Shown here piece after piece: positions 1-43,462 of a stretch of 43,462 nucleotides of DNA (the first letter of the stretch is position 1; every line of letters begins with the position of its first letter). Origin of the DNA: a virus; the IMG/VR virus record IMGVR_UViG_3300013126_000069, positions 1 to 43,462 of that record. One strand, given 5' to 3'. Made by a program: the position numbers and the translations under genes. The notes beneath the pieces were generated by a model. The model worked only from the letters and a program-made list of their open reading frames with translations, was not told the origin of the DNA and searched no databases.

Positions 1-1824
1 ACTGATAAGGTTTTAGTGTATAATGCTAATGTGACTGTTAACGATGATTTAATTGTAAATGGTGCTATTTCTTTATCAAATTCTGCGTGTGCTGCTGTTA
101 ATTTCGCTGATGCTAATTCACCAGGAACAGATACATCAATTTATTACAATTCAGGCTCTGATGTATTGACCATGACATTAAATGGTAGCGATAAGATAAT
201 ATTAACAAACTCAAATGTAACTATACAAGACGATTTGCTTATTCAAGGTAGTTTAGCACTATCTGCTACTGCTAGTGCTGCGATAAACTTTTTTGATAGT
301 AATGGTGCTTCAACAGATACATCAATTTATTATGCCAATAACCCAGGCTTAGGAATAACAGAAGGATTATATTTCGCACTAAATGGTAGCACCAAGCTTG
401 GCATATTTAATACAGAAAATCAAAACTATGGTAATTTTGTTGTAGTTAGCGGAAATATTAGTACAACTGGTAGTACATTCTTATTAGCAAATGCCAATAC
501 AACTACAGCAAATGCGTTTGGTAGTGCTTCATCCATTAACATAGGGGCAGCAGGTAGTTTAACAACGCTTCGTGGTAATTTGTTCATTGATAAGGCACTT
601 AATTTTGCTGATTCAAACGGTGCTAATACTGATACCTCTATATATTACGCAGCTAGTCCAGAAGGTATGTACTTTGCTGTAAATGGTAACACTCAACTAG
701 CAGTAAATAATACTCAAGTATTAATTGTTAACAAGCTAGATGCAACAGGTGCTAGTAATGTAGCTCTTGGTCCAAACGCTAATATAAAAATTACAGGAGG
801 AAGTTCAGGTCAAGTTTTATCAACTGATGGACTTGGTAATTTAAGTTGGACAACAGTTAGCGGAGGCGGATCACCTGGCGGTTCTAATACACAAATTCAA
901 TTTAATGACGCTGGTAGTTTCGGTGGTAATAATACTTTTACCTTTAATAAAACTTCAGGAAACTTACAAGTACCGGGTAACGTAGATTTTGGTGGTAATT
1001 TAATATTAGGAAATTCAGCAGCAGCTAATGTATCTATAAACTTTAGAGATGCTAATTCTACTGCCACTGACACAGCAATTTATTATACAACAGCAGTAGC
1101 AGAAGGGTTATATTTTACATTAAATGCTGGAACAAAAGTTGTTATAGAAAATAATAGAACAGTTAACTATCAAGATTTTCTAGTATCAGCAGGTAATATT
1201 GATACAACTATTGCTACTCTTAACTTTGCGAATGCTAATACAACTACAGCAAATGCGTTTGGTAGTGCTTCAGCCGTTAATATAGGGGCAGCAGGTAGTT
1301 TAACAACATTGCGTGGTAATTTGTTTATTGATAAAGCACTTAATTTTGCTGATTCAACTGGAGCCAATACTGATACAGCAATTTATTATACAACAACAGG
1401 GGCAGAAGGACTATACTTCGCCTTAAATGGTAGTACTAGAATCGCAACCTTTTCAACAGGAACATTAAACTACGGGGTGTTCCTTACAATTGGTAATGGT
1501 ATTGGATATGGTTCAGGCTCTGGTGGCACTATCGCACAAACAGGATCAAGAACTAATGGTGTAACGATTGATAAGCCAACTGGATCAATTACATTAGTAA
1601 GTGCTGCTGGAACAACAAGTTGGCAAAGCTTTACAGTAACGAACTCAACAGTAGCTATTAGTGATACTATTACTGTAAATCAACGTTCAGGTACTGACTT
1701 ATATCAGATATTTGTAACTAATGTAGCAGCCGGTAGTTTTAGAATTACATTTGCCACAACAGGTGGCACAACAACTGAACAACCAGTATTCAACTTTAAT
1801 GTAATTAAAGGCGTAACATCTTAA
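1..1824 (+). CDS. Repetitive tail-fibre-like protein, 5' end outside window
   Basis: The reading frame is open to base 1 (T-D-K-V-L precede the GTG at 16), so this is the 3' part of a longer gene and the GTG is not a credible start. About 607 residues are visible. They consist of repeated beta-rich modules with recurring phrases such as NFADSNGANTDTSIYY and TTTANAFGSAS followed by a glycine-rich stretch and LRGNLFIDKALNF. The same cassettes occur in the 2637-aa fibre at 22260-30173, so the two genes are paralogous or exchange sequence. The C-terminal ~100 residues are non-repetitive and resemble a small beta-sandwich tip. Asn/Thr/Ala/Gly-rich triplicating repeats are typical of phage fibres, so a host-contact or tail-decoration role is inferred. 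No enzymatic motif is seen. It ends 15 bp before the next gene, which has an AAGGAA ribosome site. Confidence 0.75.
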   Translation, partial: TDKVLVYNANVTVNDDLIVNGAISLSNSACAAVNFADANSPGTDTSIYYNSGSDVLTMTLNGSDKIILTNSNVTIQDDLLIQGSLALSATASAAINFFDSNGASTDTSIYYANNPGLGITEGLYFALNGSTKLGIFNTENQNYGNFVVVSGNISTTGSTFLLANANTTTANAFGSASSINIGAAGSLTTLRGNLFIDKALNFADSNGANTDTSIYYAASPEGMYFAVNGNTQLAVNNTQVLIVNKLDATGASNVALGPNANIKITGGSSGQVLSTDGLGNLSWTTVSGGGSPGGSNTQIQFNDAGSFGGNNTFTFNKTSGNLQVPGNVDFGGNLILGNSAAANVSINFRDANSTATDTAIYYTTAVAEGLYFTLNAGTKVVIENNRTVNYQDFLVSAGNIDTTIATLNFANANTTTANAFGSASAVNIGAAGSLTTLRGNLFIDKALNFADSTGANTDTAIYYTTTGAEGLYFALNGSTRIATFSTGTLNYGVFLTIGNGIGYGSGSGGTIAQTGSRTNGVTIDKPTGSITLVSAAGTTSWQSFTVTNSTVAISDTITVNQRSGTDLYQIFVTNVAAGSFRITFATTGGTTTEQPVFNFNVIKGVTS

Positions 1825-1839
1825 TCAAGGAAATTTTTT

Positions 1840-2388
1840 ATGTCAACATACGTTTTAGAATCAAGCGGTACAGCAGACACAAGTGCTAACATAGCAACAG
1901 ATAAAGTTCGCATATCAACTACTGCTAATAGTATATTGTTTGCTGTAGGGTATCCAAACACAGCCGCTACTGGTACAGTAACAGCAGCAACTAATTCGAC
2001 CACTGTCACAGGATCAGGAACAGCATTTTTATCTGAACTAAACGTAGGTTGGTGGATTGGCAACGCAACTGGAACTACAGTAGGTGTAGTACAAAGTATT
2101 GCTAATAATACAAGTTTAACATTAACTGCTAATGCTAATGTTGCTGTTTCTACAGCTGGCATAACAATAAGTCCATATGGTGTTCCTTATGTAGACGATG
2201 TATTAGACTCAAGTAACTGCCCACGAGCTAGTGGTATTGTGCCTTCAAACACAGTATTAAATGATGTGTATGTTGGTCAAGGTAACGTAATTGCTTTTAT
2301 CAATGCCGAATCTGGAAATTGTATTTTTAGTGTTACTGAATTAGGTATGCCACACGCTGATACTGGCACGTCTGGCTATAATTTGTAG
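1840..2388 (+). CDS. Small beta-rich virion structural protein
   Basis: This 182-residue Thr/Ser/Ala/Asn-rich protein has no transmembrane segment or catalytic motif. Residues about 47-105 carry a pattern common in phage fibre and baseplate-associated proteins: a TGTVTAATNSTTVTGSGTAF-type strand-turn, then a vGWWIG core and a SIANNTSLTLTANA strand. The C-terminal third contains two cysteines and is not repetitive. It follows the partial fibre gene by 15 bp with an AAGGAA ribosome site and no late promoter between them, so the two are probably co-transcribed. The exact role is unknown; a fibre-associated or tail-decoration protein is the best inference. Confidence 0.6.
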   Translation: MSTYVLESSGTADTSANIATDKVRISTTANSILFAVGYPNTAATGTVTAATNSTTVTGSGTAFLSELNVGWWIGNATGTTVGVVQSIANNTSLTLTANANVAVSTAGITISPYGVPYVDDVLDSSNCPRASGIVPSNTVLNDVYVGQGNVIAFINAESGNCIFSVTELGMPHADTGTSGYNL

Positions 2389-2393
2389 TTCTA

Positions 2394-2401
2394 GCTAAAT
2401 A
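2394..2401 (+). promoter_or_regulatory. T4-type late promoter motif (GCTAAATA)
   Basis: GCTAAATA lies just after the preceding stop codon and about 75 bp before the ATG at 2477. CTAAATA is a known variant of the T4 late motif in T4-like aquatic phages. Transcription from here would give an unusually long structured leader (see 2405-2456). Confidence 0.55.
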
Positions 2402-2404
2402 CTA

Positions 2405-2456
2405 TATCAATTTATTGATTTATGCGGTCCCCGCCGCGTAGTGGCTAGAACCCACG
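2405..2456 (+). other. Hairpin-rich leader with a GC-rich patch
   Basis: Three inverted repeats follow one another: ATCAA/TTGAT (2406-2410 with 2415-2419), GCGG/CCGC (2424-2427 with 2434-2437) and GTGG/CCAC (2441-2444 with 2452-2455). Bases 2424-2456 are clearly GC-rich, unlike the surrounding AT-rich sequence. The segment lies between a late motif and the ribosome site AAGGAG of the 408-aa protein. It could be a 5' UTR stabiliser or processing element. No poly-T run follows, so it is not a standard terminator. Confidence 0.4.
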
Positions 2457-2476
2457 TAATTTAAGGAGAAAAACAA

Positions 2477-3703
2477 ATGGGTCGTCCTCTTAAAATAGCG
2501 AAAGCTCAAGCAGTTTTAACAGTAACAAATACTACAGCAACAACTAATATTGTTACTGTATCTCAAACTTTATCAAATTTGGGTGTTATAGCAGGTATGC
2601 CTTTTGTACCATCAGTAACTACAGGTACAAATTTAATAGCAGGTACAACATATTTCATTTTAGAAATTACAGGAGCATCAACATTTACTGTTTCTGCTAC
2701 TGATTTGAGTGCTAATCCTACATATACTCCGGTAACATTAACAACAGGCACAACAGCTTCAGCTTTATCAGTTGGTATAGTTGACAGTGGATTTAATAAT
2801 CCAGAAGGTTTGGCAAATACATATGGTGTTGTTGGTGGTAACACAGCAATTTATGGAAATCAAGTATTGGCTCGTGTGGCGATTGGTGTAGCAGGTACAG
2901 GTACAATTTATGCCTATGATGATTCAAACGTAGCAGGCGGAGCAGGTACAGATTTTGCTAATACACTAAGCGCAGGAAGTGTCGTATCAAGTGTAAATCC
3001 ATCAACAGGTGCTTTAACAACACTTGGTTTTGTAGATACTGTAACTGGTTACGTAACAATTGAATGTAGTGCTGCCACAACAGCAGGTAGTTTCTTAACA
3101 AGTGTCGGCAATGCTGAAACACTTTATGCAAACTTACCAGTTACTTTTGATGTAAATATTGGCGGTTTAAACAATACTCAAACATATTTCGTTAAGACAA
3201 TCGTTAATGCAGCAGCATTTTCAGTATCATTCATTCCAGGTGGGGCAAATGTTGCATTAACTAATGAAAGTGTTACATCAAATGCTACACAAGATCAAGT
3301 TTTATTTAATGCCAACTCTCTAGCAAATGCGAGTGGTACAAGTTTTGTTTATGCTGATAATGAACCAGGATTTATCTTGCGTCAAAAAGGTAAGCAAAAG
3401 TATTTGGTACAAGGAGCAACAAGTAGTTTAATTGCTCAATGCTTAACAGCTAACTTAGCTAACGCAGCATTAGTTCCAAACTCAATGAGTATTCTTGCTA
3501 CATATGCTGATAGTTCTACACAATATGTACAAAGCTTAAGCGATATTGACAGTGAATTGTTTACAGCAACATCAGGTCCAATCGCTAGTGGAGATATTGT
3601 ATTAGCAAATGCTGATCCAGTATATGTAACATTTAATAGTGCTGTTGCTGCTAATACAGCAAATGGTCTATTCTATCCATTGGTACAGATACCTGGCGCA
3701 TAA
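2477..3703 (+). CDS. Virion structural protein with repeated beta-domains
   Basis: This 408-residue protein starts at an ATG with AAGGAG 8-10 bases upstream. It is almost entirely small, polar and beta-prone residues. Two segments share a pattern found in other proteins of this window: a G-M-x-F entry, then TTYFILEITGASTFTVS (about residues 55-75) and TQTYFVKTIVNAAAFSVSF (about 235-255). Between them is a GNTAIYGNQVLARVAIG segment followed by Gly/Ala-rich sequence. Residues about 300-310 read NEPGFILRQKGKQKYLVQG, the least repetitive part. It has its own late motif and a structured leader, consistent with an abundant late virion protein. Proteins of this composition in T4-like aquatic phages are usually annotated only as structural. 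The specific role is unknown. Confidence 0.6.
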   Translation: MGRPLKIAKAQAVLTVTNTTATTNIVTVSQTLSNLGVIAGMPFVPSVTTGTNLIAGTTYFILEITGASTFTVSATDLSANPTYTPVTLTTGTTASALSVGIVDSGFNNPEGLANTYGVVGGNTAIYGNQVLARVAIGVAGTGTIYAYDDSNVAGGAGTDFANTLSAGSVVSSVNPSTGALTTLGFVDTVTGYVTIECSAATTAGSFLTSVGNAETLYANLPVTFDVNIGGLNNTQTYFVKTIVNAAAFSVSFIPGGANVALTNESVTSNATQDQVLFNANSLANASGTSFVYADNEPGFILRQKGKQKYLVQGATSSLIAQCLTANLANAALVPNSMSILATYADSSTQYVQSLSDIDSELFTATSGPIASGDIVLANADPVYVTFNSAVAANTANGLFYPLVQIPGA

Positions 3704-3704
3704 A

Positions 3705-4007
3705 ATGGCTCAACCATTACAAGTACAAACACAAACTGAAGTTGCAGTCCTTCAAGTTCAATATAAAAATCTAGACGAAAAAGTTGATGATTTAAAAGTT
3801 GAAATGAAGGACATGCGTTTCGCACTAGAAAAACATAGTGAGGAACATACTCAGATAATGAAAGATATGCATGATTCAGCGGAGGAAGCACACAAAAGTT
3901 TATCCAACAAAATTAATGCTTTAGAAAAGTGGCGTTGGATGCTTATGGGTGCAGGTGTGGTAATTGGTGCTTTTGGTTGGCCCACAGTTGGGAAACTGTT
4001 AGGTTGA
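3705..4007 (+). CDS. Coiled-coil plus C-terminal membrane segment; holin candidate
   Basis: This 100-residue protein starts at the ATG at 3705, one base after the preceding stop. An upstream in-frame ATG at 3639 would overlap that gene by 65 bp and is less likely. Residues about 14-72 are a heptad-patterned helix rich in Glu, Lys and Asp. Residues about 77-95 (WMLMGAGVVIGAFGWPTVG) form a single hydrophobic segment preceded by KWRW. This layout (soluble coiled coil, basic-aromatic anchor, one C-terminal transmembrane helix) matches small phage XhlA-type or class III-like holin-associated proteins, so a lysis role with the GH19 endolysin at 30183 is possible. It could equally be a tail or membrane-anchored accessory protein. 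The gene ends against a hairpin at 4009-4031. Confidence 0.5.
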   Translation: MAQPLQVQTQTEVAVLQVQYKNLDEKVDDLKVEMKDMRFALEKHSEEHTQIMKDMHDSAEEAHKSLSNKINALEKWRWMLMGAGVVIGAFGWPTVGKLLG

Positions 4008-4421
4008 TATTGAGGGGCTTGACCCCTCAATTAATTTTAATTTCTCTTTTACTATTTCAAAATTAATCGTATTAAATAACCCAGGATGTAATGGTTTGGG
4101 ATACATACTACTTCCTACCCAAGCATAACCACAATGTTCATCATTTAATAACGGGATAAACTCGTTACTAACTTCACAAAAAAATGTGTGATATGTAAAG
4201 CTATAGTTTACAAATTGTTGAATTGGAATAAGTTTTAAATTAGTAATATCATAACTAATTTCTTCCATACACTCACGTTGTAATGCTACAAATAATGTTT
4301 CATTATTTTCAACTTTACCACCTGGTATACTCCAACTTGGGCTTTTACTATCTGTTCTAAGTAGATACAAATATCGTTGTGTTGATTTGTTGTAAAAGAA
4401 TAGTCCTACACCAGTGCTCAT
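3999..4421 (-). CDS. Nudix hydrolase
   Basis: This 140-residue protein has a Nudix box at residues 35-57: G35, five residues, E41, seven residues, then R49-E50-C-M-E53-E54. The glycine near the end of the consensus is Ser56 here. The preceding SWSIPGGK and the N-terminal beta-strand region fit the family fold, in which the RE-EE glutamates bind the metal and a nucleoside-diphosphate-X substrate is hydrolysed. The substrate cannot be told from sequence. Possibilities are oxidised dNTPs, ADP-ribose-type compounds, dinucleotide polyphosphates or RNA 5' ends; T4 NudE is a precedent for a phage Nudix enzyme. It is the last gene of the minus-strand gp14-gp15-Nudix group, 18 bp after gp15. Its last codons contain the hairpin at 4009-4031. 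Confidence 0.85.
   Translation of the reverse strand: MSTGVGLFFYNKSTQRYLYLLRTDSKSPSWSIPGGKVENNETLFVALQRECMEEISYDITNLKLIPIQQFVNYSFTYHTFFCEVSNEFIPLLNDEHCGYAWVGSSMYPKPLHPGLFNTINFEIVKEKLKLIEGSSPSIST
4009..4031. terminator. Hairpin at convergent gene junction
   Basis: A perfect 9-bp stem (ATTGAGGGG with CCCCTCAAT) encloses a 5-base CTTGA loop. It starts one base after the stop of the coiled-coil gene and lies inside the last codons of the opposing Nudix gene. T-rich sequence follows on the plus strand (TAATTTTAATTT), so it probably terminates plus-strand transcription. On the minus strand it may block read-through or protect the 3' end. Confidence 0.65.
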
Positions 4422-4423
4422 CT

Positions 4424-4437
4424 ATTGATTTATCAAT
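4424..4437 (-). repeat. Inverted repeat before the Nudix start
   Basis: ATTGAT and ATCAAT form a perfect 6-bp inverted repeat with a 2-base spacer, 2 bases upstream of the Nudix ATG, in the gap after gp15. It could fold over the translation start. It also contains GATAAATC, one base off a late motif. Functional significance is uncertain. Confidence 0.3.
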
Positions 4438-4439
4438 CT

Positions 4440-5810
4440 TTATATAACGATTGAAAAATCTCCTGCTGTGTACCACCCTTCAAAAGATTTCATCCAACTT
4501 CCACTAGTATATCTATACTGGACATTGTTTACAATGTTGGTGACAAATTGAACGGTATTACTATTTTCACTATCAAAACTAACTTCCCATTCCATTGTAT
4601 TAGCATTGAATTGAACAATATCGTTAGCATTGGCAACAAGATTACCCCATGCTACAGTGCTATCCCCTGTGCTACCTATACTATCAACTAACAAATATCT
4701 AGCATTTGGCGTTGGACCAGGTAATCCTGCGTTTGGACCAGTGATTTGTGGATTTACTACTCCATCAACTGGTTGTAATGTATTTTGTGGTAATGTATCT
4801 GGATCGACATTATAGATTAATAAACGATCATCCAATGGATCAGGAACGATTGTACCAACTATCTCAGTTTCTAAATAAGGATTTTGTAACCATATTTGAC
4901 TAATGCCAGGTCGCACAGCCCCATATACGTTCAAGAAGCTTGACCAATATAGTGTAGTATTAGGCGGACTAATATTTTCAAGTTGACTATTTGGTGGATT
5001 AAATGGTTGATTTTCAGGTAATACTTGTAATGTATTTCCTAAGTACAATAATTTATAACCGAATGGTGTTATTTTTTGTCTAGTCCCTAATAATAAATCA
5101 TCGTTTTGTGTTGCTGCCAAACTGTTACCTTGAAATATACTAGCAATAATTTTTTCAATAACACCAAGTTTCTTTAGTTTACTACTTGTACTTACCCATA
5201 TGGGCATGTAAAACTTCCAAGTTAGTACATCAATTGGATTACCTGTACCTTGTGGTATCGTTCTACTACTAAAAGTAAGCCCATCTTGATATACAACAGT
5301 TAAACTTGTCCAATCAATAAAGTTATCTGTGCTTTGTATTTCTAAACTAGGATTAAACAATGTTGCTAACTGTTCTAACAATTCTAGTTTTTGATTATAG
5401 TTTGTAGTCCAAAAATCAACAGTTATTCTTAATGTGTAAGGAACTGGCATTAGTCGTTCAATACTAAATGCTTGTCCTTGTATTGTTTCATAAGATGTTG
5501 TATCTTCGTTATATGCTCGTTGTCTTACATTAAGTTTATCAACAAAGAAAGGTTCTTGTGTGCGTTTTTGATCATATTCAAAACCATTGATATAATATGT
5601 AATCATTGGAGCACTTGGCAAACTACTGGCACTATTATTTGCTTGTATAGTGGCAGCTTGTCTACTTTGATCACCATACATAATAGGAACACGTATAAGT
5701 ATGTCATTACCAGCAGGATCTTTCCCTTTGGTTACATACCAATTTGAAAACAGTTTGGCGAACTGGATTAAAAACCTACGTATCTGATTATCATAGAAGA
5801 ACTGTGCCAA
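4440..5810 (-). CDS. 15: Tail sheath stabiliser and completion protein gp15
   Basis: This 456-residue homologue of T4 gp15 is expected to cap the head-proximal end of the contractile tail and join it to the neck. The N-terminus is diagnostic: FFYDNQIRRFLIQFAKLFSNWYV, then ILIRVPIMYGDQSRQAA, matching T4 gp15's FxYNxxxRR...LFSN...FIRVPITY layout. Further family-like segments are a PxxYTLRITVDFWTTNYNQ strand (about residue 125-145) and a WKFYMPIWV segment near residue 205. T4 gp15 is 272 aa, so about 180 extra residues lie at the C-terminus, rich in Asn/Pro and ending in GWYTAGDFSIVI. The start codon is TTG at 5810, supported by alignment of the N-terminus and by an AAAGGG-like ribosome site; no ATG lies nearby upstream in frame. 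A late motif lies 21 bases upstream. Confidence 0.85.
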   Translation of the reverse strand: MAQFFYDNQIRRFLIQFAKLFSNWYVTKGKDPAGNDILIRVPIMYGDQSRQAATIQANNSASSLPSAPMITYYINGFEYDQKRTQEPFFVDKLNVRQRAYNEDTTSYETIQGQAFSIERLMPVPYTLRITVDFWTTNYNQKLELLEQLATLFNPSLEIQSTDNFIDWTSLTVVYQDGLTFSSRTIPQGTGNPIDVLTWKFYMPIWVSTSSKLKKLGVIEKIIASIFQGNSLAATQNDDLLLGTRQKITPFGYKLLYLGNTLQVLPENQPFNPPNSQLENISPPNTTLYWSSFLNVYGAVRPGISQIWLQNPYLETEIVGTIVPDPLDDRLLIYNVDPDTLPQNTLQPVDGVVNPQITGPNAGLPGPTPNARYLLVDSIGSTGDSTVAWGNLVANANDIVQFNANTMEWEVSFDSENSNTVQFVTNIVNNVQYRYTSGSWMKSFEGWYTAGDFSIVI

Positions 5811-5831
5811 TTTGTTACCCTTTTATTGTAG

Positions 5832-5839
5832 TATTTATT
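5832..5839 (-). promoter_or_regulatory. T4-type late promoter motif (AATAAATA) for gp15
   Basis: On the minus strand AATAAATA sits in the gp14-gp15 gap, 21 bases before the TTG start of gp15. This leaves room for a short leader with a ribosome site. Confidence 0.6.
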
Positions 5840-5857
5840 GTTATTAAAATATCAATA

Positions 5858-7576
5858 TTAAGGAGTAGGTGGTAATGGATCAGGTTTCAAATCTAATATA
5901 CTACTGAGTGGTTGTGCTTCGGGAACAAATGTTTGTGTTTGTTGTAAGTATATTTGATTTGGATCATTGATAAACAATGATTTTCTTGATAGATCATTAA
6001 TAGTAAAGCCAGTTTCTGTGCGAACGTTTTCACTAATTCTTACCCACATCACACCATCCCAACGATATAATATTTGTGGCAAGTAATCAATACGCAAGAA
6101 ATAATCACCGACTTGTGGATTTTGTGGGAAGCTTATACCAACACCTGTTGGTAATCCATTTGGTGGTGTATCCGTTCCTGTTAAATAACCAGCACTGTAA
6201 CCAAAACTTCTAGGAGTTGCCCTAGCAATAAATTGGAATCTTGGATCACAATCAGCACGATAATCCATTTGTGGAGTAATTTCAGCGGTGAATCCTGGTG
6301 CTGTTGGGTCTTGATCAGCAGTAGCATATGTGTTATCAGCAGTACCATATGGCCCTGTTATAGCTCCTAATGATTGTACAGCTAATACTTTTTGCCCTTC
6401 AACAGGACCTGAACCTGAGCCAAGTTTATCTGGTGCTAATTCAATGACTTCAAGGTTAGCTTGTACAAACTTATCTAATTGTTCAGACAAATCCATATCA
6501 GCAGTCATGTCCCAAATACTTTGTAATTGTGCCTTGGGTACTTTAATAGCATAACTTGTATTCTTGTACTTAGGATCACGCATAGCAATGACACCACCTG
6601 TCACAGTAGTGCTTGGTGCTCCTGCGCTGCTAGTAATAACACTGATTGGTGGAGCTGGTTGACCTATCTTATCACTTGGTACACCATTACTTTGAAATTC
6701 GCCATATGTAGGGACAACATACAATTTGCTATTGTCGTATCCTGCTTTAGGTACAATACGTTGTGCTTCATTTAACTGTGCGTTATTGACTGCTATATTT
6801 GTATTATAACGTCCTAGTATATCACGTAAGTCTTGATTTGTATCCAATTGCCAATATGTGGTATTAGGTGGGTTAGTTCCAGCAGGGACTTCAATTAAAC
6901 TTATATAATTTTTGTCACCATATGAAATTACGTACCCAGGTGGATATGTTTTATCTTTATCCCAAAGTCCTAAATAGTTATCTTGATTAATTGGTTCATT
7001 TAATATTTGACTAAATTCTTCACTATCAACTAGTGGCTCACATTTAATACGCCATAAGTGTGGGAACCATGTTTGGCTAAAACCTTCACTAGCATAATTA
7101 GCATCAGTAATTTGCATGAAACGTTTAAGTGCTACTGGAATAGTTTCTTTAAGTGGATTGTAATCTAATAGATGCGGCAACTCAATTACATCACCTACCA
7201 TTAATTTGCGACCTACAATATCAATCATGTCATTGTAATGTACTACGATGAAAATAATGTCATTATTTAAAAACAACCCAAACTGACTTAGGTCAAAGTC
7301 TAGGTTTTGTACTTGATAATGCCCACGTAACCTATAAATGCTTGTTTCATATGTCCGATCTCTATTTTCAAGAAATAATAAATCTTGTATATTAATAGGA
7401 TCAAGTTTGTCGTATTGTGGTTGTGTATAATCAACACTGGGTCCTTGATCTGTTGGGCCTAAATACTTATGAATATAAAGGTCAGTGCCCCCTACAGTAA
7501 GTTGTTCAGAAATGGTTCTGTCAAAAAATCGGTAGTCGTTTTGTTTATTGGGACGGAATAGTGATAACTTTGGCAT
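5858..7576 (-). CDS. 14: Neck protein gp14 with inserted glycan-binding-like module
   Basis: This 572-residue protein is recognised as the T4-like gp14 neck/connector protein. The N-terminal KQNDYRFFDRTISEQLTVGG, the GGTDLYIHKYLGP segment (29-41), MVGDVIELPHLLDYNPL (126-142) and EGFSQTWFPHLWRIKCEPLVDS (164-185) follow the aquatic T4-like gp14 pattern. T4 gp14 is only about 256 aa. Residues about 199-249 (NYLGLWDKDKTY, GDKNYISLIEV, TTYWQLDTNQ) look like an inserted chitin/cellulose-binding CBM5/12-like module, and the gp14 core resumes at LRDILGRYN. A long C-terminal part includes a GDYFLRIDYLPQILYRWDG-type strand set near residues 490-525. The start is ATG 7576; the frame stays open further upstream to 8320 but overlaps the opposing gene. 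It lies opposite in strand to gp13 and heads the gp14-gp15-Nudix group. Confidence 0.8.
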   Translation of the reverse strand: MPKLSLFRPNKQNDYRFFDRTISEQLTVGGTDLYIHKYLGPTDQGPSVDYTQPQYDKLDPINIQDLLFLENRDRTYETSIYRLRGHYQVQNLDFDLSQFGLFLNNDIIFIVVHYNDMIDIVGRKLMVGDVIELPHLLDYNPLKETIPVALKRFMQITDANYASEGFSQTWFPHLWRIKCEPLVDSEEFSQILNEPINQDNYLGLWDKDKTYPPGYVISYGDKNYISLIEVPAGTNPPNTTYWQLDTNQDLRDILGRYNTNIAVNNAQLNEAQRIVPKAGYDNSKLYVVPTYGEFQSNGVPSDKIGQPAPPISVITSSAGAPSTTVTGGVIAMRDPKYKNTSYAIKVPKAQLQSIWDMTADMDLSEQLDKFVQANLEVIELAPDKLGSGSGPVEGQKVLAVQSLGAITGPYGTADNTYATADQDPTAPGFTAEITPQMDYRADCDPRFQFIARATPRSFGYSAGYLTGTDTPPNGLPTGVGISFPQNPQVGDYFLRIDYLPQILYRWDGVMWVRISENVRTETGFTINDLSRKSLFINDPNQIYLQQTQTFVPEAQPLSSILDLKPDPLPPTP

Positions 7577-7580
7577 ATAG

Positions 7581-7588
7581 TATTTATC
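7581..7588 (-). promoter_or_regulatory. T4-type late promoter motif (GATAAATA) for gp14
   Basis: On the minus strand GATAAATA is followed by only four bases (CTAT) and then the gp14 ATG. No Shine-Dalgarno sequence is visible. If T4 spacing applies, transcription starts at or beside the ATG, giving a leaderless mRNA. Confidence 0.6.
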
Positions 7589-7596
7589 GGGCAAGG

Positions 7597-7625
7597 TTGA
7601 CAATAAATATGAGGTCGTGTATAAT
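7597..7625 (+). promoter_or_regulatory. Consensus sigma70 promoter (TTGACA-17-TATAAT)
   Basis: TTGACA at 7597-7602 and TATAAT at 7620-7625 are separated by exactly 17 bases, which is a perfect bacterial housekeeping promoter. It drives the plus strand 30 bases before the ATG at 7656. It probably gives early, host-polymerase-driven expression of the 395-aa protein and MazG. It is divergent from the gp14 late promoter. Confidence 0.85.
7602..7609 (+). promoter_or_regulatory. Late-type motif (AATAAATA) nested in the sigma70 spacer
   Basis: AATAAATA begins on the last base of the TTGACA box and occupies the spacer of the sigma70 promoter. The same gene could therefore be transcribed both early and late. 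The motif is short and AT-rich, so chance is possible. Confidence 0.35.
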
Positions 7626-7655
7626 ATACTACGATGTTTACTAGATGGAGTCAAC

Positions 7656-8843
7656 ATGGCAAGAACTGCTAAAAAACCGCAAAAAGAAGCTTTTGTAAGC
7701 GTAAAATCAATTGTAATCAAAGACCCTGATACCAAATATTTCGGGGACGAACCAGAGTTTACACTACAGCCCGATAATCGCACTGTGGCATTAATGAAGG
7801 GTTTTACTTGGTACAATCGTTTTCTTACACGTAAAGAAGCAAAAGACTTTATTTGCCAATATGTAGAAGTAAAAGGCAAAAGTGAAGATAGTAAAGTCAT
7901 TCGTAAGATTGATGAATCCGAACTTATCCCAACAATTGGTTGGCTAGCAAGAATGTGTTTGCGTGGTTTGGAACTTAATGAACATGAATCAATGACACTA
8001 TATACTGAAATTTCACGTTTGATTCGTTCAATACACAAGCCTGAACTAAAACAAAAATCACAAACTGGCAAAAATGCTATTGAAAAGCCTGTAGTAAAAA
8101 CACGTCCCAATGTCCAAGAAATTATGAAAGACAAGGCACGTGAGGCAGCAGGTGAACTGGAAGGCTTGTTTGATGATTTTATCAAGTCTGGGGCTAGGAC
8201 AATTGCTACCAAGACCATTGATGAACTTAGCAAGAAAAATGTTCTACCACAACATACAAATATCCTACTTGATATTTGGAACAAAAAACTTGATGAATTC
8301 TTAGAAGTACAAAAGGGCAAAAGTGACCTAGCAGAAGGCTATACAAACTTTTCCAAAGTACAAGTAAAAAACATTATTAAGTATATTGAACAAGTAATTA
8401 GTGATTTAAACGCTTATGTTAACGTCAAAAAAGCACAAAAAGCACCACGTAAACGTAAAGCAGTACCTGTTGAAAAACTTGTTGCCAAATTGAAGTATTG
8501 TAAAGAGTTTAAAGACTCTGCTACAAAATTGGATTTGGTCAGTTTACATCCCACTAAATTGCATGGTAGTAGTGAAGCTTGGGTTTATGATACAGCAAAG
8601 CGAAAGCTACATCATTATATTGCTGATGAATACAGCAAAACATTCAGTGTGAAAGGCAATACACTATTGGGCTTTTGTACAAAGCAAAGCGAAGTAAAAA
8701 CATTGCGTAAACCAACTGAGCAATTAAAAGAAATTGTTGGGAGTAAGCCTGCCGCAAGAAAATATTTTAAAGATATTAAGGCAGTTAGTGTAGCACCAAC
8801 TGGAAGATTTAGTGATACAATGATTATTTTAAAGGCATTTTAA
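7656..8843 (+). CDS. Conserved T4-like phage protein of unknown function
   Basis: This 395-residue, Lys-rich basic protein has no membrane segment or recognised catalytic motif. The start chosen is ATG 7656, with GGAG 6-9 bases upstream; an in-frame start at 7617 would fall inside the promoter. The N-terminal part (FVSVKSIVIKDPDTKYFGDE, GFTWYNRFLTRKEAKDFICQ) is globular. The middle is helical and charged with a basic stretch KKAQKAPRKRKAVPVEKL near residue 260-280. The C-terminal part (SSEAWVYDTAKRKLHHYIAD, KGNTLLGFCTKQS, then TLRKPTEQL) looks like a beta-rich domain. The perfect sigma70 promoter and the overlap with MazG (TAATG) suggest early expression. The charge pattern is compatible with nucleic-acid binding, but this is only inference. 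Confidence 0.75.
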   Translation: MARTAKKPQKEAFVSVKSIVIKDPDTKYFGDEPEFTLQPDNRTVALMKGFTWYNRFLTRKEAKDFICQYVEVKGKSEDSKVIRKIDESELIPTIGWLARMCLRGLELNEHESMTLYTEISRLIRSIHKPELKQKSQTGKNAIEKPVVKTRPNVQEIMKDKAREAAGELEGLFDDFIKSGARTIATKTIDELSKKNVLPQHTNILLDIWNKKLDEFLEVQKGKSDLAEGYTNFSKVQVKNIIKYIEQVISDLNAYVNVKKAQKAPRKRKAVPVEKLVAKLKYCKEFKDSATKLDLVSLHPTKLHGSSEAWVYDTAKRKLHHYIADEYSKTFSVKGNTLLGFCTKQSEVKTLRKPTEQLKEIVGSKPAARKYFKDIKAVSVAPTGRFSDTMIILKAF

Positions 8844-9280
8844 TGAAAAATATTGATTTAAACAAATATAGTGAATTCGTAAAAGAAGTAACTAGTAAGC
8901 CAAGCAATGATCTTACTACATTTATGAATCGTTTGGATGAGATTGATGGTAACTTTGATTTTAGTAAACATGAGCATGGTCCTGATGTTAATGTTTCATT
9001 ACTAATCACAGGGGCATTGGGATTGGGTAGCGAAGCAGGTGAGTTTCAGGAAATCGTTAAAAAGATTTTGTTTCAAGGTAAACCATTAACCGATGAAAAT
9101 TTGTTTCATATGAAGCGTGAGCTTGGAGACATTATGTGGTATTGGATCAACGCTTGTAGGGCACTATATCTTGATCCAAACGATGTTATAGTCGAGAATG
9201 TCACTAAGCTAAAAGCACGATATCCAGGTGGTGAGTTTGATCCCTATTACAGTGAAAATCGTAAAGAGGGAGATTTGTAA
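8843..9280 (+). CDS. mazG: MazG-family nucleoside triphosphate pyrophosphohydrolase
   Basis: This 145-residue protein has the all-alpha MazG metal-binding pattern: E64-x2-E67 in GLGSEAGEFQEIVKK and E93-x2-D96 in KRELGDIMWYW. It ends with the phage-typical KARYPGGEFDPYYSENRKEGDL region. The family hydrolyses NTPs or dNTPs to NMP and PPi. Phage MazG is widespread in aquatic T4-like phages, where effects on (d)NTP pools or ppGpp levels have been proposed; the substrate here is not determined by sequence. The ATG overlaps the upstream stop (TAATG), so it is translationally coupled to the 395-aa protein and probably expressed early from the promoter at 7597. Confidence 0.9.
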   Translation: MKNIDLNKYSEFVKEVTSKPSNDLTTFMNRLDEIDGNFDFSKHEHGPDVNVSLLITGALGLGSEAGEFQEIVKKILFQGKPLTDENLFHMKRELGDIMWYWINACRALYLDPNDVIVENVTKLKARYPGGEFDPYYSENRKEGDL

Positions 9281-9294
9281 TCATTGGGTTGCCT

Positions 9295-9302
9295 GATAAA
9301 TA
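9295..9302 (+). promoter_or_regulatory. T4-type late promoter motif (GATAAATA) for gp13
   Basis: GATAAATA lies 17 bases before the gp13 ATG, with AAAAGG in between as ribosome site. It separates late gp13 from the early-looking mazG group. Confidence 0.65.
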
Positions 9303-9319
9303 TATAAAAGGTAACTATC

Positions 9320-10105
9320 ATGGCAGCCGATATATTAGCAACCCCTACAAACTATGATTTAAACGAACTTAAATCAGCATTATTTGAAAACTTACGCCTG
9401 CGTATGGGCGGTGACATAATTGATTTAGAGTTAGATCCACAACATTATGAAGCCGCTTATAATTACGCAATTAAGATTTATAGACAGAGGGCACAAAACG
9501 CTACAGTAGAAAGCTACACGTTGATGACAGTTATTAAAAACGTGGACACTTACACACTGCCCAGTGAGTTTATAAATGTTAGAAGTTTGTTTCGTAGAAC
9601 TGTAGGGTTAGAAACTGGGCCAAGTTCAACATCATTTGATCCATTTAGCAGTGCTATTCTTAACACATACTTACTAAATTACAATTATACAGGTGGTATG
9701 GCTACATATGACTTTTATGCTGGATATGTAGAATTAGCAGCACGTATGTTTGGTGGTTATGTTACATACACATTTAATCCAGTAACAAAAGTTTTGCGTG
9801 TTGTCCGCGACTTTAAGGGCACTGGTGAACGTATATTGATTTGGGCTGATATACAAAGACCTGAAGTTGAACTAATACAAGATCCCGGTGCTGGAGTTTG
9901 GATAGGTGATTACACATTAGCAGTATTGAAAGGTATCATTGGAGAAGCACGTGAAAAGTTTGGCACAATTGCTGGTCCAGGTGGCGGTACATCATTGAAT
10001 GGTGCTGCTATGAAGGCTGAAAGTAAAGAGGCACAAGAAGCATTAATTGACCAACTTAAGCGTTATGTTGATTTTTCCCAGCCCTTGACATGGATACAAG
10101 GTTAA
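9320..10105 (+). CDS. 13: Head completion/neck protein gp13
   Basis: This 261-residue homologue of T4 gp13 (309 aa) is expected to form part of the neck ring that seals the packaged head and receives the tail, together with gp14. Family-like segments are an N-terminal helix region with LRMGGDIIDLELDPQHYEAA, VDTYTLPSEFINVRSLFRR, and MATYDFYAGYVELAARMFGG. The C-terminal portion reads YTLAVLKGIIGEAREKFGTI, then AGPGGGTSLNGAAMKAE, with a final short helix. The start has an AAGG ribosome site and a late motif upstream. In T4 gp13 and gp14 are adjacent and co-directional; here gp14 is on the other strand about 1.7 kb away, with an early module between them. Confidence 0.88.
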   Translation: MAADILATPTNYDLNELKSALFENLRLRMGGDIIDLELDPQHYEAAYNYAIKIYRQRAQNATVESYTLMTVIKNVDTYTLPSEFINVRSLFRRTVGLETGPSSTSFDPFSSAILNTYLLNYNYTGGMATYDFYAGYVELAARMFGGYVTYTFNPVTKVLRVVRDFKGTGERILIWADIQRPEVELIQDPGAGVWIGDYTLAVLKGIIGEAREKFGTIAGPGGGTSLNGAAMKAESKEAQEALIDQLKRYVDFSQPLTWIQG

Positions 10106-10162
10106 CCTTAATTCTTTTATATTTTATAAATCTGTAGTATTATATACTATCAGGAGATAGTA

Positions 10163-10795
10163 ATGATTATTGGTGTGACTGGTTTGATAGGGTCAGGCAA
10201 GGATACTGTAGCAGATTATTTGTGTACATTTCATGGATTCAGACGATTAAGCTTTGCTGCTAGTTTAAAAGATGCGCTATCAGCAATCTTTGGTTGGGAT
10301 CGTGAACTATTAGAAGGTTCAACAAAATCAAGTCGTGAATGGCGTGAACAAGTTGATACATGGTGGGCTGAACGATTAAACATTCCACATCTTACCCCAC
10401 GATGGGCTCTGCAAATTTGGGGTACTGAAGTTGCTAGAGAAAACTTTCACAATGATATTTGGGTTGCCAGTGTAGAGAATAAACTACGCAGTAGCAAAGA
10501 TGATATTGTTATTACAGATTGTAGATTCAATAACGAAGTATTAGCAATTAAAAATTCAGGTGGCATAGCAATTCGTATTGAGCGTGGGTCACGTCCTGAG
10601 TGGTATGAATTTGCTGAACAATACAATAAAGGACCTAGCAATATTGGTTGGGCATTGAGTAAATCTGAATTAATCAATCGTAATATTCATCCTAGTGAAT
10701 ATAGTAGTGTTGGGCTTGATTATGATTTTGTTGTTGATAATAATAGGACGATTGACGATTTACATAATAACATAAAATCAATACTCAATTTGTAA
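10163..10795 (+). CDS. Deoxynucleoside monophosphate kinase
   Basis: This 210-residue P-loop kinase is similar to the T4 gene 1 dNMP kinase family. The Walker A is GLIGSGKDT at residues 7-15, followed by VADYL and an FRRLSFAASLKDALS segment typical of dNMP kinases. A substrate-lid-type region with TPRWALQIWGTEVAR and then ITDCRFNNEV (a family-typical D/R motif) follow. The reaction is ATP-dependent phosphorylation of dNMPs to dNDPs for phage DNA synthesis. GGAG lies 8 bases before the ATG. A TATACT hexamer at 10143-10148 could be a -10 element, without a clear -35. The gene's last 18 bases overlap the end of the opposing HNH gene. Confidence 0.85.
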   Translation: MIIGVTGLIGSGKDTVADYLCTFHGFRRLSFAASLKDALSAIFGWDRELLEGSTKSSREWREQVDTWWAERLNIPHLTPRWALQIWGTEVARENFHNDIWVASVENKLRSSKDDIVITDCRFNNEVLAIKNSGGIAIRIERGSRPEWYEFAEQYNKGPSNIGWALSKSELINRNIHPSEYSSVGLDYDFVVDNNRTIDDLHNNIKSILNL

Positions 10796-11125
10796 ATCAC
10801 CGCGTTTCCAATTTACATTTTTTCTCTTTACAACTTCAATACAATTTAAACATATTGTTCTTAAGTTATTAAGTTGTATATTAGTAAGACTACCGTCTAC
10901 ATGAAATACAGTCATTTGTGTGGGATACAGTGACTTAAAACCACACAAGTCGCAAACACTTTTCTTTTTATACCCAGACTTTTCCCAATTGGGAACTCTG
11001 GGTTTTTGTTTTTCTTTTTTCCTACCACAACTATCACAGATTTTACGATAGTAAATTTTGCCATTTCGCCAATAGTTTACAGGACATACGTTTATGTTAC
11101 ACTGTATACATATAGGCCTTATCAT
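10778..11125 (-). CDS. HNH endonuclease-like zinc-ribbon protein
   Basis: This 115-residue protein has paired cysteines: C6/C9, C30/C33, C58/C61 and C92/C95. It has an HNH-like core FHVDGSLTNIQLNNLRT with H75, D77 and N82/N87. The combination of zinc knuckles and HVDG...NL...C-x2-C fits the short HNH endonuclease family common in T4-like aquatic phages, often next to tail genes. These act as free-standing homing nucleases or may aid packaging. The start at 11125 is chosen because MIRPICIQC matches the family N-terminus. A further 16 upstream codons would run through a perfect TATAAATA motif. It sits on the minus strand between dNMP kinase and gp18 and overlaps the kinase end by 18 bp. Confidence 0.75.
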   Translation of the reverse strand: MIRPICIQCNINVCPVNYWRNGKIYYRKICDSCGRKKEKQKPRVPNWEKSGYKKKSVCDLCGFKSLYPTQMTVFHVDGSLTNIQLNNLRTICLNCIEVVKRKNVNWKRGDLQIEY

Positions 11126-11130
11126 TTTAG

Positions 11131-11138
11131 TATTTATA
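11131..11138 (-). promoter_or_regulatory. T4 late promoter consensus (TATAAATA) for the HNH gene
   Basis: A perfect T4 octamer on the minus strand is followed by five bases (CTAAA) and then the ATG at 11125. No ribosome site lies between motif and start, so the message would be leaderless or nearly so. Confidence 0.6.
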
Positions 11139-11179
11139 ACCTTTAAAGGTATGATTACACCGTAAATTATCAATGTTTT

Positions 11180-11187
11180 AATAAATA
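11180..11187 (+). promoter_or_regulatory. T4-type late promoter motif (AATAAATA) for gp18
   Basis: AATAAATA lies 55 bases before the sheath ATG. The leader contains an AAAGGA ribosome site at about 11229-11234. Confidence 0.6.
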
Positions 11188-11242
11188 GTAATAAGCAATA
11201 CAGGTTGTAAACCTTACAATTTTACATTAAAGGAAAATAAAA

Positions 11243-14200
11243 ATGGCACTAGTATCTCCAGGCGTAGAAGTAACAATTATTGATCAATCTCAATATCTAC
11301 CCGCAGCTCCAGCAAGCGTCCCTTTCTTTTTAGTAGCAACAGCACAAAATAAAGCTGATCCAACGGCGTTAGGTGTTGCTAGTGCTACAACAGCAGCGAA
11401 CGCCAATAAACTTTACACAGTTACAAGCCAACGTGACCTTGTAACATTATATGGAACTCCATTCTTTTATACTACAGCAGGTGGAACTCCAATTCAAGGA
11501 TATGAATTAAATGAATATGGATTATTAGCAGCATATTCAGCACTTGGTGTTAGTAACCAAGTTTATGTATGTAGAGCAGATGTTGACTTAGCAAGTTTAG
11601 TAGGACAAACAAGTCGTCCAAGCGCAGCTCCAGCCGATCAAACATATTGGTTAGATACAACAAATACAACATGGGGTATCTATGAGTGGAATAGCACTAC
11701 AACATCATTTACAAACAAGATTCCAATTGTTATTAATGATTCAGCAAACTTATCAGGGGCAGCTCCATTAGCAAGTATTGGAGCAGTAAATGACTACGCA
11801 GTTGTAGCGATACCAGATTACGGTAGCCCAACAGCAACAACAGCTCCTGAATATTGGTATAAAAATTCAACTGGCACATGGGTAAGCTTAGGAGGCTATA
11901 GTTGGTTAGAATCATGGCCTGCTGTACAAGGAACAGGAACAGGATCATTAACAGCAAGCGATACATTTACAATTAATGTAAGTGGAAAATACACTGTTAC
12001 AGTAACAGTTCCAGCAGGGCCAAATAACACAGTAGAAGGTGTAGCGCAGGCTATTAATACCTTAAGTTTGCCAGACATTAGTGCAGGTACAGTTGGTCCA
12101 ACTGGTGCGAAAAAACTTATCATTTATTCAACTCAAGTATCAGGTGATCCAACAGAAGTACTTTACATTACATTAGCTAATGGATCTTTTAGTGGTGTTG
12201 CTCCATTAACAACATTAGGTATCACCGCAGGTACATATAATCAGCCTGAAATACAATATGGTACATCAGCAGAACAACCATTATGGTCAGCAAGTCAGAC
12301 AGAACCAAGACCAACAGGTAGTGTTTGGTTAAAAATGGGTTCAGCAGGCACAGGATTTGCTCCAACAATGAGTGTTTATACAACAGCAACAGCAAGTTTT
12401 GTTCCTAAAAATGTTACTGTACAAACAGGTGATTTAACAGCTACATCAAACTTAGACAGTACAGGCGGTCAAGCTATTCCTGCCAATACTGTATATGCTC
12501 AGTATAATTTTAACGGTAACTGGAATCAGGGTCCAATCTATTTTTGGAAACGTGCTGCAGTTGGTCCCACAATAATTACTGGTAATGATACAAGTCCATC
12601 ATTTACAAATGGTCCATATACAGCATCAATTTATGTAAGTGAACCTGGATCATCAGCCTATGACGGCCCATATAGTTTTGCACTAGCAGATAATAGTGAT
12701 GCCCAAGATTTTGTTGATGCTTGGGCAGCAGCAGGTGTTCCATACACAGAAGCATCAGTATTAACGTCAGGCGCTATACAAATTACACATACCGAAGGTG
12801 GTGTAATTATGGTAGATGATCTTGTTGATGGTGTGTCAAGCGATTTAATGGTTGACGCAGGATTTGAAATTGGCGTAACAGATGGTGTTAAGTATGGTGA
12901 TTTCAAGCCATTCGCAGCGGCGTTTGGTGATGATAGTGTAAGCCCAGCAGGTGGAACAGGATTTACGTTAACGATTGATAATGAAAATGGGGTATATGGA
13001 TTCGGCGCTATTACAGCAGCAGGTACAGGTTATAGTGTAAATAATTTAATCACATTTAATGGAACAACATTATTTGGAGCTACTCCTGCTAACAATTTAG
13101 TTGTTAAAGTAATGGGTGTTAATGGTAGCGGTGGTGTAACATCTTATGCTTATATATCAGGCACACCAATTCAAGGATACTGCACACTATTAAGTAATTG
13201 GCAAGAATTTACATACACGCCAAATGAAGGTGCTCCGGTAGCAGATCCAGCGAATAATACTAATTGGTATTATAGCGTTGTTGATGAAGTTGATATCATG
13301 GTAAACACAACAGGTGGCTGGAGTGGATATCGTAATGTTCAATATGATAGCAATGGTTTCCCACTGCCATCAGGAACTCCTGCTACAGATCCAGCTGGTC
13401 CAATAGTTAGCGCAACTGCTCCAACATTACAAAGTGATGATACAGCATTGGTATATGGTGATATTTGGATTGATACAAGTGATTTAGAAAACTATCCAGT
13501 AATTTATCGTTGGCAACAAGTTAGTGGTGTAGATCAATGGGTATTAATTAATAATACAGACCAAACAAGTAGTAGTGGAGTTCTTTTTGCTGATGCACGT
13601 TGGTCTGACGATCAGGATACGATTAATCCAGTAGATGATCCTATTCCAACAATTATTTCATTATTAATCAGTGATAATTTAGATTTGGATGCTCCAGATG
13701 ACACATTATATCCAGTTGGTATGTTGTTGTTTAATACAAGACGTAGTGGATTTAATGTAAAGCAATTTAGAACAAATTACTTTAATTCAACAAGCTTCCC
13801 TGATGAAACGTTGCCTACATTTACTGATACATGGGTAAGTGTAAGTGGATTACAAAGTAATGGTGCTCCATACATGGGACGCCAAGCACAACGTGCTATT
13901 GTAGTTCAAGCGTTACGTTCAAGTATTGATACTAATTTGACAATACGTGATGAAGATACATTCTTTAACATCATTGCATGTCCAAATTATCCTGAGTTAC
14001 AACCAAACATGATTGTATTAAATGCTGATCGTGGTGATACAGGATTTATAGTTGGTGATACTCCAATGAGATTGACTGATAGTGCCACAGCAATTAATGC
14101 TTGGGCAACTAACGCAGCAGGCGCAAGTTCAACAGGTGAATCAGGATTAGTAACAAGAAACACTTTTATGGGACTGTTCTATCCAAGTGGATTAACAAAT

Positions 14201-14827
14201 GATTTATCAGGTAATGAAGTTGTTGTACCACCAAGTCATATGATGGTTCGTACTTTAATTCGTAACGATACAATCGCTTTTCCTTGGTTCGCTCCAGCAG
14301 GAACACGTCGTGGATTAATTGATAATGCATTAAGTATTGGATTTATTAATCCTACAACCGGTGAATATGTTCCTACAAGAACACGAGTTGGAATACGTGA
14401 TGTATTGTATACAAACTTCATTAATCCACTAGTATTCTTTACAGGTAATGGTTTATTAAATTATGGTAACAAGAGCAGCTTTAATAGTCAATCAGCATTG
14501 GATAGAATCAACGTTGCTAGACTTGTAGCTTACTTACGTAGACAATTAACAATTGCTGCTAGACCATTCATTTTTGAACCAAATGATGCGTTTACAAGAG
14601 GTCAAGTCTCAACAGTTATTGAAACATTGTTAAATGATTTAGTAACAAATAGAGGTATCTACGATTATAGCGTAGTGTGTGATGAATCAAATAACACACC
14701 AGCTAGAATTGATAGAAATGAATTATGGGTTGATGTAGCAATACAACCTGTGAAAGCAATTGAGTTTATTTACATCCCTGTAAGAATTTTGAATACAGGT
14801 GAAGCAGTTGCTGGAACAGGAGTATAA
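11243..14827 (+). CDS. 18: Tail sheath protein gp18, enlarged
   Basis: This 1194-residue contractile sheath protein has the family N-terminus MALVSPGVEVTIIDQSQYLP, then a GYELNEYGLLAAYSALG segment (about 87-105) and VYVCRADVDL. The conserved C-terminal domain covers about residues 870-1194: QRAIVVQALRSSIDTN, FFNIIACPNYPEL, MVLNADRGDTGFIVGDTP-like sequence and the closing LWVDVAIQPVKAIEFIYIP, which forms the strand-exchange lattice in T4. T4 gp18 is 659 aa, so roughly 500 residues are extra. They lie mostly in residues ~120-860 as Thr/Ser/Pro-rich beta-domains with short W-containing repeats (TYWLDTTNTTWGIYEW, GSVWLKMGS, DIWIDTSDL). These would protrude on the outside of the sheath, by analogy with T4 domains I-II. 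It is followed by a hairpin terminator and then gp19. Confidence 0.93.
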   Translation: MALVSPGVEVTIIDQSQYLPAAPASVPFFLVATAQNKADPTALGVASATTAANANKLYTVTSQRDLVTLYGTPFFYTTAGGTPIQGYELNEYGLLAAYSALGVSNQVYVCRADVDLASLVGQTSRPSAAPADQTYWLDTTNTTWGIYEWNSTTTSFTNKIPIVINDSANLSGAAPLASIGAVNDYAVVAIPDYGSPTATTAPEYWYKNSTGTWVSLGGYSWLESWPAVQGTGTGSLTASDTFTINVSGKYTVTVTVPAGPNNTVEGVAQAINTLSLPDISAGTVGPTGAKKLIIYSTQVSGDPTEVLYITLANGSFSGVAPLTTLGITAGTYNQPEIQYGTSAEQPLWSASQTEPRPTGSVWLKMGSAGTGFAPTMSVYTTATASFVPKNVTVQTGDLTATSNLDSTGGQAIPANTVYAQYNFNGNWNQGPIYFWKRAAVGPTIITGNDTSPSFTNGPYTASIYVSEPGSSAYDGPYSFALADNSDAQDFVDAWAAAGVPYTEASVLTSGAIQITHTEGGVIMVDDLVDGVSSDLMVDAGFEIGVTDGVKYGDFKPFAAAFGDDSVSPAGGTGFTLTIDNENGVYGFGAITAAGTGYSVNNLITFNGTTLFGATPANNLVVKVMGVNGSGGVTSYAYISGTPIQGYCTLLSNWQEFTYTPNEGAPVADPANNTNWYYSVVDEVDIMVNTTGGWSGYRNVQYDSNGFPLPSGTPATDPAGPIVSATAPTLQSDDTALVYGDIWIDTSDLENYPVIYRWQQVSGVDQWVLINNTDQTSSSGVLFADARWSDDQDTINPVDDPIPTIISLLISDNLDLDAPDDTLYPVGMLLFNTRRSGFNVKQFRTNYFNSTSFPDETLPTFTDTWVSVSGLQSNGAPYMGRQAQRAIVVQALRSSIDTNLTIRDEDTFFNIIACPNYPELQPNMIVLNADRGDTGFIVGDTPMRLTDSATAINAWATNAAGASSTGESGLVTRNTFMGLFYPSGLTNDLSGNEVVVPPSHMMVRTLIRNDTIAFPWFAPAGTRRGLIDNALSIGFINPTTGEYVPTRTRVGIRDVLYTNFINPLVFFTGNGLLNYGNKSSFNSQSALDRINVARLVAYLRRQLTIAARPFIFEPNDAFTRGQVSTVIETLLNDLVTNRGIYDYSVVCDESNNTPARIDRNELWVDVAIQPVKAIEFIYIPVRILNTGEAVAGTGV

Positions 14828-14829
14828 GT

Positions 14830-14853
14830 TAGAAGGGGATAAAACCCCTTCTA
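14830..14853 (+). terminator. Hairpin between gp18 and gp19
   Basis: A 9-bp stem TAGAAGGGG/CCCCTTCTA has an ATAAAA loop, three bases after the gp18 stop. There is no long T-run afterwards, so it may attenuate or protect the gp18 mRNA 3' end rather than stop transcription fully. A late motif for gp19 follows at once. Confidence 0.6.
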
Positions 14854-14861
14854 CTAGTAGC

Positions 14862-14869
14862 GATAAATA
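14862..14869 (+). promoter_or_regulatory. T4-type late promoter motif (GATAAATA) for gp19
   Basis: GATAAATA lies 22 bases before the gp19 ATG, with AGGAG in the leader. It allows tube expression separately from sheath. Confidence 0.7.
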
Positions 14870-14891
14870 GTAGAACAGGAGAACAGACAAA

Positions 14892-15503
14892 ATGTCTTTA
14901 TTTACACTAAACAATCTTTCTGTATTTGGATCAGATGGTGGTGTTGGCAATCAATCACTATTGATGCCTAAATTACAGTATAGATTTAGGGTTGAATTTT
15001 TTAACTTTGGTATTGACCCAACAGGCCCATTATCATTAACAAGACAAGTTATTGATTGTGCTAGACCTCAAGTTCAATTTGATGACATTACACTTAACGT
15101 TTATAATTCAAGAGTATATTTGGCTGGTAAGCATACATGGCAAACACTTTCAATTAATATTCGTGATGACGCTCAAGGTGAAGTTTCAAGAGCAGTTGGT
15201 CAACAACTTCAAAAGCAAATTGACTTCAGTCAACAAGCAAGTGCTAGTTCAGGAATAGATTATAAGTTCCAAACAAGCATCGTAATCTATGATGGTGGTA
15301 ACGGAGTACTAGCTCCAAGAGAGCTTGAAGTTTGGGAATTATATGGTTGCTATTTACAGTCAGTAAACTACAATACATTAAATTACGCACAAAGTGCTGA
15401 AGTTACTATTGCGTTAACATTACGTTATGACAATGCTTTACAGAAACCAGATAACAGTGGTGTTGGCGCATTTGTAGGAAGAACACAAGGTAGTGTTGTT
15501 TAA
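14892..15503 (+). CDS. 19: Tail tube protein gp19
   Basis: This 203-residue inner tail tube protein is close in length to T4 gp19 (163 aa). Family-like segments are LMPKLQYRFRVEFFNFG near residue 24, TRQVIDCARPQVQFDDITLNV and WQTLSINIRDDAQGEVSRAV (about 94-115). The ending is VWELYGCYLQSVNYNTLNYA with a final AEVTIALTLRYDNAL strand. The subunit forms hexameric rings inside the gp18 sheath. It is directly downstream of gp18, as in T4, and is followed after 3 bp by a second tube-fold-like gene. Confidence 0.92.
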   Translation: MSLFTLNNLSVFGSDGGVGNQSLLMPKLQYRFRVEFFNFGIDPTGPLSLTRQVIDCARPQVQFDDITLNVYNSRVYLAGKHTWQTLSINIRDDAQGEVSRAVGQQLQKQIDFSQQASASSGIDYKFQTSIVIYDGGNGVLAPRELEVWELYGCYLQSVNYNTLNYAQSAEVTIALTLRYDNALQKPDNSGVGAFVGRTQGSVV

Positions 15504-15506
15504 TTT

Positions 15507-16355
15507 ATGAATGAATACTTACGTGATTATAATACAGCATCACAAATATTTACAAAAAGCGTCTATAAGGGCGCTCCAAAATTTAAGTTTTTATTTCACA
15601 CATATTTTGACATCAATACAGAAGCTTACGATCAGGGTTTAAATACTGGTCGTAACTTTGGTCTAGAAGTTCGTGACGTTAAATTACCAACTTATCAATT
15701 TAAAACCGCAATTCTAAATCAGTATAACAGAAAAAGAATTGTACAAACTAAAATAAATTATGAGGAAGTTAGTATAACTTTCTTTGATGATAACGATAAC
15801 ATAATTAATAAATTATGGGAAGCATATTATAGATATTACTATGCTGATGGAAGTAAGCCTAAAATTGTTTTTGGAAGTACACCACCAGGAGGTGTTCCTG
15901 CTACACAACAAGGAGCAGGCGGTGTAGTAACAACAAATAATAGTAGTAGTTATAATTCACGTAACTTGTATGATGATTCTATAACAGGTAACACAGACTG
16001 GGGATATATAGGAGAAACTAGTAAACCTAGCGGGGCACAGGGTAAAAAAGTACCTTTTTTTAAAAACATAACAGTTTTTGGTTTTAGTCCTGGAAATAAC
16101 TTTACAGCATATACACTCATTAATCCATTGATTACAAGTTTTTCACATGACACTTTTAATTACGATGAAGGTAGTGGAGTTATGAAAAACACAATGCGTA
16201 TTGATTATGAAACAGTGGTTTATAATTATGGTAACATGGGTAGTTCTAACCCAAGTGATCTTGTTAAAGGGTTCGCACTTCCAGAATCTTATGATAGAAG
16301 GCTTAGCCCTAATGGTAATGCTGTAAATAGAAATGTACCATTTATTTGGACTTAA
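15507..16355 (+). CDS. Second tube-fold-like tail protein, possible gp54-like tube initiator
   Basis: This 282-residue protein follows gp19 by 3 bp. It has tube-protein-like features: PKFKFLFHTYFDI (about 25-37), GLEVRDVKLPTYQFKTAILN (about 52-71), VQTKINYEEVSITFFDDNDN and LWEAYYRYYYADGS (about 106-119). A Gly/Ser/Asn-rich insertion covers about 130-175. It resumes with FFKNITVFGFSPGNNFTAY, then a YTLINPLITSFSHDTFNYDE strand-loop. T4 has tube-fold paralogues at the baseplate (gp48, gp54), and aquatic T4-like phages encode comparable proteins. A baseplate/tube junction or tube-initiator role is inferred, not proven. Confidence 0.55.
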   Translation: MNEYLRDYNTASQIFTKSVYKGAPKFKFLFHTYFDINTEAYDQGLNTGRNFGLEVRDVKLPTYQFKTAILNQYNRKRIVQTKINYEEVSITFFDDNDNIINKLWEAYYRYYYADGSKPKIVFGSTPPGGVPATQQGAGGVVTTNNSSSYNSRNLYDDSITGNTDWGYIGETSKPSGAQGKKVPFFKNITVFGFSPGNNFTAYTLINPLITSFSHDTFNYDEGSGVMKNTMRIDYETVVYNYGNMGSSNPSDLVKGFALPESYDRRLSPNGNAVNRNVPFIWT

Positions 16356-16364
16356 GGAATTATT

Positions 16365-16655
16365 ATGTACGTTCAAGGCGGAACAACAAGAAACTTATTA
16401 GTAGCTACACAAAAACAAAATACTTATTATCAAAGACTAGGCATCCAAGGGAATAATGTTGGGTATAATCAATTTCCAACATTAGTTTTACCTCAAACAT
16501 TAAGCGCAGGTGATGTTGATACTAGAAATATTAAGTTTGAAATTCCTTCACCAAATGGAATGACACCTGGACCAATTGGATTAGCTGGATCACAAACAGT
16601 TGGAGCACTTATTAACCCTCCTAATGTAACTAATATTACAACAGCAGGAGTATAA
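16365..16655 (+). CDS. Small conserved tail-locus protein, unknown
   Basis: This 96-residue protein, rich in Gly, Asn, Pro and Thr, has no cysteine, no membrane segment and no known motif. AAGGA lies 9 bases before the ATG, and the gene fits tightly between the tube-like gene (9 bp) and the next small gene (1 bp). The composition and position suggest a minor structural component. Confidence 0.55.
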   Translation: MYVQGGTTRNLLVATQKQNTYYQRLGIQGNNVGYNQFPTLVLPQTLSAGDVDTRNIKFEIPSPNGMTPGPIGLAGSQTVGALINPPNVTNITTAGV

Positions 16656-16656
16656 T

Positions 16657-17016
16657 ATGCCTACCATTAATAATCGTACTGTGATAGATAGAACAGTTTT
16701 AATCTATGACAGTTTTTATGATCAAACCTTTACTGTAGACAGTACAAAATATGACATAGTTTATGGTTTCTTCTACGAAAAAAATAATAACTCAAAGATA
16801 TCAGCAAATTTTGCTGCGGCATTATTTAGAATTTCACAAGAAACTGGTATTGATGTTCTTAGTTTACTAAATCAATTAAAAGGTGCCCCTAACAAATTAG
16901 AACTTAATAAAACAATAAGTTATTATCTAAATTTATTAAAATCAAAAACATCACAATATGGGGTAGCACGTGTTCCTACTCCTAATTTGTCAGTAGCAAG
17001 AAACATAGTATTATGA
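16657..17016 (+). CDS. Small tail/head-locus protein, unknown
   Basis: This 119-residue protein starts one base after the previous stop, with AGGAG upstream. The N-terminal half is beta-like with aromatic residues (VLIYDSFYDQTFTVD, YDIVYGFFYEKN). The C-terminal half is helical (ISANFAAALFRISQETGI, NKTISYYLNLLKSKTSQYGV). It ends one base before gp4. I do not recognise a characterised family; the operon position suggests a virion assembly function. Confidence 0.55.
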   Translation: MPTINNRTVIDRTVLIYDSFYDQTFTVDSTKYDIVYGFFYEKNNNSKISANFAAALFRISQETGIDVLSLLNQLKGAPNKLELNKTISYYLNLLKSKTSQYGVARVPTPNLSVARNIVL

Positions 17017-17017
17017 T

Positions 17018-17455
17018 ATGGCTAAATATGCTCAAGGTATATATGATGTTAAAAACCCTAGTAAGTATGTAGGAAAACATAAGCCTAAGTATCGTTCAGG
17101 TTGGGAACTGACCTTTATGATGTTTTGTGATAATAATAAAAACATTATATATTGGGCTAGTGAAGCATTACAAATTCCATATCGTAACCCATTTACAGGA
17201 AAACAAACCGTCTATATTCCTGACTTTTTTGTAGTTTATGAAAACAGAAACAAACAAAAAATTGCTGAAGTTGTAGAAATAAAACCAAAAAAACAAAGCT
17301 TAATAGAAAGTAAAGTTGCTAGTGCTAAAGATAGAATGGTAGTGGCACTTAATCACGCAAAGTGGCAAGCAGCAATGGCATATTGTAAAAGATTTGGGTA
17401 TACATTTCGTGTAGTTACTGAAGATGACTTGTTTTATAACGGGCGTAAAAAGTAA
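17018..17455 (+). CDS. 4: Head completion nuclease gp4
   Basis: This 145-residue protein is close to T4 gp4 (150 aa). It has a TnsA/restriction-like nuclease pattern: a glutamate in RSGWELTFMMF (about residue 30), D in VYIPDFFVVY (about 68-72) and E-x-K in EVVEIKPKKQ (about 90), followed by a helical C-terminus. T4 gp4 is needed for head completion after packaging, before tails attach, and is thought to act on or protect DNA ends. Translation starts one base after the preceding stop (TGATATG). The next gene, gp16, acts at the other end of packaging. Confidence 0.85.
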   Translation: MAKYAQGIYDVKNPSKYVGKHKPKYRSGWELTFMMFCDNNKNIIYWASEALQIPYRNPFTGKQTVYIPDFFVVYENRNKQKIAEVVEIKPKKQSLIESKVASAKDRMVVALNHAKWQAAMAYCKRFGYTFRVVTEDDLFYNGRKK

Positions 17456-17462
17456 ATAAATA
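17455..17462 (+). promoter_or_regulatory. T4-type late promoter motif (AATAAATA) for gp16
   Basis: AATAAATA is followed by four bases (ATGG) and the gp16 ATG. The motif overlaps the gp4 stop codon. No ribosome site is visible, so mRNA from here would be leaderless. Translation could alternatively be coupled to gp4. Confidence 0.55.
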
Positions 17463-17466
17463 ATGG

Positions 17467-17949
17467 ATGAATAAAAAACTTGAAGAATTATTTGATTTAG
17501 CAAGTAGTGATAGTAATGATTTAGTTACTCCATTACCTGAAATTACAGCCGAAGTTACACAAACAGCACTAACTAATTTAGATAAAATTGAAACAGCATT
17601 GCCACAAGTTCGTGGACTAGAAAGTGCTGATAATGAGTTAGATGATTTAGTTGGACTTGCTACTAATAGTTATAAAGATTTAATGGATCTTGGAATGCAA
17701 GTGGATAGTAGATTTAGTGCTGAAATATTTGGTGTGGCAGGTACAATGTTGGGACATGCTATCACAGCTAAAACTGCTAAAATTAATAAAAAACTTAAAA
17801 TGATTGACTTACAGTTAAAGAAAGCACAACTTGATACTAAGTTACAAACTAAAGAACAAGAAGTACAAAACATTCCTTTAGGCGAAGGCCAATCACTTGA
17901 CCGTAACGAATTGCTTAAGATTCTTAACGGGAAAAAAGAAGGTCAGTGA
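17467..17949 (+). CDS. 16: Terminase small subunit gp16
   Basis: This 160-residue protein matches T4 gp16 (164 aa) in length and layout. It has an acidic N-terminal segment, then a central helical hairpin (DNELDDLVGLATNSYKDLMD, SAEIFGVAGTMLGHAITAKT, then a KINKKLKMIDLQLKKAQLD coiled helix) and a polar C-terminus. The small terminase oligomerises through this central coiled coil and directs gp17 to concatemeric DNA to start headful packaging. No gp17 is present in this window. The start ATG 17467 is in a different frame from the ATG at 17463, which opens only a three-codon reading frame. Confidence 0.85.
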   Translation: MNKKLEELFDLASSDSNDLVTPLPEITAEVTQTALTNLDKIETALPQVRGLESADNELDDLVGLATNSYKDLMDLGMQVDSRFSAEIFGVAGTMLGHAITAKTAKINKKLKMIDLQLKKAQLDTKLQTKEQEVQNIPLGEGQSLDRNELLKILNGKKEGQ

Positions 17950-17955
17950 TAAATA
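17948..17955 (+). promoter_or_regulatory. T4-type late promoter motif (GATAAATA)
   Basis: GATAAATA starts on the gp16 stop codon and lies 18 bases before the ATG at 17974. AGGGA lies in between as ribosome site. A second partial motif CCTAAATA abuts the ATG. Confidence 0.6.
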
Positions 17956-17973
17956 TAATATAGGGACCTAAAT

Positions 17974-18597
17974 ATGAAAAGTTTGAAACAATACATTGCT
18001 GAGAGTGTACATACATATAATTACACCATTAAGATAGCCGGTGATATTGATAAGAACTGGTTGGACATGTTCAAATTTAATTTAAGTAAATTTGATCCTA
18101 TTAAAATAAGTGATCCAATTAGTACTCCTATTCAAAAATCACCATATGGTTTTCCTGGCATTGAAAATCAACCAATTCACATTATAAAGTGTGAGTTTCG
18201 TTATCCAGCAACAGAACCAATGGTACAACAAATAGCACAATTACTTGGCTATAATGTTAACATGGTTCGTATGGTTGGTAGTAGTTTTGATGACAGTATT
18301 AATAGTGAAGCAGATGGTTACGCAAATGAAATGCGTGATGATCCACTATTACTAACACCTGAAATGGGATCATCACCAGGTGCTAAAGAAGCAAGTAAGA
18401 ATTATGGTGATAGTTATTTACAGAGTATTAAAGATCAAGCTAAGGATAGCAAGATTGATATTCCATATGCTGGTCAGAAAACAAAAGATGCGTTTGATCC
18501 ATTTAAACCATATTTAGCGGATGATCCAAGGGGTAAAGATAGTCCAATGAGTAAAGTCAGTAGACCGCCTAAGCCAAAGACTGGCGCAATGGCTTAA
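17974..18597 (+). CDS. Conserved putative virion or head-associated protein
   Basis: This 207-residue protein starts MKSLKQYIAESV, a short helix resembling the N-terminal tags of T4-like head-internal and decoration proteins (here also MNFKDMLDKLSMLSE in the next gene). Residues about 14-90 (YNYTIKIAGDIDKNWLDMFK, IHIIKCEFRYPATEPMVQQI) look like an alpha/beta ferredoxin-type domain. The rest is disordered, Asp/Lys/Pro/Ser-rich and ends PPKPKTGAMA. It lies between gp16 and the large repeat protein, with a ribosome site and a late motif. The function is unknown; prohead core or internal virion protein is one possibility. Confidence 0.55.
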   Translation: MKSLKQYIAESVHTYNYTIKIAGDIDKNWLDMFKFNLSKFDPIKISDPISTPIQKSPYGFPGIENQPIHIIKCEFRYPATEPMVQQIAQLLGYNVNMVRMVGSSFDDSINSEADGYANEMRDDPLLLTPEMGSSPGAKEASKNYGDSYLQSIKDQAKDSKIDIPYAGQKTKDAFDPFKPYLADDPRGKDSPMSKVSRPPKPKTGAMA

Positions 18598-18615
18598 GAA
18601 AAGAGGAACAATAAA

Positions 18616-21600
18616 ATGAATTTTAAAGACATGTTAGATAAATTATCAATGCTAAGTGAAGCAACAAAAGAAACCGAAAAAGGTCGTGTTCACAAAGCTG
18701 ATGTAGGCGGCTATGGTCGTAAGTATGACACCGACGAAGAAGGTGATGAAAAAGCAGGTGACAAAGACGCAGCAAAGTCAACAGAAAAACGTGGTCGTGG
18801 TCGTCCAACTAAAGCAGGCAGCACTGCTGATACTGATAAAAAATATAGCGGCGCAAAAGAGTTACAAAGCTTTATTGTAGGCAATGTACCTAAAAAGCCA
18901 AGTAAAGAATTGAAAAACTTACCAAGCAAAAAACACAGTCTCAAAGAATTCTTTGAACAGATTGATGAAGAAAGAATGATTAAAGAGGCTGAACAAATTA
19001 CAATGATGCCAGCTAAATCAAATACTCAAGTTATCCAACAAGGTAATAAAACTTTAGGTACAGTAAGTAACCCAACATTAGCAGCACAAATTAAACAAGC
19101 TATTGGCAAAGGTGAAATGAGTTTAGCTGGTACTGAACTAGGTGAAGAAAAAGAAAAGTGGATTCAGAAGGCTGTTAAACATCCTGGAGCATTGCGTAAA
19201 AAATTAGGTGCTAAAGAAGGTGAACCTATTCCAGCTGGTAAGTTAGAAAAAGCCACACATAGCAAAGATCCTACCACAGCAAGACAGGCAAGATTAGCAC
19301 AAACTTTAAGAAAGATTAACAAAGAAAGTATAAACGAAGGTTTGGCGGAAGGATTAGAACCTGAATTAGGTGGAACTCCGAAGAAAGTAAATGATCTTTT
19401 TCATGATAGCAATTTAGAAAATTACAAGGCATTACAAGCTTTTGTTCAAGATTTTGGTAATCAGTACGAAAAATTTAAACAAGGTATACAGCAAGGATAT
19501 TGGACAGCAGAATATCAAGAAGGTTCTCTTTCAATGGGAGATGCTCCTGGATACACAGTTACAGTAAAAAATCCTATGTATTACAAAACATTTTTAGGTT
19601 TAATGTCTAGATTGCCAAGTTATGAACGTAACAGGGTACATGTTACGGAAGGAGTAGGACCTAAATTAGGTGGAACTCCGAAGAAAGTAAATGATCTTTT
19701 TCATGATAGCAAGTTAGAAAATTACAAGGCACTACAAGCTTTTGTTCAAGATTTTGGTAATCAGGTACAGAAATTTAACCAAGGTATGCAACAAGGATAT
19801 TGGACAGCACAACAACAAAAAGGTGATTTCGTAGGGGGAGATGCTCCTGGATACACAGTTACAGTAAAAAATCCTATGTATTACAAAACATTTTTAGGTT
19901 TAATGTCTAAATTGCCAAATTATGAATCTAACAGGGTACATGTTTCTGAAAATTTGGATGAAGCAAGATTGGGAACACCTAAATCTTATGATCCAAAAGT
20001 TTTTAAAAATAAAGGAGCAAAACACTTATTAGATGATCCTAAATTAATGTCTTATAATCAATTAAGAATATACGAAATTCCTGATAGCTATAGTTCTTTA
20101 CCTGCTCTAAAAAAACTTGAGCAAGAAGATGGAAAAAAATGGGCTTTTAAAAATTTCCCTGGTGATGCAGCTATGCGAGACCCTTATACTTTTGGAGTAA
20201 TAGTAACCAAACCCCAGTATTATAAAGAATTCTTATCATTAATATCAAGTATTAATCCTGGTTTGCCTGTAATGGTTGACACGAGAGAAAAACCCCAAGT
20301 TGGAGATGGATCATATGATCCAAAAGGTGTTGAATTGATTAATTATATTAAAGAAGTAGAACAACCAACAATGGACAATATGAGTGCTATGGGAGCAGGT
20401 TTGGGAACAGGTCGTAGCGACAAATCATTAGAAGAAGCAAAGAAAACTGTTAAGCGTGATGACAAAGCAGAAAAAGCTGGTAGGAAAGTTGCCAAAGATA
20501 TTGAATATGATGAAAAAGTAAAAGACAAAATTCACGGCACAAAGCGTCATAGCGAAGATGAAAAAGCAGAACGTGCAGGAAAGAAAGTTGCTAAAGACAT
20601 TGAGTATGATGAAAAGAAGAAACATGTAAAAGAAGCAACTGTTAAGCGTGATGACAAGGCTGAAAAAGCTGGTAAAAAGGTTGCCAAAGATATTGAATAT
20701 GATGAAAAAGTAAAAGATAAGATCCATGGCAAAAAACGTCATAGCGAAGATGAAAAAGCAGAACGTGCAGGAAAGAAAGTTGCTAAAGATATTGAGTATG
20801 ATGAAAAGAAAGATAAGAAAAAGCATGTTAAAGAAGGGATGAGTCACAATATTTCAGCAGCAAGATTAGAAGGCAAAGCACATGGATTAAAAGGTCATGC
20901 TTATCGTGGTAAGCATTATGAAGACATGGAAGAAGCAAGAGCATACCATGAAGGATATGTAGAAGGTCTTGATGAATGTTATGGCATGGAGCCAATTCGT
21001 GGGGTTGTAGTTGGTGAAGAAGTGCCAGCAACAGTTCCAGGTATGGCAAATCAAGCAGAGCGTATGGCAATGGAAGCTGATTTAGACGAAATGGATAAAA
21101 CAGAGTATATGAAGCATAAGGCAAGAACTACTCCAGGTAGCACATTCAAAGCTTTTGGTCAAACTATGCATGACAAAGATGTATTTGAAAGTCCATTTGC
21201 GTTTGAAAGCCTTGATAAACAACTTAATGAATTATTAATTGAAGGTGAAGTTGTTGAAGAAGGCATGAGTGTTTCAATCAGCAAAGGTAATCAAGGAGCA
21301 CCTGACAGTGTAACAGTAAGTGCTCAAGACCACGAAGCAGAAAAATTGTTAAGCTTTATTAAACAAGCAGGTTTAGGATTATTTGGTGATGAGCAAAAGA
21401 GTGATTATGGTTCACCAGCTGGAGAAATTTCTAAACAATCACATGGTGATATTGAAGTTGTAGATGACCATGATGGTATGATGAGTTTAATGAAGAAAAT
21501 GGCAGGTATGGAACATGGGTCAGATGACGGTGATTACCGTGATGAAGAACACCATGACGATCACGACCATGAACAAGAAGGACCATGTAATGAATGTGGT

Positions 21601-22161
21601 TATATGGAAAGTGACTGCCAGTGTGATGAAGAAATGGTTGAAGATGAAAGTTACGACCAAGAGGAAGAAATCGCGGCAGAAAGTGATGAGTTAGCAGAAT
21701 TAAAGAGATTAGCTGGTCACAATACAGCACAGCCTGAAATTGCTAGCAGAGAAGGCATGCAGGAAGCTAATCCTCCAGACAGTGGTGCTAAAGATACTGC
21801 AATAGCAGTACAAGATACAAAACAAGCTAACGATAATGCTACAGACAAAGAAGAAACTTTTGGATCTACAATGGAAGATGGAAGTGAAGCCAGTGAACAA
21901 CCAGTTAAACCAATGACTGATGAAGAACTTGATAAGGCAGAAAAGCATAAACTTGATGAATGGGCAAATAACGCTGGACAAAAAGGCACTGACACAGTAT
22001 TTGTTACAAACGATGAGTTTATGATTGATACTATTACATCAGGATTGAACAAGCGTAAAGCAACAGGTCAAGCAACCATTCCTGTGATTGCTAGTCAAGG
22101 TGCTAGAGATGGCAACGAAGACATTGGTGCTTGGAAGAAATTAGCTGGTTTAACAAAATAA
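18616..22161 (+). CDS. Large charged repeat protein, probable internal virion protein
   Basis: This 1181-residue protein has a mosaic structure. Residues 1-110 are disordered with an AT-hook-like RGRGRPTK (about 57-64). About 175-240 carries a WIQKAVKHPGALRKKLG...IPAGKLEKA...RQARLAQTLRK element that recurs in small phage proteins. About 245-445 are two 100-residue tandem copies (GGTPKKVNDLFHDS...GYTVTVKNPMYYKTFLGLMS), followed by a third diverged copy to about 560. About 611-740 hold Lys/Glu repeats of the AGKKVAKDIEYDEK type. The C-terminal part is acidic with a Cys cluster CNECGYMESDCQCDEE and ends WKKLAGLTK. There is no membrane segment. DNA-binding-like N-terminal motifs and a late promoter upstream of the preceding gene suggest a DNA-associated or head-internal virion protein. 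No characterised homologue is recognised. Confidence 0.6.
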   Translation: MNFKDMLDKLSMLSEATKETEKGRVHKADVGGYGRKYDTDEEGDEKAGDKDAAKSTEKRGRGRPTKAGSTADTDKKYSGAKELQSFIVGNVPKKPSKELKNLPSKKHSLKEFFEQIDEERMIKEAEQITMMPAKSNTQVIQQGNKTLGTVSNPTLAAQIKQAIGKGEMSLAGTELGEEKEKWIQKAVKHPGALRKKLGAKEGEPIPAGKLEKATHSKDPTTARQARLAQTLRKINKESINEGLAEGLEPELGGTPKKVNDLFHDSNLENYKALQAFVQDFGNQYEKFKQGIQQGYWTAEYQEGSLSMGDAPGYTVTVKNPMYYKTFLGLMSRLPSYERNRVHVTEGVGPKLGGTPKKVNDLFHDSKLENYKALQAFVQDFGNQVQKFNQGMQQGYWTAQQQKGDFVGGDAPGYTVTVKNPMYYKTFLGLMSKLPNYESNRVHVSENLDEARLGTPKSYDPKVFKNKGAKHLLDDPKLMSYNQLRIYEIPDSYSSLPALKKLEQEDGKKWAFKNFPGDAAMRDPYTFGVIVTKPQYYKEFLSLISSINPGLPVMVDTREKPQVGDGSYDPKGVELINYIKEVEQPTMDNMSAMGAGLGTGRSDKSLEEAKKTVKRDDKAEKAGRKVAKDIEYDEKVKDKIHGTKRHSEDEKAERAGKKVAKDIEYDEKKKHVKEATVKRDDKAEKAGKKVAKDIEYDEKVKDKIHGKKRHSEDEKAERAGKKVAKDIEYDEKKDKKKHVKEGMSHNISAARLEGKAHGLKGHAYRGKHYEDMEEARAYHEGYVEGLDECYGMEPIRGVVVGEEVPATVPGMANQAERMAMEADLDEMDKTEYMKHKARTTPGSTFKAFGQTMHDKDVFESPFAFESLDKQLNELLIEGEVVEEGMSVSISKGNQGAPDSVTVSAQDHEAEKLLSFIKQAGLGLFGDEQKSDYGSPAGEISKQSHGDIEVVDDHDGMMSLMKKMAGMEHGSDDGDYRDEEHHDDHDHEQEGPCNECGYMESDCQCDEEMVEDESYDQEEEIAAESDELAELKRLAGHNTAQPEIASREGMQEANPPDSGAKDTAIAVQDTKQANDNATDKEETFGSTMEDGSEASEQPVKPMTDEELDKAEKHKLDEWANNAGQKGTDTVFVTNDEFMIDTITSGLNKRKATGQATIPVIASQGARDGNEDIGAWKKLAGLTK
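19347..19946 (+). repeat. Two tandem 300-bp direct repeats inside the repeat protein
   Basis: Copy 1 (about 19347-19646) and copy 2 (about 19647-19946) align base for base with a period of exactly 300 bp. Long identical stretches include GGTGGAACTCCGAAGAAAGT and the region encoding the NPMYYKTF segment. The centres differ more. It looks like a recent in-frame duplication of a 100-residue domain. Confidence 0.85.
20449..20832 (+). repeat. Two tandem 192-bp Lys/Glu repeats
   Basis: Two 64-codon units (20449-20640 and 20641-20832) encode VKRDDKAEKAG...KIHG.KRHSEDEKAERAG...DIEYDEKK. Each unit contains two related half-repeats of the AGKKVAKDIEYDEK type. The resulting helix is highly charged and likely extended. 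Confidence 0.8.
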
Positions 22162-22180
22162 CTAATTTTGTTTGAAAATT

Positions 22181-22208
22181 ATACCCGACACAAGTCGGGT
22201 ATTTTTTT
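22181..22208 (+). terminator. Rho-independent terminator
   Basis: A perfect 9-bp stem (ATACCCGAC/GTCGGGTAT) with an ACAA loop is followed directly by a run of seven T. It lies 20 bases after the stop of the repeat protein and before the fibre promoter. This is the clearest intrinsic terminator in the window. Confidence 0.92.
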
Positions 22209-22232
22209 GGATACACATGTATAATAAAAGTA

Positions 22233-22240
22233 GATAAATA
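22233..22240 (+). promoter_or_regulatory. T4-type late promoter motif (GATAAATA) for the giant fibre
   Basis: GATAAATA lies 25 bases after the terminator and 19 bases before the fibre ATG, with AAGG in the leader. With the terminator it isolates the fibre-lysis-structural operon. Confidence 0.7.
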
Positions 22241-22259
22241 TAGTATAAGGTAATTAAAC

Positions 22260-25200
22260 ATGGCCCAACAATTAATCGACTTCGGTTCTTTTCCTGATGA
22301 TCCAACAGCAGACGCTATTAGACTAGCGTTTCAAAAAACACAACAAAACTTTGCGGAATTGTATTCTGGTGCTGCTGGACAAGCAGTTTATAGTGTTAAT
22401 AGAACACCAGGTGCTGGTATTACAGTTAATGCCCCAACAGGTAACGTTGTTGTTACAGCTAATATTGCGTGTGTTCAAGTTGAAACAAGTACATTAAGTA
22501 TTGGTATTACTGCTAATGGTGGGCAAAACGCAGTATATACGCAGTCAAATCAAGTGTTGGTTATTGATTTACCAAATGAAGTTATTAATATTAAAGATAT
22601 TACAATATCAGGAAACTTAACTGCCAATAGAGTTACTGCTAATAATGATATGTACACTGGCACATTGAGTGCTACAGGTAATGCTAATGTAGCAAATCTA
22701 AATTCTGCTAATAATGTTACAGGCACGAATCTAACAATTACTAACGGAATGATGAGTGGTAATTTAACATTAGGTAATTTAACAATGGCTGGTAATGTAA
22801 AAAGTCATTTATTGCCCACACCAACTAATACACAGAATTTAGGAAGTTCAAGTCAAAACTGGAGTACTTTATATACACAGGATATTATATTAGCAGGAAC
22901 ACCTATTTCAGGAATAGGAAAGGTTGTCCCAAGTTTTGGTAATGTTTATTTACCAAGTAATGTCACAGTATCAGGAACAACATCAGGTACTGCCACAACA
23001 TTGTTAACATTTACATTCCCTAACTCAGGATATTATAGAATAAACACTGTATTAATAGCTGAGCCAGCAAGTGCTGGTACACCTCCCGTAACATATGCAT
23101 TATTTGATGACACTGGCACATTAGTAGCAAATAGTGAAATTATGCTAACCACAGCAACAGGTGGAATTAATCAAACATTAACAAGTGGTGGTGTTATTGA
23201 TATTCAAGTAAGTGGAGCAGTATCATATACAGTAAGAGCATGGGGAACAAACTCTCCTAAGATTGTTACTTACGGAGGTAATGGACGTAGCAGTGTTAAC
23301 TGGTTAAAACTTGATCCACCTGCTACGATATCTACAAGTGGAAATGTAACGTATGGTAATTTAACAGTTACAGGACAAACAAGTCTTAATACGCTTAGTA
23401 CAACTGGTAATGCTAATATTAATAGCAATTTAAATGTTTCAGGTAATGCTATTATCTCAGGCAATCTTACAGTAGATGGTAATATTGTTTATGTTAATGT
23501 AGAAGATTTATCAATTGAAGATCCTATTATCAATTTACAAACTGGACCAAATGGTAGTCCTCTTATAGCAAATTCAGGAAAAGATGTTGGTACAGCATTA
23601 AATTATTTTACAAGTAGTCCTAAAGTAGCTTGGATGGGATGGGATAGTAGCGCAGCAGAAATTACGTTTGGCGAAGATGTTACAATTACTAGTGAAGTAG
23701 TAAGTTATACCAAATACGCAAATATACGAGCAGGTAATATTATGGGTCCATTAGCTAATGGATCATCAAATATTACAATTGTTCAAAATGCTAATATTAA
23801 TTTTGCTATTAATGGAAATGCTAATAGAGTAGAAATTGGAGAAGCAAATAGCTATTTTAATAACCAACTATGGGCTAACTCAAATATATACATAAAAAAT
23901 ACTGGAGCATTGGTTTTCCAAGACGATGAAAGTAGCACTTTAGATACATTTTTACAATATAACAATGCTAACAATAGTGTTGTATTAAGTGTAAATGGAA
24001 GTACTGTTATTGAAAGTGATATATCAAATACATATTTTAACGGTCCGATATCTGCTAACGCAAATCTATATATTCCAAATGGTAATCAAATCGTATTTGT
24101 AGATGATGTAAGCACCAACACTGATACAAGTATAAGCTATGTAAACGCTAGTGATAGCATTGTTGTAAAAGTTAATAATGTTAATAGCATTCAAAGTAAT
24201 GCTCAAGCAGTAGCAATTACAGGCAACTTTACTGTGTCAGGTAATACTGTATTAGCTGGTAATTTAACTGTTGATGGTAATATAACTTACATCAATACTG
24301 AAACTTTAGCAATTGAAGATCCTATTATACAATTACAAACAGGACCAAACGGAGCGGCTCCGACAAGTAATTCAGGAAAAGATATTGGTACAGCATTAAA
24401 TTATTATGATAGTGCTGCTAGAGTAGCTTTCATGGGTTGGGATACTTCAGGTGAAGAATTTGGTTTCGCAAGTAGAGCAACTATAACAAGTGAAGTTGTA
24501 AATTTTGATGTATATGGAAATGTCAGAGCAGGCAATGTTATTGCTAGATTAGCAAATGGTACTTCTAACATTTATATAGAACAAAACGGGCCTATCTTGT
24601 TTAGTGCTCAAGGAACGTCTAATGTAGTAAATGTGGCAGCAGCTATCACAACTGTTAATAATCAGTTATATGCTAATAATAACATGTTTATCAACAACAC
24701 AGGAGCAGGAGCGTTCTTGTATTTTGTTGATAATGTTGCTCCATCGTTCTTTGATACTTACATTCAATATGATTATACTAACCCTAACTTAAGATTTTTT
24801 ATCAATGGAAGTCAAAAATTTAGTTTGAACTCAGCTGGTGCTAATGTTTTAAACGGAAATCTTACCATTGATTTAGGTGATGCCATCATTAATGGTGGTG
24901 ACATACTATCCAATCAAGCATTATTTAACATTTTACCTGCCAATGCTACTACAGTAACATTAGGCTTAGCAGCAACAACCATCGATATAGGATCGGCATC
25001 TGGAACAACCAATATCAATAATAACTTAGAAGTAGATGGCGACATATTATTAAAAGGTGGTGATTTTGATGTATCAACATCAAGTGTTAACTTATGGACA
25101 GGTAATGCTACAACTGTAAATGCTTTCAGCGTAGCTTCAACATTAAACATTGGAGCTACTGGTGGCATCATAACACTGGCTAATCCAACATTACTTGGCA

Positions 25201-28200
25201 CACAAACATCTCAAAATGTTTACAACACAACTGCTACAACTGTAAACGCTTTCGGTGAAGCTGCTACATTAAACGTTGGCAATACATCAGGTACTGTTAC
25301 ATTACGTAATCCAACATTAGTTGGAACTGAAACAACACAAAATGTATACAATACTGTGGCAAATACAGTAAACGCTTTTGGTTTTGCTAATGTAGTTAAT
25401 ATTGGTAAAGACGAAGGAACAATGACATTACGTAATCCAACTATAGTTGGAGCTAATGTCACACAAAACTTGTTTAATACAGTAGCTACAACAGTTAATT
25501 TTGCTGGCGAAGGAACAAATGTAAACATAGCTAGTGCTACCGGTAATACAACTGTTAAAAATAATTTAGTTGTTAATGGAAATTTAACAGTTGACCAAGA
25601 TATTATATTCAGTGGTTGTGATATTGATGCTAATTGTGTAACATTAAATGTATTCAATAATATTCCACAAACTATTAACTTAGGCGCCAATGCTAGCACA
25701 CTTAATATTGGTAATACTACGGGAACAGCAACGTTACGTAATCCAACATTAGTTGGAACTGAAACAACACAGAATGTTTATAATACTACAGCAACTACAG
25801 TAAATGCTTTCGGTGATGCTAATTCAATCAATATCGGTACTACAACATCACTAACTACATTACGTGGAAACTTATTAATTAACAAAGCATTAAATTTTGT
25901 AGATGCTAATGGAGCAAACACGTTAGATACCTCATTCTATTACACAACTAGTGTAGCAGAAGGATTGTATTTCGCACTAAATGGTAGTACAAGATTAGTT
26001 TTAGAAAACAACAGAATTTTGGAGTATGGTGATATTGTTTTTATAGGCGGTAATCTTGACACTACAGCAACTTCAGTATTAATTGCTAATGCTAATAGCA
26101 CAACAGTAAATGCTTTTGGTGTAGCAAGCACACTAAACATGGGTGCTACTACAGGCACAGCAACATTAAGAAACCCAACATTAGTTGGAACTGAAACAAC
26201 ACAAAATGTTTACAATTCAACAGCAACCACTGTAAATGCGTTTGGATCTGCTAGTACATTAAATGTAGGTGTAGATTCAGGAACAGTCACATTACGCAAT
26301 CCAACACTTGTAGGAGCAAATGTAACACAAAATGTTTACAACACAACTGCTACTACTGTAAATGCGTTCGGTGCTGCTAGTTCACTAAATTTAGGAAATA
26401 ATACTGGTACAGCAACATTACGTAATCCAACATTAGTTGGTACTGAAACTACACAAAATGTTTACAATACAACTGCTACAACAGTTAATGCTTTCGGTAC
26501 TGCGGCTACTTTAAATGTAGGTGTGGATTCAGGTACAATAACATTAAGAAATCCAACATTAGTTGGGGCCAATACTACACAAAATGTTTATAATACTACA
26601 GCAACTACAGTAAACGCTTTTGGAGCAGCAGGTACACTGAATTTAGGTAATAACACTGGAACTGCTACATTACGTAATCCAACATTAGTTGGTACTGAAA
26701 CTACACAAAATGTTTATAATACAACTGCTACAACTGTAAATGCTTTTGGAGCTGCGAGCAGTATTAATATAGGAGCAGCAGGTTCATTAACAACATTACG
26801 TGGTAATTTGTTTATAGCCAACGCAATTAATTTTGCTGATGCTAATGGGGCAAATACTGACACAGCCATTTATTATACAAATGATTACCTAGCTATTACA
26901 TTAAATGGGTCCCCAGATAAAATAACAATTGAAAATACACAAGTTAGTATCAACGATGATTTAGTAGTAAAAGGTGGTGATATTATAACCAATCAAACTA
27001 CCTTTAATATAATTAATACAACTGCTACTACCGTAAACGCTTTTGGAGCTGCTAGTACATTAAATTTAGGAGCAACATCAGGTACAGCAACTATTAACAA
27101 TCCCACAATAGTTGGTACGCAATCTACACAAAATCTATTCAATACAGCAGCCACTACTATGAATTTTGCTGGTGCTGCTACAACTGTAAACACTGGCGCA
27201 GCAGGTGGCGGTGGAACATTTACAATAAGAAATGATAATGTTGTAATGAACGGTGACCTACAAGTACAAGGTGGCGACTTAACTACAACAGCAACAACAT
27301 TTAATTTATTAAATGCTACAGCAACAACAATTAACTTTGGTGGAGCAGCAACAACTCTAGAGATTGGAGCAGCATCAGGTACAACAAATATCAATAATAA
27401 CTTAGATGTTGACGGAAATACATTAGTTAATGGTAATTTACAAGTTGATCAAAATGCCACAGTTACTGGCGATTTAGCAGTTAATGGTGGAGATTTAACT
27501 ACAACCTCTGCTAGTTTCAATTTAGTAAATGCTACTGCTACAACTGTTAATTTCGCAGGTGCTGGCACAACTGTAGGTATAGGCGCAGCTACTGGTAATA
27601 CTACAATTAATAATAATTTAATAGTGAAAGGAAACATTACATTAGATGCTGATATTATACTAGCAGGATGTGATTTAGTAACAGATTGTTTAACGTTTAA
27701 TTTAATTAATACAAATGCTACAACAGTTAATGCGTTCGGAGCTGCTACCACATTAAACATGGGCGCAAGTGGCTCTACAATAAAAATGCCTGGCAATGTT
27801 TATATAGATGAAGCATTGATATTTGATGCTCCAACTTGGACATCTGGACTATACTATACTGCTAGTCCACAAGCGATTTCTGTTGCTATAGCTGCCAATA
27901 CTATTTTAGAAGTTCAGGCTACAGCAGTTGTTAGTAGACAAAATGTTGAAGTTAGAAGTACTGATTTTATTTCAAACTCAGCAACATTTAGTTTAGCAAA
28001 TACAATAGCTACAACAATAAATTTTGCTGGAGCAGCAACTGCCTTAAATGTGGGCGCTGGTACTGGCAATACAACTATTAATAATAACTTAATAGCTAAT
28101 GGGAATATTGAAACTAAGTTAACAACATTGAATTTAGCAAATGCTAATAGTACTACAATTAATTTTGGTGGCGCAGGAACACAAATCAATGTCGGAGCAA

Positions 28201-30173
28201 GTACAGGCAATACAAAGATTAATAATAATTTAATAGCTAATGGTAATATTGAAACTATATTAGCTACATTGAATTTGGCAAACGCCAATTCAACTACTGT
28301 AAATTTTGCTGGAGCAGGCACAGCAATAAATGTCGGGGCAGCAACAGGTAATACCACAATTAACCATAATTTGATTGCTAATGGTAACATTGAGACTAAA
28401 TTAACAACATTGAATTTAGCAAACGCTAATAGTACAACAATTAATTTTGCAGGTGCTGGCACAAATGTTAATATCGGGGCAAGTACTGGTAATACTACAG
28501 TTAACAATAATTTAATTGTAAAAGGTAACATTGAACTTGATGCTGATTTGATATTAAAAGGTTGCGATTTTAACACTAATTGTACTAGTTTCAATTTAGT
28601 AAACGCAAATGCTACCACAGTTTATTTCGCTGGAGCAGGTACTACGGTTGAAATTGGTGCTGCTACTGGTAATACAAATATTAATAATAACCTTGATGTT
28701 GATGGTAACTTAAACATTGATGGCACAAGTTTAACTGTAACACAAACAACATTTAATTTAGCAAATGCGAACGCTACTACAATTAACTTCGGTGGCGCTG
28801 CGACGAATGTAACGATAGGTACAGGAACTACTGGATTCAATCTCAAAGGCAATCTTTCTATAACAAATGCTATTAATTTTAATACACCTACGTCAGTTAA
28901 TGATAGTTTATATTTCCTCGCAAGTACATTTGTTATGGCAATAGGTGGGGTTGACAAGTTTAGCGCAAATGCGTCTGGCATCACTTCAAATGGTAATATT
29001 TATTTAACTGGCACAGATATAGTAACTACAAATAGCACATTAAATATTGCCAATGCTACTGCTACAACAATTAATTTAGGCCGTGCTGCTAGCCAATTAA
29101 ACTTTGGAGCAGCTAGTTCAAACTCAGCATTTAGTGGTAATATTTATGTAACTGGTAACATTAATGTTAATGGTGGCGGTGTAGATGGTCCTGCTACAAT
29201 GAATATTGGTTCAACTTCGTCAACAATTCAAATGGGATCAAGTGGGGGCGTTGTTAACATGAATGGCAACGCCAATATAACTGGCAACGTTAACGCAACA
29301 CAAAGTGTAATAACATCTAGTGGTAAATTAAAAGCGGGAGCTATTGAATTATTATCAAGTAATGGTTTTATATATACTAGTGGTGATATTACCGGCAACA
29401 CTATAAGTGCTAGTGGTGTTGCTGTCATGTATAGTAACGGGTTAATAACAGGGACTTCATTCAGTACTCCTACTGGTATTACACTATTTGCGAATGGAAC
29501 TGCTCAAGCAACCTTATTCTCAGGAAGCGGAGCAAGTTTATCCAGTTTAGCAGGTGCTAATGTTACAGGAACTGTAGCAAACGCTACTTTTGCTACTACT
29601 GCAGGAACAGCCACTTCGGCAACAAGTGCTACTAATGCTACTAATGCAACCAATGCAACTAACGCTACTAACGCAACCAATGCTGGTTTTGCTACAAACG
29701 CAGGATTCGCAACAAACTCGGGATATGCTACAAGTGCAGGTAGCGCAGGTAGCGCAGGTTTCGCAAGTTGTGCTGGAGCATTAGTTGGAAGTGGTTGTGA
29801 CGTTGCTGAATTTTATGCTGCTGATGATGAATATGAAGTTGGAACAGTTTTAGAATTTGGCGGTGATTATGATGTTACATTATCTAGTAAATACGATTCA
29901 CACAAAGTTGCCGGTGTAATATCAACTGAACCTGGTGTTACGCTTGGCGAATATGTTGATTTTGATAGCGATAATAGAGCATTATTAGCACTTATTGGCC
30001 GTGTGCCAACAAAAGTTATTGGTCCAGTTGATAAAGGCGATTTAATGGTAAGTGCTCCTGATGGTTATGCTATAGCTAATAACATAGCACGTGCGGGCAC
30101 GATTATTGGTAAGTCATTAGAAAACTTCTATGGTGATAGAGGAGTAATTGATATTGTAGTTGGAAGACATTAA
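22260..30173 (+). CDS. Giant repetitive tail fibre
   Basis: At 2637 residues this is the longest gene in the window. Residues 1-110 (FGSFPDDPTADAIRLAFQKT then QQNFAELYSG) are a non-repetitive attachment-like domain. Two similar blocks near 410-490 and 670-760 contain NLTVDGNI-Y, then IEDPIINLQTGPNG. About 970-1510 is a tandem array of ~42-residue units (LRNPTLVGTETTQNVYN, TTATTVNAFGAAS). About 1940-2090 is a ~47-residue array (NNNLIANGNIE, TLNLANANSTTINF). Near 2455-2505 is a low-complexity stalk of repeated Asn-Ala-Thr and Ala-Gly-Phe. The last ~125 residues (CDVAEFYAADDEYEVGTVLE, KVAGVISTEPG, LIGRVPTKVIGPVDKGDL) form the widespread AEF/GRVP C-terminal fibre domain. It probably binds the host surface as a trimer. 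The endolysin follows after 9 bp. Confidence 0.88.
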   Translation: MAQQLIDFGSFPDDPTADAIRLAFQKTQQNFAELYSGAAGQAVYSVNRTPGAGITVNAPTGNVVVTANIACVQVETSTLSIGITANGGQNAVYTQSNQVLVIDLPNEVINIKDITISGNLTANRVTANNDMYTGTLSATGNANVANLNSANNVTGTNLTITNGMMSGNLTLGNLTMAGNVKSHLLPTPTNTQNLGSSSQNWSTLYTQDIILAGTPISGIGKVVPSFGNVYLPSNVTVSGTTSGTATTLLTFTFPNSGYYRINTVLIAEPASAGTPPVTYALFDDTGTLVANSEIMLTTATGGINQTLTSGGVIDIQVSGAVSYTVRAWGTNSPKIVTYGGNGRSSVNWLKLDPPATISTSGNVTYGNLTVTGQTSLNTLSTTGNANINSNLNVSGNAIISGNLTVDGNIVYVNVEDLSIEDPIINLQTGPNGSPLIANSGKDVGTALNYFTSSPKVAWMGWDSSAAEITFGEDVTITSEVVSYTKYANIRAGNIMGPLANGSSNITIVQNANINFAINGNANRVEIGEANSYFNNQLWANSNIYIKNTGALVFQDDESSTLDTFLQYNNANNSVVLSVNGSTVIESDISNTYFNGPISANANLYIPNGNQIVFVDDVSTNTDTSISYVNASDSIVVKVNNVNSIQSNAQAVAITGNFTVSGNTVLAGNLTVDGNITYINTETLAIEDPIIQLQTGPNGAAPTSNSGKDIGTALNYYDSAARVAFMGWDTSGEEFGFASRATITSEVVNFDVYGNVRAGNVIARLANGTSNIYIEQNGPILFSAQGTSNVVNVAAAITTVNNQLYANNNMFINNTGAGAFLYFVDNVAPSFFDTYIQYDYTNPNLRFFINGSQKFSLNSAGANVLNGNLTIDLGDAIINGGDILSNQALFNILPANATTVTLGLAATTIDIGSASGTTNINNNLEVDGDILLKGGDFDVSTSSVNLWTGNATTVNAFSVASTLNIGATGGIITLANPTLLGTQTSQNVYNTTATTVNAFGEAATLNVGNTSGTVTLRNPTLVGTETTQNVYNTVANTVNAFGFANVVNIGKDEGTMTLRNPTIVGANVTQNLFNTVATTVNFAGEGTNVNIASATGNTTVKNNLVVNGNLTVDQDIIFSGCDIDANCVTLNVFNNIPQTINLGANASTLNIGNTTGTATLRNPTLVGTETTQNVYNTTATTVNAFGDANSINIGTTTSLTTLRGNLLINKALNFVDANGANTLDTSFYYTTSVAEGLYFALNGSTRLVLENNRILEYGDIVFIGGNLDTTATSVLIANANSTTVNAFGVASTLNMGATTGTATLRNPTLVGTETTQNVYNSTATTVNAFGSASTLNVGVDSGTVTLRNPTLVGANVTQNVYNTTATTVNAFGAASSLNLGNNTGTATLRNPTLVGTETTQNVYNTTATTVNAFGTAATLNVGVDSGTITLRNPTLVGANTTQNVYNTTATTVNAFGAAGTLNLGNNTGTATLRNPTLVGTETTQNVYNTTATTVNAFGAASSINIGAAGSLTTLRGNLFIANAINFADANGANTDTAIYYTNDYLAITLNGSPDKITIENTQVSINDDLVVKGGDIITNQTTFNIINTTATTVNAFGAASTLNLGATSGTATINNPTIVGTQSTQNLFNTAATTMNFAGAATTVNTGAAGGGGTFTIRNDNVVMNGDLQVQGGDLTTTATTFNLLNATATTINFGGAATTLEIGAASGTTNINNNLDVDGNTLVNGNLQVDQNATVTGDLAVNGGDLTTTSASFNLVNATATTVNFAGAGTTVGIGAATGNTTINNNLIVKGNITLDADIILAGCDLVTDCLTFNLINTNATTVNAFGAATTLNMGASGSTIKMPGNVYIDEALIFDAPTWTSGLYYTASPQAISVAIAANTILEVQATAVVSRQNVEVRSTDFISNSATFSLANTIATTINFAGAATALNVGAGTGNTTINNNLIANGNIETKLTTLNLANANSTTINFGGAGTQINVGASTGNTKINNNLIANGNIETILATLNLANANSTTVNFAGAGTAINVGAATGNTTINHNLIANGNIETKLTTLNLANANSTTINFAGAGTNVNIGASTGNTTVNNNLIVKGNIELDADLILKGCDFNTNCTSFNLVNANATTVYFAGAGTTVEIGAATGNTNINNNLDVDGNLNIDGTSLTVTQTTFNLANANATTINFGGAATNVTIGTGTTGFNLKGNLSITNAINFNTPTSVNDSLYFLASTFVMAIGGVDKFSANASGITSNGNIYLTGTDIVTTNSTLNIANATATTINLGRAASQLNFGAASSNSAFSGNIYVTGNINVNGGGVDGPATMNIGSTSSTIQMGSSGGVVNMNGNANITGNVNATQSVITSSGKLKAGAIELLSSNGFIYTSGDITGNTISASGVAVMYSNGLITGTSFSTPTGITLFANGTAQATLFSGSGASLSSLAGANVTGTVANATFATTAGTATSATSATNATNATNATNATNATNAGFATNAGFATNSGYATSAGSAGSAGFASCAGALVGSGCDVAEFYAADDEYEVGTVLEFGGDYDVTLSSKYDSHKVAGVISTEPGVTLGEYVDFDSDNRALLALIGRVPTKVIGPVDKGDLMVSAPDGYAIANNIARAGTIIGKSLENFYGDRGVIDIVVGRH
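25160..26780 (+). repeat. Array of ~126-132 bp fibre repeats
   Basis: Near-identical DNA units recur, with CCAACATTAGTTGG-type cores at about 25311, 25743, 26177, 26425, 26551 and 26683 and related copies between. They encode the LRNPTLVG / NVYNTTATTVNAFG modules. Unit number could vary by slippage or recombination. Confidence 0.8.
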
Positions 30174-30182
30174 GGAATAGTA

Positions 30183-30803
30183 ATGATAACATTAGATTTA
30201 TTACAGAAAATAGCACCAAAAACAAAAGTTGCTACACTTGAAAAATTTGTAGAACCCATGAACTATGTTGCTGAACATTATGATATGCTTGAAAACAAAA
30301 AGCGTATAGCAGCATTTTTGGCACAAACAGCGCATGAGTCTGGGGGCTTTAGTGTAACACAAGAAAATCTTAACTATAGTGCAAAAGGATTAATGGGTAT
30401 TTTCAAAAAGTATTTTCCTAATGAAGAACTTGCTAAACAATATGAACGTAAACCTGAAAAAATAGCAAATCGTGTATATGCTAACCGTATGAAAAATGGT
30501 CCTGAGGAGTCAGGTGACGGTTATGCGTTTCGTGGTAGGGGACTGATTCAACTTACAGGACGAGATAATTATACAAGATTTGCCAAATCAGTTGGTAAAG
30601 AATTAATAGAAGCAGTTCGTTATTTAGAGACACCAGAAGGTGCTGTAGTAAGTGCTGGTTGGTTTTGGGATACTAATAAATTAAACATCTATTGTGATAA
30701 AGATGATTTTACAGGATTAACAAAGCGTATTAATGGTGGAACGATTGGATTAGCTGATCGTAAACACCATTATGAAATCGCATTGTTAATCCTTAAGGAT
30801 TAA
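30183..30803 (+). CDS. Glycoside hydrolase family 19 endolysin
   Basis: This 206-residue single-domain enzyme is of the GH19 chitinase/lysozyme-like fold. The catalytic acid is E52 in FLAQTAHESGGF. The substrate-cleft signature GDGYAFRGRGLIQLTGRDNY occupies residues 111-130, and AGWFWDTNKLN follows near 160. In phages this family cleaves the glycan strand of peptidoglycan (GlcNAc-MurNAc) for lysis. No signal peptide or wall-binding domain is present, so export would depend on a holin. It lies directly between the giant fibre (9 bp, AAGGAA ribosome site) and another structural gene. It is therefore expressed late, and a virion-associated role is also possible. Confidence 0.9.
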   Translation: MITLDLLQKIAPKTKVATLEKFVEPMNYVAEHYDMLENKKRIAAFLAQTAHESGGFSVTQENLNYSAKGLMGIFKKYFPNEELAKQYERKPEKIANRVYANRMKNGPEESGDGYAFRGRGLIQLTGRDNYTRFAKSVGKELIEAVRYLETPEGAVVSAGWFWDTNKLNIYCDKDDFTGLTKRINGGTIGLADRKHHYEIALLILKD

Positions 30804-30804
30804 T

Positions 30805-33312
30805 ATGGCACAACCAACTTGGAATACAGCTAGTGGGTCTATAGGCACTTTTCCAGCTACAATAGCTATGACTTACGCATTTAGCGCAAGTCCTGTAAGT
30901 CCTGCCAGTTCTGTCACTTATAGTTTATTAAGCGGTAATTTACCAACTAATTTGTCACTAAGTACGGCAGGTGTATTAAGTGGAATAGCAACGACTGTAC
31001 CAAATGATACAACATATACGTTTGTTATACGAGCTACCGATAATTTAAGTAATATACGTGACAGAACATTTAGTATAACAATTTCTAGTATAGCAGTACC
31101 AAAATTTACTACACCAAACGGGACATTAATTAATTTAATAGATAGCGAATGGTTAAGCTTTCAAGTAGCATATAGTAATCCAATCTCAACAAATATAGTA
31201 ACAATAAGGAAAGTTCAGGGAGTTTTTCCACACGGAGTGGAAATAAATGATTATGGTATAATAAGAGGGTACCCTCAACCACCTGTACAAAATGTGCCAT
31301 ATTCTAGTGTAACTACAGTTGGGTTACAAACTACCACAGAAAACAAAATACGTTGTCAAACTACGAGTGGTTTTGTATCAGGTAGACCAATTATATTTTA
31401 TACTACAGCTTTTGGCAATATACAAAATAATGTCTACTACTATATACGTGAGGTATTTGATAGCACTACATTCAGTATAAGCACAAGCGTAGATGGACCT
31501 GAATTTTTATTAGCAAATGCTACAGGCACTATGGTGATTGAGTTACCTACAGTAAGCCCATTACAACCAACAAAGAAAAGTTATAATTTTACGCTAAAAC
31601 TTGATAGCGAATATGGAGAAGATTTCGCTGAATATACAATTACTGTAATTAATCAAAATCTACCAAGTGCTCAGGGTGGACCAGGTAATCCTCCAAACAC
31701 ACGTTATCCTGTTATTTTTAATACTAGACCAGATACGTATAATATACAAGATACATTACAATATAGATATTATGTTTTACCAAATGACACTGGGGCTACC
31801 TATCCTCCAAGCACTTCAGCCAATATTGGGCAAATTTTAAGTGATAACTATTTTAGTTTTCAAATATTAGGTCATGATTTTGATAATGATACCCTATTAT
31901 ATGAATTCATTGATTTACCATCAAATTTGTCGGGAGATGGGTCTACGGGCTGGATCACTGGTATACCTAATTTAGCAGCCAATAGTATAGCAAATTACAA
32001 CTTCGCCGTAATATGTCGCAAAGTGATTGACACATACTATTATAGTGATATTATAAATTTTAGTATACAGGTTACAAATAATTTATCTGGCATAATTACA
32101 TGGGTAACATCTGAAGATTTGGGGAATGTTGATAATGGTAGTGAAAGCATTATACAGTTTGTAGCAACTAGTGATGTAGATTTAATTTATAGATTATCAT
32201 CAGGAACACTACCACCAAATACTACGTTATTAGATAATGGTGACTTGATTGGCACATTTAGCTATGAACCAAGTACCACAGTAACTCCTCAAAATGAATC
32301 AAACACTTTTACATTTACGATTGAAGCACTTAGTCCTGTATATCCTGTCATTAGCGAAACTAAAACTTTTACAATAAACGTATTTCAACGATTCGCTGAC
32401 CCGACTGATACGCTTTATATACAGGCAACTCCCAGCTTAGTTGATAGAGTGCTAATTGATTCATTATTAACTAATACTACAATTATTCCTGATAATTTTT
32501 TATATAGAATTGACGATCCTAATTATGGGAAAGCGACTAGTGTTATTTATGAACATGCCTATGGAATTGACCCTGCCACAATTTTAGATTATGTAGCAGC
32601 AGTCACCGAAAATCATTATTGGCGTAATATTATTTTAGGTGAATTAAAAACTGCTGTGGCACGTGATGATAATGGCGTGATTATATATGAAGTTGTATAT
32701 AGTCAAATAGTTGATAATTTAATAAACTCACAAGGAATAAGTGTAGAGCAATCAATAAATTGGCCAGTACCAATCGACTTAAATTTGGGTCCATGGTATA
32801 CGAGTATAACAGACATTTACACAAGTTGGGATGATGTTTTAGGTACATTATATTATACAAGTTTAACTCCAGGATATGCTCAAACACTTTATCCAAATAG
32901 TTTAGTTAATATGAGAACTAGGATACAAGATGTGATTGGATCACAGAATGATTATAGATTATTACCTAGATGGATGACAAGTCAGCAATTAAATGGCAGC
33001 ACATTAGGTTATACTCCGGCTTGGGTTATATGCTATACGAAACCAGGATTCAGTGAAGTTGTCAAAGACAATATTAACACATTATGGACTGATAGTAATG
33101 GTAATTTGTTAACATTAAATAAGATTAATTTTCAAATAGATAGATTTACAGTGGATAAAAGTTTAACCTATAACTACGATACAACAGTTAGTCCAAACAC
33201 TTGGGTAAGCTTACCTGGTGGTGATCCTGTACCCGATCCAATCAATAGTAAAAACTTTAGTGTATTGTTCCCAAGAAAAACAATTTTACCTAACACGCCT
33301 CAAAGCTACTAA
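30805..33312 (+). CDS. Ig-like-domain virion structural protein
   Basis: This 835-residue protein starts one base after the endolysin stop. The N-terminal ~95 residues contain a He_PIG/cadherin-like unit (VTYSLLSGNLPTNLSLS, GVLSGIAT, YTFVIRATDN). A similar unit occurs near residues 345-430 (LYEFIDLPSNLSGDG, WITGIP) and again near 450-530. Near 205-235 is a VYYYIREVFDSTTFSIS segment shared with other structural proteins here. The C-terminal third (HAYGIDPATILDYVAAVTEN, HYWRNIILGELK, then a YRLLPRWMTSQQ region) looks globular and conserved, ending in a LFPRKTILPN segment. It is likely a large fibre-network or baseplate-peripheral protein; the exact role is unknown. Confidence 0.7.
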   Translation: MAQPTWNTASGSIGTFPATIAMTYAFSASPVSPASSVTYSLLSGNLPTNLSLSTAGVLSGIATTVPNDTTYTFVIRATDNLSNIRDRTFSITISSIAVPKFTTPNGTLINLIDSEWLSFQVAYSNPISTNIVTIRKVQGVFPHGVEINDYGIIRGYPQPPVQNVPYSSVTTVGLQTTTENKIRCQTTSGFVSGRPIIFYTTAFGNIQNNVYYYIREVFDSTTFSISTSVDGPEFLLANATGTMVIELPTVSPLQPTKKSYNFTLKLDSEYGEDFAEYTITVINQNLPSAQGGPGNPPNTRYPVIFNTRPDTYNIQDTLQYRYYVLPNDTGATYPPSTSANIGQILSDNYFSFQILGHDFDNDTLLYEFIDLPSNLSGDGSTGWITGIPNLAANSIANYNFAVICRKVIDTYYYSDIINFSIQVTNNLSGIITWVTSEDLGNVDNGSESIIQFVATSDVDLIYRLSSGTLPPNTTLLDNGDLIGTFSYEPSTTVTPQNESNTFTFTIEALSPVYPVISETKTFTINVFQRFADPTDTLYIQATPSLVDRVLIDSLLTNTTIIPDNFLYRIDDPNYGKATSVIYEHAYGIDPATILDYVAAVTENHYWRNIILGELKTAVARDDNGVIIYEVVYSQIVDNLINSQGISVEQSINWPVPIDLNLGPWYTSITDIYTSWDDVLGTLYYTSLTPGYAQTLYPNSLVNMRTRIQDVIGSQNDYRLLPRWMTSQQLNGSTLGYTPAWVICYTKPGFSEVVKDNINTLWTDSNGNLLTLNKINFQIDRFTVDKSLTYNYDTTVSPNTWVSLPGGDPVPDPINSKNFSVLFPRKTILPNTPQSY

Positions 33313-33315
33313 ATA
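33308..33315 (+). promoter_or_regulatory. T4-type late promoter motif (ACTAAATA)
   Basis: ACTAAATA overlaps the stop codon of the Ig-like protein and lies 17 bases before the next ATG. This matches the CTAAATA variant seen elsewhere in the window. Confidence 0.55.
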
Positions 33316-33332
33316 CATGTGAGAATATTTTT

Positions 33333-34616
33333 ATGAGCCAAATTAACACAAATAGTATTGATGTAAATTATCCGATTCCAGGGCAAAATAATAGCAGCCA
33401 AGGATTCCGTACTAATTTTACAAGTATTAAAACCAATTTAGACACTGCTGGTAATGAAATAACTGACCTACAAAACAATGCTGTATTAAAGTCAGCATTA
33501 AGTGGGCTAACACTTAATAATGATATGGCAAACACATTGATTAGTAATGCTGCTGTAAGATCATTTCGTCATACTACTTATAATTTAGGTAATGCTTTGA
33601 CAGGTACCGTAGTTGTTGATAGCAGTGTAGCAGACTATAATTATGGCAATGTTTCAGGTAATATAACACTACAGTTTAGTAGTTGGGCACCAACCAATAC
33701 ATCACAATCAATCATCCTGCAACTTGGTAATTTGACTGGAAAAACAATAACTTTCCCTACAGCAGTAAGTTATGCGAATGATAATGCTGGATTGACACTA
33801 TTAGAAAATTATCAAGGTTCGGGCGTTGTCAGCGCTCCATTTAATACTGATCAACTTACATTTACATTAACAACAGTTGATTGCGGTAATACATTATATA
33901 TTGAACCATTGTATAGGTCACAACAAACAAGTCAAATTGTAAAACGTGCTCCTCCAAGTACAGGTCAACAAGGTGACAGAGTAGGTACAGTGTGTGTGGA
34001 TATGGCACTTGACCAACTTACTATTACAGGATCAAACGCAGCAGATTATTTGGTTACATCAGGTAATACTTCTCAGCTTTATCCTGGTATGGCAATTAAC
34101 TTTACTGGAACTAGTTTTGAGGCAAACATTACCATTGGTACAACATATTATGTTCGTAATGTTGTAAGCTCTACAACATTTACTATAAGTACTGACAATG
34201 CTATAACGAGTAATGTAGATTTAGCAACACAAGCAGGTACAATGTATTGTAATCCAGTAAGTTATATGTTTGTCGCTACTGATAATTATAGTGCAAATAC
34301 GTTTGATAAAAACATTGGTTCAACAACTGCTCCAAGTACGATAACGATTAGTTCAGCGATGAGTAATGTGGCAGTAAATCAACCAATCATTTTCACGGGA
34401 ACAGTTGGGGGAAATACTGGTCTTACTACAAATTCAGTCTATTACATAAAAACAGTTGTTGCTAGTGCTATCACAGTTAGTCAAACACGTTATAACGGTG
34501 TTGCTGGTCCAGTTTATACTGGTGTGGTTACAACTTCAGGGGCTACTACAGATATTGATTGTACTGTTTATGAAGGCCCAGATATCTTTAAACGTATTAC
34601 ATTGAATCCTTATTGA
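33333..34616 (+). CDS. Virion structural protein with fibre-type N-terminus
   Basis: This 427-residue protein begins INTNSIDVNYPIPGQNNSSQ followed by GFRTNFTSIKTNLDTAGNEI, a conserved N-terminal region of T4-like aquatic phage structural proteins, functionally reminiscent of the fibre N-terminus at 22260. ALSGLTLNNDMANTLISNA follows. Residues about 250-290 (GMAINFTGTSFEANITIG, TTYYVRNVVSSTTFTIS) and 345-395 (NQPIIFTGTVGGNTG, VYYIKTVVASAITVS) are two copies of a small beta-domain also found at 2477 and 30805. It is likely a tail-decoration or fibre component. It ends one base before the next small gene, starting the mixed operon. Confidence 0.65.
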   Translation: MSQINTNSIDVNYPIPGQNNSSQGFRTNFTSIKTNLDTAGNEITDLQNNAVLKSALSGLTLNNDMANTLISNAAVRSFRHTTYNLGNALTGTVVVDSSVADYNYGNVSGNITLQFSSWAPTNTSQSIILQLGNLTGKTITFPTAVSYANDNAGLTLLENYQGSGVVSAPFNTDQLTFTLTTVDCGNTLYIEPLYRSQQTSQIVKRAPPSTGQQGDRVGTVCVDMALDQLTITGSNAADYLVTSGNTSQLYPGMAINFTGTSFEANITIGTTYYVRNVVSSTTFTISTDNAITSNVDLATQAGTMYCNPVSYMFVATDNYSANTFDKNIGSTTAPSTITISSAMSNVAVNQPIIFTGTVGGNTGLTTNSVYYIKTVVASAITVSQTRYNGVAGPVYTGVVTTSGATTDIDCTVYEGPDIFKRITLNPY

Positions 34617-34617
34617 T

Positions 34618-34848
34618 ATGGAACATCCATTTATTAATGATATCTCAAACTTAACACTAGAACAATTACAAGAAAAACTAACGGACATATCAACCAAGCT
34701 AAACTTCGCTTATAGAACAGGCAATGGTCCGTTAATACATCAATTACAAATGGTATTTGAAAGTTATAAAAAAGAACATAGTAAAAAGCTTGATGAGATT
34801 ATAAACAAGCAAAAAAACAAAACAAAGATTGATATAACCAACAAATGA
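34618..34848 (+). CDS. Small helical conserved phage protein
   Basis: This 76-residue, wholly helical, Lys/Gln-rich protein (DISNLTLEQLQEKLTDIS, KLNFAYRTGNGPLIHQLQM, then a lysine-rich tail) starts one base after the preceding stop. Its last codon overlaps the next start (ATGA). Its pattern is familiar from T4-like aquatic phages but no function is known. Small coiled-coil adaptor or inhibitor roles are possible. Confidence 0.65.
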   Translation: MEHPFINDISNLTLEQLQEKLTDISTKLNFAYRTGNGPLIHQLQMVFESYKKEHSKKLDEIINKQKNKTKIDITNK

Positions 34849-35405
34849 GTACAAGAATAGAAAAAGACTGTAGTTTTCATAGTGCTGTACACTTTAACGA
34901 AAAGTTTTACATCAATAGTTTTAAAACCACATTAAGTATAATGGTTGAAAGTGAAGATATACGTGAACAAAACGTGGCTATGGATAGGCTTGAATATTTC
35001 TTCCATGAAGTATTAAACAATAGTTTGTTTATTGATGAAAATTTAACCGAATTGATAAAAATATATAAGAACGCAGGGATACGTGTTATAACATTGCCTG
35101 AAGATCCATATGACCAAATGATTGGAATGGTTTTATTGCTTAAATTAAACGCAATAATGGAAGGTAAAATGCATATTACTGACCTAAATATAAGTAGTTA
35201 TTTAAGTGATGAAGTAAGATTTACTATTGTAAGTGAAATAGCAGAACATTTGTTTGAAGATAATCAATGGTTTCAACGTAATTCAATAGAAACAGAAAAC
35301 AACATACCTAATGAATCAAAAGTGGTAAAGTTGTTTGAAGACTGTTGGAGCGAATTGGGTTTAAGTTGGAAAGATAAACCAAAAAAAGGTAAAAGTAAAA
35401 CTTGA
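34845..35405 (+). CDS. Conserved phage protein of unknown function
   Basis: This 186-residue protein is coupled to the preceding gene by a 4-bp ATGA overlap. The N-terminal part (CSFHSAVHFNEKFYINSFK, MDRLEYFFHEVLNNSLFI) and the TLPEDPYDQMIGMVLLLKLN segment (about 82-102) look like a mixed alpha/beta fold; the C-terminus is Lys-rich. No catalytic signature is recognised. It lies upstream of the DnaE-like fragment in a cluster of unknowns. Confidence 0.6.
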   Translation: MSTRIEKDCSFHSAVHFNEKFYINSFKTTLSIMVESEDIREQNVAMDRLEYFFHEVLNNSLFIDENLTELIKIYKNAGIRVITLPEDPYDQMIGMVLLLKLNAIMEGKMHITDLNISSYLSDEVRFTIVSEIAEHLFEDNQWFQRNSIETENNIPNESKVVKLFEDCWSELGLSWKDKPKKGKSKT

Positions 35406-35429
35406 CTTTGTGAGAAATTAATGTATACT
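35402..35429 (+). promoter_or_regulatory. Candidate sigma70 promoter (TTGACT-16-TATACT)
   Basis: TTGACT (35402-35407) and TATACT (35424-35429) are separated by 16 bases, each one mismatch from consensus. The -10 box overlaps the first codons of the DnaE-like gene, so this promoter would favour the second in-frame ATG at 35436 or serve downstream genes. Confidence 0.4.
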
Positions 35430-35927
35430 AAAGTGATGTATACTGACAAGTTTGGTCAAATTGTATTAACTGAAGATGACGTTTGTGATATATTTTACAA
35501 TAATCCTAACGCCAAACCAAAATACATATATACTGAAAATTTAATAAAAGATGGTATAGATTTAGAATATTTTCCTAAATTATTAGTATATAAACCAGAT
35601 GTTGAGTATGATAAATTACATCAGAAAGATTATTTTATACCAAAAGAATATGTAAATTTTGACATAGCTAAGTTTGTTTTGGATAGTTGTAGTACAAATA
35701 GTGAATTACAACGTGCTGGCGAAGAACTATTATTATTTCAGCAGCATAATATGTTAGATTTATTAGTTTATTTAAAGTATTTGGTAGATACACTGCGTAA
35801 AAACAATACAGTTTGGGGAGTGGGTCGTGGTAGTAGTGTAGCTAGTTTTGTACTTTATTTGATTGGAGTTCATAAAATTAATTCACTATATTATGACATA
35901 CCGATTACAGAGTTTTTTAAAATATAA
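35421..35927 (+). CDS. DnaE-like (DNA polymerase III alpha) fragment protein
   Basis: This 168-residue free-standing protein has a C-terminal ~60 residues resembling the start of the DnaE palm. YLKYLVDTLRKN is followed by VWGVGRGSSVASFVLYLIGV (131-150) and INSLYYDIPITEFF. The family pattern is GPGRGSAAGSLVAY, then an ITxIDPLxYxLLFERF-type stretch. The downstream PDFD/D-x-D catalytic aspartates and all finger, thumb and PHP regions are absent, so it cannot be a working polymerase. The N-terminal 100 residues are not recognised. T4-like aquatic phages carry comparable short proteins. It might bind DNA or primer ends, or compete with host PolIII. The start could be 35421 or 35436 (second ATG); the upstream gap is 15 bp with a weak ribosome site. 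Confidence 0.65.
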   Translation: MYTKVMYTDKFGQIVLTEDDVCDIFYNNPNAKPKYIYTENLIKDGIDLEYFPKLLVYKPDVEYDKLHQKDYFIPKEYVNFDIAKFVLDSCSTNSELQRAGEELLLFQQHNMLDLLVYLKYLVDTLRKNNTVWGVGRGSSVASFVLYLIGVHKINSLYYDIPITEFFKI

Positions 35928-35930
35928 ATA
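35923..35930 (+). promoter_or_regulatory. T4 late promoter consensus (TATAAATA)
   Basis: A perfect T4 octamer overlaps the stop of the DnaE-like gene and lies 19 bases before the next ATG, with AAAGGAGAT as a strong ribosome site. Confidence 0.7.
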
Positions 35931-35949
35931 AGGTGTAAAGGAGATATGT

Positions 35950-36303
35950 ATGAAACATAAAACAGCATTAGGAAGACAGCTTGATATGGCAGCATTAATT
36001 GCCAAAAATGAAAAAGTTCGTGCTGTAGGTAATATGGGTGTTAACGCAAGAGGTGATCAAATTGACAGCATGGGAAGAATTGTTAAACCTGCCCCACAGC
36101 GTGTTAATGACAACTATACAAAAACTGTAGGTAACAAATCAGCACAGGTGAGAAAGTCAGGACCTGTTATGCCAAAAGAAAAGCTTGAACCTGTTTTTAA
36201 AGAAGAACTTACAGAATACGAAAAAGAGTTACAAGAAGATTTAGAACAAGATGAAGTTGAAATTGAAAAAGTAAAAGGAAAAAGTAGAAAAACTTATGAG
36301 TAA
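35950..36303 (+). CDS. Conserved small phage protein, unknown
   Basis: This 117-residue protein has a helical N-terminus (TALGRQLDMAALIAKNEKVR), then VGNMGVNARGDQIDSMGRIV and a long acidic helical C-terminus (ELTEYEKELQEDLEQDEVEI). The N-terminal pattern is common in T4-like aquatic phages, without an assigned role. It has the strongest ribosome site of the region and its own perfect late motif, so it may be abundant late in infection. Its last 8 bases overlap the GroES-like gene. Confidence 0.65.
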   Translation: MKHKTALGRQLDMAALIAKNEKVRAVGNMGVNARGDQIDSMGRIVKPAPQRVNDNYTKTVGNKSAQVRKSGPVMPKEKLEPVFKEELTEYEKELQEDLEQDEVEIEKVKGKSRKTYE

Positions 36304-36658
36304 TTTAGCATATAGCGCATGGAAAGTTAACAAAATCACTCCATTACATGATAATGTAATTGTTAGTGATATGAATTTTGATGAACGTATTACTAACAAT
36401 GGGTTAGTTATTATCAGTGATGACATGAAAAATTCAGGTATTCGCCCACGTTGGGGCAGAGTATATGCTGTAGGCCCAGAACAAACTGATATATGTGTAG
36501 GACAATATGTATTAGTAAGTCATGGACGTTGGACAAGAGGTATTAAGATTGAAGATAATCAAGGTGAACTTACTGTTCGCCGTGTTGATACTAATGATAT
36601 TTTGTTAGTAAGTGACGAACCTGTTGTTGATGAAACAATGGGTGAAAAAACAAGTTAA
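36296..36658 (+). CDS. GroES-like co-chaperonin, possible gp31 counterpart
   Basis: This 120-residue protein has a GroES-type layout: ITPLHDNVIVSDMNF at the N-terminus, and a mobile-loop-like stretch DERITNNGLVIISDD (about 28-42), comparable with E-x-x-T-x-x-G-L-I/V-I in T4 gp31 and GroES. It continues with RWGRVYAVGPEQTDICVGQY, then VLVSHGRWTRGI and a final TVRRVDTNDILLV strand. T4 gp31 (111 aa) replaces GroES on host GroEL to fold the major capsid protein. The loop and beta-barrel pattern suggest the same role here. The call rests on fold pattern, not on strict identity. It is encoded between small conserved unknowns and overlaps the previous gene by 8 bp. Confidence 0.65.
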   Translation: MSNLAYSAWKVNKITPLHDNVIVSDMNFDERITNNGLVIISDDMKNSGIRPRWGRVYAVGPEQTDICVGQYVLVSHGRWTRGIKIEDNQGELTVRRVDTNDILLVSDEPVVDETMGEKTS

Positions 36659-36668
36659 TGGAACAAAC

Positions 36669-36944
36669 ATGAACTGGTTAAGAAAACTAATCAACTTTAG
36701 AGATAAACAAAATGCTATATCACCTGTAAAGGAACAAGGGGTTCTTGTCTCAAGTTCACCTAGTATTGATAGTCGTGGAATGAATTTTACAGTTTATCGT
36801 GCTGATGGTGGTTATGTCCTTGAAAATCGTGTGTATGATCACACACATGATAGAAGCAACAATAAGTTATATATTATAACAGATGATAAGAATCTTGGTG
36901 AAGAAATCGCTAGAGTTATTACTTTTGAAAGTTTAAGGAGCTAA
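36669..36944 (+). CDS. Small conserved phage protein, unknown
   Basis: This 91-residue protein starts at MNWLRKLINFRDKQN. The earlier in-frame ATG at 36612 would overlap the GroES-like gene by 47 bp and is not preferred. The remainder (MNFTVYRADGGYVLENRVYD, NNKLYIITDDKNLGEEIARV, ITFESLR) is a compact alpha/beta pattern found widely in T4-like aquatic phages, function unknown. It ends 4 bp before the Bax-inhibitor-like gene. Confidence 0.65.
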   Translation: MNWLRKLINFRDKQNAISPVKEQGVLVSSSPSIDSRGMNFTVYRADGGYVLENRVYDHTHDRSNNKLYIITDDKNLGEEIARVITFESLRS

Positions 36945-36948
36945 AATT

Positions 36949-37650
36949 ATGTATACAAATTCTATAACTGAGCAGTTTGAGTACCCTAAATACCGTAGTG
37001 CTAGTGAAATTAATAGTGCTATGGCTGGTGTGTATAAAAACATGGGTTTGGCAGTATTAGTTAGTATGTGTGTAAGTTATTTTGTAGGTACAACGCCTGA
37101 ACTATTACAATTCCTTTTTACTGGTATAACTAAGTGGATTGTAATCTTTTTACCTTTGTTAGCAGTAATCGGTATAGGTTTTGCTTTGGCAAGTAATCCA
37201 CCTAAGCCAATCGCAATGGGGTTATTATTAGGATTCGCAGCATTAATGGGTTTAAGTTTTGCTACTATTTTTGCTGTATATCAAATGGGTAGTATTTTCA
37301 CAGCATTTATGAGTGCTGGTATTTTATTTGGAGTTATGAGTTTTTATGGATACTTCACTAAAAAAAGCTTGGATAGTATCGGAAAGTTTATGTTTATTGG
37401 TCTTATCAGTATTGTTCTTGCCAGTATTGTCAACATTTTCATTGGTAGTAGTGTATTCAGCATGGTTATTAGCAGTCTTGCTATCATTATCTTTATGGGA
37501 CTAACTGCTTATGATACTCAAAAAATTCGTGAAATGATTATGGAAAACAATGATAGTGATGTGGAAGTCCAAGGAGCATTGACATTATATCTAGATTTCA
37601 TTAATATATTTCTTTCTTTACTACAACTATTTGGTGACAAAAAAGAATGA
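36949..37650 (+). CDS. Bax inhibitor-1 (TMBIM/YetJ) family membrane protein
   Basis: This 233-residue integral membrane protein has about seven predicted hydrophobic segments (roughly 30-46, 63-82, 87-109, 113-135, 144-166, 168-188 and 209-228). The family signature is AYDTQKIREM (187-196) followed by ALTLYLDFINIFLSLLQLFG (210-229). D189 and D216 fit the pair of aspartates that gate the pH-sensitive calcium leak in bacterial YetJ, by pattern. The N-terminal ~25 residues are cytosolic. Bacterial members are YccA/YbhL/YetJ-like; E. coli YccA modulates the FtsH protease. In a phage it may protect membrane integrity, modulate FtsH-like proteolysis or delay lysis. AAGGAG precedes the ATG and its stop overlaps gp44 (ATGA). 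Confidence 0.85.
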   Translation: MYTNSITEQFEYPKYRSASEINSAMAGVYKNMGLAVLVSMCVSYFVGTTPELLQFLFTGITKWIVIFLPLLAVIGIGFALASNPPKPIAMGLLLGFAALMGLSFATIFAVYQMGSIFTAFMSAGILFGVMSFYGYFTKKSLDSIGKFMFIGLISIVLASIVNIFIGSSVFSMVISSLAIIIFMGLTAYDTQKIREMIMENNDSDVEVQGALTLYLDFINIFLSLLQLFGDKKE

Positions 37651-38570
37651 AAAATAAATTATGGGTAGAAAAATATCGTCCTAACTCTATAGACGAGTAT
37701 GTTTTTGTTGACAATAATCAAAAACAACAAGTAACAAGTTGGATTGTTGATGAAATGATTCCGCACTTATTACTAAGTGGTGAACCAGGTACTGGTAAAA
37801 CTACATTAGCAAAAGTGTTAATAAAAGAACTTGGTATTGACGAATACGATGTGCTTGAAATAAACGCATCACGTGAAAACAGTGTTGAAAATGTTAGAAC
37901 CAAAATTAAAGGTTTTGTTGAAACAATGCCTTTTGGTAAATTCAAGATCGTATTGTTAGATGAGGCAGATTATCTATCACGTGATGCCCAAGCTACATTG
38001 CGTAGTGACATGGAAACATATGCTGATACGGCTAGATTCATATTAACATGTAATTATGAATACAAAATTATTCCAGCATTAAAATCACGCTGTCATCAAT
38101 TTCACATAGCAAAAACAGACATTACTGAATTTACAGCACGTGCAGCCACTGTGTTAGTCGCTGAAAATATTGATTTTGATTTGGATGTATTAGATAATTA
38201 TATTCGTGGAACATACCCTGATTTACGTAAATGTTTAAATCAATTACAAGTCAATTCAACCACTGGTAAACTAATTTCTACTAATACGTCTACTAGTGAT
38301 GAAAATGATACATTAGTTGAAGCAGTAAAACTTTTCAAAGCTGGAAAAATTATTGAAGGCAGACAGCAAGTATTACAATATATCAGTTTGTATCCTACAC
38401 GTATTGAAGACATTTATCGTTGGATGTATAACAATTTAGAATTGTGGGGTCCAACAAATGAAAAACGTGATGCTAGTATATTGATTATACGTAATGGTTT
38501 GGCTAACTTGTCACTAGTGGGTATTCCTGAAATTAATGTAGCAGCAACATTAGTTGAATTAACCAACTAA
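37647..38570 (+). CDS. 44: Sliding-clamp loader large subunit gp44
   Basis: This 307-residue AAA+ ATPase is close to T4 gp44 (319 aa). Motifs in order are WVEKYRP at 6-12, Walker A GEPGTGKTT at 45-53, Walker B VLLDEAD at 102-108, sensor 1 TCN at 134-136 and the SRC arginine-finger motif at 147-149. The C-terminal collar region includes TYPDLRKCLNQLQVN. With gp62 it loads the gp45 clamp onto primer-template DNA; neither gp45 nor gp62 is seen in this window. It overlaps the BI-1 gene by 4 bp, so a replication gene sits inside an operon with membrane and chaperone genes. Confidence 0.93.
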   Translation: MKNKLWVEKYRPNSIDEYVFVDNNQKQQVTSWIVDEMIPHLLLSGEPGTGKTTLAKVLIKELGIDEYDVLEINASRENSVENVRTKIKGFVETMPFGKFKIVLLDEADYLSRDAQATLRSDMETYADTARFILTCNYEYKIIPALKSRCHQFHIAKTDITEFTARAATVLVAENIDFDLDVLDNYIRGTYPDLRKCLNQLQVNSTTGKLISTNTSTSDENDTLVEAVKLFKAGKIIEGRQQVLQYISLYPTRIEDIYRWMYNNLELWGPTNEKRDASILIIRNGLANLSLVGIPEINVAATLVELTN

Positions 38571-38573
38571 ATA
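38566..38573 (+). promoter_or_regulatory. T4-type late promoter motif (ACTAAATA)
   Basis: ACTAAATA overlaps the gp44 stop codon and lies 18 bases before the next ATG, with AGGAAAAA as ribosome site. Confidence 0.55.
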
Positions 38574-38591
38574 CTATTTTAGGAAAAACAA

Positions 38592-39053
38592 ATGTTTAAA
38601 ACCATTATGTATGTACATAATTACACTATGTATCAAATGGAATATCATGATAGTATTGCTGGACACGGATTGTCAGATGATTTTAGTTTAAGTTATGTAT
38701 TTGTGATTAGCGACACTGATGTAAGTAATGTTTATACTATTGATAATTTATTTGAAGGTAATCCAGGATCGGCAACAGAACCACATTACAAAATCATAGC
38801 TAATGATACCTATTCAGCAAACTTTAGGTTTGAGAAAAAAGACATTACAGAAACAGTTGGACAAGGCACAGTGACATTAACACCCAGTGGATTAACTATT
38901 GATCGTGGTGACTTACCCGAACAAATTATTGCTATGACTGTAAACTATGATGATAAAGAATTTGTACAACATAGTAATGGAAATACTTGTTTTATTCCAT
39001 ATAATATCTTAAATAACAACATAATTTACGTAAGATTTGAGAGCAGAACCTAA
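38592..39053 (+). CDS. Protein of unknown function
   Basis: This 153-residue acidic beta-rich protein (FSLSYVFVISDTDVSNVYTI, IIAMTVNYDDKEFVQHSNGN, a C-terminal NNNIIYVRFESRT strand) has no recognised family, membrane segment or metal motif. It has its own late motif and ribosome site, and its stop overlaps the next start (TAATG). It is presumably a late protein; a minor virion or fibre-accessory role is only a guess. Confidence 0.5.
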   Translation: MFKTIMYVHNYTMYQMEYHDSIAGHGLSDDFSLSYVFVISDTDVSNVYTIDNLFEGNPGSATEPHYKIIANDTYSANFRFEKKDITETVGQGTVTLTPSGLTIDRGDLPEQIIAMTVNYDDKEFVQHSNGNTCFIPYNILNNNIIYVRFESRT

Positions 39054-39325
39054 TGCGATATTTATTAATTACATTTATCCGTAAACCAAACGGGCAAATT
39101 GATGAATTAGTTAGTGTAAGTAAAAAGATTAAACAAACTGACTTACAAAGTTGTAATGTAATTTTAGACTATGCTGAAAATAAGATAATGAAGTGTGTTA
39201 TTGAAGGCAAAAAACAAGACACAGATTGGGTGCGAATGAATACCTATTATAAAAAAGTATATCCAAAATTAATTGAGCAATTGGAAAAAGAAGCTGTTAT
39301 AGATGCCAAGGTTAGTAATGGATGA
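39053..39325 (+). CDS. Small conserved phage protein, unknown
   Basis: This 90-residue protein is translationally coupled to the previous gene by a TAATG overlap. The sequence MRYLLITFIRKPNGQIDELV, then ILDYAENKIMKCVIEGK and TDWVRMNTYYKKVYPKLIEQ is a familiar alpha/beta pattern in T4-like aquatic phages. No function is assigned. It overlaps the oxygenase start by 8 bp. Confidence 0.65.
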   Translation: MRYLLITFIRKPNGQIDELVSVSKKIKQTDLQSCNVILDYAENKIMKCVIEGKKQDTDWVRMNTYYKKVYPKLIEQLEKEAVIDAKVSNG

Positions 39326-40217
39326 GATTGAAGAAAAAAAGTTACGTGAAATCTTAAATAATGAAAAAGTATTCATAGATAGTATTAATTATAGTGACGA
39401 GCCTGTTATTCAGTCAATTGATACATTGAATGGATATTTACTATATAATGTTCCTGAAGATATATTAAAAAAACTAGGAACACAACTTGAGAAAATAAAC
39501 ATATCTAATAATTCAACAAACTATTTAGGTAATTATAATGAAGATAAATCATACACTGCAGGTAATGTAGTTACATTTCAAAATAAAAACTATATATGTG
39601 TTGCTAATACACCTATTAAAAATAAACCAACAGACACTAATTTTTGGCAGTTGGATACCAACCAAAATCCTAAAAATATGGGTAATATACATTATTCATT
39701 AGCAGGACACATTAAGAATCAATATTCCCTTTATTTGGATAAAGAACTAGAAGATTATATTTTCTATCTTTGTAATAAGTACTTTGAAAAATATCCCAAT
39801 TTTGTTTTTAGTATTTTTAAGCATAATGCGATTGAGGAAAATACAAATTTAAATTTAAAAATTTACGCATTATGGGCAAATTTTATGAAAAAACATGAAT
39901 TTAATCCGATTCATTCTCATTCAGGTCGATTAAGTTTTGTTATTTGGTATAAAATTCCTTATTCTATTGAAGATGAAATTAGACATGGGCCATGTAAAAG
40001 AGTGGATGATAGTAACTATACTGCTAATTTTCAATTCGTACATCCAGCAACTGATGAATCAGGGATAGGATTTACTAATCTTAGAGTAGACAAGGCTTAT
40101 GAAGGTAAAATTATTTTGTTCCCCTCCTACTTATGTCATACTGTTTATCCATTTTATACTTCAGATGAATATAGAGTTAGTGTAGCAGGTAATATAAAAT
40201 ATGTAAACGGGGCATAA
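39318..40217 (+). CDS. 2OG-Fe(II) oxygenase-like protein with inserted binding module
   Basis: This 299-residue protein has a C-terminal half of the phage 2OG-Fe(II) oxygenase type. The His-rich HSHSG (199-203) precedes LSFVIWYKIP; the distal iron-binding His is H274 in FPSYLCHTVYPF and the 2OG-binding Arg is about R286 in EYRVSVAGNIKY. Which of H199/H201 is the first ligand, and its acidic partner, is not clear. Residues about 69-114 (NYLGNYNEDKSYTAGN, KNYICVANT, FWQLDTNQ) are a CBM5/12-like module closely similar to that inserted in gp14. It interrupts the usual N-terminal region. The enzyme probably hydroxylates a protein or small molecule, substrate unknown. ATG 39318 has AAGG upstream; ATG 39303 is an alternative adding five residues. 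It converges on PhoH through a hairpin. Confidence 0.75.
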   Translation: MDEIEEKKLREILNNEKVFIDSINYSDEPVIQSIDTLNGYLLYNVPEDILKKLGTQLEKINISNNSTNYLGNYNEDKSYTAGNVVTFQNKNYICVANTPIKNKPTDTNFWQLDTNQNPKNMGNIHYSLAGHIKNQYSLYLDKELEDYIFYLCNKYFEKYPNFVFSIFKHNAIEENTNLNLKIYALWANFMKKHEFNPIHSHSGRLSFVIWYKIPYSIEDEIRHGPCKRVDDSNYTANFQFVHPATDESGIGFTNLRVDKAYEGKIILFPSYLCHTVYPFYTSDEYRVSVAGNIKYVNGA

Positions 40218-40226
40218 CCCCGTTTA
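40204..40226. terminator. Bidirectional hairpin between oxygenase and PhoH
   Basis: A 9-bp stem (TAAACGGGG/CCCCGTTTA) has a CATAA loop that contains the oxygenase stop codon. It ends 4 bases before the PhoH stop on the other strand. No long T-run follows. It is very similar in style to the hairpin at 4009-4031. Confidence 0.65.
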
Positions 40227-40229
40227 GTA

Positions 40230-41009
40230 TCAGCCGTAAAGTTTTAGTACATGTTCAATTATAGTATGTCTTTTAATATCAGAACTGTCAAATTGACAGC
40301 TTGCCATACCAGGAACACTACGTGCTTGTAACTTATGTACCAAATCTAATAAGCCATTTTGTGCTATACGTCTATCTGTTTGCTCAATATCTCCTGTAAT
40401 AACAATTTTACTATCAAAACCAATCCTTGTTAATAACATTTTGTATTGACTAGGAGTAGCGTTTTGGCCTTCATCTAAGATAATCCAACTATTCTTAAAT
40501 GTACGACCTCTACAAAATGCCAATGGAGTAATTTCAATAATTTGTTCTTCAAACATGTGTTTAATATCTTTTGAGCTATAATACTCACGTAGTATATCAA
40601 GCAATGGTCTTACCCATGGTTCCATTTTTTCATGTAGATCGCCAGGTAAAAACCCATGTTTTTCATCATCAACTGTGACTGCTGGTCTGGTAAGGACAAT
40701 TTTATCACAATTCCGTTCTCTCAATTGCTTTATAGCAATAAGCATAGCCAAGTAAGTTTTACCAGTGCCCGCAGGTCCTGATACGACCACTATATCCTTT
40801 TCTGGGTCGTTTAAATAGTCTAGGTAAACTTGTTGATTATCGCTTAATGCGTTTACAGTAACAGGTCGTCTATTGTTAACATTATAGTTTGCTACGTTGA
40901 AATCTATGGTTTTAGATTCATTCATATAGAACGTATTACTTTCATTGAGTTGTTGAATGTTGCTTCTAGTGTCTTTACTACGTAATGCTCCAGTCTTTCT
41001 TTTACTCAA
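40230..41009 (-). CDS. phoH: PhoH-like ATPase
   Basis: This 259-residue protein has Walker A GPAGTGKT at 78-85, a KIVLTRPAV...GFLPGDLHEKMEPWVRP segment (103-135) typical of PhoH, Walker B IILDEGQN at 176-183 and TGD at 205-207. PhoH proteins are P-loop ATPases linked to helicase/ribonuclease-type activity. They are very common in aquatic phages, not only phosphate-responsive ones. The start is read as TTG 41009, supported by AGGGAG about 7 bases upstream and by the basic N-terminus SKRKTGALRSKDTR. The frame remains open to 41393, but the upstream part lies across the promoter region and the opposing gene and contains no PhoH sequence. It is the only minus-strand gene in its neighbourhood. Confidence 0.88.
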   Translation of the reverse strand: MSKRKTGALRSKDTRSNIQQLNESNTFYMNESKTIDFNVANYNVNNRRPVTVNALSDNQQVYLDYLNDPEKDIVVVSGPAGTGKTYLAMLIAIKQLRERNCDKIVLTRPAVTVDDEKHGFLPGDLHEKMEPWVRPLLDILREYYSSKDIKHMFEEQIIEITPLAFCRGRTFKNSWIILDEGQNATPSQYKMLLTRIGFDSKIVITGDIEQTDRRIAQNGLLDLVHKLQARSVPGMASCQFDSSDIKRHTIIEHVLKLYG

Positions 41010-41033
41010 ATTTATTCTCCCTTGTTTTGGATC

Positions 41034-41049
41034 TGAGATATTAATCTCA
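41034..41049 (-). repeat. Inverted repeat in the phoH leader
   Basis: TGAGAT and ATCTCA form a perfect 6-bp inverted repeat with a 4-base spacer, 25 bases upstream of the phoH TTG start. It could be an operator or mRNA hairpin. A TATAAT hexamer on the minus strand at 41089-41094 may be the -10 element; no good -35 is visible. Confidence 0.35.
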
Positions 41050-41107
41050 AATTTATTTAAGGAAAAACAATTAATAAATGTTATACACATTATAAGTAAA
41101 GATAATA

Positions 41108-41115
41108 GATAAATA
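41108..41115 (+). promoter_or_regulatory. T4-type late promoter motif (GATAAATA)
   Basis: GATAAATA lies 18 bases before the ATG at 41134, with AGAGGAA in the leader. It starts the pair of beta-helix genes, divergent from phoH. Confidence 0.65.
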
Positions 41116-41133
41116 TTAAGCTCAGAGGAAAGA

Positions 41134-42093
41134 ATGAACAACGTAAAAGATTTTGGTGCTGTAGGCAATGGTAGTACCGATGATACAACATCTATTCGTG
41201 ATGCTATAGCATATACTAAAGCACAAGGCGGTGGACAAATATATTTTCCACCTGGAGTATACAAAGTAACTGATACAATTACAATTGATAGCGCAGTAGG
41301 TGTGGTTGGCGCAGGGTCTAATTGTTTGAGTATTGAAGAAAATGGAACATATAGTAATGTTACTTCTGTGATAGCATGGTATGGCACCAGCACTGTATTA
41401 TTTGATTATGTTGGTCGTATGGATGGAGTAGTATTTTCTAATATAGCGTTGGACGGTAGAAACGTTGGGACCATAGCAATACGTTTAGATAGAGTTCGTA
41501 ATAGTTATTTTCAAAGTATACAAATACATAGATTTACACAATTTGGTGTTGATATGAATCCCCAACCACAAGCAGGAGTAACTAATGACAACTGTATGTT
41601 TAACAACTTTCAATCATTGGTTATTTGGGCAGCACAAGTTGAGGGCTCAAGTTGTTTAAGATTAGATGGCAACGCACTAGATAAAAATAATATTAGTGCG
41701 GGAGCTGGTAACACTTGTCACAATACATTTACTAATACGCAACTTTGGACTGTAATGAAAAATTACAATTTACAAATGTTAGATTGCGATAACAATAATT
41801 TTACAATGCTATATTGTTTTAGAACAGATTTAACCACTAAACACATATATTTTGGTTATAACCCTGATTATTATAATCAAACATTATATCCAGGTCATGG
41901 AGTATGTCGTAGTAATTATTTTTACCATACACAGGGATCAGTATATGCTACAGCAGGGCCTGACAAGACCGCGCCTGAAATGAAGAATTATGTATATGGA
42001 TACGATACAGCTAATGGTCAAAAACTTCCTGTTACTATTAACAATTCTAAAGTGGTTGTTGTCTTATTAGATACATCTATAAATACTTTATAA
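41134..42093 (+). CDS. Pectate-lyase-like beta-helix protein, copy 1
   Basis: This 319-residue protein opens with the pectate lyase 3 / GH28-type N-terminal pattern: NVKDFGAVGNGSTDDTTSI, then AIAYTKAQGGGQIYFPPGVY and a KVTDTITID strand. Repeated short strands with NN-type turns follow (NNFQSLVIW, CDNNNFTMLY), as in right-handed beta-helices. This fold is used in phage tailspikes that bind or cleave surface polysaccharide. There is no head-binding domain and no signal peptide, so it could attach through another protein or act as a decoration. The active residues cannot be assigned. It is paralogous to the next gene over its whole length. Confidence 0.75.
   Translation: MNNVKDFGAVGNGSTDDTTSIRDAIAYTKAQGGGQIYFPPGVYKVTDTITIDSAVGVVGAGSNCLSIEENGTYSNVTSVIAWYGTSTVLFDYVGRMDGVVFSNIALDGRNVGTIAIRLDRVRNSYFQSIQIHRFTQFGVDMNPQPQAGVTNDNCMFNNFQSLVIWAAQVEGSSCLRLDGNALDKNNISAGAGNTCHNTFTNTQLWTVMKNYNLQMLDCDNNNFTMLYCFRTDLTTKHIYFGYNPDYYNQTLYPGHGVCRSNYFYHTQGSVYATAGPDKTAPEMKNYVYGYDTANGQKLPVTINNSKVVVVLLDTSINTL
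42078..42085 (+). promoter_or_regulatory. T4 late promoter consensus (TATAAATA)
   Basis: A perfect octamer lies within the last codons of the first beta-helix gene, 19 bases before the GTG start of the second. The two copies can therefore be expressed independently. Confidence 0.6.
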
Positions 42094-42104
42094 GGGGTAA
42101 TATT

Positions 42105-43076
42105 GTGAATAATGTAAAAGATTACGGAGCAGTAGGTGATGGCATACATGATGACACATTAGCCATTAAAGAAGCTATTTTAGCTACAAAAGAACAAGGT
42201 GGTGGACAAATTTATTTCCCACCTGGGGTTTATGTTGTCACTGATACACTAACTATTGATGGTCCAGTTGGTTTCGTAGGTGCTACAAGTAATAGTCTAA
42301 GCTTACAATTAAACGGTAACTATGATAATGTAGGCACAGTATTAGCATGGTATGGTCCAAATAAAATAATGATTGATTATGTAGGACGTATTGATAATGT
42401 TGTGTTTATGGATATTGCTATTGATGGTCGTAATGGAAGCACAGTAGGACTACGAATTGATAGATTACGTCATAGCTATTTTAGATGTGTTCAACTAGCA
42501 AGATTTACACAGTTTGGAATAGACATTACTCCAAGACCCGAAACAAACTTTATGAACGATAATGCCATGTTTAATCACTTCCAATCAACGACAATTTGGA
42601 ATGATTTAGAAGGTAGTAGTTGTTTACGATTAGATGGCACAGTAATTGATAAAAACAATATTAATGCTGGTGCTGGAAATGCTTGTCATAATACATTTAC
42701 GAATACACACTTATGGGTAAAAAATAACTGGAATGTTGAATTCTTAGATTGTGATAACAATAGTTTTTACATGTTATATTGTTTTAAAGTTGATAACAAA
42801 ACCAGTCAAATATACTTTGGATATAATCAAAATACATACAATGCTAGTTATATTCCACGACATGGATGTGCTAGAAGTAATTACATTTATCATTGTCAAG
42901 GGTCAATTTATGCTAGCGCAGGTCCAACAAGTAAATCGCCAGAGTGTAAAAACTATATTTTTGGATATGACAGAGAAAATGGACAACCATTACCAATCAC
43001 CAATAACAACGCAAAAGTTATATTAGTAGGCGAAGAATGTAGTAAAACTTCAGTTTTTAGTAAATTATTTAAGTAG
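42105..43076 (+). CDS. Pectate-lyase-like beta-helix protein, copy 2
   Basis: This 323-residue tandem paralogue of the preceding gene starts at GTG 42105, with AAGGGG 7 bases upstream. It shares the N-terminus (NNVKDYGAVGDGIHDDTLAI, QGGGQIYFPPGVYVVTDTL), then AWYG, IDGRNGSTVGLRIDRLRHSY, the GSSCLRLDG segment and the HNTFTNTHLW/CDNNSFYMLYCF region. Surface-loop segments differ more than the core strands, which suggests diversification of a binding or cleavage specificity. Several cysteines (SSCLRLDG, NACHN, LDCDNN, YCF) are conserved in both copies. The role is inferred as tailspike or glycan-targeting structural protein. Confidence 0.75.
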   Translation: MNNVKDYGAVGDGIHDDTLAIKEAILATKEQGGGQIYFPPGVYVVTDTLTIDGPVGFVGATSNSLSLQLNGNYDNVGTVLAWYGPNKIMIDYVGRIDNVVFMDIAIDGRNGSTVGLRIDRLRHSYFRCVQLARFTQFGIDITPRPETNFMNDNAMFNHFQSTTIWNDLEGSSCLRLDGTVIDKNNINAGAGNACHNTFTNTHLWVKNNWNVEFLDCDNNSFYMLYCFKVDNKTSQIYFGYNQNTYNASYIPRHGCARSNYIYHCQGSIYASAGPTSKSPECKNYIFGYDRENGQPLPITNNNAKVILVGEECSKTSVFSKLFK

Positions 43077-43082
43077 GTTTTT

Positions 43083-43090
43083 GATAAATA
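43083..43090 (+). promoter_or_regulatory. T4-type late promoter motif (GATAAATA)
   Basis: GATAAATA is followed by four bases (TAAT) and the ATG at 43095. No ribosome site lies between them, the same leaderless arrangement as at gp14 and gp16. Confidence 0.55.
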
Positions 43091-43094
43091 TAAT

Positions 43095-43462
43095 ATGAAC
43101 CTTAGACGAGCAGACAACTTTTTTAATGATGTTGATTTTGTTAGCATTGTTAGCACAATAAAAGACATTTATACCAGTGATGGTACAATGTCTACCTTAC
43201 TTGATTTTGAGCGTGTTTTAGATGAAGCAGATTTATATGCGTTTAAAAATTGGGAATTAGGTGAATTAGTACAAGGCCCCAACGTAGGACGCTATAGCGT
43301 TAATTGCGTTTTTATGTGGCCAAAGAATTTAATGCCTGATCCACGTGGTAGTAAAAGATTATTAAGCATTGGTTGTAAATTAATTTGGGCTAAGTCAAAG
43401 ATTATGGTCCCGATTGAAGTAAAAGATTATGAAGATTTTGTTCCAGGTACACGTTATCCTAA
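43095..43462 (+). CDS. Conserved T4-like phage protein, truncated by window end
   Basis: 122 codons are visible from ATG 43095 and the frame is still open at the window edge. The sequence reads MNLRRADNFFNDVDFVSIVS, then LLDFERVLDEADLYAFKNWE, then LGELVQGPNVGRYSVNCVFM and WPKNLMPDPRGSKRLLSIGC. The FERVLDE-LY-Y/F-NW, GELV-GP and MPDP-G--RL pattern is conserved in T4-like aquatic phages, where it is annotated as hypothetical or structural. I infer a late virion-related protein from the promoter and position. Confidence 0.7.
   Translation, partial: MNLRRADNFFNDVDFVSIVSTIKDIYTSDGTMSTLLDFERVLDEADLYAFKNWELGELVQGPNVGRYSVNCVFMWPKNLMPDPRGSKRLLSIGCKLIWAKSKIMVPIEVKDYEDFVPGTRYP

Follow-up and report, generated by a model that had tools for sequence, protein, structure and literature searches.

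The window, that is, the whole stretch of DNA analysed here, is the record of an uncultured virus and comprises 43,462 bases. Two modules of the CBM5/12 type were found in it, one within a neck-region virion protein at the gp14 position and the other within a 2OG-Fe(II) oxygenase (Table 1), and no third copy was detected when all six frames were scanned with an HMM. The two segments can be aligned without gaps and share 23 of 49 residues, while their DNA agrees at 95 of 147 nucleotides (65%). A BLASTP comparison of the full gp14 and oxygenase proteins gave an E value of 1e-13 (42% identity over 57 aa), their local score of 146 was far above the best among 1000 shuffles (62), and an HMM built from gp14 modules only, with the oxygenase left out, recovered the oxygenase copy with 49 bits (E 5e-15). 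On these sequence comparisons the two segments are homologous, as the first-pass annotation had proposed. Its placement of the gp14 module was correct; for the oxygenase, its DNA coordinates were right to within a codon, but the residues it gave (69-114) were displaced from the actual 73-121.

A further, degenerate copy had been suggested for the PPNTT-YW stretch of gp15. However, this is a nine-residue match whose score was reached by 37 of 500 shuffles, and the six-frame scan revealed no module around it; the likeness is therefore ascribed to chance. The observation of two copies is itself sound: a known type of module occupies an unusual second place.

Table 1. Features of the window related to the two CBM5/12-type modules
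Feature	Position	Strand	Details
gp15 tail sheath stabiliser	4440..5810	-	PF16724; PPNTT-YW stretch at about 4944-4970
gp14-position neck-region virion protein	5861..7576	-	572 aa; PHROG 11591, E 1.7e-79; gp15 (PF16724) adjoining
gp14 continuation past module	5861..6832	-	Residues 249-572; from alignment
CBM5/12-type module in gp14	6833..6979	-	Residues 200-248
gp14 N-terminal core	6983..7576	-	Residues 1-198; common to jumbo-phage relatives
Conserved 90-aa gene, slot border	39053..39325	+	61-68% identical in four relatives
2OG-Fe(II) oxygenase with CBM5/12-type insert	39303..40217	+	304 aa; PF13759, PHROG 81
Oxygenase core, part 1	39432..39518	+	Residues 44-72; strand and helix alpha-1; homologue-only HMM domain 1
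CBM5/12-type module in oxygenase	39519..39665	+	Residues 73-121; PF02839, pLDDT about 76-94
Oxygenase core, part 2	39666..40214	+	Residues 122-304; homologue-only HMM domain 2, 201 bits
PhoH, convergent, other slot border	40230..41393	-	PHROG 170; synteny

Insertion of the module into gp14

The true start of gp14 lies at 7576, inside a longer mechanical ORF. The name is positional and is based on the place of the gene beside gp15 and on a homologue, CBB_234, that was detected in virions by mass spectrometry with 12 peptides (PMC5259590). In Pfam searches the T4 gp14 profile (PF11649) matched neither the window protein nor its relatives, and an hhalign comparison of the window protein with T4 gp14 returned a probability of 0.3%.

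Among the loci fetched, the module was present in 175 ORFs with the gp14 core, which is a count of ORFs rather than of phages, as some loci overlap. The core was found without the module in Atu_ph07, Phosso, SCTP-2, XaC1 and the loci L178 and L189, a list from which two short, broken- or truncated-looking ORFs were left out, and the alignment indicated that the CBB homologue likewise lacks it. In the L178 protein, which is 45% identical to gp14, the flanks are joined as ILDLPVSE-TSDTTLRDVLSTYE, and the same site in the window reads ILNEPIN-module-DLRDILGRYN. The core thus resumes past the module, and, judged from these alignments, the gp14 module is a true insertion that more distant relatives lack at the same site. 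The AlphaFold model of gp14 was poor (mean pLDDT 34) and confident in the module alone (pLDDT about 66-86). A second large stretch of gp14, residues about 290-465 (6000-6700, minus strand), is also present in the clade and, in Atu_ph07, Phosso and L178, is either shorter or absent.

Insertion of the module into the oxygenase

The oxygenase matched PF13759 with 43.8 bits (cut-off 27) and PHROG 81 with an E value of 1.5e-25, and the core of its predicted structure matched 2OG oxygenases (Z 15.3 to 3bvc). The HxH motif, the distal His and the Arg are invariant in 71 homologues and correspond here to H204, H206, H279 and R291. The profile of these homologues is split on the window protein: its first part starts at residue 44 and runs on through helix 1, its second covers 119-300, and the module lies between them. 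The insertion site comes after helix 1 and ahead of the LAG motif, in a part whose length varies among homologues; the module is predicted with confidence, and the linker behind it (residues 122-134) with low confidence.

The module was absent from all of the approximately 90 oxygenase homologues examined, and it appears from these comparisons to be a true insertion in the enzyme as well, in agreement with the earlier proposal that in each protein it interrupts a core that continues afterwards. The window enzyme resembles the PHROG 81/PF13759 phage oxygenases (cyanophage T4-GC 180) in its core and in the conserved His and Arg, but differs from them in carrying the module. A direct search of IMG/VR yielded no close relatives of the oxygenase, a search with the module profile returned gp14 copies and no oxygenase, and a structural search started from the oxygenase model gave a list occupied by oxygenases, which matched the core rather than the module. 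The open-access literature that we searched yielded no report of a CBM in a phage oxygenase, which does not prove that none exists. No oxygenase homologue with the module emerged from these searches, so that conservation of this form of the enzyme is not demonstrable. Two apparently longer oxygenases, in loci L153 and L162, were set aside, as their extra length is read-through into an overlapping upstream gene.

Fold family and ligand-binding positions of the modules

The oxygenase segment alone matched Pfam CBM_5_12 (PF02839) with 27.6 bits, above the curated cut-off of 26.2; scored within the whole protein the module reached 23.4 bits and the gp14 segment alone 12.2 bits, both under that cut-off. 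When a profile built from 25 modules, drawn from both kinds, was searched against the PDB, it matched two tail fibres, that of F2 pyocin (E 4e-7) and one of a phage (3e-4), as well as the chitin-binding domain of chitinase A1 (1ed7, E 8e-4). The module region of the gp14 model was matched by Foldseek to 2d49 (TM 0.69, rmsd 1.2) and 1ed7 (TM 0.70), scores that are normalised by the small targets, and by VIA to chitinase and fibre structures with Z 5.1-7.7 over 41-57 residues. It also resembles modules of tail fibres and of cap and baseplate proteins of contractile injection systems (7b5i, 7b5h). The Pfam matches, the PDB profile search and the structural comparison of the gp14 model together place both segments in the CBM5/12 fold family. 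The resemblance to CBM5/12 noted in the first-pass annotation is thus confirmed, and the two segments are not unrelated folds.

The closest PDB relatives in both sequence and fold are modules of the F2-pyocin fibre (25vf; sequence match VPAKTAPPNAAYW), phage 7-7-1 (9rkv), Milano (8fqc) and A-1(L) (8kec). These are carried by fibres or spikes, whereas the window copies reside in a neck-region protein and an enzyme. With the domains of chitinase A1 (1ed7) and ChiC (2d49), the phage modules share the profile match, the small beta-fold and the frame Y..G..V.y....Y.....P....W, but the two differ on the binding face, which in the chitinase domains bears aromatic residues. In all 98 distinct phage modules, columns 28, 29 and 35 were non-aromatic. 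Column 35, which was placed on the chitinase A1 position through the 1ed7 alignment, is presumably equivalent to W687, and columns 28-29 are taken here to be the WW pair of CBM5. W687 of chitinase A1 and the CBM5 WW pair are exposed aromatic residues that bind chitin or cellulose. As these canonical aromatics are gone in 98 of 98 modules, classical binding of chitin or cellulose is not expected, and the glycan binding previously suggested is unproven. Carbohydrate binding may have been lost in these modules, and it is possible that they bind another ligand.

Distribution of the module in phages

In isolated phages, such modules occur mainly in tail fibres and tail-tip proteins. In a relative (G001, 267 kb), a fibre-like ORF of 1450 aa (L203 576-4925) opens with about eight copies in tandem, and a further copy lies in a 6268-aa ORF. 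The module is therefore a common part of phage virions, and its presence in two proteins is by itself no proof of movement between them.

Similarly, some neck and tail proteins of the lactococcal 936 phages (neck passage structure, evolved Dit and TpeX) have acquired CBMs, which were found by experiment to bind host cells (PMC6669499). Those CBMs, however, have other folds (e.g., BppA-like) and belong to virion proteins, not to a metabolic-type enzyme (PMC6669499). By contrast, in cyanophage A-1(L) the CBM on the neck fibre showed no binding to the host (PMC10966104).

Genomic context of the oxygenase

The oxygenase gene lies two genes downstream of a clamp-loader gene, between the 90-aa gene and the convergent phoH. 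The corresponding slot (39325-40230) is empty in three relatives (G001, G003 and G012) and is occupied in another (G007) by an unrelated 297-aa gene. Hence, the oxygenase is an accessory gene that was, most simply, gained. The slot has the appearance of a hotspot for accessory genes. Directly before the clamp-loader gene, at 36949-37650 (plus strand), is a gene for a membrane protein of the Bax inhibitor-1 family (PF01027, 181 bits), which had no match near the clamp-loader gene in the four relatives compared.

The cyanophage homologues of the oxygenase are likewise close to replication genes, being located beside regA, gp62 or gp43. In L178, an oxygenase homologue directly follows gp14-gp15-NUDIX in one same-strand cluster (L178 1828-5525), from which a link of such homologues to late genes is possible. 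Locus L147 (1261-2736) encodes a 492-aa ORF with a glycosyltransferase domain N-terminal to a 2OG oxygenase homologue, a fusion that offers a weak hint of glycan chemistry.

Origin and possible roles of the two modules

The explanation that we favour, and which we consider about as likely to be right as wrong, is that a known adhesion or docking module of virions was recruited twice, probably independently, one copy having become fixed in a phage clade and the other being private to an accessory enzyme. The CBM5/12-type module is a small autonomous beta-fold, widely used in phage tail fibres and spikes, and would have lodged in a loop of each of the two proteins, which are unrelated. In gp14 it would have decorated the neck region for a long time and become fixed in a single clade of jumbo phages, where several copies per virion would provide weak multivalent contact with a ligand on the host surface or the virion. 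In the oxygenase it would most likely tether the enzyme, inside the infected cell, to a substrate that may be glycan-bearing or may be a phage or host protein. For both modules, these binding and tethering roles are ones that we infer.

An alternative hypothesis, in line with the first-pass annotation, is that the oxygenase acquired its module as a copy of the one in gp14, made within the phage, with both proteins docking on the same ligand and the enzyme being virion-associated or surface-acting. The oxygenase copy and the window's own gp14 have the ends NYLG and WQLDTNQ in common, which hints at a closer kinship than independent recruitment implies, although some fibre modules also begin with NFLG. 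In addition, the gp14-only HMM gave the oxygenase copy its 49 bits, compared with about 27 for the fibre modules of a relative under a closely similar HMM, and the L178 cluster shows an oxygenase homologue next to gp14 in a related lineage. However, the DNA identity of the two copies is just 65%, and canonical CBM5/12 fits the oxygenase copy better than that of gp14. In the tree, the gp14 copies formed one clade (support 0.87) from which the oxygenase copy was excluded, and an AU test rejected, at p 0.016, the nesting of the oxygenase copy among the gp14 modules with an LDTNQ end, to which the window's own belongs, but did not reject a clade of gp14 and oxygenase modules (0.069); the tree and the test are based on about 49 columns and shallow constrained searches, with module ends missing in most outgroups and fewer resamplings in the AU test than advised. 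These analyses lend no support to movement between the neck protein and the enzyme. Action at the surface or in the virion is further weakened by the position of this accessory gene near the clamp-loader gene, by the replication-gene neighbours of the cyanophage homologues and by the start of the oxygenase, where no obvious secretion signal was seen by eye. Independent recruitment is thus somewhat more likely than copying, short of firm proof, and the hypothesis of copying as a whole, shared ligand and virion or surface location included, is unlikely.

It is also conceivable, if rather doubtful, that the oxygenase insert is a tolerated and functionally neutral passenger and that the enzyme works like its module-free homologues. 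Such an interpretation would agree with the many homologues that do without the module, with a site of variable length followed by a low-confidence linker, and with the fact that a module-bearing oxygenase is known from this sequence only. On the other hand, although the insert has diverged by about 50% from the gp14 copies, its frame, its module-defining residues and its confidently predicted fold are all intact, which suggests maintained selection; selection is, however, not measurable on a single copy. A purely structural role, in which the module of gp14 packs onto adjacent subunits of the neck and keeps the loop stable, with no external ligand, could account for the loss of the canonical ligand aromatics while other residues are nearly invariant, and similar folds do occur in the cap and baseplate proteins 7b5i and 7b5h; as it leaves the presence of the module in an unrelated enzyme unexplained, and several gp14 relatives do without the module, we regard it as improbable.

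Returning to recruitment of a virion docking module, the module family is already known, its occurrence inside an enzyme is unusual, and the putative docking of the enzyme through it is plausible. A more specific version, in which the virion-type module brings the oxygenase to structural proteins of the phage or to glycans at the surface, which the enzyme then oxidises, seems quite unlikely; if true, a phage enzyme would be aimed by the same type of module as the adhesion apparatus of the phage. A few adhesion modules are used again and again in phage virion proteins, and a clean case of one in a metabolic-type enzyme would extend this traffic beyond the virion. Such a case would also offer a way towards the substrate of the PHROG 81 oxygenases, which are widespread in phages. 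Finally, it may be asked what ligand this CBM subfamily has, given that the gp14 insert lacks the known ligand residues and is nevertheless fixed in a jumbo-phage clade that is abundant.

Other virion proteins encoded in the window

Two further observations concern virion-type proteins of the window. The tail sheath protein (11243-14827, plus strand) is of unusual length, with 1194 aa, and two adjacent genes on the same strand, at 41134-42093 and 42105-43076, encode pectate-lyase-like (PF12708) proteins of the spike type.
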